A stretch of 64,000 bases of DNA from Thalassomonas viridans. GTDB taxonomy: Bacteria; Pseudomonadota; Gammaproteobacteria; Enterobacterales; Alteromonadaceae. The position numbers and the translations under genes were made by a program. The notes beneath the pieces are model-generated. The model was not told the DNA's origin, searched no databases, and worked only from the letters and a program-made list of their open reading frames with translations. Shown piece after piece: positions 1-64,000 of the stretch; position 1 is the first letter of the stretch; every line of letters starts with the position of its first letter. The stretch lies in NCBI RefSeq assembly GCF_000948985.2, contig NZ_CP059733.1, forward strand, positions 4,154,001 to 4,218,000, in the 5' to 3' direction.

Positions 1-2
1 TC

Positions 3-875
3 GACAACCATAGATTTACTTATCTTGCCGAACCTTTGCAAATCCTCAAAGGACGTATTATCGCCCTGGTTGTATTCGGTGGTTTCTTCTTACTGTCAAC
101 CCTATCCCCGCTAATGGCCGGGATTTTCATGCTGTTCTGGCTTGCCGCCGTTCCCTGGTTAGTTTGCAAAAGCGTGCAGTTTAATATGCGAATGACCGGC
201 TACCGCAACATCCGCTTTAATTTTCACGGCCAATATTTAAGGGCCTTGGTGGTTTTTGTTATCTACCCGATTTTAAGCTTATTCACTTTATACCTGACCA
301 TGCCGATGGCATTAAAAACCATAGATGAATTTCTTTGTAAGAACATCAGTTATGGCGATAAGCGCATCAACACCAACCTTAGCTACGGCAGCTACTACAA
401 GGCGGCTTTCGGTTCATTTATTATCGCTGTAATCATTTTCGGCTTAGGCTTTACCATTTTTGCTCCTGATATGAGCCAGTTTGCCGATCCCGAGCAGGCG
501 CCGGGCTTAATGTTCCAACTGGGCTTAATGGCGGCTTATCTGGTTGTATTTATTATTGCCGGCAGCTTTTATACCAAAGTGGTCCGCAACCATATGTTTG
601 CCAACAGCCAGCTGGAAGACATCGCCAACTTCAACTCCAGCGTGGGCCTGGGTTCTTTAGTGGCCTTGCGGACCACCAACTTGCTTGCCTTAATATGCAC
701 GCTAGGTTTGGCATTCCCCTGGATTAAAATCCGCAACAGCAGGTATTTCTGCCAGCATACCCAGATACAGGTATTGCCGGGAGCTGACTCTGTAGTGGCA
801 GATCAGGCACAGGGCGCCAATGCCATAGGTGATGAAGTATCTGAAATCTTTGATATGGACATTGCCATTACCTAA
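3..875 (+). CDS. DUF898 (YjgN-type) inner-membrane protein, 5' end outside window
   Basis: The reading frame is open from base 3 (DNHRFTYLAEPLQILKGR...), so the gene starts before the window; the TTG at 36 is only the first start-like codon. It is a polytopic membrane protein with several hydrophobic segments (LFWLAAVPWLVCKS, LVVFVIYPILSLFTLY, FIIAVIIFGLGFTIF, LMAAYLVVFIIAGS) and the W-x-R-x-R-x-R-x-F/Y-like loops usual in DUF898. The C-terminal tail is hydrophilic. DUF898 genes are often followed by an M48 peptidase, as here. The function of the family is unknown. A strong terminator follows. Confidence 0.8.
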   Translation, partial: DNHRFTYLAEPLQILKGRIIALVVFGGFFLLSTLSPLMAGIFMLFWLAAVPWLVCKSVQFNMRMTGYRNIRFNFHGQYLRALVVFVIYPILSLFTLYLTMPMALKTIDEFLCKNISYGDKRINTNLSYGSYYKAAFGSFIIAVIIFGLGFTIFAPDMSQFADPEQAPGLMFQLGLMAAYLVVFIIAGSFYTKVVRNHMFANSQLEDIANFNSSVGLGSLVALRTTNLLALICTLGLAFPWIKIRNSRYFCQHTQIQVLPGADSVVADQAQGANAIGDEVSEIFDMDIAIT

Positions 876-913
876 TTGCCTGCCCGTTAACGGGTAAAAT
901 AACAGGTGATACC

Positions 914-956
914 AGCCCCATGGTTTAAGATATATCCTCTAAACCATGGGGCTTTT
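914..956 (+). terminator. Rho-independent terminator after the DUF898 gene
   Basis: A perfect 14-bp inverted repeat (AGCCCCATGGTTTA, 914-927; TAAACCATGGGGCT, 940-953) with a 12-nt loop is followed by a short T run. It separates the DUF898 gene from the M48 peptidase. Confidence 0.8.
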
Positions 957-1023
957 AAGTGTCCTGTTATTTAGGCCCTGGCAAAAGCGCATTTCTCACA
1001 ATCAAAATAATCTAAGGTAAAAC

Positions 1024-2052
1024 GTGGATCATATCAGTATTGAAGGACAGTTATTCCCCGAACGGTCTTCCGGATTCGAGCAGGTTTATGCAGAGTTTCA
1101 AGCCTGCGGAACTATCGTCATTTTCAGGCAGGAGGATAAACAGCAAATCCTCAGCGCTTCATTAGCCGAAGTCAAGTTATCAGACAAGCTGGGCAATACC
1201 CCAAGGCAAATGGTATTTCCAGGCGGAGAGTTATTTTCCTTTATCGCCTCGGAAGCCGTGGACGCCTGGTTGCACCAGCGCGGTAGCAAATCTTCACTGC
1301 ATGCCATAGAGCAAAGCAAAAAGTTTATCCTGGCGGCCCTGGTGCTGGTGCCTTTAATGCTGGTGGGATTATTTAAATACGTGATCCCCGAGATTGCCGT
1401 GAGCTTCTCTTCGCTGGTGCCGCAAAGCGCGATAGAAATTTCTTCGCAGCACACACTGCAGGCGCTGGATAAAACCGTCTTATCGCCGTCAAATTTCAGC
1501 GAGCAGGAGCAGCAAGCCTATGTGGATAAATGGCAAAATGAAATTGCCGCCCTGGATTATCCACACCAGCAATACCAGATTTTATTGCGCCAGTCTGATT
1601 TATACGGCGCCAATGCCTTTGCCCTGCCCGACGGCACTATAGTGGTTACGGATGACTTAATCGAGTTGTTCAGCGATCACCCCGATGCCCTGTTTGCCAT
1701 TTTGCTTCATGAAATGGGCCATGTAGAACAGCATCATGCCATGCGTTATATCGCAGAAACCCTGGCCACTTCGATTGTCGTCAGTTACCTGTTCGGCGAT
1801 TTAAGTGCGGTAATGGATTTATTTATCGGCAGCGGCGTAACCATGATCGGCAACCAGTTCTCCCAGGCGTTGGAATGGGAAGCCGACAACTTTGCCATTG
1901 CGGTACTGAAAAAGCAGGGAAAATCTCCCGAAAGCTTTGCCGATGCCATGAAACTGTTTTTACAGCAGCATGGCGAAACCGATCTGGACAAACTTTTCAG
2001 CACCCACCCGCTGATGGCGGAGCGGGCACAAAACGCCCTTGCCCAAAAGTAA
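1024..2052 (+). CDS. M48 family zinc metallopeptidase, membrane anchored
   Basis: This 342-residue protein starts at GTG, about 8 nt after the purine-rich TCTAAGGTAAAAC. An N-terminal soluble domain (about 1-90) precedes one membrane segment near 101-122 (KFILAALVLVPLMLVGLFKY). The peptidase domain follows, with the zinc motif HEMGH at 229-233 and the third ligand in EWEAD at 284-288, then STHPLMAERA near the C-terminus, as in Oma1/LoiP/BepA-like M48 enzymes. This suggests quality control or regulated proteolysis at the envelope. The substrate is unknown. It follows a DUF898 gene, a common pairing, but a terminator between them argues against a shared transcript. Confidence 0.88.
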   Translation: MDHISIEGQLFPERSSGFEQVYAEFQACGTIVIFRQEDKQQILSASLAEVKLSDKLGNTPRQMVFPGGELFSFIASEAVDAWLHQRGSKSSLHAIEQSKKFILAALVLVPLMLVGLFKYVIPEIAVSFSSLVPQSAIEISSQHTLQALDKTVLSPSNFSEQEQQAYVDKWQNEIAALDYPHQQYQILLRQSDLYGANAFALPDGTIVVTDDLIELFSDHPDALFAILLHEMGHVEQHHAMRYIAETLATSIVVSYLFGDLSAVMDLFIGSGVTMIGNQFSQALEWEADNFAIAVLKKQGKSPESFADAMKLFLQQHGETDLDKLFSTHPLMAERAQNALAQK

Positions 2053-2069
2053 CCATTTCCTTCATTCGA

Positions 2070-2097
2070 TTAGCTGCCCGTTCTAACGGGCGGCTAA
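2070..2097. terminator. Bidirectional hairpin between convergent genes
   Basis: A 13-bp stem (TTAGCTGCCCGTT / AACGGGCGGCTAA, one G-U type mismatch) with a 2-nt loop lies between the convergent M48 and NnrS-like genes and overlaps the stop codon of the latter. There is no clear T run on either strand, so termination is inferred from position and stem strength. Confidence 0.45.
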
Positions 2098-3411
2098 CTC
2101 CAACTGCGCCATTTTAGTTTTACAACCCAGATACAGCACCAGGGTTCTGATCATCAGGTAAAACAAGCCGCTAAATTCAATCAGCAGCAAGAGGGCAAAC
2201 AGCCAGTAAAGGCCGGGAAACAGTACCGTTGCCAGTAAACTTATCCCTGTGAGTATATGGCCGATAAAAAGCAGGCGGCCATGTTTTTTCGGTAACAGCT
2301 CGTGCATATTGGGTAGATATTGCATCGCCTGGAAGTTCGTCAGACACTGTTGCTGCAGGTGGTTATAACTCAAAAAAGGTAAGATCTTTAACAACAGTCC
2401 CTGGATCACCGAAAGCACATAAAAATAAAGATAGGCCGCAGTCAGCCACATCGCTTTTTTGCCGTTAAACGGCTCCGGCAGGTAGTTTTCCGGTATCAGG
2501 AAAACGCCAGTGATCACAAATAAACTTATCGCCGATAAGCGCCAGTAATCCAGGGTATTATCCGGCACCTTGCGCTTACGGCGGGATATCACCCGTAATA
2601 ACACCACGGCAAACAAAGAGTTAAGCAGCAATAATAACAGCACAGGCTCAGTTAACACTCGGCTGTCACCGTTTGTTACTCCCCGCCAGAATAACCAGGA
2701 TAATAAGGTTAACATCAGCACAGGAAAGAAACGGGTCAGCCATTTGGGAAAATCCGGGGCCACATGAAACATAGGCACCACCTGAAAACTCACCCCGATA
2801 ATCAACACGGCTATCCAACCTGCCAGCCCGGCAAAGACATGCAAATTGGTATAAACCTTGTGCCCGGAAATAAAATCAGCCCCCAGGTTGCGGCTAAGCA
2901 GCAAGCCTCCTAAAACCACAGTCACGGCCAAAGCCAATACCGCCAGGCGTATGGCATTGATGGTTACCCCCTGACTCAGTTTTTGCAGCAACACCCAGGT
3001 TACCGCCGCCAGGTACAGGGAAAAACCCGTCAGTAACAGACCCAGCGCCGTTTGCATCAGTAGCAACTGCTGCGGAGCCGGCCAGACAAAAGCCAGCATT
3101 AAGGCAATGCTGCCGACCACATGCAGCAAATGGCAAGCACCGCCAACCAGGCGCGCCTTGGGAATACCTACCCCGCCGACAACAGGCAACAGCTGCAATA
3201 ACGCCCCCATCATTACCGTGGTAATAAAACCTAAGGTAAAGCCATGGGTGATAGACAGCATGGCCGGGTGCCAGCGGCTGAGCCAGGGATCCGGGCCGGC
3301 AAAAAAGATAAAGCCGGCCAGCACCATAACCATAAGCGCCGCACTGATAAAGTAGCGAAACGGGACTGTTAACGGCGGCATCACGGAAAAAGATAAACCG
3401 CTCAGTTTCAT
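2083..3411 (-). CDS. NnrS-like / haem-copper-oxidase-like polytopic membrane protein
   Basis: This 442-residue protein is almost entirely hydrophobic, with about 12 membrane segments. Conserved-looking histidines sit in membrane helices (WHPAMLSITHGFTLGF near 47-62, CHLLHVVG, NLHVFAGLAGW), as in NnrS and in subunit-I-like proteins that accompany denitrification or NO defence. Its start overlaps the stop of the upstream DUF2249 gene by 4 nt, so the two are translationally coupled. A hemerythrin-domain gene lies just upstream. The inferred role is NO stress or haem/copper handling. The exact reaction is unknown even for NnrS. Confidence 0.7.
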   Translation of the reverse strand: MKLSGLSFSVMPPLTVPFRYFISAALMVMVLAGFIFFAGPDPWLSRWHPAMLSITHGFTLGFITTVMMGALLQLLPVVGGVGIPKARLVGGACHLLHVVGSIALMLAFVWPAPQQLLLMQTALGLLLTGFSLYLAAVTWVLLQKLSQGVTINAIRLAVLALAVTVVLGGLLLSRNLGADFISGHKVYTNLHVFAGLAGWIAVLIIGVSFQVVPMFHVAPDFPKWLTRFFPVLMLTLLSWLFWRGVTNGDSRVLTEPVLLLLLLNSLFAVVLLRVISRRKRKVPDNTLDYWRLSAISLFVITGVFLIPENYLPEPFNGKKAMWLTAAYLYFYVLSVIQGLLLKILPFLSYNHLQQQCLTNFQAMQYLPNMHELLPKKHGRLLFIGHILTGISLLATVLFPGLYWLFALLLLIEFSGLFYLMIRTLVLYLGCKTKMAQLELAAR

Positions 3412-3710
3412 GCCCGCCTCTTCTCTGTCGCCAAAAGATAATCCAGCAGCCGGTCCTGTTCGGCCAAACGATAGATATAAATAAAGTAACGTATTCTCGT
3501 GTTGTTACCGGCCTTATCCTGCTCGGCAAGGTTGGGCTGGCAAACAAAGCCCCACCCCGCTTCCCGGAGTTTTTCATAAAGCGGCACAGGTTCACGGCTG
3601 TGCGCCACTTTCAGGTACTGGCCAGTCTTTAACTCCACCAGGGCCATGAGTATTTTGGTCATGGGATCCGGCGGAGCCAATTCACTGACATCAAGATAAA
3701 TTTCATCCAT
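3408..3710 (-). CDS. DUF2249-type small protein
   Basis: This 100-residue soluble protein starts MDEIYLDVSELAPPDPMTKIL and contains LREAGWGFVCQ. The pattern (DVSELxPPxPMxxIL...LxxGxYLxVxHxREPxPLYxxLxxxG) matches DUF2249/TusA-like proteins found next to hemerythrin and NO-reductase genes. It is coupled to the NnrS-like gene by an ATGA overlap and lies 40 nt after the hemerythrin gene in the same direction. The function is unknown; a redox or metal-cofactor role in NO metabolism is the usual inference. Confidence 0.7.
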   Translation of the reverse strand: MDEIYLDVSELAPPDPMTKILMALVELKTGQYLKVAHSREPVPLYEKLREAGWGFVCQPNLAEQDKAGNNTRIRYFIYIYRLAEQDRLLDYLLATEKRRA

Positions 3711-3750
3711 GTTTTATACTCTGCTTGTTTGCAACGACCCGGTAAAAGCG

Positions 3751-4209
3751 CTAAACCGCCTGGAGTTCATCACTTTCGCAGTGCTGCCGGATATCATTCA
3801 GGGTTTGTTCGCCGTCACTGATATGTTGCTGACTCATGGGATAGAGCATCATTTCTTCTTTCATGTTGTGTTGCTGCATCAGCACCATTAAGGTTTCCGA
3901 CAGCCCCAGGTAAACTTCCTGGTCGCCAGCTTCCAGGGCCTGGGTCAACTGCTGCACCAGGGCGCGCATTTGCTCATGCTCAGAGCGCATCACCATAGTC
4001 GGCCCCTGGGTAATACCGGTGGCCTGTTCAAAGCGGGGGAACAAAATATTCTCTTCCGCTTCCAGGTGTGCCTCCAGCTCCCGGGTAAATATTTTCCATT
4101 CCCTTTGCGCCAGCGGCCAATTCCCTAAAGCAACGGCGGACTCAGCAGCAGAAAAAACATCGTCGCAGTGGCGGTGCTGGGCGGTCATATAGTCTGGGAT
4201 TGAGCTCAT
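3751..4209 (-). CDS. Hemerythrin HHE domain-containing protein
   Basis: I chose the ATG at 4209 (MSSIPDYMTAQHRHCDD) because AAGGAG lies 9 nt upstream; a longer frame to 4353 has no such signal. The 152-residue product has the di-iron ligand pattern of the HHE family: QHRHCDD at 10-16, EAHLEAEENILFPRFE, SEHEQMR, and QHNMKEEMMLYPM. Such proteins bind oxygen or NO, or help repair iron-sulfur clusters (as YtfE does). It is the first gene of a presumed three-gene unit with the DUF2249 and NnrS-like genes, and diverges from the sigma-factor pseudogene. Confidence 0.85.
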   Translation of the reverse strand: MSSIPDYMTAQHRHCDDVFSAAESAVALGNWPLAQREWKIFTRELEAHLEAEENILFPRFEQATGITQGPTMVMRSEHEQMRALVQQLTQALEAGDQEVYLGLSETLMVLMQQHNMKEEMMLYPMSQQHISDGEQTLNDIRQHCESDELQAV

Positions 4210-4420
4210 AGCGAGTTTCTCCTTTACGTAATTAATCTTAACTTGGGCAGCCTGGCAATTGTGCTGGCTATTACCTGTAGGCCAAGTGTAAAGGGGAAAA
4301 TAATCAGGGTTATTGACCTGAAATAAGAAACGCCTACTTTGGCAAAAAAGCAACTTATGGCATGATACTCATCTTGTTAGCAGGCACAGCACAGATACTG
4401 ACTTTCGGGTAACCACTAAT

Positions 4421-4963
4421 ATGACTATTGAACCTATATGGCAAGCCTATAAAAACCAGCTTAAGGCGTTTCTTCATGCCAATATCAGCAATCCTGCCGA
4501 TGTCGACGATTTATTGCAGGAGATATTGCTTAAGTCATACCTGAACCTGCAAACCATTAAAGACAGCGCCAGCATTAAGTCCTGACTTTTTCAAATCGCC
4601 AAACGAACCATGATAGATTTCTATCGGCAAAAAGGCAGAGCCAGGGAGCTGGATGGCGATGACCTCTGGTACGAACAGGAGCTGCCGGGCATACACGCGC
4701 AGCTGGGCAAATGCCTGGCGCCTTTTATCCAGTCGCTGCCTGCTGCCGAAGCCGAACTGTTAATGCAAATAGAGATCAACGGCCTGTCACAAAAGCACTA
4801 TGCCGAGCAGCACCAGCTGAAATACTCAACCCTCAAATCCCGGGTTAAAAGGGCCCGGGAGCTGCTGCACAAAAGCTTCACCGACTGCTGTGAGTTATCC
4901 ATAGATGTTCAGGGCAATGTCTCGGATTTCACCCCAAAAGCAGGGCAATGCAAAAAGTGTTAA
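4421..4963 (+). pseudogene. SigZ-like sigma-70 family factor interrupted by an in-frame TGA
   Basis: From ATG 4421 the frame reads MTIEPIWQAYKNQLKAFLHA..NPADVDDLLQEILLKSYLNL.. to codon 54, meets TGA at 4583-4585, then continues in the same frame as LFQIAKRTMIDFYRQKGRARE.. to 4963. Region 2 (DVDDLLQE..LFQIAKRTMIDFYRQ) spans the stop; region 4 (AEAELLMQIEINGLSQKHYAEQ..STLKSRVKRARELL) is intact, with a C-terminal CC and CKKC tail typical of SigZ-like factors. Tryptophan (TGG) normally precedes L-F/Y-x-I-A in region 2, so a TGG-to-TGA change is the simplest explanation. A shorter frame from 4610 would lack half of region 2. The gene diverges from the hemerythrin/NnrS cluster, which it may once have controlled. 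Confidence 0.8.
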
Positions 4964-5059
4964 CAACCGGAAAGCTCCATAAGCGTTAAACTTTCAATAC
5001 CGGTTCGCGGGTTCTTATCTATACTCAGTTGAAGTGATTAGCTGATTTCAATCAAAGAT

Positions 5060-5749
5060 ATGCAGCCGAAAACACTCGCCATAGTGGTCACGTTTTTACC
5101 CCTTTTCGTGATGAACCTGGTTTATATGATGAGCGCAACTGCCGAGCTGGTGCCAAGCTGCATCCCATACCTGGACGGTTGTACTTCCATCAGCCGGGCG
5201 GCACGGCGCGGCAATGCCATATTTGTCTTTCGCGCCTGCATGATAGTACAGGCGGTATTGCTGGCCTGGTACTGGGTTATCGCCCGGCAATGGCTTAACC
5301 AACTGGCAGGCAAGACATTAAAGCCGGCAAGCATTATGTCTGCGTTGGGCATCATAGCTTCGCTGTTTCTGATCCTCTATGCCGATTTTCTGGGAACCGA
5401 CGGACGCATCTACCGCTATATGCGCCAATACGGCATCATCTTTTTTTTCACCTTAACCCCCTTTGCCCAGATGATCATGATTAATGAGCTGTTTAAATTA
5501 AGCAAAGTGAAAACTTTTTCCCCGTTTTTCCTCGGGGTAATACGCTACCAGATAGGGGTGGTGGTTTGTATTCTAGGCCTGGGGCTTATCAGCCTGGGGC
5601 TGTCCTATAGCGGCAACAGCAGTTTTGAGCGGGAAAATATCCTGGAATGGAACTATGCTGTGTTGATGTCGATTTTCCATTTAGGCTCATGCCTGTTATG
5701 GGGGGATGTGAAAATTCATATTTCCGTCAGGCAGGGCAAGGAATTGTGA
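5060..5749 (+). CDS. Six-TM membrane protein, possibly Frag1/DRAM-like
   Basis: This 229-residue protein has about six membrane segments and a short lumenal-type loop CIPYLDGCTSISRAARRG after the first. The placement of P..L.GC.SIS.A before the second helix resembles Frag1/DRAM/Sfk1 (CWH43 N-terminal) proteins, but this is a weak resemblance and the function is unknown. No good ribosome binding site is visible before the ATG. It ends 7 nt before the outer-membrane barrel gene and is probably co-transcribed with it. Confidence 0.6.
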   Translation: MQPKTLAIVVTFLPLFVMNLVYMMSATAELVPSCIPYLDGCTSISRAARRGNAIFVFRACMIVQAVLLAWYWVIARQWLNQLAGKTLKPASIMSALGIIASLFLILYADFLGTDGRIYRYMRQYGIIFFFTLTPFAQMIMINELFKLSKVKTFSPFFLGVIRYQIGVVVCILGLGLISLGLSYSGNSSFERENILEWNYAVLMSIFHLGSCLLWGDVKIHISVRQGKEL

Positions 5750-5756
5750 GGCCCGA

Positions 5757-7367
5757 ATGTCTGCAGCCAGAGTTGGTTGTACCTGCTTTTATTTAAGTAT
5801 TTTACTTTTACTGGCGCCTTATTATTCGCTTGGCGCCGAAACCGCGACTACGCCCTGCCCCAAACCGGCCTTTAACTTTATCAGCTATCCGATATTTGAT
5901 GAAAGCGAGCAGCAGACTTATTTTTTCCATCGCTGGGCAAATTTTTTACATATTAAAACCAAAGAAATCACCCTGAAAAACGAATCCGTCTTTTTTACCC
6001 AAAAATGCCGGTTTTCAGCAGACGACCTGGCCCAGCTGGAGCGGCACCTGCGGGATAAAAAATATATCCATAAAGCCAAGGTATCCATGAACAAAGATAA
6101 AAGCCGGGTGGATATTGAAGTCTGGGACAACTGGTCACTGCTGCCTTCCATCGACCTGGGACGCAAGGGGGGAGAAAACCGCTATGCCATAGGGATCAAA
6201 GACAGGAACCTGCTGGGGCTGGGCATAGATGCCGAAATAAAATCCTTTTCCAACTCACAGCGCAGCGGCTTTAAGTTTGACGGCCATGTGCCGCTGTTCT
6301 TACAAAACCATAGCCAGGCCAGTTACCGGATAGCCGATAACGATGACGGCGAGCAATTCTCGCTTTTTTTATCCAAACCTTTTGTCAGCCTCAGCAGCGA
6401 CACCGCCTATGAAATAGGTTTCAACGACGAAGAGCGGGAGGACACCGTATTCCAAAACGGTGAAGACGATACGGTGTTCAGGCACGACATCACCTATAAA
6501 ACCGCCAGTTTCGGCTGGCTGACAAGCAAGACCCCCGCCTATGCCCTCAGGTATAAGCTGGGCGTTACCCTGGACGAACATGATTTCAGCCAGGTGCAAG
6601 ACCCGGATGACCATATCCCCGTCAATGAACTGCCGCGGGACAGGTACTTTTTATATCCCTGGCTGGGGCTTGAATATATAGAAAATGATTACCACAAACT
6701 GAAAAACCTGCAACTGATCAGCCAGCACGAAGACGTCAACCTCGGCTGGCAGTTCGATACCCGCCTGGGCCTGACCAGCGCCAGCGACAAAAACAGCGCC
6801 GATTTCTTATGGCAGGCCGAAATCAATAAGGGGTACCGGCTTTTTAAAAACTCCCATTTACTGTTGGCGGCAAAGCATGAGGGCCATCATGGCGACAGCG
6901 GCACCCGGCTGCTGACCGAAGTTTCCGGCGAGCTTTTCCACCTGCTGTCGGAGCGCTGGACCTTGTATTTTAAAAATATAAATAAATTCAGCCGCAAACA
7001 GTATTTAGATCAGCCGGTGGCCTTAGGCGGCGGTAAAGGCCTCAGGGGCTACCCCCTGCAATACCAGCACGGCAAAGAAAGCCTTTTATTCACCGCTGAG
7101 CTCAGGTATTACCCAAACATCAACCTCTACCGGCTGTTTGACTTGGCTGGCGCTGTGTTTATCGACCATGGCAAAACCAGCGGCACGACTCCCAGGGCCA
7201 ATATAGAAGCCGGCTGGCTGCAGTCTGTCGGTCTGGGACTGAGACTTTTTACCCCCCATGCCAGGCGTGATCGCCAGGTTCTCCACCTGGATCTGGCCTA
7301 TCCGCTTACCGATAACCCGGAAATCGACGGCTGGGAAATCCGCCTGGAAAGCAAACGGGCCTTCTGA
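5757..7367 (+). CDS. BamA/TamA-superfamily (D15-like) outer-membrane protein
   Basis: This 536-residue protein has an N-terminal signal sequence (LSILLLLAPYYSLGAE). A single POTRA-like unit (about 70-130: EITLKNESVFFTQKCRFSADDL..LRDKKYIHKAKVSM) is followed by a long run of amphipathic beta strands with the barrel-lid-like GGGKGLRGYP near 424-433. It ends in the outer-membrane signature KRAF with a terminal phenylalanine. With one POTRA instead of five it is not BamA itself; a small TamA-like or two-partner-type barrel is likely. The cargo is unknown. The 7-nt gap to the upstream membrane protein suggests one transcript. Confidence 0.72.
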   Translation: MSAARVGCTCFYLSILLLLAPYYSLGAETATTPCPKPAFNFISYPIFDESEQQTYFFHRWANFLHIKTKEITLKNESVFFTQKCRFSADDLAQLERHLRDKKYIHKAKVSMNKDKSRVDIEVWDNWSLLPSIDLGRKGGENRYAIGIKDRNLLGLGIDAEIKSFSNSQRSGFKFDGHVPLFLQNHSQASYRIADNDDGEQFSLFLSKPFVSLSSDTAYEIGFNDEEREDTVFQNGEDDTVFRHDITYKTASFGWLTSKTPAYALRYKLGVTLDEHDFSQVQDPDDHIPVNELPRDRYFLYPWLGLEYIENDYHKLKNLQLISQHEDVNLGWQFDTRLGLTSASDKNSADFLWQAEINKGYRLFKNSHLLLAAKHEGHHGDSGTRLLTEVSGELFHLLSERWTLYFKNINKFSRKQYLDQPVALGGGKGLRGYPLQYQHGKESLLFTAELRYYPNINLYRLFDLAGAVFIDHGKTSGTTPRANIEAGWLQSVGLGLRLFTPHARRDRQVLHLDLAYPLTDNPEIDGWEIRLESKRAF

Positions 7368-7450
7368 TCACCGCAAGTATCAGGTTTACGCTGACTAATG
7401 CCCGCTTTGCCCGTATAATCGAAAATAATTTCAATTGATAAGAGCATGTT

Positions 7451-7834
7451 ATGAGCAACAACAACCAGCAAAGTGCAGCAGATAATCCGCTGCTGGCCGA
7501 ATTTCTTGACCAGGTCAAGTCGGAACAGGTGCTATGGGCATTACAGGATAAGGCCAGTAAAGACTGGGTCGTGCTGTCCTCAATCAACTTTGAAGAAACA
7601 GATGTGATGCCGGTATGGTCCAGCGAACAACGCGCCAAACAACATTGCATCGACGAATGGCAGGATTATGTACCGGCACAAATCACGGTCTCCGACTGGC
7701 TGGAATTCTGGATTGAAGACCTGAACGAAGACGGCATTATTATCGGCGTCAACTGGCCGGTTGAAGGCGACTGCCTGGAGCTGGAGTTGGGAGATTTCAG
7801 CCAGGGCATCGCCAGTATCGAAGATTTGGCTTAA
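7451..7834 (+). CDS. DUF2750 domain protein
   Basis: This 127-residue acidic, soluble protein contains the DUF2750 pattern: W-V-V-L-S near 42-46, then VMPVWSSEQRAKQHCIDEWQDY and ISVSDWLEFWIEDLxxDGxxIGVNWP-like sequence. The family is common in Shewanella and relatives and has no known biochemical role. It is a monocistronic-looking gene between the outer-membrane barrel gene and the c-di-GMP locus. Confidence 0.82.
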   Translation: MSNNNQQSAADNPLLAEFLDQVKSEQVLWALQDKASKDWVVLSSINFEETDVMPVWSSEQRAKQHCIDEWQDYVPAQITVSDWLEFWIEDLNEDGIIIGVNWPVEGDCLELELGDFSQGIASIEDLA

Positions 7835-7986
7835 CCTCCATAAACCGTACAAGCCGGTTACTGCTCCTGTGCTTCCGGCCGGAGGAAACAGTTGCCGGTT
7901 TGTTGCCACAACAATTACGTAAAGCCTGCCCCCTAAATTAAGCTGATAACCTCTCAGGTAAAAACCCTCGGACCATAAAGCGGGAT

Positions 7987-9813
7987 TTACGCCGGTTGCT
8001 GTGATAACGCAGACAGACGGGTGGGTTTATGCAAATGAAACCCTTGTGCGTAGTCGACGCCTATGCTGGTTAACTGGGCCAGCGCAGGTGCATTTTCCAC
8101 ACATTCGGCAATCACCTTGATACCCATTTCCTTGCTGATTTCGGTAATGGATTTCACCATCATGCGGTTAATTTTTTCGCTTTCGAGATTACGGATAAAA
8201 ATGCCGTCGATTTTCAGGTACTGGACCGGCAGCTCTTTCAGATAACCGTACGAAGAAGTGCCTGTGCCAAAGTCATCCAGAGAAAACTCACAGCCGTATT
8301 TGCCTATGCGTTTCATAAAGGTCCGGGTAGAACTGATGTTGGAAATGGCCGAGGTTTCCGTGATCTCAAAACAAAGCTGGCGACCGGGAATATGTGCATC
8401 ACTGATGGCCTTTTCGGCAAAATCGGCAAAACTCTCCTTGCTGATACTCTCTCCCGACAAGTTGATGGAAAACTGGAACCCCTGATCGATCAGGGCCCGC
8501 TGCTTTAACACATTTGCCAACACCCACCTGTCGATAAAAGAAATCATATGATATTTTTCCGCCGTGGGAATAAAGTGCCCGGGAGGCAAGACGCTGTGCG
8601 CCGGTGTCTCCAGGCGGATCAAAACTTCCATTTTGCTAGGATAGCGGGCATCAATGGCCTGAATGTACTGGCCGCACAAGAAGAAGTCATCATTTTTAAT
8701 GGCTTGCTGTATGGTGGGGATCCAGCGCATTTGCTGCTGTTTTTGCTCGATATCGACCTTGCTGACATGATAGATGGAAAGCTCGCCGCCGCCTTTCATT
8801 TTCGATTCATGGCAGGTTCTTTCGGCAATGCTGATCAAATGATTGACGCCGTCGAAACTGTTGTCTATTTCCACCAGGCCCATACTGACCCCCACCTGAT
8901 AAACCTCATTTTCCCAGGCAAAGTGAAACTCTTCGATCAGTTTCTTTATCTGCTGCGCCTGGTTTACCGCCTGTTTTTCGCTTTCTTTCTGGTAGAAAAA
9001 GGCAAACTCGTCCCCGCCCATTCTCGCCATCACCATCTCGGGCCCCAGCGAGCCCTTAAGCAATTCTGCCAGCGCCCGTAAAATTTCATCGCCGGCGACA
9101 TGACCGCAGGTATCGTTAATGACTTTAAACTGGTCCAGATCCAGGTAAAGAAAAAAAGCCCTGAGCTTACAGCAGGGTTCCATAGCCGACATAAAATGCT
9201 CCAGGCGCTCCTCCATAGAAGCACGGTTGAACATCCGGGTAACAAAATCAAACCGGGATAAATAATCTACCCTGTCCTGCAGATACCGGCGCTCGTGAAT
9301 TTCCTTTCTCAGGCTGGCATTGGTGGCCACTAAATCCCGGGTACGCTGTTTTACCTTTTCTTCAAGTACCACATTCATCATGCCCAACTCTTCATTGGCC
9401 AGTTTAAGGGAGTTTCTCAGGTTGGCCATATTCAGCTGGGTACTGACCCGGGCCAGCAGCTCCTCTTTCTTAAAGGGTTTAACAATATAATCCACACCGC
9501 CGGCGGCAAAGGCCTCTTCAAGATCCGCCTCACTGGAGGTTAAAAATATCACAGGGATATGTTCAAGCCTGGTATCGGCCTTGATTTGCCGGCAGACATC
9601 TATGCCGGTTAACTGCTCCATATAAATATCCAGTAAGATCAGGTCCGGAACAACTTGTTTGATCAATTTCAGCGCCTGCTCGCCGGATTTAGCCACCAAC
9701 AGCTGGTGGTCAAACTCATGTAACAGCTGACAGAGGATTTTAATATTAACCGCGTCGTCATCAACGATTAAGATCTTGGCTTTTATTACTGCTGGTTGCA
9801 GATGGTGTGCCAT
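7987..9813 (-). CDS. Response regulator with GGDEF and EAL domains
   Basis: This 608-residue protein has REC at about 12-128 with phospho-acceptor D62 (LILLDIYM), a coiled-coil linker near 140-185, GGDEF at 186-350 and EAL at 370-600. The GGDEF signature MGGDEF at 265-270 is intact; the inhibitory RxxD site before it is absent. In the EAL domain the signature is EVL at 396-398, with NLSG, FEITET, DDFGTG and IAECVE in place, so phosphodiesterase activity is plausible. AGGAG lies 7 nt before the ATG and overlaps the stop of the upstream kinase gene, with only 4 nt between the genes. The kinase's HPt domain is the likely phosphodonor. Confidence 0.93.
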   Translation of the reverse strand: MAHHLQPAVIKAKILIVDDDAVNIKILCQLLHEFDHQLLVAKSGEQALKLIKQVVPDLILLDIYMEQLTGIDVCRQIKADTRLEHIPVIFLTSSEADLEEAFAAGGVDYIVKPFKKEELLARVSTQLNMANLRNSLKLANEELGMMNVVLEEKVKQRTRDLVATNASLRKEIHERRYLQDRVDYLSRFDFVTRMFNRASMEERLEHFMSAMEPCCKLRAFFLYLDLDQFKVINDTCGHVAGDEILRALAELLKGSLGPEMVMARMGGDEFAFFYQKESEKQAVNQAQQIKKLIEEFHFAWENEVYQVGVSMGLVEIDNSFDGVNHLISIAERTCHESKMKGGGELSIYHVSKVDIEQKQQQMRWIPTIQQAIKNDDFFLCGQYIQAIDARYPSKMEVLIRLETPAHSVLPPGHFIPTAEKYHMISFIDRWVLANVLKQRALIDQGFQFSINLSGESISKESFADFAEKAISDAHIPGRQLCFEITETSAISNISSTRTFMKRIGKYGCEFSLDDFGTGTSSYGYLKELPVQYLKIDGIFIRNLESEKINRMMVKSITEISKEMGIKVIAECVENAPALAQLTSIGVDYAQGFHLHKPTRLSALSQQPA

Positions 9814-9817
9814 AGGG

Positions 9818-12800
9818 TTACTCCTGTCTCGTCAATAGCGTTAGGGCCTCTTCATAATCGAAGCTCTCCAGTACATCCATGATTAAAGTGACCTGATCAG
9901 CGCCGATATGCTTACCGGCGCTGACTTTAAATTCAAGCAGCAGTTCTTCCGGGATGAGTTCGCTTTTGCTGAGCAAATCAATAAGTAACCGCTTTACTTC
10001 TGCATAATCACGCGCCTGGATATCAGGCTGCTCCACTGCATTTAAGATGAGTATTTGCCGGGCATCGTCAATGGATTGTTGGAGGTAGCTGCAAAACTGT
10101 TCAACCTGTGTTTGCTCAAGACTGCCGCCTTGTGCCATCACCTTCTCAAGCACAAGGGCTTGCTCATAAACGAGATACATGCCTAAATTGCCGCTGGTGC
10201 CTTTAACAGCATGGACGATTTTCCTGGCATCTTCCAGCTGCCCCGCCAGGGTATCGCCAGAGAGTTGCGTTAACACTTTTTCCCCCTGCTGGACATAGAG
10301 AGACAGGGCCTTAAGATAAACCTTGGGCGTTTCTACAGACTCAGGTCTTTTGTTTTTAAAATCAACAGATCTAAGGACAGGAGGCAAATGCAGCAAAATT
10401 TGCTCCGGCGCCCTGCGCGAACGCACCAGCTCCCCGGAAACGGCAGACAAGTCCGGCGTTTGCCCGCCGCTCTGCAGGGCCGTGTCGTCTGTAGCCAGCC
10501 AGCTGGTCAGTGCTTGTACTATCGCTTCCCTGGCCAAAGGTTTTGTCAGGTAATCATCCATACCGGCGGCCAGGCATTTTTCTTTATCCCCTTTCATCGC
10601 ATTGGCGGTCATGGCAACCACGGGCACCTTAAGATAACGTTCGCCGGCCTTGCCCGCGCGAATACGGCGGGTGGTTTCATAACCGTCCAGCTCCGGCATC
10701 TGGCAATCCATAAAAATCAGGGTATAGGGAGCATCCTGCGGCGACTCCCTCAACCCGGCGATAGCCTCAAAACCATTGCCGGCAAAATCACAATCAAGGG
10801 ACAACTCCTGCAACAACCCCTGGGCCACCAGCTGATTCACCTGATTATCTTCCACCAGCAGAATCCGGGTGTTTACCGGCCAGGCAGGCAAAGGCTGGAA
10901 TGTTAACGGCTTCCGGCCGAAGGTATCCAGGTAGCCCCGGGTCACTATTGTCGCCGGCTCCTGGCTGACTTCGGCTTCGGCGGCGACCACGGACAGGGCG
11001 TCAAATAAATCGGAAGTCGCCACAGGCTTAGTAAAAAAGCCGCTAAAGCCCATGTCGTATAACACTTGATGCTCACTGACTTCCGGCATGGAGCTCATCA
11101 GGATCATTTTCATTGCATCAAGCCCGGGTTGCTGACGAATTGCCCCGGCCAGGGATTCGCCGTCCATTTCCGGCATATGCATGTCTATCAGGGCAATATC
11201 AAATAAATTTTCCTTATGTTGCCTGCACAGAGCCAATGCCGTCTCGCCGCTTTGTGCTTCCGCCACGGACGCCCCCCAGTGTTCAAGCTGATGGCGGTAA
11301 ATTTCCCGGTTGGTGGCATTATCATCCACCACCAGGATATGCAAACGACTGATATCCACCCTGGGCATCACTTTCACCGAGCGGGCGCTGGGTTTAAGCA
11401 AAACCTCAAAGGTAAAGCAGCTGCCCTTGCCCAATTCGCTGCTCACCCGGATATCCCCCTGCATCAGCTGACACAGCCTTTTACATATGGTAAGCCCGAG
11501 ACCGCTGCCGCCATATTTACGCGTCGTGGAAACGTCCGCCTGGGTAAAGGAGTCAAACAATACCGAAATGCGGTCTGCGGCAATGCCGTCACCGGTATCG
11601 CGGACTGAACAGATAAATTTCAGGTGCTCGCTGTTATATTGCTCCAGTGAGGCGGTGATCACGACCTCGCCCTCATGGGTAAACTTCAGGGCGTTACTGA
11701 CCAGGTTGATCACTATCTGCCTGAGGCGGCTTTGATCCCCTATCACCATGGAAGAGTCGATACCGGTCACGTCCAGCAACAATTCCAGGCTTTTTTCATC
11801 GGCGCGAAACGCCATGCTCAGGGCAATTTCTTCCAACAAGTGGCGCAGGTCAAAGTCCAGTTCTTCCAGTTCGATTTTACCCGCTTCGATTTTGGAAAAA
11901 TCGAGAATGTCATTGATCAAGGAAAGCAGGGCCTTAGCGCTGTTTTCCGCCACCGTCACCCTGTGTTGCTGCTCTGTGGTAAGGGTGCTGTTACTGAGTA
12001 AGCCCAGCATCCCCAGCACACCGTTCATGGGGGTGCGTATTTCATGGCTCATGCTGGCTAAAAAATCGCTTTTGGCCCGGTTGGCGGTTTCCGCCTGCAG
12101 CCTGGCCTGCTCCAGCTCCGCTTCATAACGTTTTCTTTCGCTGATATCGGTATGAATGGCGACATAGGCCCGGGGACTGCCGGTATCGCTGCTGAAAGTG
12201 GCAATGGTGGCCTCCACCCAATATAAATGACCGTCTTTGGCGCGGTTGCAAACTTCACTGTGCCAGACCTCACCGGCATTGACCTTCTGGTACATTTCCC
12301 GCCAGAAGATCTTGTCGTGATAGCCGGATTCAAGCAACCTGTGGTTTTCCCCCAGCAGCTCTTCCCTGGCATAACCGCTGATTTCAATAAACTTATCGTT
12401 AACATAACTGATGGTGCCGTCAAGATCGGTCACGGCAACTATGGCATGCTGATCCAGGATAAACTTCTGCTCTTTCAGATCCAACAATGCCTGTTTCAAC
12501 CGCCTTTCCGCCTGTTTGCGCTCGCTGATATCCAGGGCCACCCCCACCAGCCCCAGAGGCTTATCGTCCCCGGAAAGAATAGGCACTTTAGTGATTAAAA
12601 AGTCATGGTCGCTGACACTCTCATGCAGGCCCTGCTCTTCAAACTGCAGGGGCTTGCCGCTGCTCATGACCTGCTGATCCACTGTCATCAGCCGCTCGGC
12701 GATTTCCCTGGAAAACATCTGCAGGTCGGTTTTTCCCATCACTTCCTGCTGCGACAGCCCGACAACCTGTTCGAACATATTGTTGACAAATTGGTGGTGC

Positions 12801-15181
12801 CCCCGGGCATCTTTAAAAAAGATCGCCGCCGGCACATTGTCCACCACTATCTGCAGGCGTTGTTCATTGCTGGCCAGTTCCTGCAAAGCCTGCTCCAGCT
12901 CCCGGGTGCGGGTGAAAACCCTGTCTTCCAGGGTATCGTGGGCAAGCTTCAATGCCCGGTTGGCCCGGCTGCCGATCACCATAGTAAATAACGTAAAGGC
13001 AACCGAGATAAACACCATTACCGCCAGCACGGAAAGTACCGTGAGCCTGGCACTGTAATAAGCTTCCATGGCTTCATCGGCATCCATTTCCGTCGTCATG
13101 CCTATGCCCAGAACCGGATCCCAGAGCCAGGCCCCCATCACCATAATGCCCCGGTAATCGCGATAGCCCTGGATATCTGAGCCTCTCTCCCCGGCGACGG
13201 CACTTTTTGCCATCCGGGTTAACGGACGCTCCTTCACCGGCAGCGCAGGATGAAATCCCCGGGTCAGGTCGCCGCCGGGATCGCGAATTTCTATAGAAAG
13301 AATGCTTTGGGTATTGGCCTGGAGCAGGCCATTTTTAAGCAGGTTGGCTTCAAAGCGGCTTTTGGACAACAGTTGCCCCCGGCTGTCAAAAGAGTAGGTT
13401 TCACCGCTTTTTCCCATCCTGCCCAGATAATGTATCCGAGCATACTCCCCGTGGGGATTGAAACGCTCGGCAAGCGCCGCAATAACCTTGCCGGCGCCGT
13501 CGCGAACAGGCACGACAAAAAACATGGTAGGAGGGAAGCTATGCCCGGCAACGTTGGCAACCCCGGGCAGCATCTCATCGGAAATAATCGGCGGCACCAT
13601 CACGGCTTCCCCCTGAAAAACACGCTGCAGCAATTCCGGCCTTTGCCGGTGGATCAAATTTTCCTGTCCGAAGGCGGAGCCCTGCATCGCCGCAAGGTTA
13701 CTGCCGTCTTCGGCAATCACAAAAAAACCTATATGGTTTCCCTGCAAGCCGGCAAACAGCAGCTGCAGCTCTTCGGCAATCAGGGCCGCCGCCTGTTCTT
13801 TTCCCTGGCTGATAAAATAGAGCTGGCTGGAGACAAATGACAGCAGGTCCGGGTTTGCCGCCAGCTGCTGCAATTCATTGATTTGATCCGTCGCCCAGAT
13901 ATTCATGGCTTCCTGGCTGGTGGTTACGACGGTTTGCAAAGAATTGCGCACCTGCTCTTCAATTTTAGTGCGCACCTTATCCAGCGCCCACCAGGCCAGA
14001 AACAGGGCAATCGCCAGTAAAAACGCATTTAACATCACCGCCATTTGTTTGCCGCCGACTGAGGCAAACTGATAAGCCAGCGGATTTTTTTTGGAACGGT
14101 CCAACAAACGGAACAACAGCAGGGTAATAATCGTCAGCAGCAGCGCTATAACAGTGAGCACCGCCAGGTTACGCCATTTTTTATCCGCCCAGAAAGGTAA
14201 AGGCTCATGACTTTGCCGCTCCCTGGCCGCAGGGACAAGCCAGCGGTTATCCAAAACCGCCAGCTCTTCAGGTTTAACACTGGCCATCGCCTTGTTTAAC
14301 AGCGGCACCAGCTCAGGCCAGTCTTTACGTACCGCCAGGTGGTAGCCGTAATCCGCTCCCTGGCGCGCTTTAAGTTCTCCGGCAATATCAAGATTATTCA
14401 ACAGGAGCTTGCGGATCAGAAAATTAGCCACCGCCAGTTCATTGATAGTCGCATCAGCCTTGCCCAGGGCTACCGCCTTTAATGCCGATTCGTTATCCCC
14501 GACCTCAAGGATCACTACCTGCGGATATTCTTTTTTTAACAGCGCAATAGCAGCATCCCCCTGCACAACAGCCACTTTCCTGCTGGCAAGATCTGCCAGG
14601 CCGGAGATACCGTTTTCCCCCCGGCGGGTAACAATGACATTAACAGAGGCTTTATACGCCTGGGTGAAATGTAAAAACGGCTCCCTTTCCCTCGGATAAC
14701 GGAACAGGGTATGCAACAGATCGATGTTCTTTTGCTTGGCCCGCTCAAGCAAACCGCTAAAATTATCCGGGACGTATTGCGCCCGGATCCCCAAACGTTT
14801 AAACAAGAGTTCAATATAATCAACGGAATAGCCTACCGCCCGGCCATCAAGATAAAAAGCGTAAGGGGCATAATCCACTTCATTACCGACCCGGATCACC
14901 GGGTGGGCCTGCAACCAGGCCAGCTCCTTATCAGTCAGTTCAAGCTCCCCGATTCCCTGCCTGTTTGTCGTTTCACCCGCCAGGGCGTTGCGGTAAATCA
15001 AAGGCGGCTGTTCCCCGGTTTCGACAAGAGCGGCGTTAACACCTGACCAGGCCATATCTGTCAGGGAAATTGAGGGAGACCCGGCTTCAGGGGAGGAATT
15101 TTCCAGTGCCCAAAGGCAATGGCAGGCAAATATCAGCAGCGCACAGATGATTAATTTAGATGGGGTTTTAGCATCACTCAC
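9818..15181 (-). CDS. Giant hybrid histidine kinase with periplasmic solute-binding sensor
   Basis: I prefer the GTG at 15181 (GAGG 6 nt upstream) over a TTG at 15193. Domains in the roughly 1787-residue product: signal sequence; periplasmic SBP_bac_3-like domain (about 90-315); TM segments near 340-360 and 380-400; a second extracytoplasmic Cache-like region (about 400-710); TM near 715-735; two PAS domains (about 770-890 and 905-1015); HisKA with [10 protein letters not shown] (His about 1046); HATPase with N, G1 and G2 boxes; two receiver domains (Asp about 1333 in ALIDMHMP and 1492 in IFMDCQMP); and HPt with [11 protein letters not shown] (His about 1657). This is a full BvgS-like phosphorelay. 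The ligand is probably an amino acid or similar small solute. It is co-transcribed with the REC-GGDEF-EAL gene. Confidence 0.93.
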
Positions 15182-15399
15182 GATTAGCCTCAAGCTTTAT
15201 CCGGCATCCTACTTAAACCGCCTTATCTCCATAGCACTTAATCCGCTGATTTTATGTCAAGGCTTTGCTGTCAAGTATAGCCAATGCTACTGATATTCTC
15301 CGCCCGGCTGTTATTTTGCGCCAATGGCCGCACAGGACTCCACGCAAGCCTTCCTTCTGCTATACTTGTAGGCGATAATTATTATAACGCCATGAAATA

Positions 15400-16344
15400 A
15401 TGAAAGAAAAAAATCAGCTCCCCAGACAATACCGTATTTTGCTGGTGGAGGATGAACCCGCCAACATTCAAATGATTGCCGGGTGTTTAAGTACTGACTA
15501 TATTCTTGCCATTGCCAAAACCAGGAAAAAAGCCCTGGAGCTGCTCAGCACTTCCTCATTTGACCTGATGTTGCTCGATATCCAGTTGCCGGACGGCAAC
15601 GGCTTTGAAATCTGCCAGCAGGTAGTCGCCAACCGGGAAAAGTACGGCAATATCAGTATTATTTTTATGACCAGTTTAGATTCCCCCGACGATGAAGCCC
15701 GCGGGTTAAGCCTTGGCGGCAGCGACTATATTCATAAACCCGTCAATGCTGTCGTGCTGCGGGCCAGGGTGAAACTGCAAATTCAGTTGTTCAGAAAAAA
15801 CGAACTACTCGAACATCTCACCTGCTTTGACGGCCTAACAGAAATCCCCAACCGCCGGGCATTTGACGACCAGCTGGAAAAAGAATGGCACCGGGCCAGG
15901 CGTGAGCGCAAAGCCTTGTCGCTGGCGATACTCGATATCGACTACTTCAAACAATACAATGATCTCTACGGGCATCCCGCCGGCGACCAGTGCCTGAGGA
16001 TTATGGCGGCCAATTTAACCACTTCTTTTGTCAGGAATTCAGACTTTATTGCCCGCTACGGCGGGGAAGAATTTGCGGTTATCCTCTATGATACCGATCT
16101 GGAAACCGCGATACAGCTAATGGAAAAGTCGCTGGCCGCCTTTATCGGCAAAAATATCGAACACCAGGGCTCAGTGATAAATGCTTGCGTGACCTTTAGT
16201 GCAGGCATCTGCACCGCTACCCCGGAAGCGGACACTTTCAACAACTTTCTAAACACCGCAGATAAAGAGCTATATCAGGCAAAAGCCCAGGGCCGGGCAC
16301 GTATTTGCGGCAAATACTTGAGCGGCCCCCAGGAGAAAACTTAG
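15400..16344 (+). CDS. Response-regulator diguanylate cyclase (REC-GGDEF)
   Basis: This 314-residue protein has REC at about 11-130 with acceptor D60 (LMLLDIQLP) and GGDEF at about 140-305 with an intact RYGGEEF (GGEEF 221-225). RNSD at 212-215, in the position of the inhibitory RxxD site, suggests product feedback. The architecture is that of PleD/WspR-like cyclases with one receiver. It diverges from the giant hybrid kinase across about 218 bp, so the kinase may also phosphorylate it. A short A-rich stretch rather than a strong Shine-Dalgarno precedes the ATG. Confidence 0.93.
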   Translation: MKEKNQLPRQYRILLVEDEPANIQMIAGCLSTDYILAIAKTRKKALELLSTSSFDLMLLDIQLPDGNGFEICQQVVANREKYGNISIIFMTSLDSPDDEARGLSLGGSDYIHKPVNAVVLRARVKLQIQLFRKNELLEHLTCFDGLTEIPNRRAFDDQLEKEWHRARRERKALSLAILDIDYFKQYNDLYGHPAGDQCLRIMAANLTTSFVRNSDFIARYGGEEFAVILYDTDLETAIQLMEKSLAAFIGKNIEHQGSVINACVTFSAGICTATPEADTFNNFLNTADKELYQAKAQGRARICGKYLSGPQEKT

Positions 16345-16475
16345 CCGTAGTTTATTTCAGGCTTGAGCCTTAACCGGTATTTGGTTAATTTATTCCGTAA
16401 AAAACAACACAAACAAATTTTGTCTTGGCGGCAGCCTGAAAGCAGCTCCCGGGATAACTTTCATCGGGAGTGGTA

Positions 16476-16826
16476 ATGGAAACGGTTTTTAATACTTTAG
16501 CAAAGATCATGAAAAAACATGCCGGAGAGCTGGAAATCACCGATGATAAACCCGGTAGCCTGTATATAAATACCGGTAAGCTGGACGCCAAAAAGAAAGC
16601 CATTTTCTTCGGCATGGTCAAGCAGGCAAAAAAGAAGGTCACCTATCACCTGATGCCGGTTTATTGCAATCCGGAATTGCTCGCAAACCTTTCACCGGAA
16701 TTAACCAAAAAAATGCAGGGGAAATCCTGCTTTAACTTTACCGCAGTCGACGACAAGTTATTTGCTGAGCTTGACGCGTTAACCCAGGCAGGATTAGCTG
16801 ATTACCAAAAAGCGGGGAAAGCCTGA
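16476..16826 (+). CDS. Conserved-looking small hypothetical protein
   Basis: The ATG at 16476 has GGGAG five nt upstream; an upstream in-frame GTG at 16470 overlaps that ribosome site and is unlikely. The 116-residue product is lysine rich, with no signal peptide or membrane helix. Its pattern (GSLYINTGKLDAKKKAIFFGMVKQAKKKVTYHLMPVY..CFNF) recalls the small DUF1801/YdhG-like fold, but I cannot assign a family with confidence. It is convergent with the patatin gene. Confidence 0.6.
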   Translation: METVFNTLAKIMKKHAGELEITDDKPGSLYINTGKLDAKKKAIFFGMVKQAKKKVTYHLMPVYCNPELLANLSPELTKKMQGKSCFNFTAVDDKLFAELDALTQAGLADYQKAGKA

Positions 16827-16884
16827 TAAAGCAACGGCGTTAACCGCAAACAGACCGGCATTACCGGCAAATACCCGCCGGCAT

Positions 16885-17787
16885 TCAGCTTAACCCCAGC
16901 TGGTATTTGATTTGCTGCTCCAAGCGCTCGACACTGGCATGGCCTTCATCGATTAACTCCTGTGCCCTGTGATATTCCATCATACCAAAGTCCCCCAACT
17001 GGGGCTCTATCAGTATCTCAGGCGGCTCTCCCGCCAGTTTAGATCGGGTTACCCTGGCCTGCATGATTTCCAGCGCCCCGGTAAAGGTGCCTAACATGCT
17101 CGGGGACTGGGGCTGCACCTTTTCCTCTGGATCACGTTTAAGCCATTGGTTTACCAGGCTTTTACTCTTGGCAAAGAAATTATCGGTTTTTTCCTGGTTA
17201 TTTTGCCGCTCCAGGGTATGGTTTTCCCGCAAATGCGGCCGGTGATCTGAGTTCAAATTGACACCGATAATAAAGTCGGCTCCCAGGTGGCGGCATAAAG
17301 ACACGGGCACGGGATTAACCAGGGCACCATCCACCAGCCAGCGGTTTTGCCCGTGATGCCACACCGAGGGAAATAATGCCGGGGTGGCGCACGATGCCCT
17401 GACCGCCTCAATAACATTGCCGTGGGTAAACCAGACTTCCTTGCCGCTGTACAAGTCTGTGGCAACAACACCAAAAGGCTTCTCCAGCAGTTCAAAGGTC
17501 GGTGTGGAGAACTCCTGCAGCTGCTTAAACACCTTTTCGCCATTGGCGATAGCGCCGCGTTTAAAGCCGACTCCCATCAAGCCGGCCACCTGCCATTCGC
17601 TCAGGCTTTTCACCCAGGCTTTTAAATCACTGAGGTTGTCATTGGCATATACCGCACCGACATAAGAGCCCACCGAACAACCGGCAATAATGTCGGCATG
17701 AATCCCCAGCCGGTTTAAGGCTTCGATAACGCCTATATGCGCCCACCCCCGCGCAGAACCGCTGCCCAACGCCAAGCCAATTTTCAT
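16885..17787 (-). CDS. rssA: Patatin-like phospholipase, RssA family
   Basis: This 300-residue protein has the patatin catalytic elements: glycine-rich oxyanion loop GSGSARG at 8-14, nucleophile motif GCSVG at 36-40 (Ser38), and the aspartate of the dyad in WLVDGALVNPVP (Asp153). Length and the AHIGVIEALNRLGIHADIIAG pattern match E. coli RssA and similar cytoplasmic patatins, which are inferred lipid acyl hydrolases. It stands alone, convergent with the small gene before it. Confidence 0.88.
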   Translation of the reverse strand: MKIGLALGSGSARGWAHIGVIEALNRLGIHADIIAGCSVGSYVGAVYANDNLSDLKAWVKSLSEWQVAGLMGVGFKRGAIANGEKVFKQLQEFSTPTFELLEKPFGVVATDLYSGKEVWFTHGNVIEAVRASCATPALFPSVWHHGQNRWLVDGALVNPVPVSLCRHLGADFIIGVNLNSDHRPHLRENHTLERQNNQEKTDNFFAKSKSLVNQWLKRDPEEKVQPQSPSMLGTFTGALEIMQARVTRSKLAGEPPEILIEPQLGDFGMMEYHRAQELIDEGHASVERLEQQIKYQLGLS

Positions 17788-17988
17788 AAGAAAACGCCCC
17801 TGTACTGTTATTTACTCCATATGCTATTAATATTGCTAAATTTTATTGAGAAAGCAAACCCGGGGTTTAACAGCCCCGCACTGGTTTTAAGATATGAAAT
17901 AAACAAAGCCCGGGCCGTTTCCTGATGACAAACAATAAAAAACCGGAGTAAAGTAAGCCCAAATCACTGGCTATCACCCCGGAGTATT

Positions 17989-18483
17989 ATGATAAAGGTT
18001 CGTCACTTTAATCCGGACGATTTTCCCCCGGTACAGGAAATATATCGCCAAGGCATAGAAAGCGGCAATGCCACCTTTGAAACCCAGGTAAAGTCCTGGT
18101 CGCAATGGCACCAGGCGATGCTGGAGCCATGCCGTTTAGTCGCGGTACAAAACGATCAGCTGCTTGGCTGGGCCGCTCTGTCGCCGATTTCAAGCCGGGC
18201 CGTTTACCGCGGCGTGGCCGAAGTCAGCATTTACATCGCCATAAGTGCGCAGGGGCAAGGCATAGGCAGACTATTGATGTCACAACTGATCACCGAATCG
18301 GAAAGCCACGGCATCTGGACCTTGCAGGCGGCCATTTTCCCTGAAAACGAAGCCAGCATCAACCTGCACTAGAAACATGGTTTTAACATTATCGGAATAA
18401 GAAAACGCCTGGGTAAACTCAAAAGTGTCTGGCGGGATGTCGTCTTGATGGAAAGGCGCAGCACCCGGGCGGGAATAGACTGA
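17989..18483 (+). pseudogene. GNAT acetyltransferase (phosphinothricin-type) interrupted by an in-frame TAG
   Basis: Starting at ATG 17989 (GGAG 6 nt upstream), the frame encodes a typical Pat/YncA-like N-acetyltransferase: IRHFNPDDFPPVQEIYRQGIESGNATFET, W-A-A-L-S, and the acetyl-CoA loop QGQGIGRLL. At ASINLH the TAG at 18370-18372 interrupts it, but the same frame continues KHGFNIIGIRKRLGKLKSVWRDVVLMERRS to TGA at 18481, exactly the C-terminal strands expected in this family (LHxKxGFxxxGxxxxxGxxxxxWxDxxxMER). A single base change from AAG or CAG explains it. The truncated 127-residue product would lack the last strands and is probably inactive. Confidence 0.8.
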
Positions 18484-18771
18484 CAATCTCCCGGCTATGG
18501 CTTAGCCCGAAATGAAAAATATGCTGGATTTAGCAGTATTTTCCCTTTTTTTTGTAAGCAAATGCCGCCCATAAAAGTATCCATATATTAATACCATTAA
18601 GTTTCAATTACTTAGCCTTTATGCCCTTAAGCCACTTATCTGGCGCTAATCTGCTGAGTTCCTTAACCTTTTAAAACCGTAATTTTATTTTTAATTGATT
18701 ATCATAAACTTAACTTAAATCCGACTACCGGTATTTTCATTGGTTGTTAACTATAATCAACCCCGACTTTG

Positions 18772-18857
18772 CTCTTGGTAAGGAAACCGAGAGGTTTTGT
18801 TTCCCCGCCATAAAGTACACCGGCGAAAAATCTTCCGGCAGGGCATTTCTTTGCCAT
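18772..18857 (+). promoter_or_regulatory. Structured 5' leader of the secreted duplicated-domain gene
   Basis: The 416-bp gap 18484-18899 is AT rich up to about 18760. Just before the gene there are alternative stems. CTCTTGG (18772-18778) can pair with CCGAGAG (18787-18793), or AAACC (18784-18788) with GGTTT (18793-18797) closing a GAGA tetraloop, extended outside by GGAAAC/GTTTCC. CGCC (18806-18809)/GGCG (18821-18824) and GGCA/TGCC pairs follow. The mutually exclusive stems suggest a regulatory leader, but it matches no riboswitch I recognise. Confidence 0.3.
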
Positions 18858-18899
18858 ATTTTTCGCTATCACCCATTTTCAACTTGATAAGGGAAGACA

Positions 18900-19355
18900 A
18901 TGAAATACTTAAACCATACAGAGAAAAAATCCGTGGCCATCAAAACAGCCGGTGTGTTGGCGCTTGCCTTTTGCTGGCCAATATCGGCAGCAAACACTGT
19001 CGTAGCCGCAGCAGAAGATCCGACAGGAGTATTGGATCATTTTATGTGTTACGACATAGAGGAGCAGCCTGCACCGGCTGATATTCATGTAAAAGTCAGG
19101 GATCAATTCCTCGAACAAGGCTACCGGGTACTGGAACTGACTAAACTGTGCGCCCCGGCAGAGAAGCACCATAACGGCAAAATTTTTGAAATCAAATATG
19201 AGTTTGCCCATCTGGCCTGCTATAACGTTCAGCCGGATGAAATGCCTGCGGCCAACGCCCATGTGAACCTGTATAACCAATTCGGCTCATATGAAAAGCT
19301 GTTTGTTTACCGTGTCAGGGAAATATGCGTACCGACAATCAAAGAACACCTGTAA
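18900..19355 (+). CDS. Secreted protein with two tandem Cys-containing repeats (DUF7450-like)
   Basis: AAGGGAAG lies 4 nt before the ATG. The 151-residue product begins with a signal sequence (VLALAFCWPISAANTVVAAAED) and then holds two similar units: LDHFMCYDIEE..DIHVKVRDQFLEQGYRVLELTKLCAPAEK and LAHLACYNVQP..NAHVNLYNQFGSYEKLFVYRVREICVPTIK. Each has one Cys in the CYxI/V core and one near its end, so two disulfides are likely. Such H-x-x-CY...DQF...LCxPxxK units occur in secreted proteins of unknown function. It appears monocistronic. Confidence 0.7.
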   Translation: MKYLNHTEKKSVAIKTAGVLALAFCWPISAANTVVAAAEDPTGVLDHFMCYDIEEQPAPADIHVKVRDQFLEQGYRVLELTKLCAPAEKHHNGKIFEIKYEFAHLACYNVQPDEMPAANAHVNLYNQFGSYEKLFVYRVREICVPTIKEHL

Positions 19356-19574
19356 CTGGCGGCGGTTAAACTTATTTACAAAAACTGCAGTTAGCCGCTA
19401 AGCTAAAATTACCTACAATCTTTATGGCCAGCAGTCATGGCCATATTCAGCTCCCCCTTCCCCGGCGCCTTTTTATACTGGCCCTGTGTAAGTCCCAGCT
19501 AAATAAAACAGGCCTTAGTGCATTTATCGGACAAGGAACGATGAAATAGCAGGCAAACCTTAGCTGCAGGGCGC

Positions 19575-19591
19575 ATTACACGGCGTGTAAT
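19575..19591. promoter_or_regulatory. Perfect dyad ATTACAC-N3-GTGTAAT, candidate operator
   Basis: In the 337-bp gap before the small gene at 19693, ATTACAC (19575-19581) and GTGTAAT (19585-19591) form a perfect dyad with a 3-nt centre. It is followed by a second half-like TACCATGTAATACC. It is about 100 bp before the gene, where a repressor or activator could bind. The rest of the gap shows only another partial dyad (ATGGCCA / TGGCCAT near 19424-19444). Confidence 0.35.
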
Positions 19592-19692
19592 ACCATGTAA
19601 TACCGTTTTCTGATGAAAACACCTAACATAGCCTTGCTTGAATTAAATTGATGTAAATGGATTTTTTTCATCATAAAAACCGGGGAAATAAC

Positions 19693-19968
19693 ATGGTTTC
19701 CATTAACAAAAACAAGGGTAATAGGGTGTATTTCGAAATATTAAACAAGACACAGCAGCAGATGTCTCAAATTGAAAAAGCAATGGCGGGAGAATATAAA
19801 AACGCCGATTTTATGCTGGAAATCACCGAACCGGACAGCCCGCTTTCCTCCATGGAGATGGAAAATTTTGTTGATACCACCCCAGACAGTGAAAATAGCT
19901 GCCACTCACTCGATCAAGTATTCAACTCTGTTCTGATGAAACGGCTGTCGAGCCTGAAAAACAAATAG
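19693..19968 (+). CDS. Small hypothetical protein
   Basis: I place the start at ATG 19693 (MVSINKNKGNRVYF), after GGGGAAATAAC; an in-frame ATG at 19657 gives a longer, less convincing N-terminus (MDFFHHKNRGNN). The 91-residue product is hydrophilic with no signal peptide, helix-rich in the middle (LNKTQQQMSQIEKAMAGEYK), and acidic toward the end. I recognise no family. A clear terminator follows at 20037. Confidence 0.5.
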   Translation: MVSINKNKGNRVYFEILNKTQQQMSQIEKAMAGEYKNADFMLEITEPDSPLSSMEMENFVDTTPDSENSCHSLDQVFNSVLMKRLSSLKNK

Positions 19969-20036
19969 CCGGGATGGCTTGGCATATTGAGCTTATGCCG
20001 GGAGCAGAAAAGCTGAAAAAATTCCAGATATGAAAA

Positions 20037-20071
20037 CCGATAGGTAGCCAGTGCTGTCTATCGGCTTTTTT
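20037..20071 (+). terminator. Rho-independent terminator
   Basis: CCGATAG (20037-20043) pairs with CTATCGG (20058-20064) and is followed by CTTTTTTG. It terminates the small gene at 19693-19968 and insulates it from the downstream FNR-type promoter. Confidence 0.75.
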
Positions 20072-20118
20072 GTTAGACCTTAAAAAATTTCCTTTATTTA
20101 TTGTGATGTTACCCAGTT

Positions 20119-20160
20119 TTGATTCAGATCAAGAAATCCCGTCAATCGCTGGCTTAGAAT
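20119..20160 (+). promoter_or_regulatory. Class II FNR-type promoter
   Basis: TTGAT-TCAG-ATCAA at 20119-20132 matches the FNR consensus perfectly. A TAGAAT -10 hexamer lies at 20155-20160. Counting from the box centre (20125.5) by 41.5 bp places the start of transcription near 20167, exactly 7 bp after the -10 hexamer, which is the geometry of a class II FNR-activated promoter. No normal gene follows on this strand, only a short region ending in a strong hairpin plus T run. Confidence 0.65.
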
Positions 20161-20166
20161 AACTTC

Positions 20167-20331
20167 GTGGCATTAACCTCAACTCGTGCCATTTTCATAT
20201 TACAGGAAGGAAATAATCAGCAGTTTTGGACACACAAATTGGTTATTTCGTATTGCCTATAAAAGAAAGGTCAAACTGAAAAGCATTGCTGGATACTGGC
20301 TTTAAAGTTATTTTTGACCTTTCTTTTTTTT
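20167..20331 (+). ncRNA. Candidate FNR-activated small RNA of about 165 nt
   Basis: The region runs from the predicted start of the FNR-type promoter to an intrinsic-terminator-like end. A perfect 15-bp inverted repeat (AAAAGAAAGGTCAAA, 20261-20275; TTTGACCTTTCTTTT, 20313-20327) runs into a tract of eight T (20324-20331). The 37-nt loop can itself form a small stem (AAAGC/GCTTT). The logic resembles enterobacterial FnrS, but no sequence similarity is claimed. A 39-codon frame (GTG 20186 to TAA 20303) lies inside, with AGGAAGG internal to it rather than upstream, so a small mRNA cannot be excluded. The hairpin may also terminate the opposing gene at 20361. Confidence 0.5.
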
Positions 20332-20360
20332 ATGTCTCATTATTAAATCGCTCCACCATA

Positions 20361-20870
20361 TCACCTGGCATTCGCCGGTAAATCACTGAAATTGGATAAT
20401 AAAAACAAAGCAGAGCTGTCTTTGACACAGCAGTTGATAAATTGCGGCTGATAATCAGACCCCGCCAGATAAGCCGCCATATCGAAATTAGGATCGTCCA
20501 TCCGGTTAATTATCTCTTCCGGCACCGCCAGCCGGGTAGCCAGCATCATGCGGTAACTGTATCTTTGATGATAGATTTCCTTTAGAAAAAACATGTCATA
20601 ACGTATCCCTTCCCCTTCCAGCCGGCTTGGGGTAAGGATAAACTCGGCGATGGCGATCGCCACTAAAGTAAATTTGGTTCTTCTGTCGTTATTCGGACTC
20701 AGCTTGATCACCGGCTTTTTATCTTCTTCAGATAAAGTAATCTGACATAAATCCGTCAGCTGGCGGTCAAGTTCAATTTTGATATTAAAAAATTCCGTGA
20801 TTTCCTTTAAATTCACTTTGCCATCATGGGTGCTGCTTTTGATTAATTTTTCAAGAACCGACGGGATCAT
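20361..20870 (-). CDS. Degenerate ImmA/IrrE (M78)-like protein lacking the zinc motif
   Basis: This 169-residue soluble protein has GGAG before its ATG. The stretch RTKFTLVAIAIAEFIL aligns with the M78 motif RxxFTLAHELGHFLL, but the HExxH residues are AIAIA. Further on, YRMMLATRLAVPEEIINR aligns with ExEANxFAAxLLMPEE, with the metal-ligand glutamate also lost. The fold similarity is inferred by eye; if correct this is a non-catalytic member. No partner antitoxin, HTH gene or phage gene lies beside it. Confidence 0.5.
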   Translation of the reverse strand: MIPSVLEKLIKSSTHDGKVNLKEITEFFNIKIELDRQLTDLCQITLSEEDKKPVIKLSPNNDRRTKFTLVAIAIAEFILTPSRLEGEGIRYDMFFLKEIYHQRYSYRMMLATRLAVPEEIINRMDDPNFDMAAYLAGSDYQPQFINCCVKDSSALFLLSNFSDLPANAR

Positions 20871-21113
20871 CTATGCTCTCCGGTAAAGCTGAATTCCTTC
20901 ACTATAAGCTTAGCAGAATTAAGCTAGGCCCTGATTTACCGGAGAAAATCATTTCTGCAGCCACTTGATGCGTAGTCCAGGAGTAATGCAGGAATAGCTA
21001 AATCATTATCTTGAACTAGGATAAAAAGAGTTGCCGGTGCGGACAGCTGCATACCGAAACTGCCGGCAACAGATATTACCGCCACTTTTTAAGCTTGTAT
21101 CAAGGAGAGAAAA

Positions 21114-21971
21114 ATGAAGCCAGGGTTTATGACAGGTTATTTAGAAAGCAGCGGCAACATCACTTTTACCGAAGCCGCAGCCCAGGGATACGATACTTTA
21201 ATTATGGCATTCGGCAGAATCGACGGATCAGACATAGGTATTGACAACGGGACCTTTAACCCCTCCCCCACTCCGGATAAACTTAGGGCCGATATCCGAC
21301 ACGCAAAAACCGAAGGCGCGGAAAATATCTTGTTTTCCGTGGGCGGTGCTACGCACAATACTTATAATCCCGGGACAACACCGCCAGAGGAAATAGCCGG
21401 GTCATTAGTCAAGTTTCTCAATGAATACGGCTTTACCGGGGTTGATTTTGATTTGGAAGTTAACTGCGACGCCAGCTACCTCTGCCGGTTATGCCGGGAA
21501 ATCAGAAAATGCGATAACAGCCTGATGCTCACCGCCGCACCGCAAATTAACCAGACTGAGCATGGCAGCGATCTGTTCCTGGTCGCCGGCGCCGACCACA
21601 GGATATATGATCTGGCCATAGAAAACCGGCAATTTGACCGGCTGTTTATCCAGGCCTATAACAATCCCTGGCCGGAAGTATCCGGCTACAATGAAACCGA
21701 ATTAGGATTTATCCCGGCAGCTTTTAACAACCTTAAGCGTACCATCCCCGAAGAAACCCTGATCGCCATCGGCCAACCCGCAAGCATTAAAGGCGCCGGC
21801 ACCAGTATCTTTCACGGCCCCAATGCCGGAAACAATATCTACCAGGGCATCAGTAAGCAATATCAAATGATCTGCAAGGATCCCCAGTTTGGCGGCATCA
21901 TGGAGTGGAGTATTAACTGGGATAAAGCGGCAGGTTACCCTTTTATCAGGGCGGTAAGAAATATCAATTAA
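21114..21971 (+). CDS. GH18 family glycoside hydrolase (chitinase-like)
   Basis: AAGGAGAG lies 5 nt before the ATG. The 285-residue protein has the GH18 barrel motifs: SVGG at 75-78 (SxGG, strand 3), DFDLE at 111-115 (DxDxE with catalytic Glu115), QAYNNP at 180-185 and MEWSINWD at 263-270. The leading D of the usual DGxDxDxE is T108. No signal peptide and no carbohydrate-binding module is visible, so it may act in the cytoplasm, leave by an unusual route, or bind rather than cleave. It is convergent with the ion channel gene. Confidence 0.8.
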   Translation: MKPGFMTGYLESSGNITFTEAAAQGYDTLIMAFGRIDGSDIGIDNGTFNPSPTPDKLRADIRHAKTEGAENILFSVGGATHNTYNPGTTPPEEIAGSLVKFLNEYGFTGVDFDLEVNCDASYLCRLCREIRKCDNSLMLTAAPQINQTEHGSDLFLVAGADHRIYDLAIENRQFDRLFIQAYNNPWPEVSGYNETELGFIPAAFNNLKRTIPEETLIAIGQPASIKGAGTSIFHGPNAGNNIYQGISKQYQMICKDPQFGGIMEWSINWDKAAGYPFIRAVRNIN

Positions 21972-21973
21972 AT

Positions 21974-22018
21974 GAGCCTGGCAAACCAGATGTTGTTCCA
22001 CCCGGTTTGCCAAAGCTC
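21974..22018. terminator. Hairpin between convergent GH18 and channel genes
   Basis: TGGCAAACC (21979-21987) pairs with GGTTTGCCA (22004-22012), extended by GAGC/GCTC outside a small internal loop. There is no T run, but the location between two convergent genes fits a shared terminator. Confidence 0.45.
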
Positions 22019-22032
22019 AATAGCGAAAACCA

Positions 22033-22857
22033 TTAAAGCTTTTGTTTAAGCAGGGCTTTAATCTCTGCCAGTTCCCGCTCCAGTTTATCTATTTGCGCCC
22101 GGCTTGCCGGCTCCCCTTCTTCCGGTGTTTCGCCATGGCTCTGGGCACGATAATTTTCATGCTCCTGCCCCATCACCTCCAATACGGTGCCCACCATCAT
22201 ATTCAGGAAAATAAAAGCAGTCAGGAAAATAAAGCTCAGGTAGTAAATCCAGCTAAAAGGATGCACAGCCATGGTTTCATACATGACATCTGTCCAGTCT
22301 TCGAAAGTCGCCACCCGGAACAGGGTCAGCATGGCAATGGAGAGATCGCCCCACAACACCTCATTGATCTGGTTAAACAAAATGCTGCCGACAGCGGCAT
22401 AGATATAAAAGATCACAAACATCAATAACCCGATATAGCCCATGCGCGGGATCGCCTTAAGCAGGGCATTTATCAGGATACGTAACTCCGGTACCATAGA
22501 CACCAAACGCAATACCCGGAACACCCGCAGCAAACGGGCCAATAAAACTCCCGAGCCGCCCGTGGGGATCAGGCTGCCGATGACAATCACAGTGTCGAAA
22601 ATATTCCAGCCGTTTTTGAAAAACTTTTTCTTTTCAGGGAACGCCAGGTAACGGATCACTATCTCGATCACAAAAAATACCGTGACCCCGGCATCCAAAA
22701 AAGTTAATACGGATAACACTTGTGGCGGCAGGTCATGGGTTTTGGCACCGATTAACAGCGCAGATAAAATAATCACGGCAATCACTATGCCCTGGAAAAG
22801 ATTACTCGAATCCAGTTTTTTAAGACTGCGTTGTATACGAAAAACTTGTGAATTCAT
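22033..22857 (-). CDS. Single-domain voltage-gated cation channel (BacNav-like) with acidic filter
   Basis: I place the start at ATG 22857; a TTG at 22881 adds 8 residues. The 274-residue protein is a six-TM ion-transport domain. S4 carries four arginines spaced by three (R108, R111, R114, R117 in ARLLRVFRVLR). The pore loop TLFRVATFEDWTDVMYE holds the filter TFEDWTD at 184-190, where sodium-selective homologues have T-L-E-S-W-S/A. A C-terminal heptad region (IDKLERELAEIKALLKQ) suits tetramer assembly. The E-D-x-x-D filter suggests calcium permeability. It stands alone between the GH18 gene and the MBL hydrolase. Confidence 0.85.
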   Translation of the reverse strand: MNSQVFRIQRSLKKLDSSNLFQGIVIAVIILSALLIGAKTHDLPPQVLSVLTFLDAGVTVFFVIEIVIRYLAFPEKKKFFKNGWNIFDTVIVIGSLIPTGGSGVLLARLLRVFRVLRLVSMVPELRILINALLKAIPRMGYIGLLMFVIFYIYAAVGSILFNQINEVLWGDLSIAMLTLFRVATFEDWTDVMYETMAVHPFSWIYYLSFIFLTAFIFLNMMVGTVLEVMGQEHENYRAQSHGETPEEGEPASRAQIDKLERELAEIKALLKQKL

Positions 22858-22925
22858 TTGCTTACTTAAGGTCTCTCTCAAATATTATTAATTTCTTACA
22901 ATCAGCTGTACGTTAATGCCCGGGG

Positions 22926-23570
22926 CTAGCGCACACCTTCCCCGACATATGGGTTATGGATACGCTCTTCCCCGAAAGTGCCCATAGGGCCGTGTCCGGG
23001 AATAAAACGGACATCGTCTCCCAGCGGAAACAGGTTTTCTTTAATGGACTTAATCAGGGTGGCACTGTCGCCACGAGGGAAGTCGGTACGGCCAACCGAG
23101 CCGCGAAACAACACATCCCCCACCTGGGCCAGTTTCGACGGACGATGAAAGAAAACCACATGGCCGGGCGTATGGCCGGGACAAAAATACACTTCCAGTT
23201 CGATATTACCGAAATGCACCTTGTCCCCCTGCTCAAGCCAGCGATCTGTCTTAAAAGCTTCGGCATGGCTAAAGCCAAAACGCTGCTTTTGCTCGGGAAT
23301 AAGATCAATCCAGAATTGATCTTCAATATGGGGGCCTTCAATCGGCACGCCGAAGTGATCTACCATGGCCTGGGTCGCTCCGGCGTGATCTATATGGGCA
23401 TGGGTTAGTAACACTTTAGCTAAATTCAGTTTTTTTTCAGTAATAAAGGCGATCAGCTTGTCGATATCGCCGCCGGGATCTACTACCGCTGCCCGCAGGG
23501 TTTCATCACACCAGAAAATAGTGCAATTTTGCTGGAACGGCGTCACCGGAATTATTTGGTATTGCAGCAT
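22926..23570 (-). CDS. MBL-fold hydrolase, glyoxalase II-like (YcbL type)
   Basis: I start at MLQYQIIPVTPFQQNCT (ATG 23570), the usual N-terminus of this family; an upstream in-frame ATG at 23612 adds an unlikely extension. The 214-residue product has THAHIDHAG (H-x-H-x-D-H metal motif), CPGHTPGH, GDVLFRGSVGRTDFP and a terminal PGHGP. These match the short glyoxalase II relatives such as YcbL. The likely role is thioester hydrolysis in the cytoplasm with two metal ions; the true substrate is uncertain. Confidence 0.87.
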   Translation of the reverse strand: MLQYQIIPVTPFQQNCTIFWCDETLRAAVVDPGGDIDKLIAFITEKKLNLAKVLLTHAHIDHAGATQAMVDHFGVPIEGPHIEDQFWIDLIPEQKQRFGFSHAEAFKTDRWLEQGDKVHFGNIELEVYFCPGHTPGHVVFFHRPSKLAQVGDVLFRGSVGRTDFPRGDSATLIKSIKENLFPLGDDVRFIPGHGPMGTFGEERIHNPYVGEGVR

Positions 23571-23968
23571 AGGGAAGTCTCTTGAAAAAGTACGCAGTAT
23601 AAATAAAGGCAAAGATAAGGGAAAGAGGCTTTACCCGGGTTCTGCAAACAATAGCGCCGGATAACGCATAAAAAATTAAAAATCGCCGGTGCAAATCCTT
23701 CGCAAGCAAATTTAAGCCGGCAGCTGGCGCAGAAACACTTCAAAATCAAGGGTTAATATTTTGTTATACCCCCCATATCTTCGGCAGGAAAATGTAACGG
23801 TTATTTTTGTCACTCCCGGCCCACAGTTCAATAATCAAGCAAACAATAAGTAAAATTTTGCTGCCCCTATTATTACTAAGCTACTAATAGATAAAGATTA
23901 TATATTTCCTTAAAAACCATGCAGGGTCTGACATATATTTTTACATGTTGGTAACACTCGCAATCATA

Positions 23969-23998
23969 TTGACATGCCTGTTAACCTAGTGTTATTTT
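23969..23998 (+). promoter_or_regulatory. Probable sigma-70 promoter of the large TonB receptor
   Basis: TTGACA (23969-23974) and TATTTT (23993-23998) are separated by 18 bp, about 120 bp before the receptor start. The rest of the 547-bp gap (23571-24117) is AT rich with no open frame of note. The long leader of about 110 nt ends in AAGGGAG before the ATG. Confidence 0.45.
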
Positions 23999-24117
23999 AC
24001 GTGACTACTAGCAAACGCCTAACATGCGTCTGTTACATAATAATAAAACATAATAATAATTTGCACTGAAACCATTCATTGTAACCCACTAAGAAATATC
24101 TCAAGGGAGAATATCTA

Positions 24118-27009
24118 ATGTTGGAAAACTCAAAGCTAAGCCAGGCTGTAAAGCTAGCGCTTGTTGCTTCTGCCGTATCCTTCACAACCACCAGCGCTGT
24201 AGCTGCCGACGAAGCAACAGCTGACGGTGAAGTTATTGAAAAAATCCAGGTAACTGGTTCTCGTATCAAGCGTAATAACTTCGAAGGTCCTGCGCCGATC
24301 ACAGTATTAACGGCTGATGACATTTCCGCCAAAGGCTTCACTAACATGTACGAAGCCATCCAGAACTTAACGGCCGGTACAGGTTCAAACCAGGGCCAGG
24401 CGATTACTAACTCGTTCACGCCTAACGCCGAAACCGTTAACTTACGTGGTCTAGGTGCTAACCGTACTCTGGTATTACTTAACGGCCAGCGTGTTGCCAA
24501 CTACCCGCGTGCCTTTAACAGCCAAAACAACGTATTCAACCTGGCCACTATTCCTGCTGCCGCGGTTGAGCGTATCGAAATCATCACAGGTGGTAACTCA
24601 GCGATCTACGGTTCTGACGCTGTTGCCGGTGTAATGAACATCATCACCAAGAAAAACGTTGAAGATATCACAGTTACTGTTCACCACAACACTTCTCACG
24701 AAGGCGGCGGTGACAACAGCAAGCTTTCTATCGTTGGCGGCCTGAGCAAAGACAACTTCTCATGGACCTACGCGGTTGAGTATTCTGATCAGGACATGCT
24801 AAAAGGTAGCGAAAGAGACTGGTTAGACGACTATAACGACGGCCCGGCTACAGAAACAGAGCCAGAGTACCAGACGGTTCACTCCCGCAGCGTTATGTCT
24901 GCTTACTGGGCGCCAGGTTTTACTTACCAGCACCCGGACGAATTCGGTGAAAACCTGTGTGACCAGTGGGAAGATTATGAATTAGCCGAGCGTCCAAGCC
25001 GTGGTTTCTATTGTGGCCGCGATACTACCGGTGACAGTTCTTATATCAACGAACGTGAAAACCTCTCAGTATACAGCAACTTCTCATGGGAATTTTCTGA
25101 AAACCACGCCTTAACGGCTGACGTTTTATACTGGACCAGTGACGCAGCCAACCAGGGCGGTTACGGTCCTTTCTGGTCAACTTCTAACGTACCGGATGGC
25201 TCTAACTACTCAGGTCAGTGGATCTGGGATCAGGACAACAACAGAAACCAATACTTCCAGCGTACCTTCACTCCGGAAGAAGTGGGTGACAGTAAAGGTC
25301 ACTTCGAAGACGACATGTTATACCTTTCTGTTGGCTTAAACGGTGTTATCTTTGAAGATTACGACTACAGCGTAACCTTGTCTCACTCTAAAGCCGACAA
25401 CAAAGAATACGAGTGGTTAGTTGCTGCCGATAAAGCCCGTGACTACTTCTTAGGGCCGGCATATGACGATGACGGTAATGTTTTACCTGAAGGTCAAAAC
25501 GGCGTTAACTACAGCCCTAACTATGACCGTTTCTGGAGCCCGTTAACCGAAGAAGGCCGTGCGGCCATCATGGAGCAAAACGACTCTACTGCCGATTCAA
25601 GCGTCAGCACTTTATCTGCTTCAATCAGCGGCAGCGCCTTTGAATTACCGGCCGGTGATGTTGGTTTTGCTGTTACCGCCGAATACTCAACCGAAGAGTA
25701 TGAAATCAATGTTAACCCGCGTACTTTAGATCCAACTAAAGGCTGGGGTAACGGTTTAACCGGTACCGAAGGTGACGGTGAGCGTGACCGTTACGGTATC
25801 GCGGTGGAATTGGAAGTGCCGATCACCGAGCAGGTTACTGCTAACATCGCCGGTCGTTACGACTACTACAATGATAAAACGGATGTTGATGGTGCTTTCA
25901 CTTACCAGTTAGGTTTACAGTACCGTCCAACAGACGACTTATTAGTCCGCGGTAGCTATGCAACCTCTTTCCGTGCCCCTGATATCCATCAGGTAAATGC
26001 CGGTCCTTCAGGTGCATTTAACACTATTACCGATTACTACCTGGAAGCCAAGTGTTTGCAGTTCATCAACGGCCAGGACACAGGTTTTGGTGCTGACGGC
26101 TTAACCGCGATGGACAACCTTTGTGATCCGGATCTTCCTGGTAAGCTGAAAGAAAGCCAGTCAGTTGAGTCAACCCGTACCGGTAACACTAAACTGAAAG
26201 AAGAAACAGGTTACTCAGCAACCGTTGGTTTCTCTTGGGATGTTACAGAAGACCTGAACTGGACCATGGATTACTACAAAATCCAGATCAAAGATCAGGT
26301 TGAATCTTGGAACGTTAACAGCTACTTCCAGGACGAAAGCAACTGTCGTCAAGGCATCAATACCGACGGTATCGACTGTGACTTCATCCTGAGCCGTGTT
26401 GAGCGTTACGACGCATCTGAAACAAACGTAGGCCTGACGGTTAAAGACTTCCAGACTACCTATGTTAACCAGGCGCTGAACGAGCAGGCTGGTATAGATA
26501 TGGAACTTACCTATACCTACGATGCCGGCAACTGGGGTGAATTCACCGCTAACCTGAAATACACGCACGTATTAGAAGTGGTTAACCAGGAATTCCCGGG
26601 CGAGCCTGTTGACAATGACTACCGTGATGATTTCGAAAACGACGGCCTACGTTCTAAGCTGGACAACACTTTCTCCTGGAAGAAAGATGACTGGCGCGTA
26701 ACCTTAACGCAAATGCGCTACGGTTCTACCTGGAACGCAGAAGATCCGGATCCGACACGTAACGTAAACGAAGAGCGTCGCATGATGGCTAACCGTTTAG
26801 CGCCATGGTTGATCTACAACATTGGTGTTAACTATGACATCAACGACAACCACAGCGTACGTTTAGGTGTAAACAATATTCGTGACTCTAAGCCGCGTAA
26901 TGACGGTACCTTCGACGGCGGTGCTCCATGGTATGACGACAATGTTTACCCGGTAACTATCGGTGTTATGGGCCGTACCTTCGCGTTTGATTACGTAGGT
27001 AAGTTCTAA
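24118..27009 (+). CDS. TonB-dependent receptor (OAR-like), probably highly expressed
   Basis: This 963-residue outer-membrane receptor has a signal peptide (LVASAVSFTTTSAVAAD), a TonB-box-like IQVTGSRIKRNN, and a plug domain (about 50-180) with NLRGLGANRTLVLLNGQRV and IEIITGGNSAIYGSDAVAGVMNIITKK. A large barrel ends FAFDYVGKF with terminal Phe. Codons differ from neighbouring genes: Arg is mostly CGT, Gly GGT and Asn AAC, as in strongly expressed genes. No partner transporter is adjacent; proximity to the tryptophan locus hints at a peptide or amino-acid-derived ligand, but this is a guess. Confidence 0.92.
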   Translation: MLENSKLSQAVKLALVASAVSFTTTSAVAADEATADGEVIEKIQVTGSRIKRNNFEGPAPITVLTADDISAKGFTNMYEAIQNLTAGTGSNQGQAITNSFTPNAETVNLRGLGANRTLVLLNGQRVANYPRAFNSQNNVFNLATIPAAAVERIEIITGGNSAIYGSDAVAGVMNIITKKNVEDITVTVHHNTSHEGGGDNSKLSIVGGLSKDNFSWTYAVEYSDQDMLKGSERDWLDDYNDGPATETEPEYQTVHSRSVMSAYWAPGFTYQHPDEFGENLCDQWEDYELAERPSRGFYCGRDTTGDSSYINERENLSVYSNFSWEFSENHALTADVLYWTSDAANQGGYGPFWSTSNVPDGSNYSGQWIWDQDNNRNQYFQRTFTPEEVGDSKGHFEDDMLYLSVGLNGVIFEDYDYSVTLSHSKADNKEYEWLVAADKARDYFLGPAYDDDGNVLPEGQNGVNYSPNYDRFWSPLTEEGRAAIMEQNDSTADSSVSTLSASISGSAFELPAGDVGFAVTAEYSTEEYEINVNPRTLDPTKGWGNGLTGTEGDGERDRYGIAVELEVPITEQVTANIAGRYDYYNDKTDVDGAFTYQLGLQYRPTDDLLVRGSYATSFRAPDIHQVNAGPSGAFNTITDYYLEAKCLQFINGQDTGFGADGLTAMDNLCDPDLPGKLKESQSVESTRTGNTKLKEETGYSATVGFSWDVTEDLNWTMDYYKIQIKDQVESWNVNSYFQDESNCRQGINTDGIDCDFILSRVERYDASETNVGLTVKDFQTTYVNQALNEQAGIDMELTYTYDAGNWGEFTANLKYTHVLEVVNQEFPGEPVDNDYRDDFENDGLRSKLDNTFSWKKDDWRVTLTQMRYGSTWNAEDPDPTRNVNEERRMMANRLAPWLIYNIGVNYDINDNHSVRLGVNNIRDSKPRNDGTFDGGAPWYDDNVYPVTIGVMGRTFAFDYVGKF

Positions 27010-27048
27010 GCTAAGCATTAGCTAATATCTACTGAAAGCAATCAGCTT

Positions 27049-27078
27049 TAAAAGCCGGTCACCTGACCGGCTTTTTTA
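27049..27078 (+). terminator. Strong rho-independent terminator after the TonB receptor
   Basis: AAAGCCGGTCA (27051-27061) pairs with TGACCGGCTTT (27064-27074), followed by a T run. It closes the receptor gene. Confidence 0.9.
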
Positions 27079-27285
27079 TTGCCCAATCTCTTAACCAAGA
27101 GTGAAAATAAGCTCACTTTCCCTTCCCTGCATCGCAACGAAAAACCTCGTAGTTTTTCGCTTGATTACCTTCCCTTTGTATTGTTATAGTCCAATAGCCT
27201 AATCTGTATACCAAAATAATAAAAACAAGCGGTTACTTTCTTTAGTTGAACTACATTTAATAACGATTAAATGAGTTGAGGACGT

Positions 27286-27318
27286 CTGTTGCTTAGCCTT
27301 CGAAGTAAGGTGCAACAG
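27286..27318 (+). promoter_or_regulatory. Hairpin in the leader of the second TonB receptor
   Basis: CTGTTGC (27286-27292) pairs with GCAACAG (27312-27318), enclosing the short palindrome CTTCGAAG (27298-27305). It lies about 27 nt before the start codon and ends 12 nt before the purine-rich AAGGTAGGG, so it could affect translation. The rest of the gap 27079-27285 shows nothing else recognisable. Confidence 0.35.
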
Positions 27319-27345
27319 CAAAACGATTAAAAATAAGGTAGGGAA

Positions 27346-29886
27346 ATGAAAAGAAACTTCACCACAAAAACATTAACCATTGCCGTCTCCCTGGCACTTA
27401 GCAATACTTCAGTCTACGCCGAACAAAACACAGACTCCGGGGCAGAAGAAATCGAGAAAATCTCCATTCTCGGCTCCCGGGTATCCAACCGCACCGCCAC
27501 CGAGTCTTCGGTGCCGGTGGATATTATCAGTGCCAAGTCCCTCACCAAAGGCGGCTTTACCGAACTGGGACAAAGCCTGCAGGCTACCGCCCCCTCTTTT
27601 AATTTTAGCCGTACCCAGATATCCGACGGCTCGGATCTGTTCCGCCCGGCAACCCTGCGTGGCCTGCAACCGGACCAAACCCTGGTATTGATCAACGGCA
27701 AACGCCGTCACAACCAGGCGATTTTCGGCCTGAACGGTACGGTGGGCGCAGGTGCTGCCGGCACAGATATGAATGCTATCCCGGTAACGGCGCTGAAAAA
27801 CGTCCAGGTACTGCGGGACGGCGCCGCGGCGCAATATGGCTCGGATGCCATTGCCGGGGTCATTAACCTCAGCTTAAAAGACAGCACAGACGTTACCTCA
27901 GGTTATTTCCAGGGGGGCGCGACCGGCGAAGGTGACGGTGAAACTTACTCTATGGGGCTAAACACAGGTTTCGATATCGGCACAGACGGCGGTTTCATCA
28001 ACCTCAGTGTCGAACTGCGCGACGGCGAAGGCACCAACCGGGCACAAAAAGATATCGGCGGCTCTTCCACCACCCCCCGCGGCACACTTTCCGATAGCGT
28101 GCGTTGGGGCCAGGGCAATGCCGAGTCTGAGTTTATCTCTACCTTTTATAATATGATGATCCCGGTCAACGAGCTGGAGCTCTACTCCTTCGGCGGTTTT
28201 TCCAACCGCACCGCTTTAGGCAACGGCTTTTTCCGCAATTATGACGAAGCGGCGAAAAACGTGCCCCAGGTTTATGCCGACGGCTTCCTGCCCTACATAG
28301 ACAATGAAGCGGAAGATATTTCCATTGCCCTGGGCCTGCGCGGCGATATCGATGACGACTGGCAGCTTGACCTTTCCGCCGTCTATGGGGAAAACAAATA
28401 CGACTTTGACTCGAAAAACACCATTAACGCCTCATACGCCGCCGAATACCTGGCTAACAACCCGGGAGCTTCGGATGAAGAGATCGCCGCCAATGCCGGC
28501 CCGACTTCCGGTTATTCCGGCGGTTTCCGCTTTGACCAGCTGACCTTCAATGCCGATGTCTCAGCTACGGTAGAAATCGGCCTGGATGAACCGCTGCATG
28601 TATCCTTTGGCGCCGAATACCGGGAAGAAAACTATGAGATCGTCGCCGGTGAAGAAGCCTCCTACGCCTGCGGCCTTGCCAACAGCGATACCTCGTTCGC
28701 CTCGGTTATCGACCCGGATACCTTCGCCGAGTGCGGCTTCCAGGCCTACCCCGGCCTCAGGCCCGATGCCTCGGGCGATGCCGACCGCGACAGTTATGCC
28801 TTTTACCTGGACTTAGAGCTCCAGCTTAACGAAAAATGGAATCTCGGTACCGCATTTCGCTATGAAGATTTTTCCGACGCCGGCGATGATCTGGTGGGCA
28901 AATTATCCAGCCGCTATGACTTTACCGATGATTTCGCCCTGCGCGGCGCCATCTCCACCGGCTTCAGGGCCCCGTCGCTGCAGCAAAGTGCCTATACCGC
29001 CTATACCACTAACTTAGGGGCAGGCGGGGTATTGTCCCCTTCCTTTACCGCCACCGCAGGCTCTCCCTTTCCGTCGGCGCTCGGGGTTGACGGTTTGGAG
29101 CTGGAAACCTCAAAAAGCATCAGCTTAGGTATGGTCTTTGATATCAACGATGAGGTTTCCGTCACCCTGGACGGCTACCATATAGAAATCGAAGACAGGA
29201 TCACCCTGGGCAGCATGCTCTCCCCGGAAGATGTCGCCTTTAACCAGGCCGCCGTCGATGCCCTGCTGGCTACCGGCGCCGATCAGGCCAACTATTTTGC
29301 CAACTCGGTTAATTCCACCACCAAAGGCCTGGATTTGATCATCACCTATAACACAGATCTCGCTGACGGCGAGCTGGCGGTAACCCTGGCGGGCAATATC
29401 AATGAAACCGAAATCGACAGCGTCAATGCCCCCGACGGCATCCCCCTGTCGGTGGCGCTGGACGATCTGCAGCGCAGTTTTCTCACCGACGGCCAGCCGC
29501 AGGAGCGTGCCACCTTAACCTTTGACTATTCAAGGGATAAATGGGGCGCTATCGTGCGGGCCAACTATTATGGCGAAACCGATGTCATTTATTTCGGCAA
29601 CGACCATATCGGGCTGCCGGACGAAATCTCCGCCACCGGCTCCTTTAAAGACACCAGCGTGGTGGAGTCTGCGGTATTAGTCGACATCAACTTCGATTAC
29701 CAACTCAATAAGCATTTTACCCTGGCCGCCGGCATCAACAACCTGTTTGACAAAACCCCGGACGAACTGGGTGAAAATGAGGCGCTGGACTTTATCACCA
29801 ATCAGGCGTTTAAATACCCGGTGCGCGCCCTGCCCTACGGCTTCGACGGCATGAGTTATTATGCCCGGGTGAATTTCAGCTTTTAA
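27346..29886 (+). CDS. TonB-dependent receptor
   Basis: This 846-residue receptor has a signal peptide (LTIAVSLALSNTSVYAEQ), a TonB-box-like ISILGSRVSNR, and a plug with LRGLQPDQTLVLINGKRRH and VQVLRDGAAAQYGSDAIAGVINL. The barrel ends YYARVNFSF with terminal Phe. A long DxxAxRGAISTGFRAPSLQQ strand is typical. It uses more C-ending codons than the first receptor, so the two are not recent duplicates. It lies directly before the tryptophan catabolism locus in the same direction as the arylformamidase gene, but 200 bp apart. Confidence 0.92.
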   Translation: MKRNFTTKTLTIAVSLALSNTSVYAEQNTDSGAEEIEKISILGSRVSNRTATESSVPVDIISAKSLTKGGFTELGQSLQATAPSFNFSRTQISDGSDLFRPATLRGLQPDQTLVLINGKRRHNQAIFGLNGTVGAGAAGTDMNAIPVTALKNVQVLRDGAAAQYGSDAIAGVINLSLKDSTDVTSGYFQGGATGEGDGETYSMGLNTGFDIGTDGGFINLSVELRDGEGTNRAQKDIGGSSTTPRGTLSDSVRWGQGNAESEFISTFYNMMIPVNELELYSFGGFSNRTALGNGFFRNYDEAAKNVPQVYADGFLPYIDNEAEDISIALGLRGDIDDDWQLDLSAVYGENKYDFDSKNTINASYAAEYLANNPGASDEEIAANAGPTSGYSGGFRFDQLTFNADVSATVEIGLDEPLHVSFGAEYREENYEIVAGEEASYACGLANSDTSFASVIDPDTFAECGFQAYPGLRPDASGDADRDSYAFYLDLELQLNEKWNLGTAFRYEDFSDAGDDLVGKLSSRYDFTDDFALRGAISTGFRAPSLQQSAYTAYTTNLGAGGVLSPSFTATAGSPFPSALGVDGLELETSKSISLGMVFDINDEVSVTLDGYHIEIEDRITLGSMLSPEDVAFNQAAVDALLATGADQANYFANSVNSTTKGLDLIITYNTDLADGELAVTLAGNINETEIDSVNAPDGIPLSVALDDLQRSFLTDGQPQERATLTFDYSRDKWGAIVRANYYGETDVIYFGNDHIGLPDEISATGSFKDTSVVESAVLVDINFDYQLNKHFTLAAGINNLFDKTPDELGENEALDFITNQAFKYPVRALPYGFDGMSYYARVNFSF

Positions 29887-30086
29887 GCGCTGGAATATGA
29901 TTTTGGCTTTATGTTCAGGATGAAAAGTACAATGCGATCACATGGATGTGAAAGAGCATTGCAATAACAATTACACTTTTGTATGCCGCACTTAAATCAC
30001 TTTTTTGAATGAAAAATAATAAGAAATTGAATTAATATTTTCTGTTGTAGCAGGTTATAGTGGTAGGCGGAACAATAACCATAATA

Positions 30087-31025
30087 ATGAACATGTACCG
30101 AAACTTTGATTTAACCACCCTGGAACGGGAATATTCCCCCAGCAGCTGTATCGATGACATCAAGCTTTATATCAAACAATATATAGACCTTAGCCGGACG
30201 GCCACCACCAAAGCGAAAAACCAACAAAAACTGATTGCCGACCTCCCTTACGGCCTGCTGCCGGACGAACGCCTGGATCTCTACCTGCCCACCCGGGGCA
30301 ACCAGAAAAAACTGTTTGTTTATATCCATGGCGGTTACTGGCAGGAGCTGAGCAAGGCAGAGTCTTCGTTTTCCGCCACTAACTTCCAGCAACACGGCTG
30401 CACTTTTGCCGCCCTGAATTACACCCTGGCCCCGGATGCCAGCCTCAGTGAAATCGTCAACCAGAACCGCAAAGCCATCGCCTACCTGATAACCTCGGCA
30501 GCCGAATTTGGCTATGATGCCGATGAAATCTACCTCGGCGGCAGCTCTGCCGGCGCCCACCTGGCGATGATGATGTTATATACCCGCTGGCAAGACTTCC
30601 TGCCTGCCAGCTACACCGAGAAAACAAGCGGGAAGACAAGCGGGCAAACAAGTGAAACCATAAACGCCATTAAAGGCGTATGTGCCGTCAGCGGCATTTA
30701 TGATCTGGCTCCCATTGCCGAAACCTATATCAATGAACCTCTGCAATTGACCCCGGCGGAAATAAAACAAAACAGTCCCCTGTTTCACCTACCGGATAGC
30801 AAAACCCCGGTGATCTTTGCCTATGGCAAGCAGGAAACCTCGGAGTTTAAAAGACAAAGCCGGGAAATGCACCAGAAACTCGGCCGGAAAAACTTTCCCG
30901 TCAGCCTGAAAGAAATCCCGGACCGGAATCATTTCGATGTCATCCTGGATCTGGCAGACAGCAACAGCTGGTTATGCCGGCAAGTGTTTGCCCAGATGCG
31001 GCTTAAACAGGCAATTAACGTTTAA
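30087..31025 (+). CDS. Arylformamidase (kynurenine formamidase), alpha/beta hydrolase type
   Basis: I choose ATG 30087 (MNMYRNFDLTTLEREYSPSSC); a GTG at 30060 has no better ribosome site. The 312-residue product has HGGYW at 81-85, the hallmark of AFMID-type kynurenine formamidases and related hydrolases, and the nucleophile elbow GSSAG (Ser154). A late Asp and His (IPDRNHFDVI) complete the triad. It would convert N-formylkynurenine to kynurenine, the one step not encoded in the opposite-strand operon. A low-complexity TSGKTSGQTSE loop sits mid-protein. Its end overlaps the convergent LysR gene by 11 bp. Confidence 0.82.
   Translation: MNMYRNFDLTTLEREYSPSSCIDDIKLYIKQYIDLSRTATTKAKNQQKLIADLPYGLLPDERLDLYLPTRGNQKKLFVYIHGGYWQELSKAESSFSATNFQQHGCTFAALNYTLAPDASLSEIVNQNRKAIAYLITSAAEFGYDADEIYLGGSSAGAHLAMMMLYTRWQDFLPASYTEKTSGKTSGQTSETINAIKGVCAVSGIYDLAPIAETYINEPLQLTPAEIKQNSPLFHLPDSKTPVIFAYGKQETSEFKRQSREMHQKLGRKNFPVSLKEIPDRNHFDVILDLADSNSWLCRQVFAQMRLKQAINV
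30621..30656 (+). repeat. Three imperfect 12-bp tandem units inside the arylformamidase gene
   Basis: AAAACAAGCGGG, AAGACAAGCGGG and CAAACAAGTGAA follow in tandem and encode a TSGKTSGQTSE loop. Because units are 12 bp, copy changes keep the frame. They lie between predicted barrel elements, away from catalytic motifs. Confidence 0.55.
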
Positions 31026-31962
31026 GCACTTTTGTCAGCAGTGCTACCGGGGCATCCAGGTGAGGCTGTTTCACATAAACCAGGTGCCAGTATATTTTCA
31101 CCCCGTTTTGTCCCAGGCGAACGGTCTGTATTGCCCCTTCGCCGCCCCCCTGGCCATGCTCCGCCCGGGCGCCTGACTTAAGATGGGGCTCAATCAGGTT
31201 TTTCGACAAGATGGTGACGCCGATATTGGCCTTGACCAGCTCCACTATGGCTTCATTAAACCCCACCTGCAGCACTTTGCGCGGCATGACGTTTTCCGGC
31301 TGGAAAAACAGCTCATACTCGCGATCTTTTTCCGGCACCACAGAGTTGGTGATATAGGTTTCTTCGGCAAAATCCTGCGCCGTTAAAAACCCCTGTCCAG
31401 CCTTGCCGTGTCTGGCGGACAGACAGGCCAATAACTCATCTTCGAGCAGGAAATCGCTGCCGTAGAGGTTGTTATCCAGCGTCAATACCTGGTTGGCGCT
31501 GGAGACAATGGCAATGTCCACCTCGCCGTGAAACAAGGCGGTCAGCGGCTGTTTGGCGGCGCTGGCGGTGATTTCCAGTTCAATGCCGGGCAAATGGCTG
31601 CCAAACTGGCGCATAACCTCAGGCAGCCAGCGAAACGAGGCATAATGGGGCAAACCTAAACGTAACACCAGCTCAACCCCGTCGCTGAGCCTGGCGATAT
31701 CGTGCTCGGCGCGCGCCAGCTCTTCAAGAATTTTTTTCGCCGAATGCAGCAGGCGCTCACCTGCGGTGGTAATGATCAGCTTGCGGCCGCGGCGGGTAAA
31801 TAACTTGGTCTTCAAACGCCGCTCCGCTTCCCGGATGCGGTTCGACAGGGCCGGCTGGGTAATAAACAGGGATTCCGCCGCTTCTTTTACCGTTTCCGCC
31901 TGCGCTATGGTGCAGATCATTTTCAGGTGGCTGATATTAAGCTGGCTTTTGCTTAAATCCAT
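31015..31962 (-). CDS. LysR-family transcriptional regulator
   Basis: I start at ATG 31962 (MDLSKSQLNISHLKMICTIAQ). The 315-residue protein has the N-terminal winged helix (ETVKEAAESLFITQPALSNRIREAERRLKTKLFTRRGRKLIITTAGE) and a periplasmic-binding-like effector domain, closest in style to MetR/CysB-like LysR regulators. It follows the kynurenine operon on the same strand, 95 bp after kynA, and overlaps the convergent arylformamidase gene. The likely role is control of tryptophan or kynurenine catabolism; the effector is unknown. Confidence 0.88.
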   Translation of the reverse strand: MDLSKSQLNISHLKMICTIAQAETVKEAAESLFITQPALSNRIREAERRLKTKLFTRRGRKLIITTAGERLLHSAKKILEELARAEHDIARLSDGVELVLRLGLPHYASFRWLPEVMRQFGSHLPGIELEITASAAKQPLTALFHGEVDIAIVSSANQVLTLDNNLYGSDFLLEDELLACLSARHGKAGQGFLTAQDFAEETYITNSVVPEKDREYELFFQPENVMPRKVLQVGFNEAIVELVKANIGVTILSKNLIEPHLKSGARAEHGQGGGEGAIQTVRLGQNGVKIYWHLVYVKQPHLDAPVALLTKVLKR

Positions 31963-32057
31963 CAAAAGTCCGTAAAAAGCATGAAAACCTCTACCATAAT
32001 CAAGCCCGGCATGCCATGCAACCGAATTTCCCTGTTTTCCCTGTCACCAACACAAGA

Positions 32058-32903
32058 TTATAAATGGGTGCGCAATTCAAACAGCTCAGGGAAAAAGCTG
32101 ATATCCAGGGCTTTTTTCAAAAACCCGACCCCGGAAGAGCCGCCGGTGCCCATCTTGTGACCGATAATGCGCTGCACCGTATACATATGTTTAAAACGCC
32201 ACTGCTGGAAGGCATCTTCGATATCCATCAGTTTTTCCGCCAGCTCATACAAGTCAAAATATTGATCGGCATGCTGGTAAACCTTAAGCCAGGCGTTTAA
32301 TACCGAGTCGTGACGGCTATAGGGCTGGCTGAAATCCCGTTCGGTTACCGCCGGATCTATGTCCATGCCGCTACGGCTCATCAGGATCAGGACTTCATCA
32401 TATAAACTGGGCTGGTGTAAAATATCCGTCAGTTCCTGGTGTACCTGCGGGTTATTCTTGTGTACCTGCAAAAACGAGGCATTTTTATTGCCCAGCAAAA
32501 ATTCCATTTTCCGGTAGCCATATGACTGGAAGCCAGAAGCGTGCCCCAGGGCATCGCGAAATTTCAGGTAATCCACAGGTGTCAGGGTGGAAAGCACATT
32601 CCACGACTGGGTCAGCTGGTTCAGGATATGTTTAACCCGGGAGATCACCTTAAAGGCATGGCTGTAATCCGCTTCTTTAAGATTGCTGATCGCCGCCGTC
32701 AGTTCATGTCCCGCCAGTTTCAGCCACAATTCGCTCGCCTGGTGGATAATGATAAACAGCATTTCATCGTGCTCGCCGGTAAACGGCGTTTGCGCCGATA
32801 AAATCTGTTCGAGGTTGAGGTAATCCCCGTAAGACATATCGTCTTTAAAATCGGTATGGATAGAGCCTTCAAACTCCCTTTTGTTGTAATGGGGACAACT
32901 CAT
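32058..32903 (-). CDS. kynA: Tryptophan 2,3-dioxygenase
   Basis: This 281-residue haem enzyme has MSYGDYLNLEQILSAQTP, HDEMLFIIIHQASELWLKL (with the distal/proximal region histidine), FRDALGHASGFQSYGYR and a C-terminal GTGGSSGVGFLKKAL, all characteristic of the family. It opens the indole ring of L-tryptophan to N-formylkynurenine, the first step of the pathway encoded here. Its start overlaps the kmo stop by 4 nt (ATGA), so translation is coupled. It is the last enzyme gene of the seven-gene operon. Confidence 0.97.
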   Translation of the reverse strand: MSCPHYNKREFEGSIHTDFKDDMSYGDYLNLEQILSAQTPFTGEHDEMLFIIIHQASELWLKLAGHELTAAISNLKEADYSHAFKVISRVKHILNQLTQSWNVLSTLTPVDYLKFRDALGHASGFQSYGYRKMEFLLGNKNASFLQVHKNNPQVHQELTDILHQPSLYDEVLILMSRSGMDIDPAVTERDFSQPYSRHDSVLNAWLKVYQHADQYFDLYELAEKLMDIEDAFQQWRFKHMYTVQRIIGHKMGTGGSSGVGFLKKALDISFFPELFELRTHL

Positions 32904-34366
32904 GCTTTAACTTCCCTTGTGTCAGATATGGTGTTTATTTCTTTATTAGATAGGGCTTTCGCCAAGATGTTCGGCGTTAACTTTTCCTGTGCCAATTGAT
33001 ACAACAGCTGATAAGTCGATTCCGCCTGCCAGTTCTGTTCGATATCCGGCGAATTCATCACCTCATCCATAATTTCTTTTTGTACTTCCCCTATGGCCAG
33101 GGCATGGGCATATGGCAGCTCAGGGGAGAAAGTTACCATAGAATACAGGGGGATCCAAAGCTCGGGATACATCTCACTAAATTTGGCTTCTATTTTTTTC
33201 CTCAGCAAAAACCTGGCATCCCCGGCCAGATCGCTCATTTCAACAAAATTACGTTTGGCCAGCTCGATGATGGCGTCGCAATTTTCCTTACGTGCACTCT
33301 GATAGGCTGGCAGTATCTCAGGCCAATCATGCTCATGTTTATCCACCAGCTCGGATAAAATCCGGCAATCTTCAAAGCCGCAGTTCATGCCCTGGCCGTA
33401 AAAGGGCACCATGGCATGGGCGGCATCGCCGATCAGCGCCACCTTATTGTTGACGACCCAGGGATCTATATGCACCAGGCACAAGGGCGACGGTGCTTTC
33501 GCCATAAAAGTCGCTACCGGATCGGTCAATAGCGGCACGGCATCGGGAAAGTACTGCCGGAAAAATACCGCCACTTTATGCTCTTCGTCTAAAGATTCAA
33601 AGGATATTTCCCCTTGCAGATCCATAAACAAGGTACAGGTGAAAGATCCGTCGGGATTAGGCAGGGCGATCAGCATAAAGTTTTTGCGCGGCCAGATATG
33701 CAGGGCATTTTTTTCCATCATAAAACTGCCGTCGCTATTTGCCGGTATCGTCAGTTCGATATAGGTTTGCGGCATATAATCCATGCTGTAACTGATGCGC
33801 TGACCGGCTAGTTCCTGCGCCAGGCGCCTGACTTTGGAAAAGGTACCGTCGGCGCCAAATACCAGCTCCCGGGTATAATCAACACTTGCCCCGGCCGCCT
33901 CCCGGGCAGCATCCTGATGTGACAGAGCAAAAGAACAGGTGCCGGAGTTAAAATCCAGGCCGGTCAGCTTATGCTCAAAATGCACCTCCACCCCGGCTTG
34001 CTGCTCCGCCAAAGTGATCAGCTGTTCATTGATGCCGGCGCGGGAAACCGACCAGATGGCCTGGTTGTCCTTGCCGTAAGGCTGGCGCGTCAGGCCGCCG
34101 TCCAGGGCGTGTATCATACGGCAGGTCATGGGGATGGCCTGACGGCGTATTTCCTCATCTAAGCCTATCGCTTTAAGGGCAAGCCAGCCGCGGTCCGACA
34201 GGGCCAGGTTAATGGACTTCCCCTGATAAAGCGCCTTAGCGCGGGAGTCGGGCCTGGACTCAAACAAATCGATTTTATAACCTTTCCTGGCCAGCATCAC
34301 CGCCAGCAAAGCCCCGACCGGGCCGGCGCCGACAATGGCAATATTTTCTTTTTCCTGCTTGGTCAT
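32900..34366 (-). CDS. kmo: Kynurenine 3-monooxygenase
   Basis: ATG 34366 (MTKQEKENIAIVGAGPVGA) is chosen because GAGGGGG precedes it and it aligns with the FAD-binding N-terminus; a longer frame to 34438 overlaps kynU. The 488-residue flavoprotein has GxGxxG at 13-18, the DxxxxR-like LFESRPD, and GDAAHAMVPFYGQGMNCGFEDC (second FAD motif), then a hydrophobic C-terminal half. It hydroxylates L-kynurenine to 3-hydroxykynurenine with NADPH and O2. It lies 10 nt after kynU and overlaps kynA. Confidence 0.96.
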   Translation of the reverse strand: MTKQEKENIAIVGAGPVGALLAVMLARKGYKIDLFESRPDSRAKALYQGKSINLALSDRGWLALKAIGLDEEIRRQAIPMTCRMIHALDGGLTRQPYGKDNQAIWSVSRAGINEQLITLAEQQAGVEVHFEHKLTGLDFNSGTCSFALSHQDAAREAAGASVDYTRELVFGADGTFSKVRRLAQELAGQRISYSMDYMPQTYIELTIPANSDGSFMMEKNALHIWPRKNFMLIALPNPDGSFTCTLFMDLQGEISFESLDEEHKVAVFFRQYFPDAVPLLTDPVATFMAKAPSPLCLVHIDPWVVNNKVALIGDAAHAMVPFYGQGMNCGFEDCRILSELVDKHEHDWPEILPAYQSARKENCDAIIELAKRNFVEMSDLAGDARFLLRKKIEAKFSEMYPELWIPLYSMVTFSPELPYAHALAIGEVQKEIMDEVMNSPDIEQNWQAESTYQLLYQLAQEKLTPNILAKALSNKEINTISDTREVKA

Positions 34367-34376
34367 CTTATCCCCC

Positions 34377-35663
34377 TCAGTGCCCGCGTTGCGCCAGTAA
34401 GGCTTGTAATGTTTCCCCGAAGCGGTAAACGTCTTCAAAACTGTTGTATAAAGGAGTCGGCGATAGACGGATCACATCCGGCTCACGGAAATCGGCGATC
34501 ACCCCGGCTTTTGTCAAGGCTTCAAAGAACTTCTTGTCGCTGCCGATGAGCTTTATCGACAACTGGCAGCCGCGTTTTTGCGGATCTGTCGGGGTAATGA
34601 TCTGCAGCCGGTAACCGGGAAACTGAGCCACCACCTGGTTGAAAATATATTCCAGATAGGCTGTCAGTTTCAGGCTTTTTTCCCTCAGGGCCGCCATGCC
34701 CGCCTCGGCGAAAATGTCTAATGAAGCTTTTAATATCGCCATGCCCATCACAGGGGCATTGCTGATCTGCCAGCCTTCGGCTCCTGTCATCGGCTGGAAA
34801 TGATTTTCCATCAGGAAGCGGCGCTCTTTATCATGCCCCCACCAGCCGCCGAAACGTTTGAGTTCGGTATTATTGCCGTGCCTGTCGTGGACAAAAATCG
34901 CGGCAACATTCCCGGCACTGCCGTTAAGGTATTTGTAGCTGCACCAGGCGGCAAAGTCGACATCCCAGTCGTGCAGGCTTAAGGGCACATTGCCTGCGGC
35001 ATGGGCCAGATCAAACCCCGCCAGGGCTCCTGCTTTGTGGGCAGCCCGGGTAAGGGTTTTCATGTCAAACAGCTGGCCGGTGAAGTAGTTGACGCCGCCA
35101 AAAAACACTAACGCCAGCTCGTCTCTGTGTTCTTCAATGGCATCGAGTATATCCTGCTCGCGGATCAGGAACTCCCCTTCCCGCGGCGCAATTTCGATAA
35201 TGGCTTCATCCGGGTCAAAACCGTGATGGCGCACCTGGGTTTCCAGCAGGTAACGGTCGGAAGGAAACATTTTCGCTTCGCTGATGATTTTAAAGCGTTT
35301 GCCATCTGGCTGGTAAAAGGAGACAAAAAGCAAATGCAGGTTAGTGGTGAGGGAATTCATACACACCACTTCGGACTCGTTTGCCCCCACCAGTTCAGCA
35401 GAAGCCGGGGTGAGTATTTCATGGTAACTGACCCAGGGATTCTTACCGTTAAAATGCCCTTCAACGCCCCATTTCGCCCATTCATCAAGCTCGCTGTTGA
35501 CATAGTCCCTGGCGGATTTTGGCTGCAAACCCAGGGAGTTTCCGGTGAAATACAGCACTTGTTGCCCGTCTATGACCGGGTGGTGAAACTGCTGCCGGTA
35601 AGGCGCCAGAGGATCAAGTTTGTCCTGCTCCCGGGCAAAGGCCAGAGTATTCTCAAATATCAT
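34377..35663 (-). CDS. kynU: Kynureninase
   Basis: This 428-residue PLP enzyme has [35 protein letters not shown] and [11 protein letters not shown] with the cofactor lysine K244. It cleaves 3-hydroxykynurenine to 3-hydroxyanthranilate and alanine. Length and motifs match bacterial KynU throughout. It lies between the ACMS decarboxylase gene (70 bp upstream) and kmo (10 bp downstream) in the operon. Confidence 0.97.
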
Positions 35664-35733
35664 AGTTATCCTTTATCGCTTAATGCTGTTATCTTTATCT
35701 GGTGCAAGCATGTGCCTGCTACCCGGCTTTTCT

Positions 35734-36738
35734 TTATATGCAAAAAAAATGCTCGGCATTGCTTGCCAATAGTTTTTGCCGGGTATCGTCTGTTAATCCC
35801 GGAGTGGTTTTTATCAACTGACCCATTTGCTGTTCCCCTAAGGGGAAGGGGTAGTCGGTGCCAAACATCAGTCTGTCTTCCCCCATCTTCCCAATCAAAA
35901 AATGCAGGGCATCGGGATCGAATACCGCGGTATCGAGATAAAAGCGATCCAGATAATAGCTGGGAGGATGCTCGGATCTGCCTCTGGCAATGTCCCGGTG
36001 CAACCAGGCGTTTTCCAGCCGCCCCAGCAAAAAGGCAAACGAACCGCCGCCATGGGCAAAGCAAATTTTTAACCTGTCGCTTAAACGGTCAAAGCCGCCG
36101 CCGAGAATAAGGGAGACAATCGACAGCTGGGTTTCTGCCGGCATGCCCACGGTCCAGCCCATCATATAATCTTTGGTGCGCTCGCTTGCCATCATGTCCC
36201 AGGGGTGGACGAATACCGGAATATCTTCTTCGGCGCAGTGCTGCAAAAAGGTTAACACGCCGCTGTCATCCATGTTTTTCAAGCCGACATGATTGCCTAT
36301 CTGTACCCCGACATGGCCATTTTTCTTCGCCCGGCTGACTTCCTCGCAGGCGGAATCGGCATCCTGAAGCGGCACCTGGGCCAGGGCAAACAACTTCCCC
36401 TGGCCGCCGGCGCAAATCTCCAGCGCGGCATCGTTAAATAACCGGGCGCAGTACAACGCCTGGGCAACGGGCTTTTCATAAGCAAATAAGATCGGGGTGG
36501 CAGAGATAATCTGCTTGTCTACACCGTCGCGCGCCATTTCTTCCAGCCGCACCTGCGGATCCCAACAGGCGGAATAGATAGGCCTGAATTCCTGCTCCCC
36601 TTTCATCAGCATGGCTTTACCGTCACCGGCGTGCCTGAGCCAGGGCCAGTCGCCGCCGTGAGGTAAACCGCCAAACTTCAGGGACAAATCCTCCCATGAC
36701 TTTGGAAAAAAATGGGAATGGATATCAACAACTTTCAT
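35734..36738 (-). CDS. nbaD: 2-Amino-3-carboxymuconate-6-semialdehyde decarboxylase (ACMSD)
   Basis: This 334-residue amidohydrolase-fold enzyme begins MKVVDIHSHFFPKSW (metal-binding H-x-H at 6-8). It carries MVHPWDM-like FVHPWDMMAS, CFAHGGGSFAFLLGRLENAW and FGTDYPFPLG with the conserved metal-site Asp. Together these are specific to ACMSD. It removes CO2 from the ring-opened dioxygenase product to give 2-aminomuconate semialdehyde, directing carbon to catabolism rather than to quinolinate. It is 14 bp after the dioxygenase gene. Confidence 0.95.
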   Translation of the reverse strand: MKVVDIHSHFFPKSWEDLSLKFGGLPHGGDWPWLRHAGDGKAMLMKGEQEFRPIYSACWDPQVRLEEMARDGVDKQIISATPILFAYEKPVAQALYCARLFNDAALEICAGGQGKLFALAQVPLQDADSACEEVSRAKKNGHVGVQIGNHVGLKNMDDSGVLTFLQHCAEEDIPVFVHPWDMMASERTKDYMMGWTVGMPAETQLSIVSLILGGGFDRLSDRLKICFAHGGGSFAFLLGRLENAWLHRDIARGRSEHPPSYYLDRFYLDTAVFDPDALHFLIGKMGEDRLMFGTDYPFPLGEQQMGQLIKTTPGLTDDTRQKLLASNAEHFFCI

Positions 36739-36752
36739 TTTTAGTATTTCCT

Positions 36753-37316
<564 letters not shown>

Positions 37317-37368
37317 TTAGCTTTTTCGTTTGTGATAGCTCAAATTCACTCGTTGTAGCTCAAGGCTG

Positions 37369-37806
37369 TTAGCTTGCCCCTTTTTGGCTCATACCCGGCT
37401 TATAGGCCACCGCCTTGCATTCAATCAATAAATGGGGATGGGGCAGTTGGTGTACGGCAACCGTGGTGCGTGTCGGCCCGGTTTCATCGAAATATTCACC
37501 ATATACCTGGTTGTAACCGCCAAAATCATTCATGTTCACCAAAAAGCTGCTGATCTCCACCAGGTCGCTAAAATCAGCCCCGACAGAATTTAAGATATCG
37601 CCGATATTTTCAATCACCGCCCGGGTTTGTGCTTTGATATCCAGGTTAGTGGTGCCCATTTCATCCACTTCGACACCGGCAAAGCTGTTATCCGGCAAGC
37701 GGGAGCTGGTGCCGGAAATAAAGATAAAATCACCGGCAACTTTAACATGTGGGAATGCTCCCCTGGGTGTTGCCTTTCCCGCCACCAACTTAGCTGTTGT
37801 ACTCAT
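37369..37806 (-). CDS. RidA-family protein, probable 2-aminomuconate deaminase
   Basis: This 145-residue YjgF/RidA-fold protein contains [60 protein letters not shown], and [26 protein letters not shown]. In known 2-aminomuconate pathways (NbaF/AmnD) a RidA-family enzyme removes ammonia from 2-aminomuconate to give 4-oxalocrotonate. Its position between the aldehyde dehydrogenase and dioxygenase genes supports that over generic imine hydrolysis. The arginine of RidA proteins is present in the GPTRTTV region. Confidence 0.85.
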
Positions 37807-37845
37807 TTTATTTTTCCTGTTAATTTATTTTGCTGTTACTGCCGG

Positions 37846-39303
37846 TTATTCATCAATTTTTATGCAGATATTGCTGGGCTCGCTATAGAAGGCGAGCGAG
37901 TGCTCGCCCCCTTCCCGGCCGATGCCCGATAATTTCACCCCACCAAACGGCGCCCTGAGGTCCCGTAAAAACCAGGTATTCACCCAAACAAGACCGACGT
38001 CGATTTTAGCCGCCACCCTGTGAGCCTGGGCCAGATGTTCGGTCCAGATAGCCGCCGCCAGACCATAAGGGGTATTGTTAACCCGGCGGATCACCTCCTC
38101 TTCATCGTCAAAAACAGAAACATGGCATACGGGACCAAAAATCTCTTCCTGGTTGACCCTGGCCTCGTCGCCTAAACCGGTAAGAATAGTCGGCTCGATA
38201 AAACAGCCGCTGTCCCTGTCATCGTTAAATACCGGCACGCCGCCGCCGGTAACCACTTCGGCCCCTTCCTCCCGGGCCAGCCGGTAATAGGCCAGCACTT
38301 TTTGCTGGTGCACTTTGGAAACCAAAGGCCCCATAAAGACATCCTGCTCCAGCGGATAGCCGATTTTGATATTTTCTGCTGCCTGCTTCAGGCGTTCGAG
38401 GAAAGGGGTAAACAGCGAGCGGTGTACATACACCTTTTCGGTACACAGGCACACCTGGCCACAATTGGTAAAGGTAGAGCGGATCACCCCGGCAACGGCT
38501 TTATCTATATCCGCCTTAGCAAAAACGATGGCGGCATTTTTTCCTCCTAATTCAAACGAAATAGGTTTCACCGTCTCGGCCACTGATTTCATGATTTGTT
38601 TGCCGGTTGCCGAAGCGCCGGTAAAGGTCACCGCATCTATGCCGGGCGCGGTGGTAAGCTTGTCGCCTACCACTTTGCCGCGCCCTAAAATAAGGTTAAA
38701 AACCCCTTTGGGCACACCCACTTCATCCATCACCTGGGCCAGCAAAACGGCAGTCGAGGAGGTCTCTTCCGACGGTTTTAAGATCACGCAGTTACCGCAG
38801 GCCAGTGCCGGGGCCACTTTCCAGGTCGCCAGCAATAGCGGCAGATTCCAGGGAGAAATAACCGCCACCACCCCAAGCGGTTTATTGACACTATAATTCA
38901 GTGCTTTTTCCCCGCCCGGGGTTTGAGTGACAAAGCTTTCCCCGCCCTGGTATTTCACCTGATCGGCAAAAAAGCGAAAATTGGCGGTGCCGCGGGGAAT
39001 ATCTATGGTTTTTACCTGGAATAACGACTTGCCGGTATCGGCAATTTCCGCATCGATAAACTCCTGCTCGCGTTCGGCCATGCGATCCGCCACCTTATGC
39101 AGCAGCACACTGCGCTCATTGACGCTCAACCGGCCCCAGGGCCCGGATAGTGCCTCGCGGGCACTGGCGATGGCCTGGCCGATCATAGCCTCGTTCGCTT
39201 CGGAGATGCTGGCGATAACCTCACCGTTTACCGGGTTGATATTGTCAAAATATTCGCCACTATCAACAAATTCACCGTTAATATAAGATTGAAGTATGTC
39301 CAT
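37846..39303 (-). CDS. 2-Aminomuconate semialdehyde dehydrogenase (NbaE/AmnC-like)
   Basis: This 485-residue aldehyde dehydrogenase has FTGASATGK (NAD site), FELGGKNA with the general-base Glu251, and NCGQVCLC with catalytic Cys285, plus the C-terminal PFGGVKLSGIGREGG. The operon indicates oxidation of 2-aminomuconate 6-semialdehyde to 2-aminomuconate with NAD+. It is the first gene of the seven-gene operon and lies opposite the NSS transporter, so the promoter should be in 39304-39669. Confidence 0.92.
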   Translation of the reverse strand: MDILQSYINGEFVDSGEYFDNINPVNGEVIASISEANEAMIGQAIASAREALSGPWGRLSVNERSVLLHKVADRMAEREQEFIDAEIADTGKSLFQVKTIDIPRGTANFRFFADQVKYQGGESFVTQTPGGEKALNYSVNKPLGVVAVISPWNLPLLLATWKVAPALACGNCVILKPSEETSSTAVLLAQVMDEVGVPKGVFNLILGRGKVVGDKLTTAPGIDAVTFTGASATGKQIMKSVAETVKPISFELGGKNAAIVFAKADIDKAVAGVIRSTFTNCGQVCLCTEKVYVHRSLFTPFLERLKQAAENIKIGYPLEQDVFMGPLVSKVHQQKVLAYYRLAREEGAEVVTGGGVPVFNDDRDSGCFIEPTILTGLGDEARVNQEEIFGPVCHVSVFDDEEEVIRRVNNTPYGLAAAIWTEHLAQAHRVAAKIDVGLVWVNTWFLRDLRAPFGGVKLSGIGREGGEHSLAFYSEPSNICIKIDE

Positions 39304-39359
39304 AATTGCCTGTGCTTATCCGTTATTCTGGCTTTAATATCATTAGCTTAGCCAATATC

Positions 39360-39393
39360 CCGTTTGAACTGCACTTAAGTGGTTCAAAAACGG
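39360..39393. promoter_or_regulatory. Compound palindrome upstream of the kynurenine operon, candidate operator
   Basis: TTTGAAC (39363-39369) and GTTCAAA (39382-39388) flank a perfect internal palindrome CACTTAAGTG (39372-39381), with outer CCG/CGG. It lies about 57 bp before the first gene of the operon, in the 366-bp gap shared with the divergent transporter. The rest of the gap is very AT rich (39420-39490) with no other clear element. The LysR-family protein at the far end of the locus is a plausible binder. Confidence 0.45.
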
Positions 39394-39669
39394 TAAAGCC
39401 GATCATTAATATTCCACTCTATCCCTATTAATTAGATAACAATAATTTTATTAATTTTGCTATTTAATAAAAAAAATGAATATATTAATGGCGCATTTGT
39501 CAATACATGAATGACTTACGCCATGATTAACGAAAGTTGAAACAAAACAACTGACACGCCATTTTTGGCATAAAGCTTAAACAGATAGTCAATCACTTGT
39601 TAAAATTGCTTCCCTATCCCGCCTTAACTCGGTAAGCTCGACGCAAATAAAAAAATAAACCATAAAAAG

Positions 39670-41007
39670 ATGTCCATAAGCAGAGATTCCTTCCATTCAC
39701 GTATCGGCTTCGTCCTGTCGGCAGCCGGCTCGGCCATAGGGCTGGGCAATATCTGGGGTTTTCCCACCAATGCCGCCAATAACGGCGGCGGCGCCTTCTT
39801 ATTCGTTTACTTGATAGTCACCCTGTTGCTGGCGCTGCCGGCACTGTTTGCCGAAATTTATATCGGTAACCAGGCACAAAAAAATCCGGTCAGCGCTTTA
39901 GGAGAAGCCTGTGCCCCCCGTATGCCCCGTGTTGGCCGTGCCGTGGGTAAGCTGGGCCTGTGCGGCGCTGTGATGATGTTAAGTTTTTATACCATAGTCG
40001 CCGGCTGGATGCTGGCCCATGCCCTCTCTGCGATTACCCAACTGACGGGCCTGACCGAGTTGTCCGCCTGGCTTGCCAGTGACAGCACAGTCCGTAATGT
40101 TATCTTTACCCCGATCTTTATCCTGCTAGGGGCAGCGATTATTCATCAGGGCGTTCATGCCGGCATTGAAAAATGGTCTGCCAGGCTGATGCCGATATTG
40201 CTGGCCATGCTTATCGGCCTGATTGTCTATATCCTGCAACAGGAAGGCGCCGGAGAAGGTCTGGCGGTATACCTGATCCCCGACTTTAACCAGGTCACAG
40301 ATCCCAAACTGGTGATTTCCGCCATGGGGCAGGCATTTTTCTCCCTCTCCATCGGGGTCGGCGGCATGATGGTCTACGGCTCCTACATGCAAAAAGGCAA
40401 AGACCTGGGCAAGCTTGTGATTTCCATCGGCGCCCTGGATACCCTGATCGCCTTTTTAGCCGGTTTACTGATAATCCCGGCATTATTTGTCGCCCAGCAC
40501 GCAGGCCATGAAATCTTCAACAATGATCAATTAATCGGGGAAGGCCAGCTGATCTTCCAAATCCTGCCGGCGCTGTTTAATTCCATGGGTACGGTAGGTT
40601 TAATCGTAGCCGCCGGATTTTTCTCGCTCTTGTCCATTGCCGCCCTGACCTCTACCATTTCCTCCACCGAAGTACCGGTTTCCTACCTGGTGGAAGAAAA
40701 GTCTTTGGCCCGGGGCAAGGCCACCTGGTTAATTTCTTCTATCGTCCTGTGTTGCAGCATGCTGCTGGTAGCCTTTTTTGATGTCTTATTCGGGTTCGTG
40801 ATCCGGGTACTCACTACCATTTTCCAGCCGCTGAGCTGCTTGTTTTATTTCTTTGTGGTCGGCTGGATCTGGAACCGGGGCAACAAACTCACCGACAAAT
40901 CGGCGCTTGATAACAATATCTATTTAAAACTCTGGGGCAATTACCTGCGTTTTGTTTGTCCGGTATTGTTGACCATAGTCTTTATCAACGTTGCTTTTAT
41001 TGCTTAA
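39670..41007 (+). CDS. Sodium-dependent amino-acid transporter (NSS/SLC6 family)
   Basis: This 445-residue inner-membrane protein has about 11-12 TM segments and the NSS signature at TM1 (SRIGFVLSAAGSAIGLGNIWGFPTNAANNGGGAFLFVYL), including the unwound GNIWGFP region that binds sodium and substrate. It has the length of short bacterial members such as TnaT and MhsT-like transporters. Divergent placement from the tryptophan degradation operon makes tryptophan (or kynurenine) the likely substrate. It is followed by a strong terminator. Confidence 0.9.
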   Translation: MSISRDSFHSRIGFVLSAAGSAIGLGNIWGFPTNAANNGGGAFLFVYLIVTLLLALPALFAEIYIGNQAQKNPVSALGEACAPRMPRVGRAVGKLGLCGAVMMLSFYTIVAGWMLAHALSAITQLTGLTELSAWLASDSTVRNVIFTPIFILLGAAIIHQGVHAGIEKWSARLMPILLAMLIGLIVYILQQEGAGEGLAVYLIPDFNQVTDPKLVISAMGQAFFSLSIGVGGMMVYGSYMQKGKDLGKLVISIGALDTLIAFLAGLLIIPALFVAQHAGHEIFNNDQLIGEGQLIFQILPALFNSMGTVGLIVAAGFFSLLSIAALTSTISSTEVPVSYLVEEKSLARGKATWLISSIVLCCSMLLVAFFDVLFGFVIRVLTTIFQPLSCLFYFFVVGWIWNRGNKLTDKSALDNNIYLKLWGNYLRFVCPVLLTIVFINVAFIA

Positions 41008-41019
41008 TATATTAAAAGC

Positions 41020-41063
41020 AATAAAGCCCCCTTTTTATCCGATTAAAAAGGGGGCTTTATTGT
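41020..41063. terminator. Strong terminator after the NSS transporter
   Basis: A perfect 18-bp inverted repeat (41020-41037 and 41044-41061) with AAAGCCCCCTTTTTA in the left arm and a 6-nt loop is flanked by A/T tracts on both sides. It separates the tryptophan locus from the PEP-CTERM genes. The rest of the gap to 41330 holds a sigma-54-like element. Confidence 0.88.
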
Positions 41064-41139
41064 CAGTAATTTTTACACTCGTGATTCCAAGCTAACAAAC
41101 AACACTTCAACCATATGATTTTTATCTAATTATTTGTAT

Positions 41140-41155
41140 TGGTATGCTTTGTGCT
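41140..41155 (+). promoter_or_regulatory. Sigma-54-type -24/-12 element upstream of PEP-CTERM gene 1
   Basis: TGGTATGCTTTGTGCT keeps the invariant GG and GC at the correct spacing against TGGCACG-N4-TTGCW, with three mismatches elsewhere. It lies 175 bp before the ATG. Similar elements occur before the other three PEP-CTERM genes here. Confidence 0.5.
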
Positions 41156-41330
41156 GATAGCACAAAAACCACCAATCATTTAATAATTATAAGAAAAATT
41201 CAAAAGCAACCGCCCTCCCCTGTTTGCAGCACAAATTGATGTCGCCACGAGCACCGGGAAACAAGTCAGGGAATGAAATAAAAACAAGACAGGAGTCGAA
41301 GCAGGCCGTTCATTTGAACAGAGACTCTTT

Positions 41331-41972
41331 ATGATAAAAACACTCTTTACAGCCCTTCTTCTTTCTTTACCTGCCGCAAGCCAGGCCGCCATGATTACCT
41401 TTGATAACTGGCAACACAACAGCAGTGACCATATCGATTGGCAGGTTACAATAGACGATGAAAGCCATAAGGATTACTTTACCTTTAACGTCAGTATCGG
41501 CAAAGAAAATCCCAGCGGGGATATTCTGGGGTTTGCCTTCGACAGCCTGGCTGACTTTGATCTGACGACAGATCTGGTCAACTACTCAACTTATGAGCTG
41601 TCTTCGTTTGGCACCGATTCCTTAAACTGCGGCCCTGGCTGTAACTTTAACGGTGCGGTCAGTACCGGGTTTGACTATATTTTCAGGGTTGGCCAACAAG
41701 GCTCCGGCAATGATTATGTCAGCGAGTTCTCTTTTGGCCTGGCCAAAAACGGTTTTTCCCTGGACGAAAACCTATTTAGCCGGATAGGCATAAGGGCGCA
41801 GTCCGTCGGCAATGACTGCGAAAATACGAACTGTAACGGTAGTGTAAAAGACTATTCCCAAACCCCGAATGTTATACCGCCGGGTGACGAAGTCACAGAA
41901 GTGCCGGAGCCAGGCACGGCCCTGCTGCTGGGTTTGACGCTATTCGGATTTGCTGTCAGGAGAAAAAAGTAA
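41331..41972 (+). CDS. PEP-CTERM sorting-domain protein (paralogue 1)
   Basis: This 213-residue protein has a signal peptide (LFTALLLSLPAASQAA) and a C-terminal sorting tail VPEPGTALLLGLTLFGFAVRRKK: PEP motif, hydrophobic helix, basic end. The mature region is acidic with four cysteines in CGPGCNFNG and NDCENTNCNGS, probably two disulfides. PEP-CTERM proteins are processed by an exosortase and placed at the surface or in the exopolysaccharide matrix; no exosortase gene lies in this window. It is closely similar along its whole length to the product of the next gene. Confidence 0.88.
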   Translation: MIKTLFTALLLSLPAASQAAMITFDNWQHNSSDHIDWQVTIDDESHKDYFTFNVSIGKENPSGDILGFAFDSLADFDLTTDLVNYSTYELSSFGTDSLNCGPGCNFNGAVSTGFDYIFRVGQQGSGNDYVSEFSFGLAKNGFSLDENLFSRIGIRAQSVGNDCENTNCNGSVKDYSQTPNVIPPGDEVTEVPEPGTALLLGLTLFGFAVRRKK

Positions 41973-42050
41973 ACTTATATAACAGGTTAAGATACCGGCA
42001 GGCGACATACGGTTCGCTGCCTGCAAGCTAAAAGTTCTCTTTTTACACTA

Positions 42051-42221
42051 GGGCCTGTTTATCTTTGGCCGTGAATGATCTTTTTGGCTGTTTTTCCTCC
42101 TATCGGCGTTAGAACAATATCATGTAGAATAACTACACGTCCATTTTTCTGCCTTGACTTTTCATTAGGTAAAGCAAAAACCGCTCAAAAGTCTCCATCC
42201 TCTCCAAAGATAAACAGGCCT
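42051..42221. mobile_element. MITE-like element with 18-bp terminal inverted repeats and TA flanks
   Basis: GGGCCTGTTTATCTTTGG (42051-42068) and CCAAAGATAAACAGGCCT (42204-42221) are inverted copies with one mismatch, and TA flanks both ends (42049-42050, 42222-42223), as for IS630/Tc1-type insertion. Inner sequences also pair imperfectly (CTTTTTGGCTGTTTTT against CTTTTGAGCGGTTTTT), and TGTAG-AATAA-CTACA lies near the middle, so the 171-bp element can fold into one long hairpin. It encodes no protein. No second copy or transposase is in the window. Confidence 0.65.
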
Positions 42222-42325
42222 TAATACAACGCTTAACGGTATTATTGTCAGCTAAATTTACACACCAAGACTAACACCTATTCACAAACAACCTAACCGC
42301 ATGATATTAAACAACATTTGTTGTT

Positions 42326-42341
42326 TGGCGCTATTCGTGCT
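42326..42341 (+). promoter_or_regulatory. Sigma-54-type -24/-12 element upstream of PEP-CTERM gene 2
   Basis: TGGCGCTATTCGTGCT fits TGGCACG-N4-TTGCW with the essential GG and GC in place. It lies 166 bp before the ATG and downstream of the MITE-like element, so the insertion did not separate it from its gene. Confidence 0.5.
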
Positions 42342-42507
42342 TATGGTGGACGTGACATGTGTCGATGCACATAGCATTCTTTACCTGCGTTACAGGTTAA
42401 GATAAAAACACAAGTAAGCCGCCGCAGGACAATGGCTTACCAACTAATAATAAAAACAGCTACTCCGTCGGATATGCGAATCCTCAGGAGTTAAGAAAGG
42501 AATCTAA

Positions 42508-43149
42508 ATGATCAAAACATTCTTTACCGCACTTCTGCTATCTTTCACCGCCGCGAGCCAGGCTACCGTTATCAGTTTTGAAGACTGGCAATATAACAGC
42601 GGCTATCAAATTGACTGGCGGGTCACCGTTGACGACGAAAGCAATGACGGCTTTTTTACTTTTAATATCGGCATAGGCACGGCAAATCCGACCGGCGATA
42701 TATTAGGCTTTGCTTTTGATACCACCGGAGACTTTGACATTCCCGCCGATTTGGTCAATTACTCAAGCTATGACTTTTCAAACTATAGCCAGGACTCACT
42801 AAGCTGCGGTCCGGGTTGTAACTTCAACGGCGCCACCCGCTTCAGTTTTGACAACCTCTTTAGAGTAGGAGATCAAGGTTCAGGCAGTGACTATGTTACC
42901 TTGTTCTCTTTCGGGCTGGCCCAAAACGGTCTAACACTGGACGAAAGCCTGTTTACCCGGGTAGCGATACGCGCCCAGTCGGTAGGAAACGACTGCGATA
43001 TCAATAACTGCAACGGCAGTGTCAAAGATATTTCAGAAGATCCGACCACGGTTACACCAACACCTGTTCCTGAGCCCGGCACAGCTATGCTGCTCGGACT
43101 GGCTTTACTGGGATTTACCGCCAAAAGAACGATACACTCCAATAAATAA
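42508..43149 (+). CDS. PEP-CTERM sorting-domain protein (paralogue 2)
   Basis: This 213-residue product is a clear duplicate of the preceding PEP-CTERM protein: the same signal peptide layout (MIKTFFTALLLSFTAASQA), the same CGPGCNFNGA and QSVGNDCDINNCNGSVKD cysteine motifs, and a tail VPEPGTAMLLGLALLGFTAKR. AAGAAAGGAATC precedes the ATG. The core DITIDD-like W-x-V-T-V/I-D-D-E-S strands suggest a beta-rich fold. The function is unknown beyond surface sorting by an exosortase encoded elsewhere. Confidence 0.88.
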   Translation: MIKTFFTALLLSFTAASQATVISFEDWQYNSGYQIDWRVTVDDESNDGFFTFNIGIGTANPTGDILGFAFDTTGDFDIPADLVNYSSYDFSNYSQDSLSCGPGCNFNGATRFSFDNLFRVGDQGSGSDYVTLFSFGLAQNGLTLDESLFTRVAIRAQSVGNDCDINNCNGSVKDISEDPTTVTPTPVPEPGTAMLLGLALLGFTAKRTIHSNK

Positions 43150-43180
43150 TACCTGCCCGCTCTTCCTCTGCAGGTTCAAT

Positions 43181-43216
43181 AAAAACCGCAATTGCCCTGG
43201 CATTGCGGTTTTTTGT
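43181..43216 (+). terminator. Rho-independent terminator after PEP-CTERM gene 2
   Basis: A perfect 12-bp stem (AAAAACCGCAAT, 43181-43192; ATTGCGGTTTTT, 43202-43213) with a 9-nt loop is followed by further T residues. Confidence 0.88.
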
Positions 43217-43277
43217 TTTGCTTCCCTTTATTACTACCGACTTCATTTACAGCAACGGCAAAATAATGACGCTTTCA

Positions 43278-43293
43278 TGGCACGATAACTGCT
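43278..43293 (+). promoter_or_regulatory. Sigma-54-type -24/-12 promoter of PEP-CTERM gene 3
   Basis: TGGCACGATAACTGCT differs from the sigma-54 consensus TGGCACG-N4-TTGCW at one base only. It lies 92 bp before the ATG and is the best of the four such elements in this window. Confidence 0.72.
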
Positions 43294-43385
43294 GTCTCTT
43301 CCGGGCGGGCTCTGCATAAGCCCGGGGTTAGTTCCCCTTAAGGGCAATTAACCTGCAGTAATTTAGCATTAATTAAGGAAAGACA

Positions 43386-44123
43386 ATGATTTTAAGAATA
43401 ATAATATTGTTAGGCACTTTTTTCTTCACCGGCCTGAGCGCTCAGGCATCCCCCATAGTATTTACCGACAATTTCGATTCCGGCGATTTAAGCCACTGGA
43501 GCGTACTCGGAGGGCAATGGCACGTACAGGACGGAACTTTACATCAAAGCGCAAGTGCGAGCTATTACACGGCGAATCCGGGACAGGTTATCGCCCTTAA
43601 CGGCGGATATAGCGATGACTTTCTTTTCAGGACTACGCTGGGGGCTGAAGATATCCGGGTCGGCTGGAGCGCGGTCGGTATCGCCTTTAACATTCAGGAT
43701 GCGTCAAACTTTTATTCCATGCACTTTTTCCCCGGTTGGAGCGGCGGCGCTTTTCGTTTTACCCGCTTTATTGACGGCCAGATTTCTTATGTAACCTCAG
43801 GCGATGCCAATATCGGCTTTACCCCGGCTACCGGCAACAGCTACAGCATGCAGGTACAGGGCCGTGGCAATGAGTTTACCGCCAGCATCTGGGACAATAG
43901 CAACTTCGAAGCCTTGCCTGTTTTCGAACAAAGTTATACCGATGATACTTTCACCGGCGGCACGGCTGGTTTGTGGAGCCAGGAAGGCAAAGGCTATTTC
44001 GATAATGTCAGCACAGACTTCCTTCCCGGTTCAAGTACAGCCCCGGTGCCTGAGCCGGCCACGGCCATGCTGCTTGGCCTGGCATTAGTCGGGTTTGCCG
44101 TCAGAAAGAAAATGAGCAACTAA
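43386..44123 (+). CDS. PEP-CTERM protein with jelly-roll (laminin-G/DUF1080-like) domain
   Basis: TAAGGAAAG precedes the ATG. The 245-residue protein has a signal peptide (LGTFFFTGLSAQAS), then a beta-sandwich domain that starts FTDNFDSGDLSHWSVLGGQWHVQDGTLHQSASA and ends AGLWSQEGKGYFDNVSTD, the pattern of concanavalin-like carbohydrate-binding domains. The tail VPEPATAMLLGLALVGFAVRKK is a full PEP-CTERM signal. A role in binding matrix polysaccharide is inferred. The sigma-54-type element directly upstream suggests regulation with exopolysaccharide genes located elsewhere. Confidence 0.88.
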   Translation: MILRIIILLGTFFFTGLSAQASPIVFTDNFDSGDLSHWSVLGGQWHVQDGTLHQSASASYYTANPGQVIALNGGYSDDFLFRTTLGAEDIRVGWSAVGIAFNIQDASNFYSMHFFPGWSGGAFRFTRFIDGQISYVTSGDANIGFTPATGNSYSMQVQGRGNEFTASIWDNSNFEALPVFEQSYTDDTFTGGTAGLWSQEGKGYFDNVSTDFLPGSSTAPVPEPATAMLLGLALVGFAVRKKMSN

Positions 44124-44168
44124 ACCCTATGTTTAGCCCAGAATTTTGATATTTGGGGCTCAACATCA

Positions 44169-45356
44169 TCAGTAACTGACATTATTACGGCCGTTTTTCT
44201 TGGCCCGGTACAGGGCTTCATCCGCCAGTTTCAGTACCCGGTCAAAATTTTGTTTACTGCCGCGCGCGGCAACCCCGATAGAAATAGTAATACTGACGGT
44301 TTTCATCCCCTTATTTTTGCTGCCGTTGCGCGCCTGTTTGGTTTTACGGTTAGGATCGCGGATCACCATTTTATAGTCGGCAATGGCCTGGCGTAATTTT
44401 TCCAGCTCAGCCGCAGCATGGGAGGCGGACTTCCCGGGAAAAACCACGGTAAATTCTTCACCGCCATAACGGTATACCTTACCGCCGCCGCGTACCTTGG
44501 AAAGTTTGGAGGCCACCAGCTTCAATACCTGATCGCCGATATCATGGCCATAGGTATCATTGAACTTTTTAAAGTGATCTATATCCATCATAGCCACGGT
44601 ATATTTTCGTCCCAGGGACAGGGCCAGCTGGTTCAATGCCCGGCGCGAAGGTAGAGCAGTCAGCTCATCCCGATAGGCGAGAAAATAGGAATCTATAATT
44701 ACCACCAGCAAGTAGTGACACACCAGCACGGTTAAAATGACTTCCCAGGGCAAAGCGATTAACTGGTAATACTGAACACACCAGATAATAAAGCTCACCA
44801 GCAAAGCACTTAACAACAAATTAGCCTTTACCAGGCTTTGCCACAGCAAAACCATACTGGCGAACACCACAGGTACTTCCAGTGCCAGCAACTGCACATA
44901 ATCGTAGGCGGGATCGGTTTTCGGCACCTGAGCGATGATCAGTTCACTCGCCCACAGCCAGACGTGGGCGATCAGGCCGCACATGGCAATGATCAACAGA
45001 CGCCCCGGGCCATGTACGGAAAACAGTCCCCGGTCTTTGATCACGGAAAATAACGCAAAAACACCAACCCCGGTTAATAACATCCAGTCCTTATGATTTT
45101 TTAGCCAGGCAGACCAGGGCAAGGTATATTCAAAACTGAGATAAAAGAGCAACCATAAGGCAGCCAACAGGGAAAAGCGGCTACGGCTGAACTGGGCGGC
45201 AAAAACTATGGTAATACCGATCAGGGCATATAAGACATTCACCAGGATATGCTGCCACGGCTGCCAAAACGCCTGAAAATGCACCATCAGGGCAAATACC
45301 AGCACTGAGCCTGAAATACTCAATGCGGTAACATTAAAACCTTCTAACTTAAACAA
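44169..45356 (-). CDS. Membrane diguanylate cyclase (GGDEF)
   Basis: This 395-residue protein has about six to seven TM segments in the first 225 residues, with no recognised sensor family, then a GGDEF domain from about 226. The signature is YGGEEF (GGEEF 298-302); MMDIDHFKKFNDTYGHDIGDQVL is intact, so cyclase activity is expected. No RxxD inhibitory site precedes it (RGGG instead). An unusual basic insertion (RDPNRKTKQARNGSKNKGMK, about 333-352) interrupts the domain before the SITISIGVA strand. It stands alone. Confidence 0.9.
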   Translation of the reverse strand: MFKLEGFNVTALSISGSVLVFALMVHFQAFWQPWQHILVNVLYALIGITIVFAAQFSRSRFSLLAALWLLFYLSFEYTLPWSAWLKNHKDWMLLTGVGVFALFSVIKDRGLFSVHGPGRLLIIAMCGLIAHVWLWASELIIAQVPKTDPAYDYVQLLALEVPVVFASMVLLWQSLVKANLLLSALLVSFIIWCVQYYQLIALPWEVILTVLVCHYLLVVIIDSYFLAYRDELTALPSRRALNQLALSLGRKYTVAMMDIDHFKKFNDTYGHDIGDQVLKLVASKLSKVRGGGKVYRYGGEEFTVVFPGKSASHAAAELEKLRQAIADYKMVIRDPNRKTKQARNGSKNKGMKTVSITISIGVAARGSKQNFDRVLKLADEALYRAKKNGRNNVSY

Positions 45357-45539
45357 CTCACTACTACCCTACTTCTTTGCAAAGCCTGCGGACTCGAAAA
45401 ACGGCAATCCCGAGGCTGCTTCTTCATACTAACCTTTATCGACACCTGCTTCCGTGATCAACAGCCGAGGCTAAAATCAGACACAGAATAACAGACTCTC
45501 AAGTTAGCAGGCGACCATTTCATGCGCTTTCATTAAATT

Positions 45540-45570
45540 TTATTTGTTTTTCGTCATGAAAAACAAATAA
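45540..45570. repeat. Perfect 13-bp AT-rich inverted repeat downstream of rmuC
   Basis: TTATTTGTTTTTC (45540-45552) and GAAAAACAAATAA (45558-45570) enclose GTCAT. It lies between rmuC and the diguanylate cyclase gene, both on the minus strand. It may terminate rmuC or act as an operator for the cyclase gene about 190 bp further on. Confidence 0.5.
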
Positions 45571-45615
45571 CCTTTTGATAAACGTCGGCTGCCATCCGAA
45601 AGCCGCCAGCTGTCA

Positions 45616-47082
45616 TTACTGTTTGTGCGCTAAGGTCTGCCCGGGCGCCAACTCAAGGGATGCCTCATGCTGGGCTTCCTGTAAGTCCACCTGCTCTATT
45701 TTCTCAAAACGGTTAGTGATCTTATCGGCGGAAGTATGAATTTGTTTAACATCCGTTGCCGCCTGGTCGATATGTTTTGCCAGATTGGCAAAACGTCCTT
45801 TAAAGCGGCCAAAATCCTGTGCCAGCAAAGAAAGGTGCTGCTGGATCAGGTGAATCTGCTGGCGGGTGGCTTCATCTTTTAATACCGAACGCACTGTGGT
45901 TAAAATGGCCATCAAGGTAGTCGGGGACGCCAGCCAGACCCGCTTTTTATTGGCAAATTCCACCAGTTCGCTTTGGTGGGCATGGATCTCGGCAAAAATG
46001 GCTTCTGCCGGAATAAACATAATGGCGCCGTCTGAAGTTTCCCGGTCGATTAAATACTTGTCGCTGATGTCATTGATATGTTTTTTAATGTCGGCTTTAA
46101 ACTGGCGCTCTGCTGCTTTGCGCTCCAGTTCACCCAGTTCGTTATCCATCATCTTACGGTAACTTTCCAAGGGGAATTTGGAATCTATCACCACATCCCC
46201 GGTGGGCGGCGGTAAAAACAATACACAGTCGGCAATCTTGCCGTTGGATAAGGTATGCTGTAAAGAAAAATGCTGCTCGGGCAAAACATTCCTGATCAAC
46301 GCATTAAGTTGTACTTCACCAAAGGCTCCGCGGGAGCGTTTATCCGCCAGCACTTCCTGCAGGCTGACCACATTGGTGGACAATTCGGTGATTTTTTTCT
46401 GGGCATCGTCGATTAACGCCAGCCTTTGCAGAATATCGTTAAAGGTTTTGGTGGTTTTATCAAAACCGTCGCTTAAACGTTTCTCCACCTGCACGCTGAT
46501 ATCCCCCAGGCGTTTATCTGTGGCGGCAGTCAGCTCATTCATTTTAACCGCCATTTGTTCACTACTGCTGGCCAGGGTCTTGGACAGCTCTTCACGGTTT
46601 TCCCGGGTCGTTTTCGTTAAGTGCTCAATAAGCTGGTCCACCGCTTTTAATTGATTGTGGTTAAACTGCTCTTTTTGCTCATTAAGCCCCTGGGATAACT
46701 CCTGAAAGAATTGCCGGTTGCTGTATTCCTGCTTGCTGTTTTGCTCACTGATCTGGCGCAGGAGTTTTATGCGTAAATCGGCAATCTGCTGCTCAAAATA
46801 CACCTTCACTTCTCCCAGCTGTTTCGCCTGCTGCTGATGCAAGTACTGCAGCTGCTGCTGGAACTTATCAAAGGCCTTATCCTGTGCCCTGCCCCACTGG
46901 GTGAGTTGGGCATTAAACACCTCTGCATCATTTTCTTGCTGGGATAATTGCTGCAGCACCTCAATTTTTGTAAGTTTCCGCCACAATAACAAAAAGGCCG
47001 CCAGGCAAAGCCCTGCGCAAACGAGCATAAAAAGCAAGACTGGATTTTGAAAAAACGGTTCAGGAGCCAGGGAATTTTCCAT
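45616..47082 (-). CDS. rmuC: RmuC-family DNA recombination protein
   Basis: This 488-residue protein has one N-terminal TM segment (PVLLFMLVCAGLCLAAFLLLW), a long coiled coil (about 40-235), then the RmuC nuclease-like core: GAFGEVQLNALIRNVLPEQHFSLQHTLSNGKIADCVLFLPPPTGDVVIDSKFPLESYRKM. The D..V.DSKFPLE elements match the PD-(D/E)XK-like fold of the family. RmuC limits recombination at inverted repeats. It is a single gene. Confidence 0.95.
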   Translation of the reverse strand: MENSLAPEPFFQNPVLLFMLVCAGLCLAAFLLLWRKLTKIEVLQQLSQQENDAEVFNAQLTQWGRAQDKAFDKFQQQLQYLHQQQAKQLGEVKVYFEQQIADLRIKLLRQISEQNSKQEYSNRQFFQELSQGLNEQKEQFNHNQLKAVDQLIEHLTKTTRENREELSKTLASSSEQMAVKMNELTAATDKRLGDISVQVEKRLSDGFDKTTKTFNDILQRLALIDDAQKKITELSTNVVSLQEVLADKRSRGAFGEVQLNALIRNVLPEQHFSLQHTLSNGKIADCVLFLPPPTGDVVIDSKFPLESYRKMMDNELGELERKAAERQFKADIKKHINDISDKYLIDRETSDGAIMFIPAEAIFAEIHAHQSELVEFANKKRVWLASPTTLMAILTTVRSVLKDEATRQQIHLIQQHLSLLAQDFGRFKGRFANLAKHIDQAATDVKQIHTSADKITNRFEKIEQVDLQEAQHEASLELAPGQTLAHKQ

Positions 47083-47176
47083 AACAAAATTTTAACACTG
47101 TCTTTATTTACAGTCATTAAAACATATATCACGGCAAGAGGTAATACCCGGCAGCTATTTTCCCCAAGATTCCAGA

Positions 47177-47207
47177 TAAAATGCCTGTCTGATTAACAGA
47201 CAGGCAT
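47177..47207 (-). terminator. Rho-independent terminator of the cysteine hydrolase gene
   Basis: An 11-bp perfect stem (ATGCCTGTCTG, 47181-47191; CAGACAGGCAT, 47197-47207) with a 5-nt loop is followed on the minus strand by TTTTATCT. Confidence 0.82.
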
Positions 47208-47231
47208 AAGCACATATGGTTAACCGCTGAC

Positions 47232-47804
47232 TTAACCCTTGTTTTCCACTAAAGCGATCAATTCTTCCGTAGCGGCCACATTGGCATAACCAAAGCTAAG
47301 TGCCGCCATAAAGGCATGGTGTACATGCCTGGCCGGAACCGTTTCGCCGTTAAATTCCAGATCTAAGGTTGCACAGGCGTCATGGGCGACATGGCATTCA
47401 TAACCTAAATCAACCGCGGCGCGGGTCACCGCATCAATGCACATATGGCTCATGGCACCGACAATAACAAGCTTTTCTACATCAAGTTGTTGTAAAAGCT
47501 GCTGCAGTTCGGTTTCCCGGAAGCTGTTAATCTGATGCTTTAAAATAACCGCCTCACCGGACGCGGCGGCAACACTTTCATGAATAGCGGCCCCCGGTGA
47601 GTCCGGCAGGAAAAAAGGGGCATCCCCGGATGGAAATTCATGGCGTACATGCACCACCGGCAGCTGAAGTTGCCTGAATAATGCCAGCAAAGACCCGGCC
47701 TTTTCTGCCGCGGCTTCCGTACCGGATAAAGGCCATTTTGCTCCCGGATAACCAGGGAAATAGTCGTTTTGAAAATCAATTAATAATAAAGCTGTGTTAG
47801 TCAT
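47232..47804 (-). CDS. Isochorismatase-family cysteine hydrolase
   Basis: This 190-residue protein has the catalytic triad of the family: Asp10 in LLIDFQNDYF, Lys89 in ILKHQINSF, and Cys122 in VGAMSHMCIDAVTRAAVDLGY, with a nearby cis-peptide loop. Such enzymes hydrolyse amides or imides (nicotinamidase-like) or vinyl ethers; the substrate is unknown here. It diverges from a GlxA-type regulator with about 100 bp between, a common arrangement in which that regulator controls the hydrolase. Confidence 0.88.
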   Translation of the reverse strand: MTNTALLLIDFQNDYFPGYPGAKWPLSGTEAAAEKAGSLLALFRQLQLPVVHVRHEFPSGDAPFFLPDSPGAAIHESVAAASGEAVILKHQINSFRETELQQLLQQLDVEKLVIVGAMSHMCIDAVTRAAVDLGYECHVAHDACATLDLEFNGETVPARHVHHAFMAALSFGYANVAATEELIALVENKG

Positions 47805-47904
47805 AATACTCTCTCTTAATATTGTCAGGTTTGTTCGACACGACTATTATTCCAACTATTTCCCGTTCACACCCATGGCGAAATCGCCATTAAACAGTCG
47901 AAAA

Positions 47905-48834
47905 ATGACAAAAGAAATTCAAATAGTAATTATTGATTACCCGGGCGCCCTGCAAAGCGCCGTGCAGGGACTTAAAGAACTCTTTATTTTTGCAAACCAG
48001 ATCATTAAAACAGATGCACTGGAGCAGGAATTTCTTATCGATATTGTCCAGCCGGAAACAATCCAACTCGCGGATATCAAACAGGCCAGTCTCATTATTT
48101 TGCCTCCCAACCTAGGCGGCAGCTACTATCTTTGTCCTGAAGAGCGCTTATTGGCATTACTTTGCGATGCCCATAAGGCAGGCGCCATCATGTGCTCAGC
48201 CTGCGCCGGCGCATTTATACTTGCCCGGACCAGCTTGCTTAACGGGCGTACCGTAACGACCCACTGGCAGCTGGCGGATGATTTTCAAAAACAGTTCCCG
48301 GGTATCCCCCTGAAAATCGAAAGTTTGCTTATCAATGACGGCGACATCATCAGCGCAGGCGGCCTGATGTCATGGATCGATTTGGGACTGGAAATTGTTG
48401 CCCAGTTCACTAAGCCGCATATCATGCGCAGCCTGGGCAAGTTCCTGATCGTTGATACGGGTAAAAGGGAGCAGCGTTACTACGGAAGTTTTACGCCCAG
48501 GTTTGACCACGGCAACCAGCCGGTATTACAGGTTCAGCACCATATACAGGCAAACTACGGCCAGCCGGTGAAAATGGCAGAACTGGCAGCCCTGGCCTGC
48601 ATGAGTGAACGTACTTTCCTGCGGCACTTTAGCGAAGCAACCGGCTTAAAGCCGTTAGCCTACCTGCAAAGGTTCAGGATACAAAAAGCCTGTGAATTGC
48701 TCGAATCAAGCAGCCAGAGCTTTGAACAAATCTCGCAACAAGTGGGTTATGAAGACGTCAACAGCTTCCGCAAACTCTTCATTAAAGTGATAGGGTTAAC
48801 CCCGACGGCATTCAAGGAAAGGTTCGCTTGCTGA
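47905..48834 (+). CDS. GlxA-type transcriptional regulator (DJ-1/PfpI plus AraC HTH)
   Basis: I start at ATG 47905 (MTKEIQIVIIDYPGALQSA), which leaves room for divergent promoters; a longer frame reaches 47794 into the opposite gene. The 309-residue protein has a DJ-1/PfpI-like N-terminal domain with nucleophile elbow CSACAGAFILARTSLLNGRTVTTHW, then a two-helix-turn-helix AraC domain (MAELAALACMSERTFLRHFSEATGLKPLAYLQRFRIQKACELLESS..ISQQVGYEDVNSFRKLF). It probably regulates the neighbouring cysteine hydrolase gene. Confidence 0.9.
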   Translation: MTKEIQIVIIDYPGALQSAVQGLKELFIFANQIIKTDALEQEFLIDIVQPETIQLADIKQASLIILPPNLGGSYYLCPEERLLALLCDAHKAGAIMCSACAGAFILARTSLLNGRTVTTHWQLADDFQKQFPGIPLKIESLLINDGDIISAGGLMSWIDLGLEIVAQFTKPHIMRSLGKFLIVDTGKREQRYYGSFTPRFDHGNQPVLQVQHHIQANYGQPVKMAELAALACMSERTFLRHFSEATGLKPLAYLQRFRIQKACELLESSSQSFEQISQQVGYEDVNSFRKLFIKVIGLTPTAFKERFAC

Positions 48835-48866
48835 GAAAAAACCATGCCGGTTTACGAGTATTGATA

Positions 48867-49205
48867 TTAAGGGCTAAGCGTATAAATAAGCTCACTTTCT
48901 GCTGCATGCGGTATTTTTCTTAAATCAACCCCGCAAAGTGCCAACACCTGCTCAGAGAACCAATTGAAATAGGGATCGTCCAAATCCGGGTATTTTGCAT
49001 ATCCTTCGCTCAGTCTGGTCCCTTCGGCTATGGCAATAACATAAGGTTTACCTTCAATTTCCTGAAAGTACCATTGTTCAACGGCATCGCCGAAATAACT
49101 TAAAAATTGTTTTTTCTCTGCCGCCGGCCATTCGGCCGATTGCGCTGCAAATGCCTGTAACGCCTGCTTGCTTTTAACAGGTACGGCCCGAACAACTCTT
49201 TCCAT
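48867..49205 (-). CDS. Hypothetical protein, small alpha/beta type
   Basis: This 112-residue soluble protein (MERVVRAVPVKSKQALQAFAAQ) has GAAGGTATGG-type purine signals before its ATG. The spacing of strands and helices (VRAVPVK..QWYFQEIEGKPYVIAIAEG..FSEQVLALCGVDL) suggests a ferredoxin-like or ABM fold, perhaps DUF6176-like, but I cannot assign it. It is convergent with the GlxA-type regulator gene. Confidence 0.6.
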   Translation of the reverse strand: MERVVRAVPVKSKQALQAFAAQSAEWPAAEKKQFLSYFGDAVEQWYFQEIEGKPYVIAIAEGTRLSEGYAKYPDLDDPYFNWFSEQVLALCGVDLRKIPHAAESELIYTLSP

Positions 49206-49325
49206 ACCTTCTCTCCTTTATACCAGTATTACTTGGGGAAATAACAGAGTATAGCAGCGGTTTAACAGTATGATTATCCCCTGAAGCTGCCGTTTGTGAT
49301 AAACAAGCGGCAGCTTGAAACTACC

Positions 49326-49661
49326 TTAGCGTGCTATGGTATCTACCTGTTCAAACTCCCCGCCGGGGCCACAATTACCGGCGCCGTTTACACCGATATT
49401 AATGCCGTCGCGCTTGGACTCAAGGGCGGTCTGATACATGATTTGCGCTGTCGCTTTGCTATTAAAGTCAATAACAAAATTCAAGGTTGCGCCGTTACAG
49501 CTTTCATCCCTGATATCGACACCGTTGGCGGTATCCAGTTGAAACGTCACCCTGTCTCCTTCTGTTATTAATTCGCTTACCTTACCGTACTGGTAACTTC
49601 CCGCCATCGCGGCTGAAGATAAAGATATGGCGCAAAGCATAAAAATTGACTTGAGTTTCAT
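49326..49661 (-). CDS. Small secreted hypothetical protein
   Basis: This 111-residue protein has a clear signal peptide (MKLKSIFMLCAISLSSAAMAG) and GAAGGAAG upstream of the ATG. The mature part of about 90 residues holds two cysteines (ESCNG, GNCGPGG) that may pair, in a beta-rich context (KVSELITEGDRVTFQLDTA..NFVIDFNS). I recognise no family. It is monocistronic. Confidence 0.65.
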   Translation of the reverse strand: MKLKSIFMLCAISLSSAAMAGSYQYGKVSELITEGDRVTFQLDTANGVDIRDESCNGATLNFVIDFNSKATAQIMYQTALESKRDGINIGVNGAGNCGPGGEFEQVDTIAR

Positions 49662-49902
49662 TAGTACTTCCTTCTTTTATTAACAAATTGAGCTTACATA
49701 CTCAGCTGCCATTATATTGAGTTTATTCTGCAGCAACAAGTTACCCTATTGATAACAAAGGACTTTATCCTCATAAAACATACTCTTTCATATTCAGACA
49801 ATAAAAAATCAACTTAAGTGGGATAAAAGCCGTCCTGGCAGCACAGTAATAGCAACAGCCACGGATAAAGGTAAATTTATCAACACGGTGTGGAGAGTAA
49901 CT

Positions 49903-50610
49903 ATGACGCTAAATAAACGCATTGCTTTAGGGGCTATTGGCGGCATTACCCCTTATCTTGTTACCCTGCTGTCCATCGATTTTAAAACAGCCGTGGCCAG
50001 CTATGAAGTACTCGACTGGATCGGCCTGCTTGTCAGATGTATAGTGTTAATTTTTCTGGGTGCATTTGTTGCCTATCTGCATAAAACCGAAAACGAGCCC
50101 TTTAAAGTTTTTCAGCTGGGATTGGCAGCGCCGGCTTTATTGGCCACCTTTATCAATGGCGGGGTCGGCAATAACGAAACCTTACCGATATCAGCCATGA
50201 ATGGCCAACACTCGTTTGCCATTTTTTCTAAGGCCTATGCCGGTGAGCCCCCAAAAGACAACAACGGAAAAAAACAATATCAAAACGAGCGCATGTTAAA
50301 AAATGCCGAAGTCAGTGGCTGGTCCAGGTTTTTACGTGGTTTGGCAGGGACAAAATTGCAGACATCGCAGCAAAACAGCTACTTTGTAATCGTAGGCTCC
50401 CACGATACCTATAAGCAGGCCAAAGCACAGACCATTCGTCTGGCCAAGAAAAACTATAAGGCCAAGGTTTACAATCCCCACGGTTTTTCTAAACATTATG
50501 CCGTGGCCATTGCCAGCCATATTTCTAAAAAAGCAGCGATAAAACTCAGGGACAAAGCAATTGCAGACGGGTTGCCGGCAAACAGTTATATCTGGTCATA
50601 CGGCAAGTAA
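49903..50610 (+). CDS. Membrane-anchored SPOR-like domain protein
   Basis: ATG 49903 is chosen because GGAGA precedes it by 7 nt; an in-frame GTG at 49888 overlaps that site. The 235-residue protein has two or three N-terminal TM segments (about 8-25, 35-60 and 72-88), a linker, and a C-terminal region about 160-235 (SYFVIVGSHDTYKQAKAQTIRLAKKNYKAKVYNP..HYAVAIASHISKKAAIKLRDKAIADG) with the strand-helix-strand pattern of SPOR peptidoglycan-binding domains. A cell-wall or division-related role is possible; the SPOR call rests on pattern only. Confidence 0.6.
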   Translation: MTLNKRIALGAIGGITPYLVTLLSIDFKTAVASYEVLDWIGLLVRCIVLIFLGAFVAYLHKTENEPFKVFQLGLAAPALLATFINGGVGNNETLPISAMNGQHSFAIFSKAYAGEPPKDNNGKKQYQNERMLKNAEVSGWSRFLRGLAGTKLQTSQQNSYFVIVGSHDTYKQAKAQTIRLAKKNYKAKVYNPHGFSKHYAVAIASHISKKAAIKLRDKAIADGLPANSYIWSYGK

Positions 50611-50713
50611 TGCCTGAGAAAAACAGCGCTTTCCTACAGAAAATTATTTGTGGAAATTCCCTGAAGTTTGCCGCGCCCGGTTTGCCTGTCGCAACCTTTA
50701 CCCTGCACTGGTA

Positions 50714-51088
50714 TCACCCCAGGTTTGCAGCATAAACCAAAAAGCAGCCGAACAAAAAAGCACTCAAACCGGCTCCCCTGAACACAGGTTTAAACTTTTT
50801 TGCCGACCAGACGGCAAAATTGCGGTGCCTTTCTGCACCAGAGATAACCAAGCCCAAACCAACGGCAACCAGTAAGACTCCAAAGCCAAAGATTAGATCC
50901 GGATAAAGGCTTGTCTGATGGTAAATCAGCAATAAAACACCAGCAATGAGCCGGCTGCTGACTTCAAACCAGTGAAAATAAGGCTTTTGGCTAAATGTCA
51001 CAATGCCCTTAGACCAATAGCCAGGACTGACAAACATAATAGTGCTTAATAACACCAATAAAATGCCAAACCCTGCAATGAAATACAT
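50714..51088 (-). CDS. Four-TM hypothetical membrane protein
   Basis: This 124-residue protein has about four TM segments (FGILLVLLSTIMFVSPGYW, SRLIAGVLLLIYHQ, IFGFGVLLVAVGLGLVISGA, GLSAFLFGCFLVYAA), with basic loops between. I recognise no named family. It lies after the terminator of the metal-efflux operon, so it is probably transcribed separately. Confidence 0.6.
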   Translation of the reverse strand: MYFIAGFGILLVLLSTIMFVSPGYWSKGIVTFSQKPYFHWFEVSSRLIAGVLLLIYHQTSLYPDLIFGFGVLLVAVGLGLVISGAERHRNFAVWSAKKFKPVFRGAGLSAFLFGCFLVYAANLG

Positions 51089-51134
51089 CTTTGACTTCCA
51101 AACTCACCCAAAAGAATTAAATTACACCTTAACA

Positions 51135-51175
51135 AACAAAAACCATTGTTTTTCAACAACTTTGAAAAACAATGG
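51135..51175 (-). terminator. Terminator of the metal-efflux operon
   Basis: A perfect 12-bp stem (CCATTGTTTTTC, 51143-51154; GAAAAACAATGG, 51164-51175) with a 9-nt loop is followed on the minus strand by TTTTTGTTTG. It closes the czc transcription unit after the DUF6488 gene. Confidence 0.85.
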
Positions 51176-51219
51176 GCTTCATTCATCAGACTAGGAAGCG
51201 GTTCACAATCTCCAAAATG

Positions 51220-51579
51220 TTAATGGGCGTGGCCATGATCAGATTTGAAACTAGCCGGCTCTGCGACTTCAATCACCTGCCCCTGCTTGCTAATGGTAAA
51301 ATACAGGGTCTGGTGGGATGCAGGATTGACCCCTTTGACGATATAGGCACCGGCGCCTTTTTCAACCAAGGTAAAATTCTCTTTGGCCACTTTTTCCCAT
51401 GACTTGTCGATTTTCCCCACCGACATGCCGTGATCTTTAAAGGTCAGCATCTTAGCCGAGGTTTGCGCTATGGTAACCGCCTTGCCTGCACTTATCTGTC
51501 CGTGTCCTCCGGTATGGGCCTGCACAGCTGCAGAAAGTGCAAAGGTCGCAACCATAATAAACTTAACGAATGTCTTCAT
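51220..51579 (-). CDS. Small periplasmic His-rich protein of the metal-efflux operon (DUF6488-like)
   Basis: This 119-residue protein has a signal peptide (FIMVATFALSAAVQA), a mature N-terminus HTGGHGQ and a C-terminus FKSDHGHAH, both able to bind metal. The middle (SWEKVAKENFTLVEKGAGAYIVKGVNPASHQTLYFTISKQGQVIEVA) fits DUF6488. It is the last gene of the operon with the RND pump and probably chaperones or buffers metal in the periplasm; this is inference. Confidence 0.75.
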   Translation of the reverse strand: MKTFVKFIMVATFALSAAVQAHTGGHGQISAGKAVTIAQTSAKMLTFKDHGMSVGKIDKSWEKVAKENFTLVEKGAGAYIVKGVNPASHQTLYFTISKQGQVIEVAEPASFKSDHGHAH

Positions 51580-51614
51580 TGTTTTTTCCTTATCAAGAGT
51601 TTTGTAGATAAAAA

Positions 51615-52139
51615 TTATTTCAGCCCTTCAATGACATAGTCGCCATCGAAAAGCAGTTGAATTTGCATGTCTTTTGAAGAGGTATTTTTCCAATACCAGC
51701 CGTGAGAGCCGTCAAAAGGTGCGGTAAAGCTGCCCTTCATTTCCGGTAAGGTAGCAATGGCATAACTTTCAAAGTATCCGGTGGTATCGCCGGCGGGTTC
51801 GCCATGCAGATCCACATAAACCTCGCCGCCGTCCGTCAACCATTCATAGTTGACCTTTTTAAACTGCTTCACCGACAATTTGTACTCTATGCCCTTACCC
51901 GCAGGTACGGTCAGCACCACAGAGTTTTGTTCGCCTGAAGCCTGGTTGTTTGATATCTGAGAGTCGCCGCCCGCAGCAGTGTCCCCGTTAAAAACCGTCA
52001 ACCCCAGCTGTTTGCCGACTCCGGTGGGATCCAGGTTGTATTCCGCCGGCAAAATAAAAAACACCAGGGCCAAAATAGCGATGGCAAAGGAAATAATTGA
52101 CGCTTTGATCAGGGAGCGGCTTTCTTGATTTGGTTCCAT
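51615..52139 (-). CDS. Transmembrane anchor protein of the metal-efflux operon
   Basis: ATG 52139 (MEPNQESRSLIKASIISFAIA) has AAGAGAA about 9 nt upstream; an in-frame ATG at 52160 lacks a ribosome site. The 174-residue protein has one TM near 15-35 (FAIAILALVFFILPAEY) and a periplasmic beta-rich domain (VVLTVPAGKGIEYKLSVKQFKKVNYEWLTDGGEVYVDLHGEP..SHGWYWKNTS). Such anchor proteins occur with CzcA-type pumps next to HupE-like genes, but their role is unknown. Confidence 0.75.
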   Translation of the reverse strand: MEPNQESRSLIKASIISFAIAILALVFFILPAEYNLDPTGVGKQLGLTVFNGDTAAGGDSQISNNQASGEQNSVVLTVPAGKGIEYKLSVKQFKKVNYEWLTDGGEVYVDLHGEPAGDTTGYFESYAIATLPEMKGSFTAPFDGSHGWYWKNTSSKDMQIQLLFDGDYVIEGLK

Positions 52140-52210
52140 AAATAAAGTTCTCTTAGTCATAAGTTACTGATTGTTAGTTATTAAAAGCTCTTAATTAACC
52201 TAAGTTCAGG

Positions 52211-52909
52211 TTAGTTAATGAAGTACCCGGTTAATTGCATGCCCACCAGCATAAACCCGGCGCTCATCAAAGCTGTGTTGGTAGTTTTGGCAAATTTGTT
52301 GAAACTCTGGTGTCTGCGCCAGTAGTTGATGCCCAGCAAAATAAAGAGCAAGGCCATAAACTGGCCTAACTCCACCCCGATATTAAACGCCAGCAGGTTA
52401 GCCACCAGGCCCTCTTGCGGCAGCTGGAACTCCTGTATCTTAGTGGCCAGGCCAAAACCGTGGAATAAGCCGAAAATAAGCACCGCCGCTTTCGGATCCG
52501 GCTGTTTGCCCAGAAAATGTTTAAAGCCGCCGAGGTTATCAAAACCTTTGTAAACCACGGACAGGCCGATAATGGCATCTATCAGGTAGGCATTGACCTG
52601 GATATTGGCCAATACCCCCGTCATCAGGGTGACACTATGGCCTATGGTAAACATACTGACGTAAAGCAGAACATCTTTGCTGCGGTGGAGGAAAAACAGC
52701 ACCCCCACCAGAAACAGCAGGTGATCATACCCGGTCACCATATGTTTCGCCCCTATATACATAAAGGGAATGATCTGCACGCCCGAATTATTCTGTAAAA
52801 AATTACGGGTACTACTGTCCACGCCATGGGCAAAGGCTTCTACCGAAGCCAGTGCCATCAACAGCAATAAGGGATACAGCAAATAGCTGAGTTTAAATTT
52901 TACTGACAT
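52211..52909 (-). CDS. HupE/UreJ-family membrane protein
   Basis: This 232-residue protein has a signal-like first helix and about six more TM segments. The family motif is HMVTGYDHLLFLVGVLFFLH, with further histidines in TIGHSVTLM and FGLFHGFGLA and Glu in NIGVELGQF. HupE/UreJ proteins transport nickel or cobalt. Here the gene is the fourth in a CzcCBA operon and starts directly at the czcA stop, so transport of the same metal, or assistance to the pump, is likely. Confidence 0.85.
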   Translation of the reverse strand: MSVKFKLSYLLYPLLLLMALASVEAFAHGVDSSTRNFLQNNSGVQIIPFMYIGAKHMVTGYDHLLFLVGVLFFLHRSKDVLLYVSMFTIGHSVTLMTGVLANIQVNAYLIDAIIGLSVVYKGFDNLGGFKHFLGKQPDPKAAVLIFGLFHGFGLATKIQEFQLPQEGLVANLLAFNIGVELGQFMALLFILLGINYWRRHQSFNKFAKTTNTALMSAGFMLVGMQLTGYFIN

Positions 52910-55900
52910 TTATATTTGTCCTTGTGATTGAAGTTTTGTTGTATCCAGGTTGTCTGCCGTGCGGGCTTCCTTGCCATGAAGCAAGCGGTACAGTGCCGGC
53001 AGCACAAACAAAGTTAAAATAGTGGAAGAAATAATACCGCCGATCACCACAGTCGCCAACGGCCGCTGTACTTCAGAACCTATACCGGTATTGATCGCCA
53101 TGGGAACAAAGCCCAGGGAAGCCACCAGGGCCGTGGTTAACACCGGCCTTAACCGGGTCAGCGCCCCTTTAATAATGGCCTCATCCAAAGCCAGCTTGTC
53201 CTTGCGCAGCTCGCGGATAAAGGACACCATCACCAAGCCGTTTAATATCGCGATCCCCGACAGGGCGATAAAGCCGACGGCTGCGGATATGGAAAAGGGA
53301 ATATCCCTTAATAGCAGGGCAAAAATGCCGCCGGTCAGGGCCAAAGGCACACCGGTGAAGATGATCATGGCATCTTTAAAGGATGAAAGCGCCAGCAGCA
53401 ACAAACCTATGATCAGCAACAGGGTCACCGGCACCACTATGCTTAACCTTTGCGATGCCGACTCCAGCTTCTGGTAAGTGCCGCCGTATTCCACCCAGTA
53501 ACCGGACGGCAATTGCACCTTACTGTCGATAGCGGACTTAATGTCATTGACAAAACTGCCGAGATCCCGGCCGCGGACATTGGCGGTCACCACCACGCGG
53601 CGTTTGCCGTTTTCCCGGTTTACCTGGTTGGCACCGGCAACCAGCTCAATATCAGCAACTTCCTGCAGCGGTACGAATCCGCCCGCACTCAGGTGGATCG
53701 GCAGCTGGTTGAGGCTTTGTACATCGCTTCTTTGCTGCTCCGGCAGGCGGACCACGATATCGAAACGCCTGTCCCCCTGATAGAATTTCCCCACAGACTC
53801 ACCGCCTAACGCAATAGCCACCTGCTGCTGCAAATCCGCTTTGGCAAGGCCGTAAGCCGCCAGACGCTCATCTTTCGGGATCAGGGTCAATATCGGCAAG
53901 CCAGTAGTCTGCTCCACCTGCACATCGGCTATGCCGTCAACGCCGGCAATGGCCGACTCGATTTCTTTGCCAAGGCCCGCCAGGGTATCGAAATCATCAC
54001 CGAAAACCTTGATCGCCAGCTCGGCACGCACGCCTGCCAATAGCTCGTTAAAACGCATCTGGATGGGCTGTAAAAACTCATAGCGGTTGCCGGGTACCGG
54101 GATTACCTGGGCTTCCAGCTCGCGCACCAGCTGCGCCTTGGGCTTGTCCGGATCCGGCCATAATTCCCGCGGTTTGATAATAATAAAGTTATCGGCCACG
54201 CTCGGCGGCACGGCATCGGTTGCCACATCGGCGGTACCGACCTTGGCAAAAACCCGCTCCACCTCAGGCAAACGCTGAATACGCTCTTCCAGCGCTTTTT
54301 GCATTTCGATAGACTGACTTAACGAAGTGCCGGGAATACGCAGTGCATGCATGGCAATATCCCCTTCATCAAGATTAGGTACGAACTCGCTGCCCATTTT
54401 CGTCGCCATAAAACCCGCGCCGGAAACCAGCATCACGGCGGCAGCCACCACCAGCCAGCGGGCCTTAAGCACAAAGGTTAATACCGGGTGATAAAATGCC
54501 TCGCTCGCCTTCATGATCATATTGTCTTTTTCAACAACCGGCCCTTTAAACATCAGGGCGATGGCAGCCGGTACAAAAGTTACCGACAAGATCATGGCAC
54601 TGACCAGGGCGATCACTACTGTGATGGCCATGGGGTGGAACATTTTCCCTTCCACCCCGGAAAGGGCGAAAATAGGCAGATATACGGCGGTGATGATAAA
54701 GACCCCGAATAACGCCGGGCGTATCACTTCCCGGGTAGCTTCAAACACCAATGCCAGGCGTTCATTTAGCGGCAATGTTTTGCTATGGGACGCCTGGCTT
54801 AAACGGCGCATACAGTTTTCAACTATGATGATGGCGCCGTCCACCAGCAGGCCGAAATCCAGCGCCCCCAGGCTCATCAGGTTGGCGCTGACCCCGGTTT
54901 GCACCATGCCGGTGACTGTCATCAGCATGGCAAAAGGGATCACCGCCGCCGTAAGCAAGGCCGCCCTGAAGTTGCCCAGCAACAGGAACAGGATCACTAT
55001 CACCAGGATAGCCCCTTCCGTTAAATTGGTTTTCACTGTGTCTAAGGTTTTGTTGACCAGCCTGGTCCTGTCATAAACCGCGGTAGCCACTATGCCCTCG
55101 GGCAGGCTTTTATTGATCTGCGCCAGCTTCTCCCCGACATCTTTGGCCACCTTCTGGCTGTTCTCGCCGATAAGCATAAACACTGTGCTCATCACCACTT
55201 CACGGCCATTTTGCGTGGCGGCGCCGGATCTCAGCTCTTTGCCTTCTTTCACTTCGGCAACGTCTTTTATCTTCAACCCCAAACCGGTTTTTGCGGCGAT
55301 CGGCACATTGGCCAGCTGCTCAAGGTCCGCCAGCTGGCCGGGCAAACGCACCAGCCACTGGGCGCCGTTTCGCTCGATAAAGCCCGCGCCGCGGTTCTGG
55401 TTATGCTCGCCGACGGCGCGGATCACATTCTGCTGGCTTAACCCGTGGGCAAGCAGTTTTTCCGGCTTGATGGCGATCAGGATTTCTCTTTTGAAACCAC
55501 CGATGGGGTTCACTTCAACCACGCCTTCCACCTGCATCAGCTGGGGGCGGATAATCCAGTCATGTACGGTACGCAAATCTGTCGGCGTGACCGCACTGCC
55601 GTCTTCATTAGTGGCCCCCGGCAAAGAGTCCACGGTAAACATGAAGATCTCGCCAAGCCCGGTTGAAATCGGCCCCAGCTCAGGCTCTAAGCCCAGGGGC
55701 AGATCGGCTTTTGCACCATTGAGTTTTTCCCCCACCAGCTGGCGGGCAAAATAAACATCGGTTTCGTCGGTAAAAATAGCCACCACCTGCGACAGGCCGT
55801 AACGGGACACAGAGCGGGTATTGACCAGACCGGGTACGCCCGCCAATGCCGTTTCCAGCGGAAAGGTCACGCGCTGTTCCACTTCCAGCGGCGTATAGCC

Positions 55901-56062
55901 GGGTGCTTCGGTATTAATGACCACCTGGACATTGGTGATATCAGGCACGGCATCAATAGGCAGCTTGGTAAAATTCCAGGCTCCCAGGGCCGCAAGCGCC
56001 AGCACAAACACCAGGATAAGCCGGCTGCGCTGTATCGAAAATTTTAAAATAGCTTCTAACAT
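52910..56062 (-). CDS. czcA: CzcA/CusA-family heavy-metal RND efflux pump
   Basis: This 1050-residue inner-membrane protein has 12 TM segments and two large periplasmic loops. The TM4 motif DFGLLVDGAIIIVE at 402-415 is of the DFGxxVDGAxxxVE type seen in pumps for zinc, cobalt and cadmium rather than the copper/silver CusA type. PGYTPLEVEQRVTFPLE and PLRPVLTTALVASLGFVPMA-like sequence (TRLRPVLTT) are also conserved. It would export divalent metals with proton exchange through CzcB and CzcC. It lies 9 bp after czcB. Confidence 0.95.
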   Translation of the reverse strand: MLEAILKFSIQRSRLILVFVLALAALGAWNFTKLPIDAVPDITNVQVVINTEAPGYTPLEVEQRVTFPLETALAGVPGLVNTRSVSRYGLSQVVAIFTDETDVYFARQLVGEKLNGAKADLPLGLEPELGPISTGLGEIFMFTVDSLPGATNEDGSAVTPTDLRTVHDWIIRPQLMQVEGVVEVNPIGGFKREILIAIKPEKLLAHGLSQQNVIRAVGEHNQNRGAGFIERNGAQWLVRLPGQLADLEQLANVPIAAKTGLGLKIKDVAEVKEGKELRSGAATQNGREVVMSTVFMLIGENSQKVAKDVGEKLAQINKSLPEGIVATAVYDRTRLVNKTLDTVKTNLTEGAILVIVILFLLLGNFRAALLTAAVIPFAMLMTVTGMVQTGVSANLMSLGALDFGLLVDGAIIIVENCMRRLSQASHSKTLPLNERLALVFEATREVIRPALFGVFIITAVYLPIFALSGVEGKMFHPMAITVVIALVSAMILSVTFVPAAIALMFKGPVVEKDNMIMKASEAFYHPVLTFVLKARWLVVAAAVMLVSGAGFMATKMGSEFVPNLDEGDIAMHALRIPGTSLSQSIEMQKALEERIQRLPEVERVFAKVGTADVATDAVPPSVADNFIIIKPRELWPDPDKPKAQLVRELEAQVIPVPGNRYEFLQPIQMRFNELLAGVRAELAIKVFGDDFDTLAGLGKEIESAIAGVDGIADVQVEQTTGLPILTLIPKDERLAAYGLAKADLQQQVAIALGGESVGKFYQGDRRFDIVVRLPEQQRSDVQSLNQLPIHLSAGGFVPLQEVADIELVAGANQVNRENGKRRVVVTANVRGRDLGSFVNDIKSAIDSKVQLPSGYWVEYGGTYQKLESASQRLSIVVPVTLLLIIGLLLLALSSFKDAMIIFTGVPLALTGGIFALLLRDIPFSISAAVGFIALSGIAILNGLVMVSFIRELRKDKLALDEAIIKGALTRLRPVLTTALVASLGFVPMAINTGIGSEVQRPLATVVIGGIISSTILTLFVLPALYRLLHGKEARTADNLDTTKLQSQGQI

Positions 56063-56071
56063 ACGGCTTCC

Positions 56072-57310
56072 TTAGTGATCGTGCGAGGCGCCCGATTTGT
56101 CGATATCGGCTTTGATAAGGTAACTGTTGCCGGCCACATATTCGGTGCCTTGAGGCAAGCCCCCCAGTACTTCCACCCAGGGGCCCGCTTCCCGGCCAAG
56201 TTCCAGCATCCTGACCTCATATTCCTGTCCGACTTTGGCATAAACCACGGTAAAATCCCTGAACGCCTGCAGTCCGCTGGACTTTACCGCCAGCGGCACC
56301 TGGTAGCTGGCCAGGGAAATTTCGGCACTGACAAACTGGCCGACGCTGAGCGCGCCGCTTTGATTATCAATTTCGGCCCGGAAAATCTTCGCCTGCTGCG
56401 GATTAAGGGCAAACAGGGCATCAAACAATTGCGTACGGAGCACCTGCTCGCTGCCGGGAATAAACACTTTTACCTGAGCCCCCAGTTTGACCTTGGCCTT
56501 ATCCATAGGAAAAACACCAAGCTCGGCAATCAGCTTGCTGGTATCTGTGATGGTCAATAAGGTCCTGCCATTGGTCTGTTCACCTACACCAATATCCTGC
56601 GCCGTTACCACGCCGCTTACCGGCGCATACACGGGATAGGTTTGCAGGCTCTCGTTGCTTTCTATGGTGAACAGCATCTGGCCTTTTTTAACCCGCTGCC
56701 CCAATACCGCCGCCAGTTTTTTCACTTCCCCCGGATAACGGGCACTGATATGGCGGATGGCATTGGGAGCCAGTTTAAGCTCACCGAAAACTTTTAATGT
56801 TTCGTTGAATACCTGGCTGGCGGCCGTTTCCGTTTCTATGCCCATCACCTGCGCCATTTCATTGCTGATGGCGGTGCGGCCTTCAAAGTTGTCGTAAGAC
56901 CATGAATAGCTTTTTCCGCCATGGCCGGCGGTTAAAGTGACAATAAAAGAGTGCGGCTCATAGATTTCCATATCGCCGCGCAGGTAACTATTTTCGGTAA
57001 AGAAATTAATGTCGTCTATCACATCCCCCAGCCGGGTTAACTTCACGTTTACCTCAACATCTTGCGGGGCTATTTTCTTGCCTCCTTTAGTTGCGAAAAT
57101 CCTGAACTCGGGAGGAACGCCGTCTTCAAAAATCGCCAGTTCAATGGCAAAGTCACCGTCGCGCAGCATACGGCCCTTGTTCAGCCCTTTTTCAACGGCT
57201 TCTTCTGCCGCCTCTGGCTTAGACTGGGCCCAGGCGCCCTGGCTGATCACGGCTGTGCCTAAGGTTAATTGACCGACAAGCATAGCGGCCACTATTGATT
57301 TTAATTTCAT
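56072..57310 (-). CDS. czcB: RND periplasmic adaptor (CzcB family)
   Basis: This 412-residue protein has a signal peptide (IVAAMLVGQLTLGTAVISQGAWA), an N-terminal periplasmic domain (about 50-170), then the lipoyl/barrel-sandwich adaptor core with ISARYPGEVKKLAAVLGQRVKKGQMLFTIESNESLQTYPVYAPVSGVV, and ends GASHDH, a possible metal site. It links CzcA to the outer-membrane channel CzcC. It lies between czcC (11 bp) and czcA (9 bp). Confidence 0.93.
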   Translation of the reverse strand: MKLKSIVAAMLVGQLTLGTAVISQGAWAQSKPEAAEEAVEKGLNKGRMLRDGDFAIELAIFEDGVPPEFRIFATKGGKKIAPQDVEVNVKLTRLGDVIDDINFFTENSYLRGDMEIYEPHSFIVTLTAGHGGKSYSWSYDNFEGRTAISNEMAQVMGIETETAASQVFNETLKVFGELKLAPNAIRHISARYPGEVKKLAAVLGQRVKKGQMLFTIESNESLQTYPVYAPVSGVVTAQDIGVGEQTNGRTLLTITDTSKLIAELGVFPMDKAKVKLGAQVKVFIPGSEQVLRTQLFDALFALNPQQAKIFRAEIDNQSGALSVGQFVSAEISLASYQVPLAVKSSGLQAFRDFTVVYAKVGQEYEVRMLELGREAGPWVEVLGGLPQGTEYVAGNSYLIKADIDKSGASHDH

Positions 57311-57321
57311 GTCTGTCTCGC

Positions 57322-58623
57322 TTAATTTACATTACTTGCGCTATTGGCATTGTTCGCAACGGACGCGCCGGTTAAGCGCTCCAGTTCAATGGTGTTTAAA
57401 TGGATATCGGCATAGGCGGCTATCAGCTCGGTCTGGGCCGCAAGCAGCTCCTGCTGTACTGCGTACCAGTCGGTGTAGCTATAGCTGCCGCTCCGGTAAG
57501 CCTGCCCTGCCTTTTGGCTCGCCAGCTCCAGGCTGGGTATGGTTTCAGCCCCCAGTGCATCTATCACATGGCGGTTATGTCCGAGCTTATGGGTTAACAG
57601 CAATAAACGGGTTGATACCTGCTGATACCAGGCATCGGCTTGTGCCTGTTGTTCTTCCTGCTGTGCCTGCAATGCCAGGATTTTTCCCCGGTTGCGGTTT
57701 TCACCGCCAAAAGGAATGGAGATGCCGGCGGTAAAGGCAAAATCATCTAATTGCTCGTTGCGCCTAAAGCCGGTATTGATCCTCCAGGCCGGCTTTTCGT
57801 CGGCTTTGGCTAAGGCGATTTCCGAGCGGGCAATACGCTGCTGTGTGGCAAAAGCTTTCAATTTCGGGTGTGCCTTAAGCTTCTCATAAGCCAGTTCCAG
57901 GTCTTCAACCGCTGGAATGTTCGTCAGGCTGCCGTTTATCTGAAAATCCGCATCCCCGTTCCACTGGGCTGCCAACTGGGCCCGGCTCGCTTTGATCTCA
58001 TGGCTCAGGTCTTCCACCACCAATGCTTTTTGTGAAAGCGCCGCTTTTGCCCGCAGCTGGTCCACCAGGTTCGACTGACCCGCCTTCACCCTGGTGCGGA
58101 TGTTATCCAGCATTTTTTCTGCCTGTGCCTGCGCCAGTCTCGCCAGTTTCAATTGCTCTTTTTGAGCCAGCAAGGTGATAAAAATGCCGGCGGTTTCGGC
58201 GGCTACATCCAGGACCTGCGCCTGCCGCGCCAGCTCGCTGCTCTGGACTTTTTCACCGGCCACCTTGACCCGCGACTTTATGATGTCCTCTTCCAGCAGC
58301 CAGGAAATGCTCAGCGTCGTTTGCATGCCGGATAAACCGGCATAATTGCCTGTGCCCATCACATCTTCGACATCCAGGTTAAGGCTTGCGGGCGTTGGGG
58401 CCCCTGCCTGCAAAACCATGTTTTTTGCCGCCTCGTCCCGGTAAGCATATTTTTTCAGCTCGGGATGCCGGGCCAGGGTCAGGTTGATGGCGTCATTCAA
58501 TGACAAACTTGTTTGGGCGAAAGTCCCGGATGAGACAGCAACCAGCCCCAGCAGGATAAGTTTCACCTTAGTTTTAAACCGATTATCAGTCGGTTTTTTT
58601 CTTATGTAGCTACCAATGGGCAT
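57322..58623 (-). CDS. czcC: TolC-family outer-membrane efflux protein (CzcC family)
   Basis: The ATG at 58623 has AAGGAAG 7 nt upstream. The 433-residue product has an unusual 18-residue basic leader before a signal-like core (VKLILLGLVAVSSGTFAQ), then two TolC repeats with DAINLTLARHPELKKY and ARSEIALAKADEKPAWRINTGFRRNEQ. It is the outer-membrane duct of the CzcCBA pump. A 21-bp dyad repeated before the repressor gene lies within its first codons (58576-58596), and another upstream (58664-58684). A GTG at 58563 is an alternative start. Confidence 0.93.
   Translation of the reverse strand: MPIGSYIRKKPTDNRFKTKVKLILLGLVAVSSGTFAQTSLSLNDAINLTLARHPELKKYAYRDEAAKNMVLQAGAPTPASLNLDVEDVMGTGNYAGLSGMQTTLSISWLLEEDIIKSRVKVAGEKVQSSELARQAQVLDVAAETAGIFITLLAQKEQLKLARLAQAQAEKMLDNIRTRVKAGQSNLVDQLRAKAALSQKALVVEDLSHEIKASRAQLAAQWNGDADFQINGSLTNIPAVEDLELAYEKLKAHPKLKAFATQQRIARSEIALAKADEKPAWRINTGFRRNEQLDDFAFTAGISIPFGGENRNRGKILALQAQQEEQQAQADAWYQQVSTRLLLLTHKLGHNRHVIDALGAETIPSLELASQKAGQAYRSGSYSYTDWYAVQQELLAAQTELIAAYADIHLNTIELERLTGASVANNANSASNVN
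58576..58596. promoter_or_regulatory. BlaI-type operator copy 1 (inside the start of czcC)
   Basis: AAACCGA (58576-58582), 7-nt spacer, TCGGTTT (58590-58596): a perfect 7-bp dyad. It lies 27-47 nt inside the czcC frame, where a bound repressor could block elongation or act with copy 2. Confidence 0.65.
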
Positions 58624-58657
58624 AGCACAGCTTCCTTAGTTCAAATTAAGGGATAAT

Positions 58658-58684
58658 GTTATAAAGCCGATTGAAGATCGGTTT
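58658..58684. promoter_or_regulatory. BlaI-type operator copy 2 and -10 element of the czc promoter
   Basis: AAGCCGA (58664-58670), 7-nt spacer, TCGGTTT (58678-58684) form the same dyad with one mismatch. Directly next to it, on the minus strand, TATAAC (58663-58658) is a good -10 hexamer, placing the start of transcription about 28 nt before the czcC ATG. Binding here would block the czc promoter. Confidence 0.65.
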
Positions 58685-58692
58685 TTAAATTA

Positions 58693-58715
58693 AAAATAAA
58701 CAGCCTGCGGCTGTT
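58693..58715 (-). terminator. Terminator of the repressor-protease operon
   Basis: AACAGCC (58699-58705) pairs with GGCTGTT (58709-58715) around TGC; on the minus strand TATTTTTAATTT follows. It ends transcription of the M56 gene just before the czc promoter. Confidence 0.7.
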
Positions 58716-58742
58716 ATCGCTTACCGGGGCAAGCCAGTGTTG

Positions 58743-59705
58743 TTAATGACTAAACACGGTTTCCATCAGGTGATGGATACTGTCGATACCAGATAAAGAA
58801 ATACCTATAATCAAAATAATAAATACCAGGGTCAGCAGCTTGTTTACCGGTTTTAAATTCAGCTGACCCAACAGAAAATACACCCGCTGCTCTAACACGT
58901 CGGCGCCAAAATTAGCCACCAGCTCGTTGTTCACCAGCGGCACTGTGCCGGCATTTAACCGGGCCACTTTTACCAGAGTGCCTGCAACCAGGGTGGATGA
59001 AATATGCTCGCTTAACACCGCATTATCTGCCGCCTGCTCCATCGCCAATGTCATATGGAGCTTTAACCTCGCCGCCAGCGACGGAATAAAAAATGCCGCC
59101 AGGATACTGAACAGCCACTTTTTCAGGGGGTCATTGCTTTTCGCATGCGCCTTTTCATGCCCCAGGATAATGGCCTGTTCCTGCGCCGTGGTCGCTTCCA
59201 GCATACCCGTGGTGATATAACAGCGTTTGGTCCAAAAGCCGCTGGTAAAGGCGCACGCTTGCGGCAGCTCTATTTCATAAACCTTGTCATCGATTTCCCT
59301 GGCAAAGGCGGATAAAACCGACAGCTCATTTTTATGTTTGAGCAGGAGGGCCACTTTTCGGATCAGCACATAGCCAATGCCGAGTATGGCCAGCAGCAAG
59401 GTGATGCTGTGCCAGCTAAAAACAGCATAAACATCCATATGGTGCCAATGGGCGTACGCCTGGTTCCAGGTAAAAGGATCCGGACTGCTGAATTTATATA
59501 AGAAATAAGCTGAGACCAGCAAAGAGGCACACCAGGGTGTGACCACCAGCAGCCATAAAATGGCTTTACGCGGCTGCACTTCCATACCAAGGAAGCGCTG
59601 CCCTAAAACCGAAACCGCCAGGGATACGCCTAAGTTGGCAATAAAAAACGTGATTACTGCAATAGCAAACGTATTGAGCCAAACAGCGAGTGCCCCTTCA
59701 ATCAT
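58743..59705 (-). CDS. M56 (BlaR1-type) membrane metallopeptidase without sensor domain
   Basis: This 320-residue protein has about five TM segments and the BlaR1/MecR1 zinc motif HEKAH at 183-187 with the downstream ligand motif EQAAD at 223-227. It ends after one more TM and lacks the roughly 250-residue beta-lactam-binding domain of BlaR1. It is coupled to the upstream BlaI-type gene by a TAATG overlap. By analogy it cleaves, or triggers cleavage of, that repressor after a signal; since it precedes the CzcCBA operon, the signal is probably envelope metal stress. Confidence 0.88.
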   Translation of the reverse strand: MIEGALAVWLNTFAIAVITFFIANLGVSLAVSVLGQRFLGMEVQPRKAILWLLVVTPWCASLLVSAYFLYKFSSPDPFTWNQAYAHWHHMDVYAVFSWHSITLLLAILGIGYVLIRKVALLLKHKNELSVLSAFAREIDDKVYEIELPQACAFTSGFWTKRCYITTGMLEATTAQEQAIILGHEKAHAKSNDPLKKWLFSILAAFFIPSLAARLKLHMTLAMEQAADNAVLSEHISSTLVAGTLVKVARLNAGTVPLVNNELVANFGADVLEQRVYFLLGQLNLKPVNKLLTLVFIILIIGISLSGIDSIHHLMETVFSH

Positions 59706-60091
59706 TATTTGCTTTCCCGCTCCAGCTTCAGGCGCTGTTGTTCTATCAGGCTCTCCAGTTTCAGCAATTGCTCTTCATTAAACTCTTTTGAGATAGACGA
59801 AAAAGCCGCCACTAAACTGCTGTCGTCTTCGGTGATAAAATCGCTGGTTACCGACTTGATCAACTGGCCGATAAGTTCATGCCTTTCGACTTTCGCCTGG
59901 TACACAAAGGCATGCCCCTCTTTATGGCGCGTCAATAAATCTTTCTTATACAAGCGATCCAGGGTGCTTTGGATGGTATTTAAACTGCCGCCCCTGACTT
60001 TTTCGAAATGGCCAAACACCTGCTTGACATCGGCAGAGTCGTTTTGCCAAAGATATTGCAGCACCAGTTTTTCCAGTTCGCCAAGTTTCAT
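59705..60091 (-). CDS. BlaI/MecI/CopY-family transcriptional repressor
   Basis: This 128-residue protein begins MKLGELEKLVLQYLWQNDSADVKQVFGHFEKVRGGSLNTIQSTLDRLYKKDLLTRHKEGHAFVYQAKVER, the winged helix of the family, followed by a dimerisation tail (LIKSVTSDFITEDDSSLVAAFSSISKEFNEEQLLKLESLIEQ). The region around the middle of the tail is where related repressors are cut by their M56 partner. It overlaps the M56 gene (TAATG). The 21-bp dyads at its own promoter and at czcC are its likely operators. Confidence 0.92.
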   Translation of the reverse strand: MKLGELEKLVLQYLWQNDSADVKQVFGHFEKVRGGSLNTIQSTLDRLYKKDLLTRHKEGHAFVYQAKVERHELIGQLIKSVTSDFITEDDSSLVAAFSSISKEFNEEQLLKLESLIEQQRLKLERESK

Positions 60092-60145
60092 GAAATTACC
60101 TCTGTTTACCTAAAATTTATGATGACGATCTGTATGGAAAAATAA

Positions 60146-60166
60146 AAACCGATCGACAATGGGTTT
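60146..60166. promoter_or_regulatory. BlaI-type operator copy 3 (repressor gene promoter)
   Basis: AAACCGA (60146-60152), 7-nt spacer, TGGGTTT (60160-60166): the same 21-bp layout with one arm mismatch, 55 bp before the repressor start. Confidence 0.6.
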
Positions 60167-60181
60167 ATTGTTCATGATATA

Positions 60182-60202
60182 AAACCGACTGTCAATAGGT
60201 TT
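60182..60202. promoter_or_regulatory. BlaI-type operator copy 4 overlapping a -35 TTGACA
   Basis: AAACCGA (60182-60188), 7-nt spacer, TAGGTTT (60196-60202). On the minus strand its centre reads TTGACA, a perfect -35 hexamer facing the repressor gene. Copies 3 and 4 are 36 bp apart centre to centre, so a repressor here would give autoregulation. Confidence 0.62.
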
Positions 60203-60485
60203 TATATTTTCATCCGATCCCAAACCGAGGAACCCTAAATGTGTTTGCCAAAGACGTCGGCATTTTTTACAAACTTTTCCGTTGTCATCCCGGTGATAGC
60301 CTACCGCTGACTGCCCACAGAAAAATCATGGTTGTTAATTAAAAGTAACCATGACGTTTTCCCTCGCTAAGCCCTAAGTAGCCCATTAAAAAATAAGGTG
60401 AGTTTTTATCTGCCAAATGATTTGTAAATAAGCACGCCATACGCGGTTTACATTTGCCCGGAAGCGGCTGGGATTCATTTAACCT
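60203..60485. other. Intergenic stretch with a doubtful minus-strand frame
   Basis: Between the repressor operators and the sigma-54-like element no convincing gene is visible. A minus-strand open frame (60339-60644; M-F-P-T-T-K-I-S.. or from an internal M-Q-S-R-L-I-H-F-V) of up to 101 codons covers part of it, rich in Pro, Asn, Ser and Arg and without a ribosome site. It also covers the promoter element at 60486, so I think it is not a gene. It may be part of a dispersed intergenic repeat. Confidence 0.3.
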
Positions 60486-60501
60486 TGGTACACAAAATGC
60501 T
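60486..60501 (+). promoter_or_regulatory. Sigma-54-type -24/-12 element upstream of PEP-CTERM gene 4
   Basis: TGGTACACAAAATGCT fits TGGCACG-N4-TTGCW with GG and GC correctly spaced and three mismatches. It lies 145 bp before the ATG, at a distance like those of PEP-CTERM genes 1 and 2. Confidence 0.55.
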
Positions 60502-60646
60502 GAATTAGCGCGCCCGCTTTCAGCGGTATTAAGTGGGCTAAAACGTATTTTCACATTGTCGCAGTTTGGTATTACAAAGTGAATCAAACGGGATTGCATA
60601 AAACTGTGCACCTCCCTTTTAGAAATTTTTGTAGTAGGAAACACTA

Positions 60647-61351
60647 ATGAAAAAGATAATGAAATTTATTGTTTTGGTTTTATCTTTTAACCTTTGGGTA
60701 AACCTCACCTGGGCCTGTGGCCATCCGCCCCCGCCACCTCCGGTACCGGATCCCCCGCCTCCTAAAGTCTGGATGATAGATCACGGCATCGACCCGGTAA
60801 CGGGGATGAGCAATATGTGGTTTGGCGTTGAAATCGACCCGGTACTCTTTCCCATTACCGAGCCTACGGTATGTACCTGCGGCATAGGTCTTGGCGGAGC
60901 AAACCTGCCCTTTGTTCCATCCCTTAATGTAACCAGCGCCATGCTTGCAGTCACCAATATGGATACACACGAAGTTGAACGTGTCGACGGTTTCGATTTT
61001 ACTCCCGATTCCGGCATCGCCGGTGATGCAGCAGCTAATGCCCTGATACCGGATCAGCAGTGGAGCGGGTTTTCAGCCTTAGTGACAAATTTCGTCCAGC
61101 CCATTTTAGAGGAAAACGAAGTTTTAAAACTGTGGTTTAATCTTGAGATCCACCCGGACGACCTCGAAGCCTTAGATGGCGCAACAACCGGGCAACTGCT
61201 CGGCTTTAACATAGGCGGCTCACCCGACGATCCTGAGCATCTGCCTCAGCAATTTATCGGAAAAAAAGTTCCTGAACCGGCTTCAGCCCTGCTGTTAGCC
61301 CTGGGACTTGCCTTGTTTGGTGCAGGCCGGAGCAGGCGTCTCAGCCAATAA
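60647..61351 (+). CDS. PEP-CTERM sorting-domain protein, proline-rich N-terminus
   Basis: TAGGAAAC precedes the ATG. The 234-residue protein has a signal peptide (FIVLVLSFNLWVNLTWAC), then a proline tract GHPPPPPPVPDPPPPK, then a beta-rich domain with CTCGIGLGG. The tail VPEPASALLLALGLALFGAGRSRR is a standard exosortase signal. It is followed 90 bp later by a TPR gene in the same direction, probably on the same sigma-54-dependent transcript. Confidence 0.85.
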   Translation: MKKIMKFIVLVLSFNLWVNLTWACGHPPPPPPVPDPPPPKVWMIDHGIDPVTGMSNMWFGVEIDPVLFPITEPTVCTCGIGLGGANLPFVPSLNVTSAMLAVTNMDTHEVERVDGFDFTPDSGIAGDAAANALIPDQQWSGFSALVTNFVQPILEENEVLKLWFNLEIHPDDLEALDGATTGQLLGFNIGGSPDDPEHLPQQFIGKKVPEPASALLLALGLALFGAGRSRRLSQ

Positions 61352-61447
61352 GCTAACCCGGCTTAATAAGGCATGTAAAAAGTAGTCCCCTGCCTTTTTA
61401 ACCGGTAAAGCCACCTGCTGAATTTCAAATTTGTTAGAGGAATGATG

Positions 61448-62848
61448 ATGACAAAAAAATGTAATTTTACCCATTATGAAAGTAACTTACAGTTAGCCGT
61501 TTTAAAAAAGTGCCTGCTGGTTTCACTGATCATATTTGTATTACTGATGCTTGCGGTATTTAAAGCCTCGGCAACCGTCATAGAAGTATTACCTAAGCTC
61601 GAACAAATGATCGAAAATCAGCAAGTGGCGCAAAATACTAATAACCAGGTACAGCTGGGGCCTGTTGTTGAGCTGATAACAGATAAGCAATACCAGGCAG
61701 CCATTGGTCTTTTGCAGCAACTGCAACAGCAATCTCCCGGGAATAAAACCCTTTGTTACCTGCTGGCCCTGTCCTATGTCGGCCAGGAAAACTGGCAAAA
61801 AGCCGACAGCACCAGCCAGGACTGCATAAAAATCGACAGCAAATGGCCGGTAATATACAGCTTAAGAGGCCCGATACTCTCGGCCCTAGGCAAAAAGAAA
61901 GAGGCCCTGCAACAGTACAACTTCGTCATTGCCCTAACCCCTAAAGAGCCGGGCGGTTATTTACAAAGAGCCAAGTTCCTTTATGCCAACAGAAAAAACG
62001 ACCCGCAAGGCCTGTATAGGGCCAGCAGCGACATAGCTAAATATCTCCGGCTTAACGGCGAGGCCGCCGCTGCTTATGGCTTGCAGGGCTTAATACATTT
62101 AGCTTTCAAACAAAACGAACAGGCAAAACCCTATTTACTCAAAACCATAAAAGCCCAACCCGATAACCTGACAATATTAAGCGAACTCTTACCCCTGTAT
62201 TACCAGGAAAACCAAACAAACCAGGCACAGGCGCTGCTTCTTGCCAGCGGTAAAAGCTTAAACAAACTGGATAAAGAAAAATTCAGCCAGTACAAATTTC
62301 TCCAGGCAAAACATGCCATAGCCGCCAATGAAGACACTAAGGTTGAAACTTATTTTAAGGCGGCCCTTAAACTCAAAGCGGAGCATTTGCCGGCGCGCAA
62401 AGCCTTTATCTACTGGCTGGACAAGCAGGAAAGATTACAGGAAACCATTCCCCTGGCTAAACAGGGTTTGGCTTTTGCCCCAAACGACAGTTACTTCACC
62501 TCATATCTGGCCTGGGCCCTGGCAGATAAAGGTACAGATTTAGAGCAGGCACAAAGCTGGTTAGACAAAGCCAAAAAATTAGCACCGGAGAATGTCTTTT
62601 TATCGGATACCCAGGCCTGGCTGGATGTACGCCAGGGCAATTACCGGCAAGCATTAAAGCATATTCAACCCAGTATCCATTACGCAGCACAAGTACCTGA
62701 AATAGCCTATCACCTGGGGGTTATCCACTATAACCTGGGAGAGAAAAACAAAGCGATTGAATATTTACAACTGTCATTGAAATCACAGGACTCATTCAAC
62801 GGCCGTACCCAGGCTCAAGCCTTACTCAACACCTTAAGTAGCAGTTGA
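61448..62848 (+). CDS. TPR-repeat protein, membrane anchored
   Basis: Three ATGs follow each other; the third (61448) has AGAGGA at 6-nt spacing and is preferred over 61442. The product of about 466 residues has one N-terminal TM (CLLVSLIIFVLLMLAVFKASA) and many TPR-like helix pairs, for example KQYQAAIGLLQQLQQQSPGNKTLCYLLALSYVGQENWQKAD, ALGKKKEALQQYNFVIALTPKEPGGYLQRA and PEIAYHLGVIHYNLGEKNKAIEYLQLSLK. TPR proteins such as PrsT accompany PEP-CTERM/exopolysaccharide systems, and this one follows a PEP-CTERM gene, but identity with PrsT is not established. Confidence 0.8.
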   Translation: MTKKCNFTHYESNLQLAVLKKCLLVSLIIFVLLMLAVFKASATVIEVLPKLEQMIENQQVAQNTNNQVQLGPVVELITDKQYQAAIGLLQQLQQQSPGNKTLCYLLALSYVGQENWQKADSTSQDCIKIDSKWPVIYSLRGPILSALGKKKEALQQYNFVIALTPKEPGGYLQRAKFLYANRKNDPQGLYRASSDIAKYLRLNGEAAAAYGLQGLIHLAFKQNEQAKPYLLKTIKAQPDNLTILSELLPLYYQENQTNQAQALLLASGKSLNKLDKEKFSQYKFLQAKHAIAANEDTKVETYFKAALKLKAEHLPARKAFIYWLDKQERLQETIPLAKQGLAFAPNDSYFTSYLAWALADKGTDLEQAQSWLDKAKKLAPENVFLSDTQAWLDVRQGNYRQALKHIQPSIHYAAQVPEIAYHLGVIHYNLGEKNKAIEYLQLSLKSQDSFNGRTQAQALLNTLSSS

Positions 62849-62944
62849 TTCGGCTGAACTCAACACTGGCCTGGATGTAAAAATGCCGGGGTCAGTCATC
62901 TTCCCCCGACAGCAAAATGATAACGCCTTCATCTTCCGGCTTTA

Positions 62945-64000
62945 TCAAAGACTAATCGGCAAACTCCTGTGCCTGACCCCGGTTGCCGCAAATATCGCAT
63001 TTGCCAGGGCCGGGGCATAAGGCGGCACTCCCGGCTCCCCCACCCCGCAGGGCTTTAAGTGAACAAAGTCTTCCACCAGGTGCACATGCACATTTAGCGG
63101 GGTATCGCTCATCCGGGCCAGGCCATAATCATAAAAGTTATGCTGCTCAACCGCACCGTGTGCCGTGGTGATCTTGCCGTGCCGGGCGATAGTGTGCCCG
63201 TAGACGACCGCCCCCTCCATTTGCTTTTTCACCCCTTCGCCGTTGACATAACGGCCGCAGTCTATGGCAATATCCACCCTGGGAATGGTTAAGCCCGCTT
63301 TATCGACTTTAGCCTGCACCGCCACCGCAACATAGCTGTGAAAAGAACGGTGGCACGCCAAACCTATGCCGGTGCCCGGTTTCATCGTCTGGCCATAGCC
63401 GGACTTATCCGCCACCCGTTGAAGCACATTGGCGAGGCGGTTTGGCATGATCGGCCAGTCTTCAACGCTGTCGCCGTAATTCCAATGCTTTTTCACCCCC
63501 TCTTTTTCATCCAGCACCATATGGCTGCTGTTGCCTATCAGCTCAAGCAGCAGTGCTAAAGTGCTTCTTTTGCTTTCATGGGCGAGTTCATCAACAAAAG
63601 AATTAATGGCAAAGGCATGCTGGATGTTGTTTACCGAGCGGTACCAGCCGACCCGGATCGGGGTTTCGATCTCCCCGGTTTGCAGCTTGATGTTAGGCAC
63701 GCCGCTAAAAGGCAAGTCCGTTAAGCCCAAGCCGGCCTCCAGTTCAGACATGCCTTTTTGCGCCGGGTTAAACAATGCCATCAGCGAAGGGGATACTACA
63801 TTCTGGTACCAGGCGGTGACCTTGCCGTTGGCATCTAATACCCCGCGTAGCAGCTGGGCACTGGCGGCGTGGTAATAACCGTGCTGTATATCGTCTTCCC
63901 GGGTCCATTGCACCCTCACAGGTTTGCCTAAAGCCCGGGAAAGGTAAGCGGCTTCACAGACAAAGTCTATCTTAGACTTACGCCCGAAACTGCCGCCGAG
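62945..64000 (-). CDS. Molybdopterin-binding oxidoreductase large subunit (isoquinoline 1-oxidoreductase beta-like), 5' end outside window
   Basis: The frame stays open to the window edge (LGGSFGRKSKIDFVCEAAYLSRALGKPVRVQWTRED), so only the C-terminal 351 codons are present. GGSFGRK and the C-terminal GVGEPGVPPYAPALANAIFAATGVRHRSLPISL, with the catalytic Glu in GVGEP, are typical of the xanthine oxidase family, subgroup IorB/aldehyde oxidase. The enzyme hydroxylates N-heterocycles or aldehydes, usually in the periplasm with an iron-sulfur partner. The rest of the operon lies to the right, outside the window. Confidence 0.87.
   Translation of the reverse strand, partial: LGGSFGRKSKIDFVCEAAYLSRALGKPVRVQWTREDDIQHGYYHAASAQLLRGVLDANGKVTAWYQNVVSPSLMALFNPAQKGMSELEAGLGLTDLPFSGVPNIKLQTGEIETPIRVGWYRSVNNIQHAFAINSFVDELAHESKRSTLALLLELIGNSSHMVLDEKEGVKKHWNYGDSVEDWPIMPNRLANVLQRVADKSGYGQTMKPGTGIGLACHRSFHSYVAVAVQAKVDKAGLTIPRVDIAIDCGRYVNGEGVKKQMEGAVVYGHTIARHGKITTAHGAVEQHNFYDYGLARMSDTPLNVHVHLVEDFVHLKPCGVGEPGVPPYAPALANAIFAATGVRHRSLPISL

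Follow-up and report, generated by a model that had tools for sequence, protein, structure and literature searches.

Small RNAs (sRNAs) controlled by FNR have been described in few lineages, as far as the portions of the literature at hand go (PMC8139620, PMC3032703, PMC9308961). According to passages of one of these studies, fnrS of E. coli carries a class II FNR site at −41.5, and no fnrS homolog had been seen outside the Enterobacteriaceae as of 2011 (PMC3032703). The same passages describe an anaerobically induced "fnrS" in Neisseria gonorrhoeae as a likely functional equivalent, and part of a review names fnrS and narS as FNR-controlled (PMC8139620). PhrS of Pseudomonas aeruginosa, a 213-nt RNA with a 37-aa frame, is activated by ANR, as stated in an excerpt from a further report (PMC9308961). 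The titles and abstract openings of papers on Thalassomonas small RNAs describe no such RNA, and a literature search for Colwelliaceae sRNAs found no paper.

We analyzed a locus at positions 20119 to 20331 of the window, by which we mean the whole 64-kb stretch of DNA under study, and consider it likely to be a free-standing, genus-specific gene for a base-pairing sRNA activated by FNR. Upstream, on the plus strand, lies a small gene (frame 19657 to 19968, likely start at 19693). A terminator-like stem belonging to that gene (20037 to 20064, plus strand), found by the terminator scan and kept in an alignment of four genomes, separates it from the sRNA unit. Downstream, a convergent gene occupies the minus strand at 20361 to 20870. 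The upstream stem and the opposite-strand gene downstream were both counted in favor of a free-standing unit.

The unit begins with the FNR box TTGATTCAGATCAA (20119 to 20132, plus strand), a perfect palindrome centered at 20125.5, and a −10 hexamer, TAGAAT, can be read at 20155 to 20160. The −10 and the class II geometry together point to transcription starting at the G at 20167, which would put the box center at −41.5, the position of a class II FNR site. An earlier note on this DNA had pointed out both the perfect TTGAT-N4-ATCAA box and the TAGAAT at class II spacing, and both were confirmed. The box is the sole perfect TTGATN4ATCAA in the window, but it is unremarkable by itself, since dinucleotide shuffles of the window contained a mean of 0.10 perfect boxes, with at least one in 10 of 100 shuffles. 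On the other hand, of the 127,988 window positions on the two strands, 409 (0.32%) begin a −10 equal to or better than TAGAAT. The chance of one this good at a given position is thus 0.0032, and a box followed by such a −10 at class II spacing is rare, at about 3 in 10,000 such windows when the two are multiplied as independent. The sigma-70 promoter scan did not list a promoter at 20155 to 20160.

To see how the unit has fared within the genus, we compared the window genome (G000, 7.9 Mb) with three further Thalassomonas genomes (G001, G002, and G003). All 14 bases of the box were invariant in the four genomes, compared with 14 to 19 identical bases per genome pair in the 22 nt of spacer that follow. 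The distance from the box to the −10 was constant throughout. The hexamer itself was identical in three of the four, with a still −10-like TAAAAT in G003, and the predicted +1 was always a purine (A in G002 and G003). Each relative shares with the window 158 of 164 to 165 RNA bases, and 92 to 94 of the 96 nt lying between the promoter and the terminator-like hairpin. As a neutral yardstick, we took the four-fold sites of two neighboring genes, a 169-aa gene (29/47, 31/48, and 35/49 sites shared between the window and the relatives) and a GH18 gene (44/80, 39/79, and 39/79), which keep 49 to 71% of such sites in comparisons of the window with each relative. The edges of conservation are sharp at the box and past the U-tail, with identity falling to 10 to 12 of the 29 bases directly 3′ of the latter. 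Given a near-invariant unit set against diverged four-fold sites and flanks, selection appears to hold exactly the unit predicted. We regard this conservation as the decisive evidence that the arrangement probably reflects more than chance. The earlier note had named conservation of the box and the hairpin in close relatives beforehand as a test of its reading, and both were kept in all four Thalassomonas genomes.

The predicted RNA spans about 165 nt (20167 to 20331, plus strand), with 155 of 166 alignment columns invariant across the four genomes. Its folding energy is −40.9 kcal/mol (z = −3.39), which none of 200 shuffles equaled. The portion before the terminator is mildly unusual (z of −1.00 to −1.76 across the four genomes). 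Much of the whole-RNA z score is due to the terminator, and a claim from structure alone is weak. The 5′ hairpin (20167 to 20192; 7 pairs; −6.6 kcal/mol; z = −2.12; 6 of 200 shuffles equally stable) presents the loop UAACCUCAACUC, which is invariant in all four genomes and is the likely seed. Two genomes close the bottom of this hairpin with G-U, the other two with A-U. A second, imperfect hairpin (20210 to 20249), predicted in all four genomes, is weak, with mild stability, one 1-nt indel, and no double-sided change. At the 3′ end, folding and the consensus give an intrinsic-terminator-like hairpin of 15 pairs with a U8 tail (20261 to 20331), whose arms lie at approximately 20261 to 20275 and 20313 to 20327 in the four-genome consensus and whose T run covers 20324 to 20331. 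A 15-bp hairpin running into eight T residues had been proposed earlier. The stem and the T run stood, and the description was corrected by a loop of about 37 nt that encloses a small inner stem. The length of the loop counts against the proposal and explains why a scan for short-loop terminators omitted the hairpin. One stem pair shows a double-sided change, from G-C in the window to A-U in the three relatives, and in G003 one further pair is disrupted. This single change is all the double-sided covariation among four genomes of one genus, and so little is expected at such high identity.

All four Thalassomonas genomes encode the proteins that the proposed RNA would need. FNR (NF008365) scored above the curated cut-off in each, and we read in the protein a CX2CX5C motif with a further Cys, residues which we take to be the Fe-S cluster ligands, and a recognition helix presumably like that of E. 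coli FNR. The Hfq gene was likewise found in all four. Perfect FNR boxes numbered 43, 54, 47, and 39 in G000 to G003, against 8, 1, 0, and 0 copies of the reversed pattern; this control contains CTA/TAG, which by itself may account for its rarity. For the neighborhoods of the G001 boxes, we opened 20 stretches representing 22 of the 54 boxes, and 10 proteins encoded in 7 of these stretches were scanned. Scores above the cut-off were obtained for an HPF/YfiA protein and for an activating protein of the NrdG type, as well as for a uroporphyrinogen-III methyltransferase, at both the subfamily and the domain level. Another box adjoins a cytochrome c gene followed by a gene for a COX1-domain protein. 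The rest could be named only broadly (PAS sensors) or fell below the cut-off. Some box neighbors are thus of an anaerobic type (NrdG and the cytochrome c/COX1 pair), and this uncontrolled sample would fit an FNR regulon. As a separate observation, one G001 locus (L159; G001:C1:6102800-6104900) carries a pair of perfect FNR boxes at a distance of 49 bases (at 1043 and 1092), downstream of the uroporphyrinogen-III methyltransferase gene and ahead of a gene that matches an alginate-export Pfam family at 32.9 bits (cut-off, 25.2). The window itself also contains two one-mismatch boxes, at 18695 to 18708 and 54174 to 54187 (TTGATTATCATAAA and TTGATAATAATAAA, respectively).

Whether the unit is coding was the main alternative raised by the earlier note, which had suggested that a 39-codon GTG frame could make a small protein. 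The frame exists in the window (20186 to 20305), but a TGA halts it after 18 codons in all three relatives, which favors an RNA over a tiny mRNA and leaves little of the small-protein option. A leaderless frame from the predicted +1 is the other way in which the transcript could act as a tiny FNR-regulated mRNA or a dual-function RNA. A start codon falls exactly at this position in all four genomes (GTG in two and ATG in two), followed by 25 codons common to the genomes save one N/D change, and a 37-aa frame is known from PhrS of Pseudomonas, as an excerpt on that RNA states (PMC9308961). This +1 frame has no stable end, however, running for 31 codons in the window, 71 in G001, 63 in G002, and 37 in G003, so that it overruns the terminator in G001 and G002. 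The ends differ due to a 1-nt indel and substitutions after the shared codons, and a leaderless frame cannot have a Shine-Dalgarno sequence. In the three relatives, AGGAAGGAAATG opens a further frame, of 9 codons and with a good ribosome site, but in the window ATA stands in place of its ATG. No conserved internal reading frame of the PhrS kind was found among the four Thalassomonas genomes, and we consider translation of the 39-codon or the +1 frame improbable.

Two further alternatives concern the function of the conserved stretch. The stretch could be conserved regulatory DNA plus a terminator serving the convergent minus-strand gene at 20361 to 20870, with any transcript incidental. In favor of this, 29 nt separate the end of the U-tail from the stop codon of that gene, and the DNA past the hairpin is T-rich whichever way it is read. 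We judge this reading very improbable, because it leaves unexplained both the 96 near-invariant nucleotides between the promoter and the hairpin and the inward-pointing FNR box and −10 with their constant spacing. A CsrA/RsmA protein-titrating sponge, in place of a base-pairing sRNA, seems to us slightly less probable still. In its favor, the 165 nt hold four GGA motifs and AGGAAGGA is conserved. However, CsrB/RsmZ-type RNAs carry many GGA loops, far more than these four in the case of CsrB, and conservation here takes in nearly the whole sequence beyond the GGA loops. An FNR-activated sRNA therefore stays our preferred reading, in keeping with the earlier note, which had proposed one in this intergenic gap. 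The features of that class, i.e., box, promoter, noncoding body, and terminator-like hairpin, are conserved together in all four genomes and support it.

The RNA appears to be confined to Thalassomonas. A BLAST search with 261 nt against 59 relatives gave, among the matches listed, long ones only in the four Thalassomonas genomes, the remaining listed matches being weak and 15 to 48 nt long. A covariance model run over a family sample of 147 genomes, with strict filters that lose weak matches, recovered the same four Thalassomonas genomes plus one match at E = 0.24. We rejected the latter as a homolog, as its 3.1-kb locus lacks an FNR box, and there was no credible homolog in the 143 other family genomes sampled. 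An exact degenerate pattern of the 5′ hairpin, searched over genome contigs in a manner that may omit records near the window genome, returned 17 stretches, one of them from Thalassomonas (sp. RHCl1, NZ_CANDNZ010000005.1). The other 16 scored at most 20.7 bits with the full model (best E = 0.024, a Bacteroidales contig) and were taken as chance. Synteny could not widen the homolog search because the neighboring genes are so narrowly distributed, the 103-aa neighbor occurring in 4 of 59 genomes, all Thalassomonas, and the 169-aa neighbor in 5 of 59. At Rfam gathering scores, neither FnrS nor any other family gave a match in the 64-kb window, and a search by E-value over 20100 to 20345 gave four chance-like, unrelated families, none of them FnrS. 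As far as these searches reach, the RNA would thus constitute a new sequence family.

We also noted some features of the DNA around the locus. The gene starting at 19693, a small orphan gene, is unevenly conserved within the genus. In its first half, 42 of 45 third positions are identical between the window and each relative and all 45 among the relatives; the second half has diverged, with 28 to 32 of 46 third positions identical between the window and each relative. Parts of the sequence upstream of this gene, including the repeated motif GTAATACC, are also conserved, and 19580 to 19830 may hide another RNA element, although Rfam gave no match for this interval. For the segment from 18484 to 19538, which contains a DUF7450 protein (18900 to 19355), BLAST aligned both flanks with the 3.2-kb loci of the three relatives but not the segment itself, which is perhaps species-specific.

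We searched for possible mRNA targets of the loop in the four genomes. The seed complement AGTTGAGG occurs 3 to 11 nt before an ATG at 77 places, sRNA genes included, with counts against the reversed control of 17/23 in G000, 23/12 in G001, 22/13 in G002, and 15/9 in G003. When 20 of these stretches were read, the ATG opened a frame of at least 100 codons in three, belonging twice to a TPR gene and once to a thioesterase-domain protein; a 51-codon frame with a AGTTGAGG match was seen in G001 and G003. A longer loop complement, GAGTTGAGGTTAA, with at most one mismatch, exceeded its control in every genome (24/9, 13/6, 19/3, and 22/1 in G000 to G003), with a recurring 13-mer, GAGTTCAGGTTAA, making up 15/24, 2/13, 2/19, and 9/22 of these places. 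In G000, GAGTTCAGGTTAA forms two inverted pairs 220 bases apart and is probably a dispersed repeat. Of 32 GAGTTGAGGTTAA places read at 30 loci, only one had a frame of at least 80 codons 0 to 24 nt downstream. A second possible seed, CCTGTAATATGAAAA, searched as a start-codon seed with at most two mismatches, fell below its control in all four genomes. Eight of its stretches were read, and in three (L221, L224, and L227) the ATG lies in frames of 229, 271, and 461 codons, with one or two mismatches each. The two neighboring genes were rejected as targets, their pairing being no better than that of shuffles (187 and 160 of 200 as good).

The TPR-protein gene (G000:C1, ATG at 2887930) was the sole case, among the part of the 77 places that was opened, of a AGTTGAGG site before a long frame recognized in all four genomes. 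It lies in a run of AMP-ligase-like, heme-oxygenase-like, SDR-like, TPR, response regulator, and sensor kinase genes, of which TPR was confirmed by Pfam and the others were named by reading. The pairing comprises 8 bp at the ribosome site and a 7-bp match (sRNA CCAUUUU, mRNA AAAAUGG), both present in all four genomes, and of 200 shuffled target sequences for each of the three genomes tested, 0, 1, and 1 paired equally well. With the window RNA, the TPR copies of the four genomes had accessibility scores of −10.8 to −12.6, compared with −10.1 for the best start region in a sample of 238 drawn from 320 kb of window-genome sequence, for a target preselected for the 8-mer in a genome of thousands of genes. 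The best-scoring pairing is bipartite in G003 only and a plain 8 bp in the other three, and unrelated coding windows can reach raw duplex energies just as low (−22 to −25.7). The conservation of the pairing region has another cause, since this region shares sequence with the end of the upstream gene, which is itself conserved. At 23 matching loci outside the genus, no AGTTGAGG was found in the start windows, another frame having been taken in L254, L267, and L272. We therefore hold the TPR-gene start region to be a weak, preselected lead that is unlikely to prove a real target. In the target searches of the four genomes, all with an Hfq gene, this lead is not a classic FnrS target.

Taken together, these features suggest the following mechanism for the proposed sRNA. 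At low oxygen, Fe-S FNR would bind the box at −41.5 and recruit RNA polymerase to 20155 to 20160, an activation step that we infer from the geometry, the conservation, and the presence of FNR. The resulting transcript, about 165 nt long and starting near 20167, would end at the hairpin/U8 terminator and, as the genome comparison supports, would probably stay untranslated. It may be bound by Hfq, whose gene is encoded, and may base-pair with mRNAs. The invariant 5′ loop UAACCUCAACUC would be the most likely site of pairing, as its CCUC core could cover a Shine-Dalgarno sequence and so repress translation; the best candidate target would be the ribosome-binding region of the TPR gene ahead of the response regulator/sensor kinase pair. 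The class II FNR link is well supported by the sequence; transcription, Hfq binding, and pairing are inferred. More speculatively, and with doubt similar to that on the TPR lead, the loop (nt 11 to 18) and the 3′ side of the hairpin (nt 23 to 29) might together clamp the TPR-gene ribosome-binding region, by which an oxygen-responsive sRNA born in Thalassomonas would join FNR to an envelope/signaling operon. If so, the level of a two-component system would be set by oxygen limitation, with an RNA that has no known relative outside the genus as the intermediary. With a defined loop, for which CCUCAACU is a designed altered form, and a named target lead, the proposal is directly testable.

Compared with the described systems, the Thalassomonas RNA resembles FnrS of the Enterobacteriaceae, as characterized in passages of PMC3032703, in that a class II FNR site centered at −41.5 precedes a short RNA, and differs from it in having no Rfam sequence or structure match. 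The N. gonorrhoeae fnrS, likened here by its published description, belongs to a distant lineage and shares with it the class II FNR site, the −10, the short transcript, and the Rho-independent terminator, as given in the same passages. PhrS, as described in part of PMC9308961, is also an sRNA under an FNR-type regulator and is the nearest parallel with an internal frame, whereas the internal frames in Thalassomonas are not conserved and no Rfam match to PhrS exists either. An FnrS-like build, combined with the lack of an Rfam match and a range limited to one genus, points to a new sequence family of a kind already known. If expressed, the RNA would be another case of distant bacteria building a circuit of an FNR class II promoter and a short RNA from different sequence. 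The best reading, in our view, is that it may work like FnrS, and we claim no kinship to FnrS.
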